Below are positions 1 to 32,525 of a stretch of DNA of 32,525 bases, piece by piece. Positions within the stretch are counted from its first letter, which is position 1. Each line of letters starts with the position of its first letter. The notes beneath the pieces are model-generated. The model saw nothing but the letters and a program-made list of their open reading frames with translations. It did not search any database and had not been told where the DNA came from. The DNA comes from Vulcanimicrobiia bacterium (GTDB lineage Bacteria; Vulcanimicrobiota; Vulcanimicrobiia; Eremiobacterales; Eremiobacteraceae), in NCBI GenBank assembly GCA_025450855.1, contig JANWLL010000097.1, positions 1 through 32,525 of the forward strand, written 5' to 3'. The position numbers were made by a program, and so were the translations under genes.

Positions 1-116
1 AGACCCGGCCGGAAATCCGACGGGTCCGACGTGACGACTTTCACCTCGCCTCGAAGACCGAATATTCCGGCGACGCGGCCGATGACGGCGCGAGCGTCGC
101 CCGCTTTCGACGTCAA
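1..116 (-). CDS. rimM: RimM, 16S rRNA processing protein, N-terminal part only
   Basis: The reverse strand reads from a TTG at 116 through VIGRVAGIFGLRGEVKVV, the conserved N-terminal segment of RimM, a factor that binds protein S19 and helps mature the 30S head. Only about 38 residues are inside the window; the rest lies beyond base 1. The TTG start overlaps the TGA stop of khpA by two bases, so translation is probably coupled. The order rpsP-khpA-rimM is the classic one, with trmD and rplS expected further on. The TTG start is inferred from this overlap; no ATG is visible nearby in frame. Confidence 0.85.
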   Translation of the reverse strand, partial: MTSKAGDARAVIGRVAGIFGLRGEVKVVTSDPSDFRPG

Positions 117-514
117 TCGAGGATTTCGACGTTGACTTTCTCGCCGGAGCCGACCGATGCGGCCTTCACGATCGTGCGGATCGCCTGCACGATGCGGCCC
201 TGCCGGCCGATGACCTTGCCGCGGTCGTCTTCCGCGACGCGAAGCAGCAGCACCGGTCCGCGATCGTCGGTGCTCGCGCCGATCTGGATCTCGTCGGGCT
301 CGTCCACGATCTGCTCGACGATATATTTCAACACGGCGGCCGCGCGGCCGATGCCGTCGCGGAGGTTGCCTGGGTCCTCTTCGTCGTCGGGAGGCAACGG
401 CTCGCGCAGCGGCGGCGCGTCCTCGTCGTCGTCGAAGTCGATCGCTTCGGTCCGCGGCGCGGGCTGCGGCTCCTCGTCGTCGAAATCGATGAAATCGGTG
501 GGGCGTTCGGGCAT
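113..514 (-). CDS. khpA: KhpA-type KH-domain RNA-binding protein with acidic N-terminal extension
   Basis: The C-terminal 80 residues form a single KH domain with the RNA-binding loop GRQG at residues 103-106, as in KhpA (YlqC), a small RNA chaperone encoded between rpsP and rimM in many bacteria. At 133 residues it is clearly longer than the usual 75-80. The extra N-terminal 50 residues are very acidic and proline-rich and contain two copies of an IDFDD motif (about residues 9-13 and 25-29). That tail is probably disordered and could act as a protein-binding peptide or RNA mimic; this is inference. The ATG at 514 follows rpsP by 10 bases. The family assignment is firm, the role of the tail unknown. 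Confidence 0.9.
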   Translation of the reverse strand: MPERPTDFIDFDDEEPQPAPRTEAIDFDDDEDAPPLREPLPPDDEEDPGNLRDGIGRAAAVLKYIVEQIVDEPDEIQIGASTDDRGPVLLLRVAEDDRGKVIGRQGRIVQAIRTIVKAASVGSGEKVNVEILD

Positions 515-524
515 GGCTGACCTC

Positions 525-818
525 TTACGACTTCTTCGCGCGCTTCGCTCGCGGCTTGCGTGCCTTCACTTTCGAAGGATCGATGAGTCCTTTCGCCGCG
601 AGCAGCCTCGCGACGGTGTCGGACGGCTGTGCGCCGTCGCGCAGCCACTTCTTCACCTTCTCCTCGTCGACGATGACCTCGACCGGATCGCGTCGCGGAT
701 TGTAATGTCCGACGATCTCGAAGAAGCGCCCGTCGCGCGGCGCTCGCGCGTCGGCGACGACGAATCGGTACGTCGGCTGTTTTTTCGCGCCCGTCCGGCG
801 CAAACGGATCTTTACCAA
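525..818 (-). CDS. rpsP: 30S ribosomal protein bS16
   Basis: This is a 97-residue basic protein starting [18 protein letters not shown], the signature of bS16, followed by the conserved [11 protein letters not shown] segment and a lysine/arginine-rich tail. bS16 binds 16S rRNA in the body of the 30S subunit. The start is TTG at 818, preceded by an AAGGAG Shine-Dalgarno sequence; no other start would keep the conserved N terminus. It is downstream of ffh, separated by about 60 bases that hold two small palindromes, and upstream of khpA. Confidence 0.96.
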
Positions 819-834
819 GGTCTCTCTCCTTCTG

Positions 835-885
835 GGTCGAGCTAACTCGACCGCGACAAGCCGAGCTTAGCTCGGCCTACTACAT
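835..885. repeat. Two tandem intergenic palindromes between rpsP and ffh
   Basis: Two perfect short hairpins lie side by side: GGTCGAG/CTCGACC (835-841 and 846-852, loop CTAA) and GCCGAGC/GCTCGGC (860-866 and 870-876, loop TTA). The second continues into the tail CTACTACAT, which contains the ffh stop codon on the reverse strand. The GCTCGGCCTACTACAT sequence recurs at 16772-16787, so this is a dispersed element rather than a unique site. It could stabilise mRNA ends or attenuate transcription between ffh and rpsP. There is no T-run, so an intrinsic terminator is unlikely. Confidence 0.7.
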
Positions 886-2166
886 CTTGTGCGCGAACCG
901 CTTCATGAGCTGGCGCGATTGCTCGAACTGCTTGATGAGCCGGTTGACGTCTTGCACCTGCGTTCCGCTACCGGCGGCGATGCGCTTTCGGCGGCTCGCG
1001 TTGAGCACGCGCGGCTCAGCGCGCTCGCGCGGCGTCATCGAGCAGATGATCGCCTCGATCCGCGTCGCCTCGTTCTCGTCGATCTTCGCGCCGGCCGCGA
1101 GCTTGCCCATGCCGGGGATCATCTTGAGCAGATCGCCGAGCGGACCCATGCGCCGCACTTGACGCAGCTGCTCCAGGAAATCTTGCAGCGTCAGGTCGTG
1201 ACGCCGGATCTTGCCGGCGAGCTCTTTCGCCTGGCCTTCGCTGAAGACGCTTTGCGTGCGCTCGATGAGCGTGAGCACGTCGCCCATGCCGAGGATGCGC
1301 GACGCCAGCCGGTCCGGGTGGAACGGCTCGATGGCCGTCACCTTCTCGCCGATGCCTGCGAATTTCACCGGCTTGCCGGTCACCGCGCGGATTGAGAGCG
1401 CGGCGCCGCCTCTGCTGTCGCCGTCGAGCTTCGTCAGGATCGTGCCCGTCAGCGCTATGCGCTCGTCGAACGCCTTCGCGACGTTGACCGCTTCTTGGCC
1501 CGTCATCGAATCGACGACGAGCAGCGTTTCGAGCGGCTTGACCTCCGCCGCCAACGCCGCGAGCTCGTCCATGAGCGGCTCGTCGATCTGGAGTCGGCCG
1601 GCGGTGTCGATGACGACGGCCCCGTAGCCGGTCTTGCGCGCCTCGTCCATCGCGGCCGCCGCGATCTGCGGCGGTTTGCCCGGCTGCGAGAAGACCGGCA
1701 CGCCGATCTGCTCGCCGAGCACCTGCAATTGGTGGATCGCCGCCGGCCTGTAGACGTCGCATGCGACGAGCAGCGGGCGCCGGCCCTGTTCCTTGAAAAG
1801 CAGCGCGAGCTTCGCCGCGTGCGTCGTCTTGCCGCTGCCCTGCAGACCGACGAGCATCATGGGCGTCGGTCCCGATGGCGCGAAGCGCACCGTCGCCGTC
1901 TCACCGCCCATGAGCTCGACGAGCCCATCGCGCACGATCTTGATGATCGACTGGGCAGGCGTCAGCGATTCGAGGACCTCGGCCCCGACCGCGCGCTCGC
2001 GGACCGAAGCGATGAAATCCTTGACGACTTTGAGGTTGACGTCCGCCTCGAGCAGAGCGATGCGGACCTCACGCAAAACGTCGGCGACGTCGGCTTGCGT
2101 GAGCTTGCCGCGTGAACGAAGCCGTTGGAAGATCGCCCCGAGGCGATCGGAAAGCGTTTGAAACAT
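880..2166 (-). CDS. ffh: Signal recognition particle GTPase Ffh (SRP54)
   Basis: A 428-residue protein with the full SRP54 layout: an N-terminal helical bundle (1-90), a GTPase G domain with P-loop GLQGSGKTT (107-115), DTAGRLQ (187-193) and TKLD (245-248), and a C-terminal methionine-rich M domain (about 295-428) that binds 4.5S RNA and signal peptides. It targets nascent membrane proteins to FtsY and the translocon. The length is slightly shorter than the usual 440-450 because the glycine/methionine-rich tail is reduced. The protein ends in Met-TAG, and both of those codons lie in the tail of an intergenic palindrome. The ATG at 2166 is 53 bases from acpP. The ftsY gene that often sits next to ffh is not here. 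Confidence 0.97.
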   Translation of the reverse strand: MFQTLSDRLGAIFQRLRSRGKLTQADVADVLREVRIALLEADVNLKVVKDFIASVRERAVGAEVLESLTPAQSIIKIVRDGLVELMGGETATVRFAPSGPTPMMLVGLQGSGKTTHAAKLALLFKEQGRRPLLVACDVYRPAAIHQLQVLGEQIGVPVFSQPGKPPQIAAAAMDEARKTGYGAVVIDTAGRLQIDEPLMDELAALAAEVKPLETLLVVDSMTGQEAVNVAKAFDERIALTGTILTKLDGDSRGGAALSIRAVTGKPVKFAGIGEKVTAIEPFHPDRLASRILGMGDVLTLIERTQSVFSEGQAKELAGKIRRHDLTLQDFLEQLRQVRRMGPLGDLLKMIPGMGKLAAGAKIDENEATRIEAIICSMTPRERAEPRVLNASRRKRIAAGSGTQVQDVNRLIKQFEQSRQLMKRFAHKM

Positions 2167-2219
2167 TCAGTGCATCGGCGCGGGTGCGAAAAAGGTGGCG
2201 GGGCCGCGCGGGGCCGGGC

Positions 2220-2459
2220 CTAGGCTTTTTCGGTCACCTCTTCGATGTAGCGGACGGCATCGCCGACGGTCTTGATCTTCTCGGCCTCTTCGTCGGGGAT
2301 GTCGAGATTGAACTCGGTTTCCAACGCCATGACGAGCTCGACCTGGTCGAGCGAGTCGGCGCCGAGATCGTCGGTGATGGAGGCGTCGAGCGTCACTTCA
2401 TCCTCGTCCACGCCGAGCTGCTCAACGATGCACTTCTTCACTTTGTCGAACACTGACAT
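2220..2459 (-). CDS. acpP: Acyl carrier protein
   Basis: A 79-residue acidic protein with the phosphopantetheine attachment motif DSLDQVE; the serine of GADSLD carries the 4'-phosphopantetheine arm. It shuttles acyl intermediates through the type II fatty acid synthase, consistent with fabG, fabD and fabH directly upstream in the same operon. ATG at 2459, with an AAGGAGGT sequence about 12 bases upstream, a slightly long spacing. fabF, the usual next gene, is missing; ffh follows instead. Confidence 0.97.
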
Positions 2460-2537
2460 CGGGCTCTACCGACCTCCTTGCGTCTGTGGTATTGGAAGCG
2501 GGGCTTCCTAGTGGCTGGGCGCGAGTCCTCGGTCGAA

Positions 2538-2559
2538 GCGACTTACGTCGCCCCTACAT
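2538..2559. repeat. Short palindrome at the fabG 3' end
   Basis: The stem GCGAC/GTCGC (2538-2542 and 2547-2551, loop TTAC) is followed by CCCTACAT. As with the ffh palindrome, the CTACAT tail supplies the last Met codon and the TAG stop of the adjacent gene, here fabG. The stem is only five base pairs, so on its own it would be weak evidence; the shared tail and position make it a likely member of the same family. Confidence 0.5.
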
Positions 2560-3306
2560 ATGGAGGCCGCCGTCGACGGCGATGACTTGACCTGTGACGT
2601 AGCTCGCGCCGTCGCCCGCGAGGAACAGCGCGACGCCTGCGACCTCATCTGGTGACCCGAAGCGCCCGAGGGGCACCTTTGCGAGATATCGCTCCTTGAC
2701 GGCATCGGTCAAGGAGCGGGTCATATCGGTCTCGACGAAACCCGGCGCGATCGCGTTGACGCGGATGCTCCTCGAGCCGAACTCCTGCGCGAGCGACTTC
2801 GTCAAGCCGATGACGCCCGCTTTGGCCGCGACGTACGCGCTCTGTCCGGCGTTGCCCATGAGCGCGACGACCGACGAGATATTGATGATCGCACCGCCGC
2901 GTTGAGCGAGCATCACTTTCCCCGCCGCCGATCCGAGATAGAACACGCTCTTGAGGTTTATCGCGATCGCCTCGTCGAGCGCGTCCCAGCGCATTCTCAA
3001 GATGAGGGCGTCGTACGTCTTTCCGGCGTTGTTGACGAGGACGTCGAGCCTGCCGAGCGCGGCCTTCGTGTCCTCGACGAGTTTTTGCGCCTGCACCTGA
3101 TCGGACACATCGGCCGTCAAGACGTGCGCCTTTCCGCCGTCCGCTTCGATCTCGCGACGGACCGCATCGAGCGGTTCGGGCCGGCGACCGTTGAGCACGA
3201 GCGTGGCGCCGGCACGAGCGTAGGACAGCGCGATCGCACGGCCGATGCCCGTACCGGCCCCGGTGACGAGAGCACCTTTGCCTTCGAGCGTTCGTCCGGG
3301 CGTCAT
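2554..3306 (-). CDS. fabG: 3-oxoacyl-[ACP] reductase FabG
   Basis: A 250-residue short-chain dehydrogenase/reductase with the NADPH-binding TGAGTGIG motif (15-22), NNAG (92-95), and the catalytic set Ser145, Tyr158 and Lys162 in SSVVALMGNAGQSAYVAAK. It reduces 3-oxoacyl-ACP to 3-hydroxyacyl-ACP in the fatty acid elongation cycle. The open frame extends further upstream, but the start is placed at the ATG at 3306 because it overlaps the fabD stop as ATGA and gives the normal family length. The protein ends GGLHM, matching the usual DGG(M/L) end of FabG. Located between fabD and acpP, as expected. Confidence 0.95.
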   Translation of the reverse strand: MTPGRTLEGKGALVTGAGTGIGRAIALSYARAGATLVLNGRRPEPLDAVRREIEADGGKAHVLTADVSDQVQAQKLVEDTKAALGRLDVLVNNAGKTYDALILRMRWDALDEAIAINLKSVFYLGSAAGKVMLAQRGGAIINISSVVALMGNAGQSAYVAAKAGVIGLTKSLAQEFGSRSIRVNAIAPGFVETDMTRSLTDAVKERYLAKVPLGRFGSPDEVAGVALFLAGDGASYVTGQVIAVDGGLHM

Positions 3307-4259
3307 GCCGGATTGCTTTCGGCCGCAGCGGACAGCGTTGCGACCGCCGCCGGATCGGCGACGTGGAACACGCGAGCGCTCTCGACGTTTTCGAGCCGGG
3401 CCATCATGGGGGCGAGCACGCGCGTCGCGCCGCACTCGACGATGATGTCGGGCCCCATCGAAGCAATCGCGACGGCGGCTTCGTGCCAGCGGACCCGGGC
3501 GCTCAAACTCGCGATGAGACAGCGCCGGATCTGCTCGACGCTCGAGTACGGCTCGACCTCGACGTTGCTGATGACGGCGAACGACGGCAACGCGATCGGC
3601 GCCACCTCGACGTGTCGGGCGAATGCCGGTACGGCAGGCGCCATGAGCGGGCTATGCCACGCGCCCGAAACGTTGAGCATGACGACGCGCTTCGCTCCCG
3701 CAGCGCGCGCGATATCGCACGCGGCGGTGACGCCCGCGACGTCGCCGGAGACGACGATCTGCATGGGGGCGTTGAGGTTCGCCAGGTCGACGCGCGCGCC
3801 GCTTTGCGTGCGCGCCTGCTCGCAGATCTCCTCGACCTTGGCCCGCTCAAAACCGATGAGCGCGGCCATCGCGCCCGGCGCGACGTCCGCGGCGGCGCCC
3901 ATCGCGATCGCGCGCTCGTTGACGAGGCCGACCGCATGCTCGAGCGAGAGCGAGCCGGCGATCGTGAGCGAGCAATATTCCCCGAACGAGTGACCCGCCG
4001 ACACGAGCGGCGTCAAACCGAGCGTTTCGACCGCGCGGTAGATCGCGACGTTCGCGGTGAAGATCGCCGGCTGGCTGACCCGTGTCTCGCGAAGCTCTTC
4101 ATCCGAGCCTGTCTCGCACGTACGCAGCACGTCCCAACCCAAGACCGCGGAGGCACGAGCGAAAGTCTCGCGCGCCGCCGGAAATGAGCGCGCGACTTCG
4201 ACGCCCATCCCGGTCGCTTGCGAACCCTGCCCGGGGAAGACGATGCCGAGGGTTGGCAA
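3303..4259 (-). CDS. fabD: Malonyl-CoA:ACP transacylase FabD
   Basis: 318 residues with the FPGQGSQ motif (8-14), the nucleophile Ser91 in GHSFGE, and the catalytic His202 in WHSPLM. It moves malonyl groups from CoA to ACP to feed chain elongation. The start is TTG at 4259, 10 bases after the fabH stop; this gives the MPTLGIVFPGQG beginning typical of the family. The stop overlaps the fabG start. Nothing in the sequence suggests a polyketide-synthase transacylase instead: the neighbours are the primary fatty acid genes. Confidence 0.95.
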   Translation of the reverse strand: MPTLGIVFPGQGSQATGMGVEVARSFPAARETFARASAVLGWDVLRTCETGSDEELRETRVSQPAIFTANVAIYRAVETLGLTPLVSAGHSFGEYCSLTIAGSLSLEHAVGLVNERAIAMGAAADVAPGAMAALIGFERAKVEEICEQARTQSGARVDLANLNAPMQIVVSGDVAGVTAACDIARAAGAKRVVMLNVSGAWHSPLMAPAVPAFARHVEVAPIALPSFAVISNVEVEPYSSVEQIRRCLIASLSARVRWHEAAVAIASMGPDIIVECGATRVLAPMMARLENVESARVFHVADPAAVATLSAAAESNPA

Positions 4260-4269
4260 TCGTGCTCGC

Positions 4270-5328
4270 CTATGCCGTTGCGACTTGCGCCGCTCGTTCG
4301 GGCTGGGCGTAAGAAGCAGGCACTTTGCCGACCCGAGCCCCGTCCCACCGCCAGACGTTGGCGCCCCACGAGAGTCCGCCGCCGAAGGCGACCAGAACGA
4401 CGATGTTGCCGTCTTTCACCCGGCCGGCTGCGACCGCCTCGGCGAGCGCGAGCGGGATCGACGCCGACGACGTGTTGCCGTACTCTTGGATGTTGACGAC
4501 GCACTTGTCGGGCGACACCTTGAGCATCTTCACCGTCGCGTCGATGATGCGCGCGTTCGCCTGGTGCGGCACGATGAAGTCGATGTCGTCGGGTGTGAGG
4601 CCGGCTTGCGCGAGCGCGGCAGTCGTCGACGCGGCCATCATGTTGACCGCGACCTTGAAGACGCTCTGCCCCTGCATGTGGACGAAGCCGAGCCGCTTGT
4701 CGTGGAACTCGCCGTTGACGCTCGAATAGGGGGTGCGGCTGCCGCCGCCCGGCAGGTAGAGCACGGTCGGATCAGCGCCGTCCGCGCCGAGGGTCGCGCC
4801 GAGGAACCGGTCGTCTTTGCACCGCTCGAGGACTGCGGCGCCGGCGCCGTCGCCGAAGAGGACGCACGTCGAGCGATCTGTGTAATCGACGATCTTCGAC
4901 AGCGTCTCGGCGCCGATGACGAGCACGGATTCGTACATTCCGCCGCGGATGAGCGACGCGCCGGTCGTCAAGCCGTAGACGAATCCGGAGCACGCGATCG
5001 AGATGTCGAACGCCGGGGTGCCCGCGACGCCGAGCCGGTCGCCGACGATGCACGCCGTCGCGGGGAAGAGGTAATCGGGTGTCGCCGTCGCGACGATGAT
5101 CGCGCCGACGTCTTTCGGTTGCTTACCGGCGGCGTCGAGCGCGGCGAGCGCCGCCGGAACTGCGATGTCCGACGTCGCTTGATCGGGAGCCGCTATGTGG
5201 CGCCGGCGCATGCCGGTCCGTTGGACGATCCATTCGTCGGTTGTGTCGACGAGGCGTTCGAGGTCTTGATTCGTCAGCACGCCCGCGGGAGCGTAGCTGC
5301 CGATGCCTGCTATCCGAACCCCGTACAC
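4270..5328 (-). CDS. fabH: 3-oxoacyl-[ACP] synthase III FabH
   Basis: A 352-residue thiolase-fold condensing enzyme with catalytic Cys113 (ACSGF), His255 (PHQANARI) and Asn285 (YGNTSS), the KAS III triad. It starts fatty acid synthesis by condensing acetyl-CoA, or a branched primer, with malonyl-ACP. The start is GTG at 5328, 9 bases beyond the rpmF stop. The C terminus is about 20 residues longer than E. coli FabH (317) and ends in an alanine-rich tail. plsX, which commonly sits between rpmF and fabH, is not present. Confidence 0.95.
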   Translation of the reverse strand: MYGVRIAGIGSYAPAGVLTNQDLERLVDTTDEWIVQRTGMRRRHIAAPDQATSDIAVPAALAALDAAGKQPKDVGAIIVATATPDYLFPATACIVGDRLGVAGTPAFDISIACSGFVYGLTTGASLIRGGMYESVLVIGAETLSKIVDYTDRSTCVLFGDGAGAAVLERCKDDRFLGATLGADGADPTVLYLPGGGSRTPYSSVNGEFHDKRLGFVHMQGQSVFKVAVNMMAASTTAALAQAGLTPDDIDFIVPHQANARIIDATVKMLKVSPDKCVVNIQEYGNTSSASIPLALAEAVAAGRVKDGNIVVLVAFGGGLSWGANVWRWDGARVGKVPASYAQPERAAQVATA

Positions 5329-5337
5329 GAGTCGCGG

Positions 5338-5538
5338 TTACGCTTTCGCCCCGGCCGACTCGTCCGGTCGGGCGACGGCCACGCGGCCGTTGTAATAGCC
5401 GCAATTGCTGCACGCGTAGTGCGGCCGGCGCGGCTGATGGCACTGAGGACAAGTCGAGACCGCGGGTGCCGCGGTCTTCCAGTTGGCCCGCCTCGAGCGG
5501 GTATTCGACTTGCTCCGTTTTTGCTTCGGGTTCGCCAT
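5338..5538 (-). CDS. rpmF: 50S ribosomal protein bL32
   Basis: A 66-residue basic protein starting MANPKQKRSKSNTRSRRANW, diagnostic of bL32. Two cysteine pairs, CPQC and CSNC, form a zinc ribbon, so this is the zinc-binding C+ form of L32. The alanine-rich C-terminal tail is short and not conserved. It lies directly downstream of the DUF177 gene and upstream of fabH, the standard arrangement linking ribosome and lipid synthesis. Confidence 0.96.
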   Translation of the reverse strand: MANPKQKRSKSNTRSRRANWKTAAPAVSTCPQCHQPRRPHYACSNCGYYNGRVAVARPDESAGAKA

Positions 5539-5587
5539 TGCTATCCGGTCGGGCCAAAGGAAGACCGACCGCTCCGTGATCTAGCGT

Positions 5588-6127
5588 CTAGTTGTTGTCG
5601 CGTTCTTGTAGCAGGCGGGACAGGCCTGCCAGCCTCTCGTCGATCACCGGCTCCTTGCAGTCGCAACCGGTCAGGTTGCGGTTGCCGCCGCACACCGCAC
5701 AGATGCCCTTGCAACGTTCGTCGCAGACGGCCGCCATCGGTTCGTCGACCTCGAGCAATTGCACGACGAGATCGTCGAGATCGATGCTCCTTCCGACGAG
5801 CGGCGAGACAGCGGAGAAAAGCGCGTCTTTCGGCGCGACGTCTTCACTGAACGCCTCTTCTATCGCCACCCGAGTCGGACGCTTGAACGCTTCGAGGCAA
5901 CGGACGCATGTCTCGGCCTCGACGCCTTCGAGCTGACCTTCCATGTATACGCCGTGCGAGATGCGGCCGATGGTCGCGAGGACGCGGACGCCGTCGGGGT
6001 AGCGAGCGCCTACGTCACCGGCGGGTTGGACGACTTGATCGACTTCGATGGCTTCGACATCGCTGCCGAAAAGACGATCGACGGGAATCTTCACAGGGGA
6101 GCCTTGCGCATGCGAAAGCCCGGCCAC
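5588..6127 (-). CDS. yceD: DUF177 / YceD family protein
   Basis: 179 residues with the DUF177 cysteine patterns CVRC in the middle and C-x3-C-x3-C-x2-C followed by CDC near the C terminus, where the family has a metal-binding cluster. YceD proteins are encoded next to rpmF almost universally and are linked to 23S rRNA or ribosome maturation; the exact activity is not settled. The start given is GTG at 6127. A second GTG at 6094 would give MKIPVDRLFG, closer to typical family starts, and has a weak AAGG upstream; either is possible. It is the first gene after the sigma-70 promoter at 6156-6184. Confidence 0.88.
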   Translation of the reverse strand: MAGLSHAQGSPVKIPVDRLFGSDVEAIEVDQVVQPAGDVGARYPDGVRVLATIGRISHGVYMEGQLEGVEAETCVRCLEAFKRPTRVAIEEAFSEDVAPKDALFSAVSPLVGRSIDLDDLVVQLLEVDEPMAAVCDERCKGICAVCGGNRNLTGCDCKEPVIDERLAGLSRLLQERDNN

Positions 6128-6155
6128 GAGGGCGGGCTATTGGATAGACGGCTTC

Positions 6156-6184
6156 ATTATAGAAAAGCTGCCGCTCGATGTCAA
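6156..6184 (-). promoter_or_regulatory. Consensus sigma-70 promoter for the yceD-rpmF-fab-acpP-ffh operon
   Basis: On the reverse strand there is a perfect TTGACA (6184-6179), a 17-base spacer and a perfect TATAAT (6161-6156). Transcription would begin near 6149, giving a 20-60 base leader before yceD. It lies in the 83-base gap after the PDZ-Lon protease gene. An exact match to both hexamers at the ideal spacing is rare in DNA this GC-rich, so it is very likely a strong housekeeping promoter. Confidence 0.9.
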
Positions 6185-6210
6185 ATTGTTTTACGGCTCG
6201 GGACGCACCG

Positions 6211-7254
6211 CTAGCTCGTTTGGTCGAGCGATTCGAGCGCCTTCACGGCGTCACCGAACGACGCGACCGGGATGATCCGTATCCCCGGCGTTCCTTTTAT
6301 ATCCGCATAGTTCTGGACGGGCACGAGAAAGACGGTCGCGCCGGCATGCTTCGCCGCTTGCAGCTTTTCTTTCGTGCCTTCGATCGGGTCGACGGTGCCG
6401 TTCAGTTCGAGCACGCCCGTGCCGGCCACCATGCGAGCCGGTCCGAGATCCTTGCCGGTCAGCGTGCGATAGATCTGCAGCGCGAACATGAGGCCGGCCG
6501 ACGAGCCGTTGATGTCGTGCACGTCGTACTTCACCGGGATAGGAACGCTGTACGCACCGGGATCGAAGCTGACGATCATGCCGAAACGCGGACGTCCTTG
6601 GATCTTCGCCGTTTTGCACGTCACGGTCTCGTGCGACGCTCCGCGGAGCAGGGTGAACCGATACGCGCTGCCCGTCGGCTTCGATTGCGTCGCGTCCGTG
6701 ACGGCGCCGATGGTCGTGACGAGTTTCCCGTCGACGGCGACGATGCGATCGCGCAGGCGCAAGCACGAAGCTGCCGGCGTTCTCGGCAAGATACGCTCGA
6801 CGACGACGGCAGCATGCGACGGCACGTGGAGCCCCGCGGCTCGCTCCGCGACGACTTCCGCGGTCTCCTGACTCTGCTTCATATCGTCGACGAGCGCCGA
6901 GTCGAGCTGCTGGTCGGTCATAGACGGCGGGACGAGTTCGTCGCGCTTGACGATCTCGAAGCCCGGAAGGATCTTCGCCGCCGCGTAGTACGCCGGCCGG
7001 CCCGGCAACACGTTGACATCGGTGAGGAAGAGCGAACCCGGCGGCGGCGAGTGCCCGGCGACGGCGATGACGCCGTTGAGATCGACAGCCGCCCCCGGGC
7101 CAAATATATAGTACGGCAAGCTGACGTAGAAGAGCAGGTACGTGACGACGAACGTGATCGCGCCGGTCGCGAGCGCGACGCCGAGCAGCGCGAGCCGCCG
7201 GCGGCGCCGGAATTCGCGCACGAACTCTTGGTCTTCGGTCGGGATCTCGCTCAA
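6211..7254 (-). CDS. Membrane-anchored PDZ-Lon (S16) protease, YlbL/SepM-like
   Basis: 347 residues: a basic N terminus, one membrane segment (about 21-46), an extracytoplasmic region with a PDZ domain (about 140-205), and a Lon-type S16 domain (about 235-340). The catalytic dyad is Ser252 in NGSSAGL and a lysine in GTKEK (295/297). Proteins of this type (YlbL, SepM) cleave membrane-linked or exported substrates outside the membrane; no ATPase domain is present. The start is TTG at 7254, overlapping the TGA of the upstream gene, which suggests translational coupling. Linkage to coaD is common for this family. Confidence 0.9.
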   Translation of the reverse strand: MSEIPTEDQEFVREFRRRRRLALLGVALATGAITFVVTYLLFYVSLPYYIFGPGAAVDLNGVIAVAGHSPPPGSLFLTDVNVLPGRPAYYAAAKILPGFEIVKRDELVPPSMTDQQLDSALVDDMKQSQETAEVVAERAAGLHVPSHAAVVVERILPRTPAASCLRLRDRIVAVDGKLVTTIGAVTDATQSKPTGSAYRFTLLRGASHETVTCKTAKIQGRPRFGMIVSFDPGAYSVPIPVKYDVHDINGSSAGLMFALQIYRTLTGKDLGPARMVAGTGVLELNGTVDPIEGTKEKLQAAKHAGATVFLVPVQNYADIKGTPGIRIIPVASFGDAVKALESLDQTS

Positions 7255-7727
7255 CGCGTCGCCGCTCCGTTGCCCGACGCGCCGTTCAAGGTCGAGGCGA
7301 GCGTTTGGCGGCCTTTTTGAACGGTGGCAAGGGCGCCGCCGAGCGTTGAATCGAGCTGAGCGAGGACGCGATCGGCGTACTCGTCCGCGCCTCGCCGGAT
7401 CTCGGCGGCACGCGCTTCCGCTTGCGCGATGACCTTGTCGGCGCGCGTCTGAGCGAGCCGCCCGAGCTCGTTCTCGTCGAGCAGCTGGCTCTTCGTCGTC
7501 GACGCTTCCTCGACGATCCGATCGGCCTGCTCTTTTGCCTGCGAGAGCAGACGGTCTTTCTCTTGCGTCACTTGTTTGGCGCGGCCGACCTCGTCGGGCA
7601 GGCTGGCGCGGAGCTTCTCGATGAGGTCGAGCGTGCGCTCGAGGCCGACGACCCGATAGCCGAAAGGCAGCCAGAGCCCTTCCTTGACGGTCGTCTCGAG
7701 CTTGTCGATGACGCGGTAGATGCTCAT
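7251..7727 (-). CDS. DivIVA/SepIVA-like coiled-coil protein
   Basis: 158 residues starting MSIYRVIDKLETTVKEGLWLPFGYRVVG, followed by a long charged helical region (about 30-140) rich in Ala, Glu, Gln and Arg that is predicted coiled coil. The N-terminal block resembles the DivIVA-like proteins encoded near DUF177 or coaD in Actinobacteria, such as SepIVA, which helps septum placement; that similarity is from memory. The open frame reaches further upstream, but the ATG at 7727 overlaps the coaD stop as ATGA and gives a sensible protein. A role in cell-pole or septum organisation is inferred, not shown. Confidence 0.75.
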   Translation of the reverse strand: MSIYRVIDKLETTVKEGLWLPFGYRVVGLERTLDLIEKLRASLPDEVGRAKQVTQEKDRLLSQAKEQADRIVEEASTTKSQLLDENELGRLAQTRADKVIAQAEARAAEIRRGADEYADRVLAQLDSTLGGALATVQKGRQTLASTLNGASGNGAATR

Positions 7728-8269
7728 GAGAGCTTCCTTTCCTTTATCTTTTGCTTTGCCTTGGCCGGGCGCGTCGCGTTCATAGCGCGCAAGACGACCG
7801 GCGGAACGAAATCCGAGATGTCGCCGCCGAGCGAGAAGACCTCTTTGACGGACGACGACGAGACGTACGCATACTCGATGGACGCGGGGACGAAGATCGT
7901 GTCCGGGTTGCCCCGCAGCTTCCGGTTGAGGACGGCCATCGAATACTCGTGCTCGAAATCCGATACGATGCGCAGCCCCTTGACGATGACCTGCGCGCCG
8001 ACGCCGCGGACGAAATCGACGAGCAGCCCTTCGAATCGGGCGACCTCGACGTTTGCGACAGCGGAGCACACTTCGCGCAGCAGTTCGACGCGTCGATCGA
8101 GGCTGAACATCGGGCGCTTGTTCGGGTTGTCGACGACGGCGACGATCAGTCGCGGAAAGCAACGCGCTGCGCGCACGATGATGTCGAGGTGTCCGTTCGT
8201 CACCGGATCGAAGCTGCCGGGATAGACCGCGGGCCGCCGGTTTTCGACGGACCCGTTGCGACTGCGCAC
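7724..8269 (-). CDS. coaD: Phosphopantetheine adenylyltransferase CoaD
   Basis: 181 residues with YPGSFDPVTNGH (16-27), where the TNGH motif is the nucleotidyltransferase signature, and a C-terminal EYAYVSSSSVKE motif equivalent to ISSTxVRE. It makes dephospho-CoA from 4'-phosphopantetheine and ATP, the fourth step of CoA synthesis. The start is GTG at 8269, 6 bases past the rsmD stop. The last 15 residues are a lysine-rich tail not seen in E. coli CoaD. The rsmD-coaD pairing is widespread. Confidence 0.95.
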   Translation of the reverse strand: MRSRNGSVENRRPAVYPGSFDPVTNGHLDIIVRAARCFPRLIVAVVDNPNKRPMFSLDRRVELLREVCSAVANVEVARFEGLLVDFVRGVGAQVIVKGLRIVSDFEHEYSMAVLNRKLRGNPDTIFVPASIEYAYVSSSSVKEVFSLGGDISDFVPPVVLRAMNATRPAKAKQKIKERKLS

Positions 8270-8275
8270 CCTGCT

Positions 8276-8881
8276 CTAGCTCCGCGGCGAACGCGGACGA
8301 CCGTCGTCGGCGGAACGTTCGCTCGCCTGCAGCTCGCGTTCGGTCCGGACACCGGCGAAGGTGAGCGACGTGTCGCCGTACTTCGAGGTCTTGATGAGCT
8401 TCATCGAGGTCGGCAGCGCGAGCGTCTCCTTCGACCTGTGTTCGACGACCGCGATCCCGTCGGGCGCTAGGAGGCCGCGTTGCATGAGCAGCGCGAGCTC
8501 GTCCGCCGCTCCGCGGTCGTATGGCGGGTCGATGAGGATGACGTCGAACGTGCCGCGCAGAGTGCGCAGCGCGCGCGCCGCCTGCATCGGGAGGATGCGC
8601 CAGCGATCTTCGTCCTCGATGAGGTGCAGCGCGTTCCGGCGGATGGCGAAGGCGGCGGCGCCGTCGTTGTCGACGAACACGACACTCGCCGCGCCGCGCG
8701 AAATCGCCTCGAAGCCGAGCGCGCCCGAGCCGGCGAAAAGATCGAGAACGCGCGCGCCGTGGACGCGCCGCCCGAGCACCGCGAACATCGCCTCGCGTAC
8801 TTTCGCCGCCGTCGGACGCGTCTTGCGCCCTTTCGGCGCGCTGACGTTCTGACGCGCTCGATCGCCGCCGGAGAGTCTCAT
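8276..8881 (-). CDS. rsmD: 16S rRNA (guanine966-N2)-methyltransferase RsmD
   Basis: 201 residues with the SAM-binding motif VLDLFAGSGALGFEA (45-59), the acidic VDND after the next strand (70-73), and the catalytic DPPY (118-121) typical of N2-guanine and N6-adenine methyltransferases. The TRPT segment near residues 21-24 is also characteristic of RsmD. It methylates G966 of 16S rRNA in assembled 30S subunits. ATG at 8881; 41 bases after recG. The C-terminal 20 residues are arginine/serine-rich and variable. Confidence 0.94.
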   Translation of the reverse strand: MRLSGGDRARQNVSAPKGRKTRPTAAKVREAMFAVLGRRVHGARVLDLFAGSGALGFEAISRGAASVVFVDNDGAAAFAIRRNALHLIEDEDRWRILPMQAARALRTLRGTFDVILIDPPYDRGAADELALLMQRGLLAPDGIAVVEHRSKETLALPTSMKLIKTSKYGDTSLTFAGVRTERELQASERSADDGRPRSPRS

Positions 8882-8922
8882 AGGTGCGGTACTTAAAGGG
8901 TTGTCGTCGGGCGCCCTACCGC

Positions 8923-11064
8923 CTACGACGTCGCCTTGATCATCGTGTCGTGGTCGACCGACGCGAGGTGCGCGGCAAGCCCTTTGTTCGCAGGCTTGCG
9001 CAGGTGCGGATCGGCTACGACGACCGATTCTGCCGCCTTTTTCGCTTCGAGGAACACCGGAAAGTCGCGTATGAGGTGCGCGAGCTTGAAGTCGTCGCCG
9101 CCGTGTTGGCGCACGCCCCCGAGATCGCCGCGCCCTCGGATCTTCAGATCTTCCTCGGCGACGACGAACCCGTCGTTCGTCTGCTCGAGCACGTCGAGCC
9201 GGCGCGTTTCATCGGCACCGTCGACGGCGACGAGGATGCAGTACGATTTCGCCGTTCCTCGCCCGACTCGCCCGCGCAGCTGATGGAGCTGGGCGAGGCC
9301 GAAGACGTGCGCGTCCAGCACGACCATGACGGTCGCGTTCGGGATGTCGACGCCGACCTCGACGACGGTCGTCGAGATGAGGACTTGGATGAAACCGTCG
9401 CCGAAAAGCCGCATGACCTCGTCCTTCTCCTGCGACGACATGCGGCCGTGGACCAACGCGACCCGCAGACCGCGCAGCTCCTCGGCGCGAAGCCGCTCGG
9501 CTTCTTCTTCCGCGGAATGGACCGCGCGCTCGGATTCTTCGATCGCAGGGCATACGACGAACGCTTGGTGGCCGGCGGCGACTTGTTCGCGGACGAACTC
9601 GAAGATCTTCGGCTTCGCGCTCGCCGGCCGGACGTACGTCTTTACCGGAAGCCGCCCGGGCGGCAGTTCGTCGATGATCGAGACGTCGAGGTCCGCATAC
9701 ACCGATTGCGCCAGCGTTCTCGGGATCGGCGTCGCCGTCATGACGAGCGTATGCGGCGTGTGTCCGCGCGCCTTCGCGCGCAGCGCTGCGCGCTGCAAGA
9801 CGCCGAACCGATGTTGCTCGTCGATGATGACGAGCCCGAGCTTCGCGAACTCGACGTCGTCGGTGATGAGCGCATGCGTGCCGACGACGACGTCGATCGC
9901 GCCCGCCTTCAGCTCGTCGAGCACGAGATCGCGCGTCCGCCGGCGTAGGCCGCCGACGAGCAGGGCGGAGCGAATGCCGGCCCGCGAGAGCTGGCCATCG
10001 AGCTTTGCGAATTGCTGCTGCGCGAGGATCTCCGTCGGCGCCATGAACGCCGTCTGATAGCCGGCTCGAACCGCGAGCAGCATCGCACCGGCCGCGACGG
10101 CCGTCTTGCCGGATCCGACGTCGCCCTGCAAGAGTCGGTTCATCGGCGCTCGTCCGGTCATATCCGACCACGTCTCGGCGAGCACGCGGCGCTGCGCGAT
10201 GGTCAAGCGGAACGGAAGCAGCGCGACGAATTCGCTTTCGAGGCCGGCGAGCGCTTGGCGGCCGAGGCGCATGACCGGGGCGGGTTCGGCCTTGATCGCC
10301 GCCCGCCTCAGCGCGACGCTCACCGCGAGCAAGAAGAACTCTTCGAAGATCAGGCGGTGCCGCGCGCGCTCTGTCTCTTCCATATCCTTGGGTTCGTGGA
10401 TGGCGCGCAGGGCCCAGCGTGCATCGACGAAGCCTCGGCCAGCGACGACGCCCGCCGGCAGCGGGTCGATGACGCTCGCCGGATCGGCGAGGGTAACGCG
10501 TACGCCTTTGCCGATGAGCCGGCGCAGCGTCCGGTTCGTCAGACCGGCGGTCAGCGGATAGACGGGCTCGAGATCGCCTTCGAACTTCTCGCCGTCCTCG
10601 ACGGCGCGGTGCTGGCCGACGCTCATTCGCGGGCCGGCGAGCGTACGCTCGACACGGCCGCGGAGGAAGACGCGCATGCCGGCTTTGAGCTGGGTCATGA
10701 GATACGGCCGTCCGAACCACACGGCTTGTAGCAGGCCGCTTCCATCCTCCACGACCGCCGTCGACTTCGACCGCACCCGGCCGCGCAAGCGGACGTGCGA
10801 TATCCGCGTGATAACGCCGAGGACGTTGACTTCGCCGTCGGGTGCGAGCGGCAAGTCGGCGATCTTCACGGGGGCGCGCAGATCATCGTAGCGCGTCGGA
10901 TAATGACGGACGAGATCTCGGACGGTCGCGATGCCGAGCCTGTCGAGTTGCGCGGCAAGTACGGGCTTCAACGGTCCGAGTGATTGGACGGTTGACGCCG
11001 CTGGCGAGACGTCCGCCGGCTTGTCGTCCGCAGGTCGAGTTCGAGATCGAGGCGCGAGGCTCAC
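8923..11064 (-). CDS. recG: ATP-dependent DNA helicase RecG
   Basis: 713 residues with an N-terminal wedge/OB domain (about 75-160) that grips branched DNA, and SF2 helicase domains with Walker A GDVGSGKT (314-321), DEQH box followed by RFG (415-421), and MTATPIPRT. The C terminus has the RGRGDLGG-type segment of RecG. It remodels stalled forks and Holliday junctions. The start is GTG at 11064; the first 25 residues are a disordered extension. It follows tRNA-Cys on the same strand and leads into rsmD. Confidence 0.96.
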   Translation of the reverse strand: MSLAPRSRTRPADDKPADVSPAASTVQSLGPLKPVLAAQLDRLGIATVRDLVRHYPTRYDDLRAPVKIADLPLAPDGEVNVLGVITRISHVRLRGRVRSKSTAVVEDGSGLLQAVWFGRPYLMTQLKAGMRVFLRGRVERTLAGPRMSVGQHRAVEDGEKFEGDLEPVYPLTAGLTNRTLRRLIGKGVRVTLADPASVIDPLPAGVVAGRGFVDARWALRAIHEPKDMEETERARHRLIFEEFFLLAVSVALRRAAIKAEPAPVMRLGRQALAGLESEFVALLPFRLTIAQRRVLAETWSDMTGRAPMNRLLQGDVGSGKTAVAAGAMLLAVRAGYQTAFMAPTEILAQQQFAKLDGQLSRAGIRSALLVGGLRRRTRDLVLDELKAGAIDVVVGTHALITDDVEFAKLGLVIIDEQHRFGVLQRAALRAKARGHTPHTLVMTATPIPRTLAQSVYADLDVSIIDELPPGRLPVKTYVRPASAKPKIFEFVREQVAAGHQAFVVCPAIEESERAVHSAEEEAERLRAEELRGLRVALVHGRMSSQEKDEVMRLFGDGFIQVLISTTVVEVGVDIPNATVMVVLDAHVFGLAQLHQLRGRVGRGTAKSYCILVAVDGADETRRLDVLEQTNDGFVVAEEDLKIRGRGDLGGVRQHGGDDFKLAHLIRDFPVFLEAKKAAESVVVADPHLRKPANKGLAAHLASVDHDTMIKATS

Positions 11065-11116
11065 TTGCCGAAAGTTCGCGCCGCCTGAGAGCGCCGACCT
11101 TTTATGGGTCAGTGTG

Positions 11117-11191
11117 TGGAGGCGACACCCGGACTCGAACCGGGGATCAGGGTTTTGCAGACCCTTGCCTTACCAACTTGGCTATGTCGCC
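11117..11191 (-). tRNA. tRNA-Cys (anticodon GCA)
   Basis: The reverse strand folds as a complete cloverleaf: acceptor GGCGACA pairing with TGTCGCC, a D arm GCC/GGC containing AGTTGGTAA, an anticodon arm AGGGT-CTGCAAA-ACCCT with anticodon GCA, and a T arm CCCGG-TTCGAGT-CCGGG. The discriminator base is U, the main cysteine identity element, and the CCA end is encoded (11117-11119). The transcript would be 75 bases. It stands alone, 53 bases upstream of recG. Confidence 0.96.
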
Positions 11192-11244
11192 TCGAGAGCT
11201 CGGCTTTTCGGCGAGTGGAAGGGCAGTCCTCCGGAACGCGCTGA

Positions 11245-12051
11245 ATGACGCGCGCGATGAAGCCGACGAAAGACGATGTCGCGCGGCAATTCGATCGGAT
11301 GTCGTCCGCGTATGCGAAGAGCGAAGGTCACGCAGGCGGAGAGGATCTCGACATCCTCGTGCGGTTCGTCGCGCCGACGCGCGACATGCGCGTGCTCGAC
11401 GTCGCGACCGGTTCCGGGAACACGGCGGTCGCGATCGCTGGGTCAGTCGCGTCGGTCATCGCGATCGACATCGCGCCGTCGATGCTCGAACGTACCCGCG
11501 AGCTCGCCACGCGGAAAGGACTGACGAACGTGACGACAGCGCTCATGGACGTCGAAGCCCTCGATTTCGACGACGGGTCATTCGACGTCGTGACGAGCCG
11601 CATCGCCCCGCATCACTTCATCGATATCGCGCGGGGCATCCGCGAGATCGCCCGCGTCCTGCGTCCGGGCGGCGTATTCGTCGTCGAGGACAGCGTCGTC
11701 CCGGACGAGCGAGAGCTCGACTCGTTCCTCAACGGCGTCGAGAAACTGCGCGACCCGACGCACGTGCGGTCGCTCACCGCACCCGAATGGACCGACCTGC
11801 TCGCTTCGGCCGGCCTTGCTCAGACGAAGACGAGTGTGTGCCGCAAACCGCACGGCTTCGCCGAGTGGATCGCTCGCGCCGGAATGGACGACGCGGGCGC
11901 CGACCGCGTGTATGCGGCATTTGCGGCGGCCCCGCCGGCGGCAGTCGAGCGCTTCGATATCGTGTACGAAGACGGACGCGCCGTCCGCTTCACCGACGAC
12001 AAGATCATCATCCGCGCCGAGAAGACGTCCCGACCGCTACAAAGAGCCTGA
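11245..12051 (+). CDS. Class I SAM-dependent methyltransferase (UbiE/Methyltransf_11 type)
   Basis: 268 residues with a Rossmann methyltransferase core: motif I VLDVATGSGNTA (about 50-61), an acidic loop after strand two (AIDIAPSML), and motif LRPGGVFVVED (about 145-155). This layout matches small-molecule methyltransferases related to UbiE/MenG, but the substrate cannot be read from sequence. A second ATG four codons in (11257) is an equally good start. It diverges from tRNA-Cys/recG and is 37 bases upstream of moaA. A link to quinone or molybdopterin chemistry is speculative. Confidence 0.85.
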   Translation: MTRAMKPTKDDVARQFDRMSSAYAKSEGHAGGEDLDILVRFVAPTRDMRVLDVATGSGNTAVAIAGSVASVIAIDIAPSMLERTRELATRKGLTNVTTALMDVEALDFDDGSFDVVTSRIAPHHFIDIARGIREIARVLRPGGVFVVEDSVVPDERELDSFLNGVEKLRDPTHVRSLTAPEWTDLLASAGLAQTKTSVCRKPHGFAEWIARAGMDDAGADRVYAAFAAAPPAAVERFDIVYEDGRAVRFTDDKIIIRAEKTSRPLQRA

Positions 12052-12088
12052 TGAGCGATGACTTGGTGCGCGACGCGACGAACATCGC

Positions 12089-13120
12089 ATGACATCCATG
12101 ACTATTCCCACATCCGTAGCGGTCGACTCGCAGGGCCGGCCGCTCACCGATCTTCGGATCTCCGTCACCGACCGCTGCAACTTCCGCTGCACGTACTGCA
12201 TGCCGAAGGGCGTCTTCGGGCGCGACTTCAAGTTCTTGGCGTCGGCTGCGCTGCTGACGTTCGAAGAGATCGAGCGGCTCGCACGCATCTTCATCGCTCA
12301 CGGCGTCGAGAAGATACGCCTCACCGGCGGCGAGCCGCTGCTGCGCCGCGGCCTGGACCGGCTCGTCGCTCGTCTCGCCGCGATCGACGGACTCACCGAC
12401 TTGACGCTCACGACGAACGGATCGTTGCTCGATAAGCAGGCTCGAGCGCTGCGCGACGCGGGCCTTCGCCGCATCACTGTGAGCCTCGACTCGCTCGACG
12501 ACGCCGTCTTCCGCGCGATGAACGACGTCGACTTTCCGGTGGCGCGCGTGCTCGCGGGGATCGAGGCCGCTTCGGCGGCCGGGTTCGAGCGCATCAAGAT
12601 CAACTGCGTCGTCAAGCGCGGCGTCAACGAGTCGAGCATCGTCGAGCTCGCGCGCCGATTCCGAGGTACCGGGCACGTCGTCCGCTTCATCGAATACATG
12701 GACGTCGGCTCGACGAACGGCTGGCGCCTCGACGACGTGGTACCCGCCTCCGAGATCCTCGAACTTCTCGAAGCCGAGTTCGGCGTCAGACCGATCGCAC
12801 CGGTCAAACGGAGCGACGTCGCGAGCAGGTACGAGTTCGCCGATGGCTCCGGGGAGTTCGGCGTCATCGCGTCGGTGACGCAGCCTTTCTGCCGCGACTG
12901 TTCGCGCGCCCGCCTTTCGTCCGAAGGGCTTCTGTACACATGTCTCTTCGCCACCGTCGGACAGGATCTCCGAGCGCCGCTTCGTGAGGGCAAGTCCGAT
13001 GCCGAGATCGCCTCGCTGCTGCGAGGCATCTGGCACGTCCGGGCCGACCGTTATTCGGAGCTGCGCACTGCCGACACGGTCAAGCTGCCGAAAGTCGAGA
13101 TGTCGCATATCGGCGGCTGA
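12089..13120 (+). CDS. moaA: GTP 3',8-cyclase MoaA
   Basis: 343 residues of the radical SAM family. The N-terminal cluster ligands are Cys30, Cys34 and Cys37 (CNFRCTYC) with GGEP at 80-83. The C-terminal second 4Fe-4S cluster uses Cys268, Cys271 and Cys285, which is diagnostic of MoaA, and the protein ends in the essential GG. It converts GTP to 3',8-cyclo-GTP, the first step in molybdenum cofactor synthesis. No other moa gene lies in the window, so its partners must be elsewhere. The ATG at 12098 is an alternative start. Confidence 0.96.
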
Positions 13121-13151
13121 CCCGCTCGGCGAGATTCTTTGACCGTGCCGT

Positions 13152-13176
13152 GAACCGTCCGGCCGGCGGCGGTGTA
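13152..13176 (+). promoter_or_regulatory. Candidate ECF-sigma promoter of the cupredoxin-MPE-sigma operon
   Basis: GAACC (13152-13156), a 16-base spacer, then TGTA (13173-13176). The same GAACC-N16-YGTM arrangement precedes the nearby DUF4397 gene. GAAC-type -35 boxes with a GT-containing -10 at this spacing are typical of ECF sigma factors. The -10 ends only 8 bases before the ATG at 13185, so the transcript would be almost leaderless, and no clear Shine-Dalgarno sequence precedes that ATG. It is supported only by the motif and the position upstream of an ECF operon. Confidence 0.45.
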
Positions 13177-13184
13177 CTTGTCGC

Positions 13185-13532
13185 ATGAAGAACACGATCG
13201 GTTCGATCTCTGCGGTGGCGGCACTCGTCGCCTGCCTCGGCGCGGGCGCGTCGCCGAGCCCGTCCGTCGCCACGACGGCGGTCGCCATCGCCGACTACTC
13301 GTTCAAGCCCCCGACCATCACGATAGCGGCCGGCACGCGCGTCGTCTGGTCGCAGAAAGACGACGATCCGCACACAGTGACGGCCGACGACGGGTCGTTC
13401 GACTCCAAAGGGCTCGGCCAGGGCGATACGTACGTGCACGTCTTCGCCAAGCCCGGCCGCTATCCGTATCACTGCTCGGCGCATCCCTTCATGAAAGGCG
13501 TCGTCATCGTCACGAGAGGAAAAACGCCATGA
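13185..13532 (+). CDS. Exported plastocyanin-like cupredoxin
   Basis: 115 residues with a signal peptide (about 1-25, cleavage near GAGAS) and a blue-copper fold. The type I copper ligands are all present: His63 (DPHTV), Cys97, His100 and Met103 (YHCSAHPFMKG). It is expected to carry electrons or bind copper outside the cytoplasmic membrane. It is the first gene of a four-gene operon; its TGA stop overlaps the ATG of the metallophosphoesterase as ATGA, so the two are translationally coupled. Its redox partner is not known. Confidence 0.9.
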   Translation: MKNTIGSISAVAALVACLGAGASPSPSVATTAVAIADYSFKPPTITIAAGTRVVWSQKDDDPHTVTADDGSFDSKGLGQGDTYVHVFAKPGRYPYHCSAHPFMKGVVIVTRGKTP

Positions 13533-14449
13533 GCGAAACGCTCGACCGCTCGAAGTTCCTCGAATGCATGGCATGGTGCGGCACCGGCGTCGTCTACGCG
13601 CTTACCGGCACGGGCATCGTCGGCCGAGCGCTCGCAGACGCGAGCACGCAACCGCTGCCCGCGGGTGCGCCGACATTCGTCCAGATCAGCGACACGCACG
13701 TCGGGTTTCACGGTGAGGCGAACCACGATGTGCTCGCGACGTTCCAGACGGCGATCGACCGCATCAACGCGCTGCCGTCGCGGCCGGAGTTCGTCATGCA
13801 CACCGGCGATCTCACGCACCTGTCGGCGGACGCGCAGTTCGACACCGTCAAGCAGATGCTCGGCACGATCAAGGCGGGCGCGACGTACGCCGTTCCCGGC
13901 GAGCACGACGTCATCAACGACAAAGGGGCGGAGTTCTTCAAGATGTTCGGCCACCCGTCGGGCGACAAGTGGTATAGCTTCGAGGCGGCCGGCGTTCACG
14001 CGCTCGCTTTGACGAACGTCATCAACATCACGGCCGGGGGCCTGCTCGGGCGCGATCAGCTCGACTGGGCGCGCAAGGATCTCGCATCGATTCCGAAGAG
14101 CATGCCCGTCACCGTCTTCGCGCACATCCCGCTGTACGCCGTCTATCCCGATTGGGGCTGGACGACCGACGACTTCTCGGAGCTGCTGACGATGCTCCGT
14201 CCGTTCGACTCCGTCACCGTCCTCAACGGCCACATACACCAGGTCCTGTCGAAAGTCGACGGGAACGTGAAGTTCTTCACCGCCGCGTCGACGGCGTTTC
14301 CGCAGCCGAAGCCGGGCGCGGAGCCGAAGCCGCATCCGCTCGTCGTGCCGGCGGGCGAGCTTGCGAGCCGTCTCGGCGTACGAACGGTGACGATCGTTCC
14401 CGGCACGCACGAGATCGCGGTCGCAGACGAGACCCTTGCGGGATCATGA
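13529..14449 (+). CDS. Calcineurin-like metallophosphoesterase, probably exported
   Basis: 306 residues. The metallophosphoesterase metal ligands are Asp55 and His57 (ISDTHVG), Asp94 (TGDLTH), His126 in GEHD, His199 (FAHIPL), and His235/His237 (GHIHQ). The usual GNHD is GEHD here, which I recall as a feature of a subfamily linked to cupredoxin genes. The N terminus (LDRSKFLECMAWCGTG) looks like a Tat signal in which the twin arginine has become Arg-Ser-Lys. The start at 13529 is fixed by the ATGA overlap with the cupredoxin gene, although the frame is open upstream. Substrate unknown. Confidence 0.85.
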   Translation: MSETLDRSKFLECMAWCGTGVVYALTGTGIVGRALADASTQPLPAGAPTFVQISDTHVGFHGEANHDVLATFQTAIDRINALPSRPEFVMHTGDLTHLSADAQFDTVKQMLGTIKAGATYAVPGEHDVINDKGAEFFKMFGHPSGDKWYSFEAAGVHALALTNVINITAGGLLGRDQLDWARKDLASIPKSMPVTVFAHIPLYAVYPDWGWTTDDFSELLTMLRPFDSVTVLNGHIHQVLSKVDGNVKFFTAASTAFPQPKPGAEPKPHPLVVPAGELASRLGVRTVTIVPGTHEIAVADETLAGS

Positions 14450-14458
14450 GGTAGATCG

Positions 14459-15004
14459 ATGACGGCATCCGCCGATGCCGAACTCATATCTCGCCTCGCC
14501 GGCGACGACCACACCGCGCTCGACGAGGCGTACCGCGCCTTCGCACACCGGTGCAAAGCCGTCGCCATGCGCACCGTATCCGATGACGCCCTCGCGCAGG
14601 ACGCGGTGCAAGAAGCGTTCCTCTCGCTTTGGCATCACCGAAGCGGTCTCGTCGTCCGGGCTGCAGGCATCGGCCCGTGGCTCGTCGTCGTGACCCGTAA
14701 CGTCGCGCTCAACCTCGCACGGACTTCGCGCCGGCGTTCCGCGCGCGAAGCCGCGCACGCACCGCCTGAGCCGCGACCGGATCCGACAGAGCTCGCGGTC
14801 GCGAATATCGAGGCCGCCGCGCTACGCGACGCGATCGAGCGGCTGCCCGACGAGCAGCGCCGTGTTATCCGGCTCGCCTATTTCGGCGGCGCTACATTAG
14901 CCGAGGTCGCGGCGCGGACGGGCTCGCCGCTCGGCACGGTCAAGCGCCGCGCGCAACTCGCGCTCGCTCGGCTTGCGCGAACGCTCGGAGGTGCGGCGCG
15001 ATGA
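14459..15004 (+). CDS. ECF-type RNA polymerase sigma factor
   Basis: 181 residues with sigma region 2 (about 12-80; AQDAVQEAFLSLW is the -10 recognition helix area) and region 4 (about 125-176; helix-turn-helix with GTVKRRAQLALARL), and no region 3, as in sigma-70 family group 4 factors. An AGATCG/GAGG leader precedes the ATG. The stop overlaps the ATG of the anti-sigma gene, the typical arrangement for a sigma/anti-sigma pair. The shared GAACC-N16-YGTM sites before this operon and before the DUF4397 gene are its likely targets. Confidence 0.92.
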   Translation: MTASADAELISRLAGDDHTALDEAYRAFAHRCKAVAMRTVSDDALAQDAVQEAFLSLWHHRSGLVVRAAGIGPWLVVVTRNVALNLARTSRRRSAREAAHAPPEPRPDPTELAVANIEAAALRDAIERLPDEQRRVIRLAYFGGATLAEVAARTGSPLGTVKRRAQLALARLARTLGGAAR

Positions 15005-15579
15005 TAGAACATCCGACCGGCTTGCTGCAATCGCTCGCCCTCGGCGAGCTCGATCGCGATGAGGCCTTCGCGGTGATGCAGCATGCGGATTCCTGCGCCG
15101 AATGCGCGGGGGAGCTCGCCGATGCGATGCGAGGCGTCGCGGCGCTCGCTTCTGCCGCCGGCGCAGAGCTGTTGCCTTCAGCGAAAACTGCAGTGCGCCA
15201 GCGAGACTCCCGTTGGCTCGTCGGCAGCCTCGCCGCCGCGGCGCTCCTGCTCGGCGTTTGGAATGTTCAGCTCGAGACGACCTCGGCATCCGTGCCGGTC
15301 GACGCGCTCGTGCACAGCCATTTCGCGCACCATGCGCTGACCGGCACAGGCGGACAAGCGAAGCTCATCCAGGCGCTCGACGGGTCATGGGTCTATATCG
15401 TAGCGACCGGCTTACGGCCGCTGCGCGCGTACGACGTGCTGGTCGATGGAACGAAGATCGGCTCTCTACGAGCCGATCTCACGGGCAACGCGACCGGCTA
15501 TTGGCGCCGGCAAGCGGGCAAGATCGCGAGCGCGGCGCTCGCAGGTCAGGATAGCATGCTACGATGGGACGGCCGCTGA
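15001..15579 (+). CDS. Membrane anti-sigma factor with zinc-binding motif (RskA-like)
   Basis: 192 residues: an N-terminal cytoplasmic domain with a H-x3-C-x2-C zinc motif (HADSCAEC, about 28-35), one transmembrane helix (about 72-90), and an extracytoplasmic domain (95-192) resembling the C-terminal domain of anti-sigma K factors, with LIQALDGSWVYIVATGL and a YDVLVDG segment. It should hold the upstream ECF factor inactive until an envelope or redox signal releases it. It starts at the ATG inside the sigma gene stop (ATGA). The last 20 bases overlap the convergent zinc-ribbon gene. Confidence 0.85.
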   Translation: MIEHPTGLLQSLALGELDRDEAFAVMQHADSCAECAGELADAMRGVAALASAAGAELLPSAKTAVRQRDSRWLVGSLAAAALLLGVWNVQLETTSASVPVDALVHSHFAHHALTGTGGQAKLIQALDGSWVYIVATGLRPLRAYDVLVDGTKIGSLRADLTGNATGYWRRQAGKIASAALAGQDSMLRWDGR

Positions 15580-15708
15580 GGCGGCAAAACTCTCCCGAAG
15601 CATCTCCCAAAACCGGCGCGTGCGCGCGCACGCCGAGCAGATGAGCCAGCCGTTGATCTCGTAGAGATCATCGGACTCGCATTCGCACGCGCTGCATCGT
15701 TTCGACAT
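15559..15708 (-). CDS. 49-residue zinc-ribbon protein
   Basis: The reverse strand encodes 49 residues from ATG 15708 to TAG 15559. Four cysteines in two pairs (MSKRCSACECES, then LICSAC about 20 residues later) form a treble-clef or zinc-ribbon knuckle; a short basic/aromatic helix follows (ARTRRFWEMLRES). A GGGGAG Shine-Dalgarno sequence sits 9 bases before the ATG. The spacing C-x2-C-x15-C-x2-C, with tryptophan before the second pair, is hard to explain by chance. It is convergent with and overlaps the anti-sigma gene by 21 bases. Function unknown; nucleic-acid or protein binding is inferred. Confidence 0.65.
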   Translation of the reverse strand: MSKRCSACECESDDLYEINGWLICSACARTRRFWEMLRESFAASAAVPS

Positions 15709-15829
15709 CTATATACGCTCCCCGTTGCGTTCTCAGTTCCCAAACCGGCGACGCGCCAAACGTGTGCCGCCTTTCTGCACGCCTGGCGAGCGGGCGACCC
15801 ATGAATCGCCCATGACCGTTTTCGCGAGG

Positions 15830-15854
15830 GAACCTCTGGGAAAGTTTAGACGTC
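15830..15854 (+). promoter_or_regulatory. Candidate ECF-sigma promoter before the DUF4397 gene
   Basis: GAACC (15830-15834; GGGAACC in full), a 16-base spacer and CGTC (15851-15854). This matches the general ECF promoter form (GGAAC, then CGTC) and the same arrangement at 13152. The predicted start would give a leader of about 40 bases with an AAAGGA ribosome site before the TTG at 15900. The rest of the 191-base gap (15709-15899) shows a small GGGCGA/TCGCCC palindrome near 15792-15811 and nothing else I can name. Confidence 0.5.
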
Positions 15855-15899
15855 AACATCGAGGGGCGAAACAGTCCGGATTGAAAGGAAACCAGACCT

Positions 15900-16721
15900 T
15901 TGAAGAATCGATTCACGGCCGCGTGGCTCGCAGCTGCGGTAGCGACCGCAGCGGGATGCAACGGGCTCGGAAACACGATCTCCGGTTCGTTCGGCGGAAG
16001 CGGTAACGCCCGATTGATCCTCGCATCGCCGAAGACGACTCAGACCGGCATCGCCTTGCAGGCCGACCATGGGACGATCAACTCCGGCCTGAGCGCCGCG
16101 ACACCGATCGGCACGTACGCGAAAGTGAACGCCGGCAACGTCACCTTCGATATCAACACCGGGTCGGGCACGACCGACCTCGTGCCCGCGATCAACGTCA
16201 ACGTCTCGGCGTCGACGAACTACAGCGTCGTCCTCGAGGGCGAACCGGGCCTTTCCGACTACATGGCGGTCAGCTTCGCCGACACGAACGCGCTCAACAA
16301 TCCGAATACGGTCCGCTACAAGGTGAACAACGCGGCGCCGAACCTGGCGACCCCGGTCGACGTCTACGTCTGGCCGGCGTCGCAGTCGATGCCGACGACG
16401 CCTACCGTTCCGGCGCTCCCGCTCAATCAGGATTCGGGATCCGAGGCGAATCCGCCGGGCAACGCGTACATCCCGACGCTCGGGAGCTCGACCACACTGC
16501 CGAGCGGCACGTATGACGTCGCGATCGTTCCGCAAGGGACCATCCCCAACGGCTCGAGCGACCTGTTCGACGGCGCCACCGGCCTCAACGTGAACACGTC
16601 CTATTCGTTCACGATCGCAGACAACAACGCGACGCAGAACAACATCGGCGTGCTCTTATCGATCGACGAGCCGATACAGACGCAGAACCAGCTGAGGATC
16701 ACCAAGCACGCCGTCCGGTGA
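15900..16721 (+). CDS. DUF4397-type lipoprotein
   Basis: 273 residues with a lipoprotein signal peptide ending in ATAAGC (cysteine about residue 20), then two beta-rich repeats typical of DUF4397: segments such as YKVNNAAPNLATPVDVYVWP and LPSGTYDVAIVP. The start is TTG at 15900, preceded by AAAGGA. It is rich in Asn, Thr and Ser, low in charge, and probably sits on the outer side of the membrane. DUF4397 proteins are surface proteins without a defined activity. Its candidate ECF promoter suggests it is an output of the sigma/anti-sigma pair immediately upstream. Confidence 0.8.
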   Translation: MKNRFTAAWLAAAVATAAGCNGLGNTISGSFGGSGNARLILASPKTTQTGIALQADHGTINSGLSAATPIGTYAKVNAGNVTFDINTGSGTTDLVPAINVNVSASTNYSVVLEGEPGLSDYMAVSFADTNALNNPNTVRYKVNNAAPNLATPVDVYVWPASQSMPTTPTVPALPLNQDSGSEANPPGNAYIPTLGSSTTLPSGTYDVAIVPQGTIPNGSSDLFDGATGLNVNTSYSFTIADNNATQNNIGVLLSIDEPIQTQNQLRITKHAVR

Positions 16722-16754
16722 CGCGAGCGAAGCTCGGACGATGTCGACCAAACA

Positions 16755-16784
16755 TAGTAGGCCGAGCATCCGCTCGGCCTACTA
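16755..16784. repeat. Perfect 13-bp palindrome between convergent genes
   Basis: TAGTAGGCCGAGC (16755-16767) pairs perfectly with GCTCGGCCTACTA (16772-16784), loop ATCC. The right arm plus CAT repeats at 870-885 next to ffh. It stands between the ends of the DUF4397 gene and sigB, where it could act as a two-way transcription end point, though there is no long T-run. Confidence 0.7.
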
Positions 16785-16820
16785 CATTATCGGTGGAATC
16801 GGTAGGGTGCGGCGGCGCGT

Positions 16821-17630
16821 TTAGGCGTCGGTCGGCGTGGAGGCGGTGCGGATCTTCTCGAGCGCTCGGCGCTGCAGCCGCGACACGTGCATCTGCGTGC
16901 ACGATAGTCGGCGTGCGATCTCCGACTGCGAGACGCCCTGGAAGAAGCGCAGATAGACGATGATACGCTCGCGCTGTGAAAGCGTCGAACACGCGTCGCG
17001 CAGGAACGTCCGCTCGAGCAGCAGGTCGAGGTCGGCGTCGTTCGCTCCGACCGCATCGCCAAGCGTCGTCGACGACGGCCCGTCGCGGCCGTCCATCTCG
17101 GCGTCGAGCGACGCAAGCGCATATGCGCGGCTCGTCTCCTGGGCCTCGACGATGTCTTCGACCGACACGCCGAGTCTCGCCGCGAGGTCCGAAGGGGTCA
17201 CGGCGCGTCCGATCTCTATCGTCAACTCCTCCACAGCGCGTCCGACCGCGACGTTGAGATCTTTGAGGCGTCGCGGCACGCGCATCGCCCAGCTCTTGTC
17301 GCGGAAATGCCGCTTGATCTCGCCGACGATGGTCGGCACGGCGAACGAGCTGAACTCCACGCCGCGGCTCGGATCGAAGCGGTCGATCGCCTTGATCAAG
17401 CCGATGATCCCGACTTGGATGAGGTCCTCGAGGTTCTCAGCGCGGCTCGCGAAACGCGACGCGAGCTGGCGCACCATCGCGAGATGCGCGAACACGAGAT
17501 CGTCGCGCAGCGATTGTTCGCGCGTCGCCGCGAAGAGCGCGAACATCTCGCGACGTCGCGTCACGTCGATGACGCCGCTCGGGAGCGGCGTCGCAGGTTG
17601 CATTCCAAATGTCCGTTGAGAAACAGCCAC
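16821..17630 (-). CDS. SigB/SigF/SigG-type stress sigma factor
   Basis: About 269 residues with sigma regions 2 (DLIQVGIIGLIKAIDRFDP, then FSSFAVPTIVGEIKRHFRD), 3 (around VPRRLKDLN) and 4 (QRERIIVYLRFFQGVSQSEIA with CTQMHVSRLQRRAL). This is the group 3 sigma family controlled by partner switching (SigB, SigF). The frame is open to a GTG at 17642, but the GTG at 17630 is preferred because GGAGGTGA sits 8 bases before it. A SigB-type promoter lies upstream (17693-17718), so the gene is probably autoregulated. STAS and SpoIIE-HATPase genes nearby would supply its control; there is no separate RsbW gene here. Confidence 0.93.
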   Translation of the reverse strand: MAVSQRTFGMQPATPLPSGVIDVTRRREMFALFAATREQSLRDDLVFAHLAMVRQLASRFASRAENLEDLIQVGIIGLIKAIDRFDPSRGVEFSSFAVPTIVGEIKRHFRDKSWAMRVPRRLKDLNVAVGRAVEELTIEIGRAVTPSDLAARLGVSVEDIVEAQETSRAYALASLDAEMDGRDGPSSTTLGDAVGANDADLDLLLERTFLRDACSTLSQRERIIVYLRFFQGVSQSEIARRLSCTQMHVSRLQRRALEKIRTASTPTDA

Positions 17631-17692
17631 TAGGGACGTCACCTCCCGTCGGTCCGCCGGTGCCGGACTTCACGCCGGATATCTCACCCCTG

Positions 17693-17718
17693 ATACCCCA
17701 CGTCCGCCGGGCGGAAAC
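17693..17718 (-). promoter_or_regulatory. SigB-type promoter upstream of the sigB-like gene
   Basis: On the reverse strand: GTTTCC (17718-17713), a 14-base spacer, GGGTAT (17698-17693). This matches the SigB consensus GTTT-N14-17-GGGTAT exactly at the conserved positions. The sigma gene start at 17630 is about 55 bases downstream of the expected transcription start. Three other sites of this form occur in the window. Confidence 0.8.
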
Positions 17719-17765
17719 CGTCGATTCCGCAGGGGCGGACGCCTGTTTCATATGCGTCGAGGAGT

Positions 17766-18029
17766 CTATGCGACTGCTCGGCCACCGCTGATCGCTCGTA
17801 TGATCCAAAGGAGCACGACGCCGCCGATGAACGCGACGAGGATGCTCCACAAGTTCAAGCCGGTCGTGCCGATATGCCCGAACATATTGAAGAGCCAGCC
17901 GCCGATTATCGCACCGACGATGCCGACGATGAGGTCGCCGACGATCCCACCGGGGCCCTCGCCCGGCACGACCGCTTTGGCGAGAAAGCCGGCGATTATG
18001 CCGACGATGATCCATGCGAGTATGTCCAC
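17766..18029 (-). CDS. GlsB/YeaQ/YmgE family small membrane protein
   Basis: 87 residues with three hydrophobic, glycine-rich helices (about 3-20, 28-48, 58-78) and the family pattern GGIVGDLIVGIVGAIIGGWLF. Members (GlsB, YeaQ, 'transglycosylase-associated protein') are small inner-membrane proteins induced in stress or stationary phase; biochemical role unknown. The start is GTG at 18029 with a strong GGAGGTGA sequence before it. It lies just upstream of the sigB-like gene's promoter on the same strand, in keeping with a stress role. I did not find a clear SigB site before it. Confidence 0.88.
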   Translation of the reverse strand: MDILAWIIVGIIAGFLAKAVVPGEGPGGIVGDLIVGIVGAIIGGWLFNMFGHIGTTGLNLWSILVAFIGGVVLLWIIRAISGGRAVA

Positions 18030-18115
18030 GGGTCACCTCCTGGAGCGGTCGCCCTGATGGTCGACCGATAACGTCACTCACTCTTCCCCATCGAGCGCCT
18101 GATTATTCCCCCGCC

Positions 18116-18140
18116 GTTTCGGCGACCCACGCGCGGGTAC
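18116..18140 (+). promoter_or_regulatory. SigB-type promoter upstream of the acidic 46-residue gene
   Basis: GTTTCG (18116-18121), a 13-base spacer, GGGTAC (18135-18140). One mismatch to GGGTAT, and the same -10 variant as the site at 18839. The expected transcript would begin about 55 bases before the ATG at 18200. Confidence 0.6.
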
Positions 18141-18199
18141 GATGCGAGCGACGGCATCGCCGTCGAACCCGCCAACTTGATGACCGGAGGAATCGACCT

Positions 18200-18340
18200 A
18201 TGAGAGAGGATCTCGAAAAGAATCGGCCCGACGAGGTAGACCCGGAGCAGGTCGACGTCGATTCCGACGACGACGACGAGAGCGAGGCCGGCTCAGACGA
18301 CACGACGTCGACCGACGCGGATGACGAAGTCGGGCCCTGA
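18200..18340 (+). CDS. Small, highly acidic protein (46 residues)
   Basis: 46 residues, MREDLEKNRPDEVDPEQVDV then an Asp/Glu/Ser/Thr-rich stretch with a run of four Asp; about half of all residues are acidic. No fold, membrane segment or cysteine. A clear GGAGGAA ribosome site stands 8 bases before the ATG, and a SigB-type promoter lies upstream. Such low-complexity acidic proteins can be hydrophilins or DNA mimics; I do not recognise a named family. It ends 30 bases before an intrinsic-terminator-like hairpin. Confidence 0.65.
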   Translation: MREDLEKNRPDEVDPEQVDVDSDDDDESEAGSDDTTSTDADDEVGP

Positions 18341-18370
18341 GGCGGGCGATCTGAAGCTGCTCGAAATGAA

Positions 18371-18395
18371 TCGGGGCCGGAAGATCCGGCCCCGA
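18371..18395. terminator. Strong GC hairpin between convergent genes
   Basis: TCGGGGCCGG (18371-18380) pairs perfectly with CCGGCCCCGA (18386-18395), loop AAGAT: a 10-bp stem with 8 GC pairs. It lies between the end of the acidic gene (+) and the end of the STAS gene (-), so it can serve both strands. There is no T-run after the stem, so it may rely on the hairpin alone or on Rho. Confidence 0.65.
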
Positions 18396-18424
18396 AGTTC
18401 ACGTCGCCAACCGCCGCTCGCGGC

Positions 18425-18802
18425 TCACCCCGCGCTGCCGGCGACGTACTTCTCGCGCAAGCTCGCCCTTGCCGATGCGATATCGTCGTACATACCGAAG
18501 ACCTTGACGAGACCGGTCACGTCGAATATCCGGCGGATCTGCGGATTCTTACACACGACCGCGATCGAGCCGCCGCCGTCGCGCGCCGCTTTGAGCGCGG
18601 CGACGAGCGCGCCGAGACCGGTCGAGTCGATGTACGAGACCTTCGCGAAATCGACGACCAGAAGGTTGTGCCCGTCTTTGATCGCCGAGACGAGCGCGCT
18701 CTTCACTTCGGGCGAGGCGAACACGTCGATCTCGCCGACGAGTCTGACCTCGCTGATGCCGCTGTCGTCTTTCGACGGTACCATCGTGACGCAGGTATCC
18801 AC
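18425..18802 (-). CDS. STAS-domain anti-sigma factor antagonist (RsbV-like)
   Basis: 125 residues, a single STAS domain with the phosphorylation site Ser60 in YIDSTGLGAL, matching RsbV/SpoIIAA. In its unphosphorylated form such a protein binds the anti-sigma kinase and frees the sigma factor. The start is GTG at 18802, preceded by AGAGG; an ATG six codons in is an alternative. It has its own SigB-type promoter (18839-18864), so it should rise together with the sigma factor, a positive loop. It is divergent from the phosphatase-kinase fusion gene at 18905. Confidence 0.92.
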   Translation of the reverse strand: MDTCVTMVPSKDDSGISEVRLVGEIDVFASPEVKSALVSAIKDGHNLLVVDFAKVSYIDSTGLGALVAALKAARDGGGSIAVVCKNPQIRRIFDVTGLVKVFGMYDDIASARASLREKYVAGSAG

Positions 18803-18838
18803 GCCGGACCTCTCTGTTGGTGCGGTGATACGACAGAT

Positions 18839-18864
18839 GTACCCGCTGACCGCGATGCCTAAAC
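18839..18864 (-). promoter_or_regulatory. SigB-type promoter upstream of the STAS gene
   Basis: On the reverse strand: GTTTAG (18864-18859), a 14-base spacer, GGGTAC (18844-18839). It closely matches the site at the sigB-like gene and lies about 37 bases before the STAS start. It is inside the 102-base divergent gap shared with the SpoIIE fusion gene. Confidence 0.75.
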
Positions 18865-18904
18865 CGCAGGGCGGACAAACGACAAGCGTGAAAGCGCCAT
18901 AGCC

Positions 18905-21334
18905 GTGAATTGGAATTTTGCGACGCTCCGCGACCTCCCGCCTCGACGACGCTGGGCTGTTTTGACGGCCGTCGCGCTCGCCGGCATCGCCTTGCTCGCG
19001 ATCGACCGCTACACGCCGGCGATCCAGCTCAGGCCCCTTATCTTCTTGCTCGTTGTCGCCGCGGCGGCATGCGGCGGTCTCTGGTTCGGGATCGGCTACG
19101 CAGTATTGTCAGCAGCGTCGTTCACGATCGTCGAAGCGCTGAGCGACGGCAAACCGCTCGACGCAGCGATAGCCGTCAACACGGCCATCGCCGCGACGAC
19201 GACGTCGTTCATACCGGTCATCGTCTGGTACGTCACCCAGCGGACGCGCCAGATCGCCGGCCTCGAGGGGCGGCTTCGGCAAGCTGAGCTCGATCGCGAG
19301 CAGCTCGTCCGCAGCGAGGCGGGCCGGGCCGCCCTCATGCGTACCGAGGCCAATTACCGCGCGGTCGGTGAATCAATACCGTTCGGCATCTGGCAGACCG
19401 ACGCAGCCGGCAGATTGCAGTACGTCAGCCAAAGCTTCCGCGAGATAACGGGGATGACGCTCGAACAGATCTCGGACAACGGTTGGCTAGCGCGCGTGCC
19501 CACCGAAGACGCGAAACATTTCCTCGAGCGCTGGGCCGAACGCGACGCCGCGGGCGATGTATGGGAAGGCGAGTACCGCCTTCACGGCGTCGACGGCAAG
19601 TTCTACACGATTTTATCCCGGGGCGTGCGCATCAAGGACGAGCACGGCATCACGACGGGCTGGTCGGGCATGAGCCTTGACATCACCGACCGCAAGCGCG
19701 CCACGGACGCCGTCGCCCTACTAGAGGAAGTCGGACGTCAGCTGACGCTCTCGCTCGACCCGAACACGATCCTCGAGCGCGTCGCGAACGTTTGCGCCGC
19801 CCGCTTCGCCGACTGGGTCGCCATCGACATCGTCCAAGAAGATGGCTCGTTGCGTAGCGCGGCCGTCAGGCATGCGGATCCGAAGAAGCTCGAATCCGTC
19901 GTCGAGTTGCGCGCATACCCGCGCGATCCCGACGAGGTGCACGGGCCGAACGCGGTCGCGAGGACCGGCAAGTCCGAGCTCTATGCCGACGTGCCAGACG
20001 AGCTGATCGTACGGGGCGCGCGCGACGACCGACATATCGAGCTTTTGCGAGCCATCGGGATGCGCTCCGCGATGATCGTGCCGCTTATCGCGCGCGAGCG
20101 CGTCATCGGCACGCTCACGCTCGTCGACGCCGAATCGGGCCGGCGTTTCACGGAAAAGGAGCTGAGCGTCGCGGAGGTCCTGGCGGTCCGCACCGCGCTT
20201 GCCTATCAGAACGCGCTCCATTTCGCGCGCGAGTCGCGCGTCGCCGACACCCTTCAGCGCGCGTCGCTGCCGAGCGACCTGCCGCAATTGCCCGGGCTGC
20301 GGATCAACGCGACTTACCTGCCTGGGGCGACCGAGTCCGAGATCGGCGGCGATTGGTACGACGCGTTTTTGCTGCCGGACGGTAAGATCGGATTCACGAT
20401 CGGCGACGTCGCCGGCAAAGGTCTGCGCGCTGCGGTCTCGATGGGAGTCGTCCGCCAAGCGTTGCGCTACGCCGCGCTTGACGGCTTGTCGCCCTCGGCG
20501 GCCCTGCGGCGCGTCAACCGTCACCTCTGCCTCGAAGGTACGGGGATGGTGACCGCCGTGAGCGCCGTGCTCGACCTCGCGAACGACCGCCTCGTCTACG
20601 CGGGTGCAGGCCACCCGGCTGCTTTTATCTGCTCTCGGTCAAGCGATGTCGAGCTCGTCACGACGTCGGGAATGCCGCTCGGGTTGTTCGCGCAGGCGAC
20701 CTATACCGAGGTCGAGCGTCAGCTCGAGACCGGCGATCTGCTCGTCCTTTACACCGATGGTCTCATCGAAAACGAGCGCGACCTCGCGCGCGGCGAGCGC
20801 GAGCTTGAAGCCGCGATAAGCGCGGAGTCCAAGACCTCATCGCCGAATCCGGCGTTGTCTATCCTTCACCGCATGATCTCAGGCACGCCGAAAGACGACG
20901 TCGCGATACTCACGATCGGCTTGTTGCGGTGGCCGGTCGATCGTCTCGACGTCGAGGCACCGGCCGTGCCCGCGAGCGCCCGTATGCTCCGCCAATCGTT
21001 GCGGCGGCTTGCTGCGGGCGTCGGGCTTGACGAACAACGTTCGTTCGGGCTGCTCGTCGCAGCGGGCGAAGCGATCTCGAACGTCATCGAGCACGCATAT
21101 GGGCTGCGTGAGGGTCTCATCCACGTCACGGGGAATCGTGTCGACGACCAGCTCGTCGTCGAGATCAGCGACAACGGGAGCTGGCGCGCTCCACGGTCGG
21201 AGGGCCGTGGGCGAGGGCTCGCGCTCATGCGATCGACCGTCGATCAGACCGACGTCACCGCCAACGGTTCGGGCACGACCGTCAGGCTCATCGTGTCCCT
21301 CGCACCGACGCCGGCGTCGGAGAAGGTCGTATGA
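18905..21334 (+). CDS. Membrane PAS-GAF-SpoIIE phosphatase fused to an RsbW-type HATPase
   Basis: 809 residues: three membrane helices (about 17-34, 43-75, 90-112), PAS (148-262), GAF (275-435), PP2C/SpoIIE phosphatase (465-672) with metal ligands in GGDWYD (481-486), GDVAGKG (500-506), TDG (617-619) and KDD (663-665), and a C-terminal histidine-kinase-like ATPase (680-800) with E722/N726 (GEAISNVIEH), DNG (756-758) and GRGRGL (767-772). The phosphatase would dephosphorylate a STAS protein and the ATPase domain would phosphorylate it or bind the sigma factor, so opposing activities sit in one chain under PAS/GAF sensing. Start GTG at 18905; it overlaps the downstream STAS gene (ATGA). Confidence 0.92.
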   Translation: MNWNFATLRDLPPRRRWAVLTAVALAGIALLAIDRYTPAIQLRPLIFLLVVAAAACGGLWFGIGYAVLSAASFTIVEALSDGKPLDAAIAVNTAIAATTTSFIPVIVWYVTQRTRQIAGLEGRLRQAELDREQLVRSEAGRAALMRTEANYRAVGESIPFGIWQTDAAGRLQYVSQSFREITGMTLEQISDNGWLARVPTEDAKHFLERWAERDAAGDVWEGEYRLHGVDGKFYTILSRGVRIKDEHGITTGWSGMSLDITDRKRATDAVALLEEVGRQLTLSLDPNTILERVANVCAARFADWVAIDIVQEDGSLRSAAVRHADPKKLESVVELRAYPRDPDEVHGPNAVARTGKSELYADVPDELIVRGARDDRHIELLRAIGMRSAMIVPLIARERVIGTLTLVDAESGRRFTEKELSVAEVLAVRTALAYQNALHFARESRVADTLQRASLPSDLPQLPGLRINATYLPGATESEIGGDWYDAFLLPDGKIGFTIGDVAGKGLRAAVSMGVVRQALRYAALDGLSPSAALRRVNRHLCLEGTGMVTAVSAVLDLANDRLVYAGAGHPAAFICSRSSDVELVTTSGMPLGLFAQATYTEVERQLETGDLLVLYTDGLIENERDLARGERELEAAISAESKTSSPNPALSILHRMISGTPKDDVAILTIGLLRWPVDRLDVEAPAVPASARMLRQSLRRLAAGVGLDEQRSFGLLVAAGEAISNVIEHAYGLREGLIHVTGNRVDDQLVVEISDNGSWRAPRSEGRGRGLALMRSTVDQTDVTANGSGTTVRLIVSLAPTPASEKVV

Positions 21335-21693
21335 CCGATCAGGCGCGATTCACTTCGCGCACGCAAGCCGGTGCCCTCATCTTGGACGTCGTCGGCGAGG
21401 TCGATATCCTCAACGCCGGCGACCTTCGCTCGGCGATGTCGGACGCAGCCTCGCAAAACGGCGGGCCGTTCGTGCTGGCGCTCGACAAACTCGCCTATTT
21501 CGACAGCCAGACCCTCGAGATACTCGTAGAATTCTGGAAACGTCTCAACCTCGCGCGCCGTATGATGGTCATCGTCGCGGGTCGCGCGACGCCTGCACGC
21601 CGTCTCCTCGACGTCAGCGCGATCTCGAGCGTCATCACGACGCTCGACACCGTCGACGAAGCGCTCGCCGCGCTGACCACGCCGAGTCCGTGA
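21331..21693 (+). CDS. STAS-domain protein coupled to the phosphatase-kinase fusion
   Basis: 120 residues, one STAS domain with the predicted phospho-serine Ser59 in AYFDSQTLEIL. The GL after the serine in RsbV is replaced by QTL, so it differs from the free STAS protein at 18425 and matches better the one at 29245 (YFDSA). Its ATG overlaps the stop of the upstream phosphatase-kinase gene, so it is probably that protein's direct partner, present in fixed ratio. Confidence 0.88.
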   Translation: MTDQARFTSRTQAGALILDVVGEVDILNAGDLRSAMSDAASQNGGPFVLALDKLAYFDSQTLEILVEFWKRLNLARRMMVIVAGRATPARRLLDVSAISSVITTLDTVDEALAALTTPSP

Positions 21694-21697
21694 TCGC

Positions 21698-21919
21698 CTA
21701 GCGGCGTTTTCCCGGCTTCTTCTTCTGCTTGGGTACCTTGCCGCCTGCCGCGCGCGCTTCGGACAAGCCGATCGCGATCGCCTGCTTGCGGCTCGTCACC
21801 TTCGTACCGGACCGGCCCGAGCGCAGCTTCCCCTCTTTCATCTCGCGCATGCTGCGCTCGACCTTTTCTTGCGCCTTCTCTCCGTACTTGCGTTTGCCGC
21901 CTTTGCGTCTTGTCGTCAT
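21698..21919 (-). CDS. DUF6496-type small basic protein
   Basis: 73 residues, strongly basic, with KYGEKAQEKVERSMREMKEG followed by KLRSGRSGTKVTSRKQAIAI and GLSEARAAGGKVPK. This is the conserved pattern of the DUF6496 family, small Lys/Arg-rich proteins of unknown function with a Rho-N/plasma-protein-like helical look; nucleic-acid binding is inferred from charge. The open frame extends upstream, but the ATG at 21919 gives the family start. It is convergent with the STAS gene (4-base gap) and divergent from the gene at 22008. Confidence 0.8.
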   Translation of the reverse strand: MTTRRKGGKRKYGEKAQEKVERSMREMKEGKLRSGRSGTKVTSRKQAIAIGLSEARAAGGKVPKQKKKPGKRR

Positions 21920-22007
21920 ACGTCGAATGCTTTCCCAGCCCCGACCGGATATATGCGCGCGCGGTCCGGGTATATTCAAGACCGGCACGAGGAGGTGCGC
22001 AAAGCGG

Positions 22008-22397
22008 ATGAGGCGATTAGTTGTCATAATGCCGAACACGTTGAGCCGAGCGTTCGAGGCGATCGACGGCCTCGCCGATGAGGGCGCGTTGCGGCCCGAC
22101 GACTGCGCCGTATTGAAGGCGTTCTACGCGTCTGGTTGGCAGGACGGGTTCGTCTCGGGGGGCCTGACGGCGCTCTCGCGCGCGCTCGGCATCACTGAGC
22201 CGCGCCTCAACGCGTCGATCGATGCGCTGAGCAAGATCCAGGCGGTCGAGCGGCACTGCTTGCCGGACGATGACGTCTCGATCGAGCTGCTGGCGCTCAG
22301 CAGGCCGTGGATGGCGGGCGACATCGCCCTCGGCTGGTGGCGCTATCACCTCGTCGACGAAGAAACGGGTGAGATAGAAGGACCCTCGGCCGCTTAG
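22008..22397 (+). CDS. Hypothetical protein, possible winged-helix fold
   Basis: 129 residues, not recognised. Residues about 45-75 (GGLTALSRALGITEPRLNASIDALSKIQAVER) resemble the turn and recognition helix of a winged helix domain, so it may bind DNA; the remainder is acidic with several Trp. The ATG at 22008 has GGAGGTG 10 bases upstream; a second ATG at 22029 is possible. Its TAG is followed immediately by the ATG of the YihY gene, so the two form an operon. A perfect GGGTAT box at 21968 lacks a good -35. Confidence 0.65.
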   Translation: MRRLVVIMPNTLSRAFEAIDGLADEGALRPDDCAVLKAFYASGWQDGFVSGGLTALSRALGITEPRLNASIDALSKIQAVERHCLPDDDVSIELLALSRPWMAGDIALGWWRYHLVDEETGEIEGPSAA

Positions 22398-23258
22398 ATG
22401 GTCCGCCCCGCGCGCGCGTTCCTCGCGTTGATCGCGGATGCCGCGGGCCAAGCCGGCAAGGATAACATCGTCCGCATGGCTGCCGCGCTGGCGTACTACG
22501 CGCTCTTCGCGCTCGCGCCGATCGGCTTCATCGCGCTCGCGGTCGCGGGCTATGCCATCGGCTCCATCGAAGCGCAAGCGCATCTCGAGTCCGAGCTCGA
22601 TCTGCTCATGGGACCGACGCTTGCGGCGGCGATCGAGGGCGTGCTCGGCGCGTACAAGACCGCCGGCCATTCCGCCGCGACCGGCGTCGGCCTCGGGCTC
22701 CTCGCGATCGGCGGCTCGGGCATATTCCTCGAGCTGCGCGAATCTCTCAACGCGATCTTGGGAAGGCGGCCGCCGCAACGCGCGGGCTTCATCCGCGTCG
22801 TGACGCTGCGTGCGCTCGCGTTCGCGATGACGCTGCTCGGCTCGGCGGTGTTGCTCGCCGGCATGGCGGCGAGCGTCGCCTTTCAGGGATTTCTGAAAGA
22901 CGCAGCCGGGCTGTTCCCGCAGACGAGCGCCTTCATCGCGCTCGGCGGCACGGCGGGCCTGCTCGTCATCTCGGTCGTCGCATTCGGACTGCTCTACCGG
23001 CAGTTGCCGCGTCCGAAACCCGTTTGGCGCGACGCATGGGCCGGTGCAACTGTCGCGGCGGTGCTCTTCTGCCTCGGCGAGTTCGTATTGAGCGCGTATC
23101 TCGGCCGAGCCGCCCCGGTCTCGCCGATCGGGGCAGCCGGCTCGATCTTCGCCGTGCTCATCTGGGTCTTCTACTCCGCGCAAATCGTCTACTACGGCGC
23201 GGAATTCGCGCATGCGTGCGCGGTGCGCAGGTCGCGCGCTACGAGCCCGTCGCCTTGA
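22398..23258 (+). CDS. YihY/BrkB family membrane protein
   Basis: 286 residues with six hydrophobic helices and the family features: N-terminal MAAALAYYALFALAPIGFIA, a middle FLELRESLNAILGRRPP, and C-terminal GAAGSIFAVLIWVFYSAQIV. YihY (once misnamed RNase BN, rbn) is a polytopic inner-membrane protein of unknown role, with proposed links to envelope transport. It directly follows the small hypothetical gene without a gap. The Nramp-type gene converges from the other side, 35 bases away. Confidence 0.9.
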   Translation: MVRPARAFLALIADAAGQAGKDNIVRMAAALAYYALFALAPIGFIALAVAGYAIGSIEAQAHLESELDLLMGPTLAAAIEGVLGAYKTAGHSAATGVGLGLLAIGGSGIFLELRESLNAILGRRPPQRAGFIRVVTLRALAFAMTLLGSAVLLAGMAASVAFQGFLKDAAGLFPQTSAFIALGGTAGLLVISVVAFGLLYRQLPRPKPVWRDAWAGATVAAVLFCLGEFVLSAYLGRAAPVSPIGAAGSIFAVLIWVFYSAQIVYYGAEFAHACAVRRSRATSPSP

Positions 23259-23293
23259 GCGCCTGACCGTTCGCGCGGACGATCACGCCGGCG

Positions 23294-24625
23294 CTACACG
23301 GATGTCGCCACGAACGCTATCGCCGCGGCAGCCATGAGGATCGTCGCGGCCCAGCCGAGCCCGTTCGCGAGCGGTCCGATGCGCCGCTCGCCCATGACTT
23401 TCTTGTCGTTCGATATGAGCATGATGAAGACGAGCAGCACGGGCGCGAGAAACCCGTTGATCACCGCTGTCCAGAAGAGCATCGCGATCGGGCTGATGCC
23501 CATGAGGTTGACCTGCATCCCGACGATGGCCGACGCCGCGAGGACGGCGTAGAAGCGCGGCGCTCGTCCAGGGGTCTCGTCGAGCCCGTGCTTCCATCCG
23601 ACCGCCTCCGAGATGGCATAGGCGGTCGACGCGGTGAGTATCGGCACGGCAAGGAATCCCGTGCCGATGAGCCCGATCGCGAGCAGCTCACCCGAAAAGC
23701 GTCCCGCGATCGGTTCGAGCGCCTGCGCCGCTTGTGCCGCCGTATCGATGTGGTGGACCCCGTGTTGGAAGAGCGTCGCGGCCGTAGCGAGGATGATGGC
23801 GAACATGACGACGTTCGAGAAGAGCATACCCGCGTTGACGTCGACCGCGGCGTAGCGGATCTCCGCGCTCGTCGTTCCCCGGCGCTGCCACAGATAGCGG
23901 CGACCGGCGGAGACGTCTTCTTCCACCTCTTGGGTCGCCTGCCAGAAGAACATGTACGGAGAGATCGTCGTGCCGAAGATCGCGACGAGCGTCGCCAAGT
24001 ATCCCGAGTCGAAGTGTATCGACGGGACGAATGCGCCGACGATAACGTCACGGATCGAAGGGTGCGCGAGCACCGCCGCCCCGATGTATGCGAGCAGGCT
24101 GAGGGCGAGCCATTTGAACACCGACGCGGCGACTTTGTACGAGCCCCAGATCTGCAGTGAGACGATGATGAAGCCGATCGGGAGCACGAGCGCGACCGCT
24201 TTTACGGGCACGAAAAGGTTGACCGCCGCAGCTATCGCACCGATGTCCGCGCCAGCGTTGATCGTGTTCGCGATCCCGAGCGCGCCGACGAGCGCGAGCA
24301 CGACCCAGCGAGGATGACGCTCGCGCAGGACGCCCGCGAGTCCCTTGCCTGTGACGAGACCGATCTTCGCGCAAAGGAACTGGACGGTCGACATGAGCGG
24401 CAGCGTCACGATCGCCGTCCACAAAGTCGAGAAGCCGTACGCCGCTCCGGCTAGCGAATACGTCGCGATACCCGACGGATCGTCGTCCGACGCGCCGGTG
24501 ATGATGCCGGGACCGAGGATCGCGAGATACCTTAGCCAGCCACTCTTCGTCCCCGCGACCGACGCCTCGCGCACGCCGATATCCGCGGCCGGAACGACAT
24601 CACCGGCCTCGCGCTTTGAGTCCAT
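23294..24625 (-). CDS. Nramp/SLC11-related metal transporter with altered binding site
   Basis: 443 residues, about 11 membrane helices, Nramp fold. TM1 carries D49-P50-S51-G52 where classical Nramp has DPGN, so the ligand Asn is Gly. TM6 carries TTISPYMFFWQ (219-229) where MntH has A-T-V-M-P-H-N, so the Met that selects transition metals and the His are replaced by Ser and Tyr. Asp49 is kept. These changes resemble Nramp-related magnesium transporters (NRMT), so Mn2+/Fe2+ uptake should not be assumed; Mg2+ is a better guess. ATG at 24625. Confidence 0.85.
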   Translation of the reverse strand: MDSKREAGDVVPAADIGVREASVAGTKSGWLRYLAILGPGIITGASDDDPSGIATYSLAGAAYGFSTLWTAIVTLPLMSTVQFLCAKIGLVTGKGLAGVLRERHPRWVVLALVGALGIANTINAGADIGAIAAAVNLFVPVKAVALVLPIGFIIVSLQIWGSYKVAASVFKWLALSLLAYIGAAVLAHPSIRDVIVGAFVPSIHFDSGYLATLVAIFGTTISPYMFFWQATQEVEEDVSAGRRYLWQRRGTTSAEIRYAAVDVNAGMLFSNVVMFAIILATAATLFQHGVHHIDTAAQAAQALEPIAGRFSGELLAIGLIGTGFLAVPILTASTAYAISEAVGWKHGLDETPGRAPRFYAVLAASAIVGMQVNLMGISPIAMLFWTAVINGFLAPVLLVFIMLISNDKKVMGERRIGPLANGLGWAATILMAAAAIAFVATSV

Positions 24626-24737
24626 ACCCGGTTGAGCCTACCCCGACAGGAGCCGTTCGATGCCTGGGAACGGGCGTTAGTAATTCGCCGATGTGGGCAC
24701 TACACGACAACGCCACTCGCCGACCAGGAGGTACGCC

Positions 24738-25004
24738 ATGCCCTACATAGTCGCATCCGATACGTACACCGCGCCGCCGGACTCGTCAAGCTCCTCCACG
24801 ACAACCCAGCAGAACCAGGTCGTGCCGACGACGGCGCCGACCACGAGCACGAGCACGTCGACATCGACCACGACGACGAACTTGGTCCTGAGCCCGACCG
24901 CCTGGACGGTCGTCGTCATCGCAGCGATCCTTGTGATCGTGCTCATCGTGGTGGCGGCGCGAAGCTCGAACGACGGGAGCAGCTCGACCACGATCGTGCG
25001 CTGA
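24738..25004 (+). CDS. Small Ser/Thr-rich single-pass membrane protein
   Basis: 88 residues: a polar N-terminal part of about 52 residues, very rich in Ser and Thr (runs such as STSTSTSTTTT), one membrane helix (AWTVVVIAAILVIVLIVVAA, about 54-73), and a short tail ending in IVR. No family recognised. An AGGAGG ribosome site precedes the ATG. A weak SigB-like pair (GTTAGT at 24676, GGGCAC at 24695) stands upstream. The low-complexity segment suggests an extracytoplasmic stalk. Confidence 0.6.
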   Translation: MPYIVASDTYTAPPDSSSSSTTTQQNQVVPTTAPTTSTSTSTSTTTTNLVLSPTAWTVVVIAAILVIVLIVVAARSSNDGSSSTTIVR

Positions 25005-25019
25005 CGTTTTAACGCACTT

Positions 25020-25373
25020 TCAGGAGGTCCGCTTCAACCTGACCTTGTCGTACGCACACTCGAGCACGAAGGCGTTGAGCCGATATCCGACGCGACCGCG
25101 CTTCGATGAAGGCGCGATCGCGCGGATGAGTCCCTTGCGCTCTAATCCGACGAGCGACGCGTGGACGGCCAGCGGTGAGATGCCGATGCTCTCGGCGGCC
25201 GCTTCATGGCCGGGGTAGCGTTCGCTCGCGAGCGACTTCGTCGTGCAGCGGGTCCACAAATACGAGAAGACCGCTTTCTCGTTGCGTCGCAGGCAGCTCG
25301 ACCCGGCTATCGACCCGAAAAGCTCTTCCCACACGTCATCGCAGAGCGTCCGTGCGCGGTTACTCTTTGCCAC
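25020..25373 (-). CDS. Winged helix DNA-binding protein (MarR/DUF-like)
   Basis: 117 residues. Residues about 34-95 form a helix-turn-helix/wing: KAVFSYLWTRC, EAAAESIGISPLAVHASLVGLERKGLIRAI, then RGRVGYRLN, a typical wHTH order. The start is GTG at 25373 with GGGGGTT upstream. It is divergent from ku across 92 bases, so it is a candidate regulator of the NHEJ genes; this is an inference from position only. No ligand or metal-binding residues stand out. Confidence 0.7.
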   Translation of the reverse strand: MAKSNRARTLCDDVWEELFGSIAGSSCLRRNEKAVFSYLWTRCTTKSLASERYPGHEAAAESIGISPLAVHASLVGLERKGLIRAIAPSSKRGRVGYRLNAFVLECAYDKVRLKRTS

Positions 25374-25465
25374 GTGTAACCCCCACGAACGTCCGTTCGA
25401 GCGCCAAGAATCTTGTCCCTCTCGCCGGGCAGTGGCTCGAGGGTCGGTGAGGGAACACCTGTGCT

Positions 25466-26329
25466 ATGGCACATGCGATTTGGAACGGCACGATCAACTT
25501 CGGGCTCGTGACGATCCCGGTGAAATTGTTCACCGCGGTCCGAGAGAACGAGCTGCACTTCAACCAGCTGCACGCAAAAGATAAAGGAAGGATCCGGTAT
25601 CAGCGCGTCTGCGAGTCGTGCGCTAAAGAAGTCACTTGGGACGAGATCGTCAAGGGCTATGAATACGAGAAGGGCGACTACGTCGTCCTCAGCGACGAGG
25701 ACCTGAAGCAGGCGAACGTCGAGGCGACGCAATCGATCGACATCGTGCAATTCGTCGACCTCGACGAGATCGACCCGATGTACTACGAGAAGCCGTACTA
25801 TCTCGAGCCCGAGAAAAAGGGCCGCCACGCGTACGCGCTCCTGCGCGACGCGCTCGCCAAGGCGAACAAGGTCGGCATCGCACGCGTCGTCATCCGTACG
25901 CGCGAGCATCTCGCCGCGCTCAAGCCGAACGGCGACGCGCTCGTCCTCGAGATCATGCATTTCGCCGACGAGCTCGTCGAAGTGGGCGATTTCAACATCC
26001 CGGACCGCAAGGAAGCGCCGCCGGCGAATGAGATGAAGGCCGCGCAGATGCTCATCGGCACGATGTCGGCGAAATTCGAGCCGGAAGAGTTCCGCGACAA
26101 GTATCGCGACGACGTCCTCGAGATGATCGAAGCGCGGGCGAAGGGCCAGCCGCAAAAACGCGCCGCGAAGAAGGCCCCGGCGACGTCGAAGGTCGTCAAC
26201 CTCATGGACGTCCTGCAGCAGAGCCTGGCCGAACGCAAAGGCAAAGGCACCGCGAAAGCCCCTGCGAAGTCCGAGGCGAAGAGCAACGGCAAGACCGGCG
26301 CTCGCAAGGTCAAAGTGAAGACCGCGTGA
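25466..26329 (+). CDS. ku: Bacterial Ku, NHEJ end-binding protein
   Basis: 287 residues with the bacterial Ku core (1-230): MAHAIWNGTINFGLVTIPVKL, the CESCAKEV knuckle at about 49-56, DPMYYEKPYYLEP and RAHAALK-type motifs. It forms a homodimer ring on broken DNA ends and recruits LigD. After the core is a 50-residue lysine/alanine-rich tail (KKAPATSK...KAPAKSEAK), as in other Ku proteins, where it binds DNA. A GGTGAGG ribosome site precedes the ATG. It is followed by the ligase and PE-Pol genes, making a full NHEJ set. Confidence 0.95.
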   Translation: MAHAIWNGTINFGLVTIPVKLFTAVRENELHFNQLHAKDKGRIRYQRVCESCAKEVTWDEIVKGYEYEKGDYVVLSDEDLKQANVEATQSIDIVQFVDLDEIDPMYYEKPYYLEPEKKGRHAYALLRDALAKANKVGIARVVIRTREHLAALKPNGDALVLEIMHFADELVEVGDFNIPDRKEAPPANEMKAAQMLIGTMSAKFEPEEFRDKYRDDVLEMIEARAKGQPQKRAAKKAPATSKVVNLMDVLQQSLAERKGKGTAKAPAKSEAKSNGKTGARKVKVKTA

Positions 26330-26353
26330 TCTCGTACGCGAGCCAAGACCGCG

Positions 26354-26378
26354 GCGGTCGACCGTAAAGGTCGACCGC
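26354..26378. repeat. Perfect 10-bp palindrome between ku and the ligase gene
   Basis: GCGGTCGACC (26354-26363) pairs with GGTCGACCGC (26369-26378), loop GTAAA. It resembles the other intergenic palindromes in the window in stem sequence (GGTCGA) and A-rich loop. Being inside an operon, it may reduce read-through or stabilise the ku mRNA end. Confidence 0.65.
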
Positions 26379-26389
26379 TCCATTCCACA

Positions 26390-27367
26390 GTGAGACGAAC
26401 GCTTTTCGGCGGACATCCGCCCGCGCCGATGCTTCCTTCGCTCGGACGTGCGCCGTTCGACTCGGACGATTGGCTGTTCGAGCTCAAGTGGGATGGCGTG
26501 CGGCTCATGTGCCTCGTCGAGCCGAAGCGCGTGACGGCCGTCTCGCGCACCGGGCGCGACATGGTGCCGTATTTCCCCGAACTCGCCGAGTTGCGCGGCG
26601 CTTTCAAGAAACTCCCCGTCTGCGTCGACGGCGAGATCGTCAGCCTCGACGCGCGCGGCCATTCGAGCTTCCAGCGTCTTCAGCCTCGCATCAACCGCTT
26701 GCGCGGCGGCGATCCGACGCCCGGTCGGCTTGCGTTCGCCGCCTTCGACTTGCTCGGTCGAGTCGAGGCCGATCTTCGCGGCAAGACGCTCGACGAACGC
26801 AAAGCCGCCCTCGAATCGGTTTTGCGCGCGAGCGATGATTTCGTCATGTGCTCGAAGCACGTCATAGGCGCCGGTAAGCGGCTGTTCGCGCAGGCAGGCA
26901 AACTCGGCATCGAGGGGATCGTCGCGAAGCGCCGCGCTTCTGCGTATATCTCGGGCCGCTCGCGAGACTGGTTGAAGCTCAAAGCGGTGCTCAGCCAGGA
27001 GTTCGTCATCGCCGGGTGGACCGAACCGCGCGGATCTCGCCGCCATTTCGGCGCGCTGCTCCTCGGCGTCTACGAAAATGGCGCGCTCCGGTTCGCCGGG
27101 CATGTCGGCACGGGCTTCGACGGCGCGACCCTCGCGGATCTTCACCGCCGCCTCGCACCGCTCGAGACGAAACGCAAACCCGTGCCCGAAAACCCGATCG
27201 TGAACTCGCCCGTCCATTGGGTCCGTCCAAAGCTCGTCGCAGAAGTGAAGTTCGCAGAGTGGACGTACGACGGCGTTCTCCGTCATCCGGCCTACCTCGG
27301 TTTGCGCATCGACAAGCGCCCCGAGGACTGCGTACGCGAAACGCCCGCGAGAACGGCCAGGACATGA
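26390..27367 (+). CDS. ligD: ATP-dependent DNA ligase domain of LigD, encoded as a separate protein
   Basis: 325 residues. Catalytic Lys33 in KWDGVR, motif III (FAAFDLLG), motif IV (EGIVAKR) and motif V (WLKLK) give an adenylation domain (about 25-205); an OB-fold follows (210-310) with FVIAGWTEPRG. This is the ligase part of LigD only, without polymerase or phosphoesterase. It seals breaks held by Ku. Start GTG at 26390, 60 bases after ku; no strong ribosome site is visible, so the start is uncertain, but residue 15 onward is clearly conserved. Its stop overlaps the next gene (ATGA). Confidence 0.92.
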   Translation: MRRTLFGGHPPAPMLPSLGRAPFDSDDWLFELKWDGVRLMCLVEPKRVTAVSRTGRDMVPYFPELAELRGAFKKLPVCVDGEIVSLDARGHSSFQRLQPRINRLRGGDPTPGRLAFAAFDLLGRVEADLRGKTLDERKAALESVLRASDDFVMCSKHVIGAGKRLFAQAGKLGIEGIVAKRRASAYISGRSRDWLKLKAVLSQEFVIAGWTEPRGSRRHFGALLLGVYENGALRFAGHVGTGFDGATLADLHRRLAPLETKRKPVPENPIVNSPVHWVRPKLVAEVKFAEWTYDGVLRHPAYLGLRIDKRPEDCVRETPARTART

Positions 27368-28971
27368 GCGCACGTCCGCGGACTCGATCCGGCGCCAAGC
27401 GCGAATCCGAACATCCCGATCTCGCGGAGTACCGCAAGAAGCGCGACTTCGCGCGCACGCCGGAGCCGGCATCATCGAAGCGCCCATCCAAAAAGAGCGC
27501 GGAGCCCCGTTTCGTCGTCCAGATGCACCGCGCGTCGCACTTGCACTTCGATTTCCGGCTCGAAGCCGGCGGCACGCTGAAATCCTGGGCTGTGCCGAAA
27601 GGCCCGTCGATGGATCCAGCGGACAAGCGGCTCGCGATGCGCGTCGAAGATCATCCGCTCGCCTACGCGAACTTCGAGGGCCAGATCCCGGTCGGGAACT
27701 ACGGCGCGGGCCAGGTCATCGTCTGGGATGCCGGCACGTACGGTCTGTTCGAAGGCGAGGATCCGGCTCGCGAGATCGAGCGCGGTTCCGTCAAGCTCGT
27801 CATGCACGGCAAGAAGCTGCGAGGCAACTTCGCGCTCGTCAAGATCAGAGCTCGCGACGGCAGCCACAACGCGTGGCTGCTCATCAAAGAAGCGGACAAG
27901 TTCGCGAAGCCCGGCGAAACGCGAGACGACCGCTCGGTGTTGACGAAGCGGACGCTCGACGACGTCGCGGATGACCCGCGCGCGAAGACATGGCACTCGA
28001 ACCGCGCGGCGAGCGGCTCAAGGCCGAAGCTCGCTAGACCCGCGCCGGTGCCGGCGACGGTCGAGATCAAGCGGCCCGAGAAGGTGCTGTTCCCGAAGGA
28101 CCGCTATACGAAGGCCGACCTCGCCGCGTACTACGAGGCTGTGGCGGAGACGATGCTGCCGTATCTCGCCGGCCGTCCGCTTTCGCTCCAGCGATACCCC
28201 GACGGCATCGACGGGCCGTCGTTCTTCGAGAAGAACGTCGGGCGCGGCGCACCCGATTGGTTGAAGACCGCGGTCGTCGCGGGATCAGAAGACGGCGCGA
28301 GCGTCCGCTACATCGTCTGCGACGATCGGCAGACGCTCGCATATCTCGCGAACCTCGCGGCGATCACGCTCCATGTCTGGACGTCGCGCGTCGGCTCGCT
28401 CGACGAGCCCGACTTCGTCTTCTTCGACCTCGACCCGGGCGACAAATGCCCGTTGCGGCGGCTCGCGGCCGTCGCGCTTCGGCTGCGCGACCTTCTCGTC
28501 GAGATCGGTTTGCGGCCGCTCGTCAAATCTTCGGGCGGCAGCGGTCTCCACGTCCTCGTTCCGCTCGGCCCCGGCTACGACTACGAGGTCGTCAAGACGT
28601 TCGGCGAGATCGTCGCGCGTCGCATGGTCGAGGTGATGCCGGACGACGTCAGCCTCGAGCGGTCGACCCGCCGCCGGCCGGCCGAGGCCGTCTACTTCGA
28701 TTTCGTGCAGATCGGCAGAGGCAAGACGATGGTCGCGCCGTACTCGGTGCGAGCGTCCGAGGGCGCGCCGGTGTCGATGCCGCTCGAATGGCACGAGATC
28801 GAACGAGCCTCGAAGAGCCGCGCGCACGATGCGCGCTCGCTGTTCCTCACGTGGACGATAAAGACGGCGCCGGCATCGCTGCGGCGCCGTGGAGACGCGT
28901 GGAAGGGCGCGTTGCGCCGGCCGAGGTCGCTTGAAAGCGCAGTCAAGGCGCTTCGTTCGAAGTGGCGTTAA
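27364..28971 (+). CDS. ligD: LigD phosphoesterase-polymerase (PE-Pol) protein without ligase domain
   Basis: 535 residues. The 3'-phosphoesterase domain (about 45-190) keeps every residue known from Pseudomonas LigD at the same spacing: His55, His61, Asp63, Arg65, His97 and Tyr101. A linker (200-230) leads to the archaeo-eukaryotic-primase-like polymerase (about 235-525) with the metal pair Asp355/Asp357 (FFDLDPG) and SGGSGLHV (390-397). Together they trim 3' ends and add nucleotides before ligation. The frame is open upstream, but the ATG at 27364 overlaps the ligase stop, fixing the start. LigD is thus split into two coupled proteins. Confidence 0.94.
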   Translation: MSARPRTRSGAKRESEHPDLAEYRKKRDFARTPEPASSKRPSKKSAEPRFVVQMHRASHLHFDFRLEAGGTLKSWAVPKGPSMDPADKRLAMRVEDHPLAYANFEGQIPVGNYGAGQVIVWDAGTYGLFEGEDPAREIERGSVKLVMHGKKLRGNFALVKIRARDGSHNAWLLIKEADKFAKPGETRDDRSVLTKRTLDDVADDPRAKTWHSNRAASGSRPKLARPAPVPATVEIKRPEKVLFPKDRYTKADLAAYYEAVAETMLPYLAGRPLSLQRYPDGIDGPSFFEKNVGRGAPDWLKTAVVAGSEDGASVRYIVCDDRQTLAYLANLAAITLHVWTSRVGSLDEPDFVFFDLDPGDKCPLRRLAAVALRLRDLLVEIGLRPLVKSSGGSGLHVLVPLGPGYDYEVVKTFGEIVARRMVEVMPDDVSLERSTRRRPAEAVYFDFVQIGRGKTMVAPYSVRASEGAPVSMPLEWHEIERASKSRAHDARSLFLTWTIKTAPASLRRRGDAWKGALRRPRSLESAVKALRSKWR

Positions 28972-28986
28972 AGCGCGAACCGCAGC

Positions 28987-29142
28987 CTAAACCGCGCGCC
29001 TGCCGGTGAGCAGATTGTAGATGACGCCGATGACGACGAGCACGATGAGGATGTTGATCAGCGACCCGCCGATATGCGCGACCAAACCGATCAGCCAGAA
29101 GATGAACAGGATTGTGAGAATCGTCCAGATCACGTTTGCCAT
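28987..29142 (-). CDS. lmo0937-type small membrane protein
   Basis: 51 residues with two hydrophobic helices (about 4-25 and 28-45) and a basic end (LLTGRRAV); the pattern WTILTILFIFWLIGLVAHIGGS and INILIVLVVIGVIYNLLTG is that of the lmo0937 family, small stress-induced membrane proteins. The start is ATG at 29142 with GGAGGG before it. A SigB-type promoter lies at 29196-29221. It is convergent with the PE-Pol gene. Confidence 0.85.
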   Translation of the reverse strand: MANVIWTILTILFIFWLIGLVAHIGGSLINILIVLVVIGVIYNLLTGRRAV

Positions 29143-29195
29143 TGCGAAACCCTCCACGACTTTTGAAAGCGGCAACGCACCGCGATTGGTCGTTG

Positions 29196-29221
29196 ATGCC
29201 CACATGAGGCGATTCGCAAAC
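29196..29221 (-). promoter_or_regulatory. SigB-type promoter upstream of the lmo0937-type gene
   Basis: On the reverse strand: GTTTGC (29221-29216), a 14-base spacer, GGGCAT (29201-29196). One mismatch to GGGTAT. The gene start is about 50 bases further on. It lies in the 102-base gap after the STAS gene. Confidence 0.65.
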
Positions 29222-29244
29222 CTTGGAGCGACCTGCTGGGGCGA

Positions 29245-29628
29245 CTAGACGGACCCCCGGTCCGCCTGCATGGCCTTGGCGGCGCGAAGAGCGCCGTCCG
29301 TCGTCTCGAACGACGACTTCGAATCGAGCAGTCCGGCGATCTCGAGGATACGTCTGCCGGCTTCAATGGCGGGGCCGACGATGAGCAGCCCCTGACGGTT
29401 CACGCGCAGCCGCGAGCGTGCGCCCAATATCACGTGGATGATCGCGCTGTCGAAGTAGCTCGCTCGCTCGAGCGACACGATGACCGCGCCGGCATCATGT
29501 TCCGCCGCCGCGTTTATCGCGCCTTCGAGAGCGGGCCTGTTCGTGAGGTCGATTTCGCCGAAGACCTCGATGACCGGTATTCCGTCAACCAGCCGAAGCC
29601 CCGCTACTCGAGGGATGTCTGTCGACAT
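29245..29628 (-). CDS. STAS-domain protein coupled to the second phosphatase-kinase gene
   Basis: 127 residues, one STAS domain; the predicted phospho-serine is Ser61 in SYFDSAIIHVIL. The motif after the serine lacks the TGL of RsbV, as does the STAS protein at 21331. The ATG at 29628 lies 44 bases inside the end of the upstream phosphatase-kinase gene, in another frame; no better start exists further in, so the overlap is probably real and couples translation of the pair. Confidence 0.87.
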   Translation of the reverse strand: MSTDIPRVAGLRLVDGIPVIEVFGEIDLTNRPALEGAINAAAEHDAGAVIVSLERASYFDSAIIHVILGARSRLRVNRQGLLIVGPAIEAGRRILEIAGLLDSKSSFETTDGALRAAKAMQADRGSV

Positions 29629-31165
29629 CGTACACCATCTTCACCGTCGTGCCCCCTTGGGACATGTTGACCTCGACGCCGTCCATCAAAGACCGGATTA
29701 TCGACAGGCCGTGGCCCCGGCCGTCGCGCCGAGCGCGGCGCCAAACACCGCTGTCCTCTACGGTGCTGATGATCCTCCGCTTGTCGCGTACGACTCGGAC
29801 CGACAGCGTTCCCGGCTCCCGCAGGTAACCGTGCTCGATGACGTTGTTGACCGCTTCGCCGATAGCGACGTTCAGCGCGAACCGCTGATCGTCCGCTAGC
29901 CCCGCCGTCCGTGCAAATCGAGACACGGACTGGCGGACGAGCCGCGAGGCGATCGGCACCGCTGTGAAACGGAGATCGATGGCTTCGGTCGGCGCTTCGG
30001 CGACGGCGAGCGCGAGTATCGCGATGTCGTCGCGATTCTGCCGTGGTCCGAGCACGCGTTCGCGGATCGCCGCCGCCGGATCGGCGGACGGCCGGACCGC
30101 CTCGTGCGCGACCGCGTCGAGCACTTGGCGCTCTCCGCCGAGCACGTCGCGATCGCACTCGATGAGCCCGTCCGTGTAGAGCACGAGGAGCGACCCGGAA
30201 GGGATGGTCACGGTCCACGAGCGTTGCGCCTCTACCGGCTCGACGCCGAGCGGTATACCGGCGATCGGCAGTTGCTCGGCCATACCCTCGACCGTTCCGA
30301 GCACCGGCGGAGGATGGCCGGCGCTCGCGTATGTGAACGTCTTCCCGTCGTAGATGCCGAACAGCGCGGTCACCATCGTCGGTTCCGGTCGGAGCATGAG
30401 AAGGCGGTTGGCCATGTCGAGGACAGCCGCCGGATCGCGGTTCTCCATCGCCGCGACACGGAACGTCTGCCGCACCTCGCCGACGATGACGGCGGCTTTG
30501 AGCCCATGGCCGGCCACGTCGCCGATCGAGAGTACCGTGCGTCCATCCGGAAGATCGAATGCGTCGTACCAATCGCCGCCGATGTCCGCCTCGTCGGTCG
30601 CGGGCGCATACGACGCGTAGAACGTGTAGTGCTCGCCTGACGGCAGTGTCTCGGGCAGCAAAGCTCGCTGGAAGCTGCGCGAGACGCGCCGCTCGCGCAT
30701 GAATCGGTGCGCGTTGTCGATCGCCGCCGCTATCCTGGCAGCGAATTCTTCGACCAGGGCCTCGTCGATCTCAGGTCCTGCGGATCCCGACGCGCGGACG
30801 AGCGCGAGCGCCCCCACCCGATGGGGACCGGCTTTGATCGCCCGCGACACGAGAAGCGTCAGGTCTTCAGCGCGCCAATCGGCGCCCGGGACCTCTTCGA
30901 GCGGTGCGGGCATCCCCGCCCCGGCCGCGCGCGCCGCTTCTATCGACGCGCGCTCAGAGCTGGTCGCTCCGGCGATATACGATCGGCGATCCAGGTCGGG
31001 CTGCTCGACGGTCTCAATCAGGCAGACCGCTTCGAACCGGCGGGCGGCGACGTCCGCGGCGGCGGGGAGCGACTGCGAAAGGTCCAGCGACGTCGCGAGC
31101 ACCTCACTCGCATCCGCCAGGAAGTTCGCCGCCCCTTCTGATCGTGTCCGGCCTAGCCTTGCCAT
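29585..31165 (-). CDS. GAF-SpoIIE phosphatase fused to an RsbW-type HATPase
   Basis: 526 residues: a GAF-like sensor region (about 10-155), PP2C/SpoIIE phosphatase (165-390) with GGDWYD (196-201), GDVAGHG (215-221), TDG (331-333) and RDD (378-380), and an HATPase (395-515) with E437/N441 (GEAVNNVIEH), EDSG (470-473) and GRGHGL (482-487). It is a soluble paralogue of the 809-residue protein, lacking the membrane and PAS parts, and sits on the same pattern: fusion first, then a STAS gene. It would sense a cytosolic signal and set the phosphorylation of its STAS partner. ATG at 31165. Confidence 0.92.
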   Translation of the reverse strand: MARLGRTRSEGAANFLADASEVLATSLDLSQSLPAAADVAARRFEAVCLIETVEQPDLDRRSYIAGATSSERASIEAARAAGAGMPAPLEEVPGADWRAEDLTLLVSRAIKAGPHRVGALALVRASGSAGPEIDEALVEEFAARIAAAIDNAHRFMRERRVSRSFQRALLPETLPSGEHYTFYASYAPATDEADIGGDWYDAFDLPDGRTVLSIGDVAGHGLKAAVIVGEVRQTFRVAAMENRDPAAVLDMANRLLMLRPEPTMVTALFGIYDGKTFTYASAGHPPPVLGTVEGMAEQLPIAGIPLGVEPVEAQRSWTVTIPSGSLLVLYTDGLIECDRDVLGGERQVLDAVAHEAVRPSADPAAAIRERVLGPRQNRDDIAILALAVAEAPTEAIDLRFTAVPIASRLVRQSVSRFARTAGLADDQRFALNVAIGEAVNNVIEHGYLREPGTLSVRVVRDKRRIISTVEDSGVWRRARRDGRGHGLSIIRSLMDGVEVNMSQGGTTVKMVYDVDRHPSSSGASAG

Positions 31166-31228
31166 CGCCTGTCTTCCCTACCAAGCAGGTTTGGCCCAGT
31201 CCTCTTCGAGGCACATGGTAAGAGCAGG

Positions 31229-31255
31229 CAAGCGACAGGATGAGGGTCGCTTGCG
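31229..31255. repeat. Inverted repeat between divergent signalling genes
   Basis: GCAAGCGAC (31229-31237) and GTCGCTTGC (31247-31255) are a perfect 9-bp inverted repeat with a 9-base gap (AGGATGAGG). It lies in the 142-base region between the SpoIIE fusion (-) and the poly-HAMP gene (+). It could be an operator for a dimeric regulator or a leader hairpin for either gene. A T5 run follows on the plus strand 10 bases later. Confidence 0.55.
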
Positions 31256-31307
31256 GTGACGCATTTTTGGACGGGCGCGGGCACGCGTCTTTTTCTTGGA
31301 GACGGAC

Positions 31308-32525
31308 ATGATACGCACGACGACATCGAACGGCGAGCATCACCACGCCGCACGCGGCCGTGACGAGCGCGCGCAGCGACGGCTGCTCAACGCGCTGCGC
31401 GCCGTGGCGCGCGGCAACTTCGCCGTCCGCCTGCCCGCGGACGATCCGTCGATCGACGGCGAGATCGCGAGCGCCTTCAACGAAGTCGTCGAACTCAACC
31501 AGCGCGTCGGCAAAGAGGTGGAGCGCGTCGCGACCGGCGTCGGACGCGACGGCCGCATCGCGCAGCGCGCATCGATCGGTGCGCTGTCCGGCTCGTGGGC
31601 GATGTACGTCGATGCGCTCAACTCGCTGATCGACGACCTATCGCAGCCGATCGCGGAGGTCTCTCGCGTCATCGGCTCAGTCGCGAAAGGCGATCTGTCG
31701 CAGCGCATGGCGCTCGACATCGCGGGCAGACCGGTCAAAGGCGAGTTCCTCCGCTCGAGCAAGATCGTCAACAAGATGGTCGACCAGCTGAGCGGCTTCG
31801 CCGTCGAAGTGACGCGCGTCGCGCGCGAAGTCGGCTCCGAGGGAAAGCTCGGCGGGCAAGCTCGGGTGCGTGCCGTCGCCGGGACCTGGAAAGACCTCAC
31901 CGACTCGGTCAACTGGATGGCCCGCAATCTGACGAACCAGGTGCGCAACATCGCAGAGGTGACGACCGCCGTCGCCCTCGGCGATCTTTCGAAGAAGATC
32001 ACCGTCGAAGCGAGCGGCGAGATCCTCCAGCTCAAAGACACGATCAACACGATGGTCGACCAGCTCAACGCGTTCGCCTCCGAGGTGACGCGTGTCGCCC
32101 GCGAGGTCGGCTCCGAAGGCAAGCTCGGCGGCCAGGCGCAGGTGCAAGGCGTCGCAGGCACCTGGAAAGATCTCACCGACTCGGTCAACTCGATGGCCGG
32201 CAACCTGACGAATCAGGTGCGCAACATCGCCGCGGTAACGACCGCCGTCGCCAACGGCGACCTGTCGAAGAAGATCACCGTCGACGTCCGCGGCGAGATC
32301 CTCGAGCTCAAAGACACGATCAACACGATGGTCGACCAGCTCAACGCGTTCGCCTCCGAGGTGACGCGCGTCGCACGCGAAGTCGGCTCCGAAGGCAAGC
32401 TCGGCGGCCAGGCGCAGGTGCAAGGCGTCGCAGGCACCTGGAAAGATCTCACCGACTCCGTCAACTCGATGGCCGGCAACCTGACGAATCAGGTGCGCAA
32501 CATCGCCGACGTGACGACCGCCGTC
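31308..32525 (+). CDS. Poly-HAMP signalling protein, N-terminal part (cut by window end)
   Basis: 406 residues are visible, open to the last base. There is no signal peptide or membrane helix; after a short His-containing N terminus come repeated HAMP units with motifs [36 protein letters not shown] and [11 protein letters not shown]. The 92-residue unit is the one found in Nik1-type group III hybrid histidine kinases and bacterial homologues, which usually continue with GAF, histidine kinase and receiver domains and respond to osmotic or envelope stress; that part is beyond the window. ATG at 31308 with GGAGA before it. Confidence 0.88.
31791..32525 (+). repeat. 276-bp tandem coding repeats (HAMP units)
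   Basis: Units begin at 31791, 32067 and 32343, a strict 276-base (92-codon) period. The 32067 and 32343 units are almost identical at DNA level over the visible part, with mostly silent changes; the first unit is more diverged. The last is cut by the window end. Confidence 0.9.

Follow-up and report, generated by a model that had tools for sequence, protein, structure and literature searches.

A conserved cupredoxin-phosphoesterase operon with its own putative ECF switch and an HFxH-bearing anti-sigma factor in Eremiobacterota

Closest described systems and the gene content of the locus

In Sinorhizobium meliloti, the ECF sigma factor RpoE4 and its anti-sigma factor control sorT, a cytochrome c gene and the pseudoazurin gene azu2 in response to sulfite (PMC3511301). 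The system resembles the locus described here in that an ECF factor with an anti-sigma factor controls a type-1 copper protein, but its partners are sulfite oxidase and cytochrome c, and the word phosphoesterase is absent from the main text (PMC3511301). Acinetobacter baumannii SigAb is a copper-responsive, autoregulated ECF factor with linked anti-sigma proteins, AabA and AabB; the parts of the report cited here name no cupredoxin or phosphoesterase target for SigAb, and its authors left open how copper acts on the anti-sigma proteins (PMC12153292). Myxococcus xanthus CorE is also a copper-responsive ECF factor, but it detects the metal directly through cysteine motifs, without an anti-sigma factor (PMC10141476). 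CorE-type features (CxC, a cysteine-rich C-terminal extension, no anti-sigma factor) were not found in the present ECF factor, which contains a single cysteine among its 181 residues and is encoded next to an anti-sigma gene. RskA of the SigK-RskA system (PMC7406223) shares with the present anti-sigma factor an N-terminal anti-sigma domain, one transmembrane (TM) helix and an extracytoplasmic beta domain; the latter protein differs in its zinc motif, its invariant HFxH and its lack of an RskA_C match at E 0.01. An ECF-controlled metallophosphoesterase is known from Bacillus subtilis SigM-UpsH, whose authors propose seeking such enzymes in envelope-stress regulons, although the cited parts of that report mention no cupredoxin and assign UpsH to another group, COG1408 (PMC11898649). 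A literature search combining the defining terms found no paper among openly licensed (CC0, CC BY, CC BY-SA) papers, and one for Eremiobacterota with sigma factor found no paper with either term in title or abstract.

The window, the whole stretch of 32,525 nucleotides that was analysed, comes from an uncultured bacterium of soil and carries the four genes of the operon followed by a DUF4397 lipoprotein gene (Table 1). The phosphoesterase start codon overlaps the cupredoxin stop. Pfam profiles for the cupredoxin, Metallophos, Sigma70_r2/r4_2 and DUF4397 families score above their cut-offs, while zf-HC2 in the anti-sigma factor reaches 20.3 bits, slightly below the cut-off of 22.2. The sigma factor consists of regions 2 and 4 only (Sigma70_r2 at residues 25-93, r4_2 at 121-172), is shorter than 200 residues as expected of an ECF factor, and scores 86.4 bits, above cut-off, with the NCBIfam sigma70-ECF model.

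Table 1. Genes and promoter elements of the locus, with positions in the window.
Feature	Position	Strand	Description
Operon promoter	13152..13176	+	(T)GAACC(G) -35 box (GAACC 13152-13156), 16-base spacer, TGTA -10 box (13173-13176)
Cupredoxin gene	13185..13532	+	115 aa; Pfam Cupredoxin_1 51.6 bits, Copper-bind 41.9 bits
Calcineurin-type phosphoesterase gene	13529..14449	+	306 aa, ATG 13529; Pfam Metallophos 45.1 bits
ECF sigma factor gene	14459..15004	+	181 aa, regions 2 and 4
Membrane anti-sigma factor gene	15001..15579	+	192 aa; zinc anti-sigma domain, predicted TM helix and extracytoplasmic barrel
DUF4397 promoter-like site	15829..15854	+	GGAACC-N16-CGTC (GAACC 15830-15834, CGTC 15851-15854)
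DUF4397 lipoprotein gene	15900..16721	+	273 aa, TTG start; Pfam DUF4397 40.7 bits; lipobox assigned by eye

The relatives compared are mostly Candidatus Eremiobacterota records, among which G000 denotes the window's own genome and G001 a sister species of the same genus. Eight of the 14 family genomes have all four genes side by side, a count affected by contig ends in G002, where the anti-sigma gene is cut, and in G010, where a contig break divides the unit. The ECF factor and the phosphoesterase co-occur in 11 of the 14, the other three having neither (weak paralogues only). Cupredoxin, phosphoesterase and ECF genes were found at 16 of the 19 class loci fetched, the ECF gene being divergent in one; at G054 and G032 the cupredoxin-phosphoesterase pair is present and no ECF gene was detected within 4 kb. 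In the ECF tree, from which the split G010 copy was excluded, ten family operon ECFs lie on one side of a branch with support 100/99, and family and other-class operon ECFs each group together, though the tree does not show the two groups united. A scan of genome contigs returned five close relatives (four titled Eremiobacterota, one Proteobacteria). The pairing of cupredoxin and phosphoesterase also occurs in Streptomyces and on a Mycobacteroides plasmid, this wider spread resting on plasmid records; a tblastn search of plasmids with the ECF factor gave 31.7 to 35.8% identity among the best 20 matches listed.

The anti-sigma factor and the two putatively exported products

The model of the anti-sigma factor shows N-terminal helices with an Hx3Cx2C zinc motif (H28, C32 and C35, invariant in 25 rows), the combination that marks class I zinc anti-sigma factors, and 24 of the 25 members match zf-HC2 at E 0.01 or better. 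Beyond helix 71-94, taken from the predicted model as the TM helix, an extracytoplasmic HFxH motif (H107-F108-x-H110) is invariant in all 25 aligned copies, mostly as HSHFxHH in this family and as AHFEH in the L056 variant; the G002 ORF, cut by the contig end, was excluded from the set (A1). HFxH occurs in 24 sequences linked to the gene pair and in none of 26 other candidate anti-sigma ORFs. The latter were picked by an Hx3Cx2C motif plus a hydrophobic stretch; they include some orthologue pairs, and an anti-sigma role is not proven for every one of them. At a Gemmatirosa locus the phosphoesterase gene is accompanied by an anti-sigma-like ORF that lacks HFxH. The motif is a new element that the first-pass annotation of this DNA had not claimed.

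HFxH is juxtamembrane, at the start of a predicted barrel resembling Cu,Zn superoxide dismutase (SOD), in which copper and zinc are held by histidines in metal loops. The barrel model superimposes best on a SOD1 lacking loops IV and VII, with a Z of 9.8, not far above the values below 8 that are common (rmsd 2.5, 86 residues aligned), and its best Foldseek match has an E of only 0.02. From the aligned ranges, model residue 106 corresponds to SOD chain residue 1, placing H107 and H110 near the SOD N terminus, away from the copper-holding ligand positions of SOD, and both residues may be structural. By profile comparison the barrel looks like a divergent RskA_C-type domain: RskA_C matches 4 of the 25 members at E 0.01, the window protein not among them, and hhalign against RskA_C proteins of the class gives probability 99 over most of the length. 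The SOD likeness may therefore be general and uninformative on copper. HFxH looks like a metal site, and it is proposed that the ECF switch senses metal or redox, with copper as the inferred signal. The copper or redox stress response suggested by the first-pass annotation is plausible, the HFxH anti-sigma factor being an independent hint and the signal itself putative. A more specific version is tentative: the anti-sigma factor would be a direct periplasmic metal sensor of novel design, an RskA-like barrel of Cu,Zn-SOD topology lacking the catalytic loops, in which copper bound by the juxtamembrane HFxH frees the ECF factor to express a copper protein and an exported phosphoesterase.

The phosphoesterase begins with a signal-like stretch (by eye) and is probably exported. 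Its closest solved relatives are two class III phosphodiesterases, GpdQ (2dxl, E 4e-17) and Rv0805 (2hy1, E 7.5e-13), over about 220 positions. It shares with these the calcineurin fold and the DxH, GD, H and GHxH positions, with D55, H57, D94, H199, H235 and H237 invariant in 37 rows. Class III phosphodiesterases bind their metals through D, H, D, N, H, H and H. The present enzyme differs from GpdQ and Rv0805 in its exported look and in having GEHD instead of GNHD, the Asn being replaced by Glu in 37 of 37 rows; judged by these residues it would work like GpdQ/Rv0805 without being classed with them. It is possible, though not probable, that the system answers envelope or lipid-carrier stress, the phosphoesterase freeing or recycling phosphorylated envelope intermediates, with HFxH structural and copper needed only for the cupredoxin. 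UpsH is a published precedent for such a role under ECF control (PMC11898649), and the present enzyme is likewise exported-looking, however its nearest solved relatives are GpdQ and Rv0805, whereas UpsH is assigned to COG1408, and the tight pairing with a cupredoxin, kept also in Streptomyces and on the Mycobacteroides plasmid, would be left unexplained, as would the specific HFxH.

The cupredoxin has a signal-peptide-like start and type-1 copper ligands H-C-H-M in all 34 aligned rows (both by eye). Its best solved chains are a copper nitrite reductase domain, a blue copper domain protein and amicyanins, and its matches are mostly electron-transfer proteins, consistent with a respiratory or redox module in which the cupredoxin would shuttle electrons and the ECF factor would respond to a reduced substrate, as RpoE4, which controls a pseudoazurin operon (PMC3511301), does with sulfite. 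On the Mycobacteroides plasmid the pair is preceded by an ECF gene, a Rieske protein gene and a molybdopterin oxidoreductase gene. This explanation is rather unlikely, as the conserved four-gene unit itself, the part that was examined, has no oxidoreductase and only a hydrolase.

Promoter conservation and the DUF4397 gene

As the first-pass annotation stated, GAACC-N16-TGTA precedes the operon and GAACC-N16-CGTC the lipoprotein gene, both on the plus strand with 16 bases between the boxes. The pair alone is within chance expectation: GAACC-N16-YGT has five matches in the window, one inside the DUF4397 gene (16340), against a shuffle mean of 2.3, with at least five in 8 of 100 shuffles. The pattern covering both sites, GAACC-N16-YGTM, selects little genome-wide (80 matches in the window's genome, the reversed control pattern giving 51) and was rejected as a useful motif.

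A different form, GAACC-N16-YRTA or a close variant, lies 5' of the cupredoxin gene at 10 of 11 family loci (expected 0.19) and 17 of 18 other class loci (expected 0.26), an enrichment that is optimistic in that the loose pattern was devised after inspecting the relatives' upstream sequences and the stretch was lengthened by 90 bases into the called ORF for five loci. G090 (contig edge) and G066, without a cupredoxin match, were excluded; G085 was scored as a miss, its site being 82 bases inside the chosen ORF start, just beyond the stretch used, and the motif was not found upstream of the G002 operon. In one genus (G004, G011 and G013) the operon is split into separate cupredoxin-phosphoesterase and ECF-anti-sigma pairs on different contigs, each preceded by TGAACCG-N15-CATA. 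The conserved placement of the promoter throughout the class, and its retention on both split halves, make it very likely that the ECF factor governs the operon it belongs to, the genes for the cupredoxin and the exported phosphoesterase included, as had been claimed. The cupredoxin start codon follows the -10 box by 8 bases, and a leaderless mRNA is likely.

By count the motif is not over-represented, so that the promoter argument is one of position and conservation in the compared sequences. TGAACCG-N15-YRTA matches once in the window's genome, at the operon, and its reversed control likewise once; TGAACC-N16-YRTA gives 2 against 9 for the control in G000 and 5 against 9 in G001, and the SGYRTA form 15 against 19 across 12 genomes. 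One of the two G000 sites is at the operon and the other, on contig C110, is 5' of a gene for a small exported protein of 66-80 residues; both precede genes for exported-looking proteins and both have counterparts in G001. This small protein, common to the two genomes, appears to be the second ECF target in this genus, instead of the DUF4397 gene.

That the operon and the DUF4397 lipoprotein gene answer to a single ECF factor, one that accepts TGTA and CGTC as -10 boxes, as the first-pass annotation had it, is improbable. The -35 core and the spacing are identical, the boxes of the DUF4397 site are retained in G001 despite changes at 6 of 16 spacer bases, and the gene adjoins the operon in both genomes of the genus (among the fetched loci, only there). 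Against this, of the 29 stretches upstream of operons none contains A[AT]CC-N16/17-CGTY and 27 contain the YRTA form, and DUF4397 is found in 5 of the 11 genomes that have the ECF factor and in all 3 that lack it, a distribution independent of the factor. Conservation of the motif 5' of orthologues held for the operon genes and failed for DUF4397: in G012, G003 and G010, where the two genes and the operon motif all occur, the 400 bases upstream of DUF4397 contain no GAACC followed by a suitable -10. In G010 a GAACC spans the DUF4397 start codon. G007, without an ECF orthologue, has GGAACC-N16-CGTT 5' of DUF4397, the site overlapping an open frame. The gene was rejected as a regulon member on its -10 form, genome distribution and motif-less orthologue upstreams; the lipoprotein is probably a neighbour outside the system, with a promoter that probably belongs to a different ECF class, GGAACC-N16-CGTY. 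A search of G000 and G001 for an ECF gene with an autoregulatory site of this type found none convincing. GGAACC sites near ECF genes at L112 and L241 were rejected, having spacers of 18 and 19, not 16; that at L112 is, by eye, apparently at the end of a coding region. GGAACC-N16-CGTTTTC, with two matches each in G000 and G001 and none in 12 other family genomes or in the control, looks like another ECF class and shares only CGT with the DUF4397 -10. A shared -35 box and spacing does not make a shared regulon. That the operon motif is mere chance in a G+C-rich genome is hardly credible, for although GAACC-N16-YGTM is near chance level and the refined motif not over-represented, its position is maintained throughout the class and each half of the split operon carries it.

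Proposed mechanism and significance

The preferred reading, which we consider reasonably probable, is a self-contained ECF unit, in which a periplasmic signal leads to release by the anti-sigma factor and the operon is autoregulated through GAACC-N16-YRTA, with DUF4397 outside. At rest, the cytoplasmic zinc anti-sigma domain of the membrane anti-sigma factor would keep the ECF factor bound. The extracytoplasmic barrel would read a periplasmic signal, for which copper or a copper/redox change is the best guess, and the anti-sigma factor would then let the ECF factor go. The operon, the conservation of its promoter and of HFxH, and the linkage of the split halves are seen directly in the sequences; we infer the release mechanism, as well as the metal, the export and the enzyme's substrate. 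RNA polymerase with the ECF factor would transcribe the unit from its own promoter, a positive feedback in which the inhibitor is the last product. The output would be a type-1 copper protein and a phosphoesterase akin to GpdQ and Rv0805, both putatively exported. In this genus the ECF factor would also transcribe the small exported protein gene elsewhere, and the DUF4397 lipoprotein would be a downstream neighbour with another promoter type.

The operon offers a testable promoter, a regulator and a candidate sensor for a stress switch in Eremiobacterota and, if HFxH binds metal, this would represent a novel mode of direct copper sensing by an anti-sigma factor.

The ECF operon and its promoter in the family

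The families of the four operon genes (cupredoxin, calcineurin-type phosphoesterase, ECF sigma factor and membrane anti-sigma factor) are backed by Pfam, with the anti-sigma zinc finger slightly below cut-off; the gap between the phosphoesterase and ECF genes is 9 bases. The genome is a draft of 2.34 Mb (81% complete) in which the window is one contig. Two neighbouring features were also observed: a short reverse-strand ORF with two CxxC pairs (zinc-ribbon-like) that overlaps the 3′ end of the anti-sigma gene and recurs in the sister species (G001) with one residue different, and an adjoining, apparent partner-switching stress module comprising a sigma factor with regions 2, 3 and 4, which we take to be SigB/SigF-like, a STAS protein and a PAS-GAF-SpoIIE-HATPase protein.

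Features of the window and related sites in the same genome (G000) and the sister species (G001)
Feature	Position	Strand	Detail
Operon promoter	window 13152-13176		GAACC-N16-TGTA
Operon	window 13185-15579	+	four genes
Cupredoxin/phosphoesterase genes	window 13529-13532	+	ATGA overlap
Phosphoesterase GEHD	window 13898-13909		residues 124-127
ECF/anti-sigma genes	window 15001-15004	+	ATGA overlap
CxxC ORF	window 15559-15708	-	49 residues
DUF4397 lipoprotein gene	window 15900-16721	+	site GGAACC-N16-CGTC
Apparent stress module	window 16821-17642	-	
Apparent stress module	window 18425-18802	-	
Apparent stress module	window 18905-21334	+	
TGAACC-N16-YRTA site pair	G000:C110:9992; G001:C39:50305		
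Small protein	G000:C110:10054-10293; G001:C39:50082-50270		80 and 66 aa; signal-peptide-like start
GGAACC-N16-CGTTTTC sites	G000:C75:37315, C85:13157; G001:C4:246613, C17:19187		

ECF orthologues of at least 53% identity are whole in 10 of the 14 family genomes searched, own genome counted, and an eleventh (G010) holds one split over two contigs. All four genes occur together in the window, G001, G012, G003, G005, G008, G002 (anti-sigma gene cut) and G010 (split), while the three genomes without an ECF orthologue (G006, G007 and G009) are also those without a phosphoesterase orthologue and hold weak paralogues only. Across the whole phylum some phosphoesterase match was found in 81 of 149 genomes, the weaker matches being other metallophosphoesterases. 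Five named genome records carry the protein (four titled Candidatus Eremiobacterota and one Proteobacteria). Twenty of the matching loci were fetched from outside the family, 19 from the same class and one from another (G066), where the phosphoesterase stands alone. Cupredoxin, phosphoesterase and ECF genes lie together in 16 of the 19 same-class loci, the ECF being divergent in one (G052); a further locus, at a contig edge, has phosphoesterase and ECF, and two have cupredoxin and phosphoesterase but no ECF detected within 4 kb. In a 54-row ECF tree one branch (support 100/99) sets apart the 10 operon ECFs of the family, and another (99/93) does so for the 18 from other class families.

The best evidence here that the ECF would control the cupredoxin and phosphoesterase genes comes from genomes in which the operon is split. 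The pattern TGAACCG-N15-YRTA was derived from operon promoters and from sequence upstream of the ECF genes that stand alone in G004, G011 and G013, when the whereabouts of the cupredoxin in these three genomes were not yet known. In a search of the 14 family genomes it matched once in the own genome, at the operon, and in G004, G011 and G013 it precedes both the ECF-anti-sigma pair and, immediately upstream and on a different contig, the cupredoxin-phosphoesterase pair; a further match in G011 lies on a third contig, which ends within a cupredoxin gene. One rare promoter kept on both halves of a split operon argues that the ECF drives cupredoxin and phosphoesterase. The first-pass annotation's proposal of an ECF driving its own operon is very probably right, on stronger grounds than were then available.

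Before the cupredoxin gene, TGAACC-N16-[CT][AG]TA was found in 10 of 11 family loci and 1 of 18 elsewhere, G002 being the sole family exception, with no such box. The looser A[AT]CC-N16/17-[CT][AG]TA was found in 10 of the 11 family loci and in 17 of the 18 others, against 0.19 and 0.26 expected by Markov resampling, an enrichment that is optimistic because the pattern was framed after inspecting upstream sequence and because the stretch counted reached 90 bases into the called ORF at five loci. The alternative A[AT]CC-N16/17-CGTY occurred in none of the same 29 stretches. In 12 of 27 loci the AACC/ATCC core lies 31-34 bases upstream of the script-chosen start codon, so that transcription would begin at that codon or beside it; the cupredoxin mRNA is thus likely leaderless, in the window included. 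In G012 (locus L075) the 220 bases preceding the cupredoxin gene contain a duplication of the promoter's -35 half along with a short repeat that includes GGACC...GGTCC, resembling a small repeat inserted in the promoter.

The DUF4397 lipoprotein and the extent of the regulon

The first-pass annotation had placed the DUF4397 lipoprotein under the same ECF on the strength of a common motif. Both GAACC motifs are present where claimed, each with a 16-base spacer, and prove little as a pair: GAACC-N16-YGT has 5 matches in the window vs 2.3 expected, a count reached in 8 of 100 shuffles, and the genome-wide search with GAACC-N16-YGTM gave 80 matches vs 51 for the reversed motif. The site before the lipoprotein gene is itself probably a real promoter, its boxes being intact between the two species with 6 of 16 spacer bases changed (285/333 identical over the whole stretch). 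Membership of the operon's regulon is probably wrong, judging from a differing -10, a distribution independent of the ECF and orthologues lacking a fitting site. DUF4397 is found in 8 of 14 family genomes, some incomplete (G009 by a partial match): in 5 of the 11 ECF-bearing genomes and all 3 that lack the factor, and beside the operon in this genus only, among the stretches fetched. G012, G003 and G010 all have the ECF, operon and operon motif, and in the 400 bases upstream of their DUF4397 genes no GAACC is followed by a fitting -10, a bare GAACC in G010 spanning the start codon. Neither G006 copy has a fitting upstream site, and G007, which lacks the ECF orthologue, has GGAACC-N16-CGTT before DUF4397, within an open frame of 232 codons.

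The simplest account would be a different ECF acting on the DUF4397 promoter; such a factor was sought and none was recognised. GGAACC-N16-CGTTTTC sites, present twice in each species of this genus and absent from the 12 other family genomes, likely mark another ECF regulon; they precede a CVNH-domain gene and a gene that by eye opens with a POTRA-like repeat, and the latter's site in G001 is overlapped by a reverse-strand open frame.

For the operon's own ECF, TGAACC-N16-YRTA has 2 matches in G000 and 5 in G001 vs 9 and 9 for the reversed control, so match number is no argument. The only non-operon orthologous site pair lies in no ORF above 120 aa and conserves TGAACC and GCGGTGTACTCG with 5 of 16 spacer bases changed, and the remaining three G001 matches sit within ORFs. 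The adjacent small, exported-looking protein, a predicted target of the window's ECF, is limited to this genus (2 of 61 genomes) and conserves an IEISGSSE[ST]WSSPS stretch, the C-terminal tails being unlike in the two species. TGAACC-N14-SGYRTA gave 15 matches in the 12 other family genomes vs 19 for the control, 9 of them the sites already described before operons or operon halves; the regulon thus looks very small.

Cupredoxin, phosphoesterase and the anti-sigma factor

Cupredoxin ligands H-C-H-M are kept in 34/34 aligned rows (by eye), and the phosphoesterase metal positions are conserved, with GEHD replacing the usual GNHD in 37/37 rows from several phyla. The pair also occurs in Streptomyces and on a Mycobacteroides plasmid, where it adjoins an ECF and a Rieske protein. 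On this M. abscessus plasmid (L212), ECF, Rieske protein, cupredoxin and metallophosphoesterase genes are consecutive, after molybdopterin oxidoreductase and epimerase genes. A cupredoxin match lies downstream of the phosphoesterase in Burkholderia arboris, Caballeronia (with a divergent ECF) and Gemmatirosa; the B. vietnamiensis, Cupriavidus and Methylocystis phosphoesterase loci gave none. This scattered occurrence points to a pair that is old or mobile, with a varying ECF partner. The openly licensed literature searched yielded no paper uniting an ECF sigma factor, a metallophosphoesterase and a cupredoxin or plastocyanin, and none placing cupredoxin and metallophosphoesterase in an operon; from the portions available of each paper, the nearest published systems are RpoE4-azu2 (PMC3511301), SigAb (PMC12153292), CorE (PMC10141476), SigM-UpsH (PMC11898649) and class I anti-sigma factors (PMC7406223), and the available part of a review (PMC8103513) mentions neither copper nor phosphoesterase.

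Aligning 25 anti-sigma copies gave 11 invariant columns: H4, G15, L17, H28, C32 and C35 in the zinc domain, and H107, F108, H110, K121 and W130 past the membrane helix, where the HFxH motif is mostly HSHFxHH in this family. Among ORFs of all fetched loci that combine Hx3Cx2C with a hydrophobic segment, HFxH was present in 21 distinct ORFs of phosphoesterase loci and 3 from split genomes, and absent from one phosphoesterase-locus ORF (Gemmatirosa) and 26 other ORFs. The AlphaFold model (mean pLDDT 85, pTM 0.55) has a helix at 71-94, taken as transmembrane, and strands spanning 108-190. Foldseek gave weak matches (best E 0.02, none at E 0.001), led by a copper-only SOD subunit with many Cu,Zn SODs. 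VIA-align gave Z 9.8 and rmsd 2.5 over 86 residues against a SOD1 lacking loops IV and VII, and each of the best 50 matches listed is a Cu,Zn SOD or domain II of the copper chaperone for these enzymes. The protein could also be aligned to 13 RskA_C anti-sigma factors from the class (99% probability), suggesting that the barrel fold may be general and HFxH particular, and likeness to the SOD fold in itself shows no function. Copper or redox sensing by this putative switch is a reasonable guess, with a single new hint from structure in its favour.
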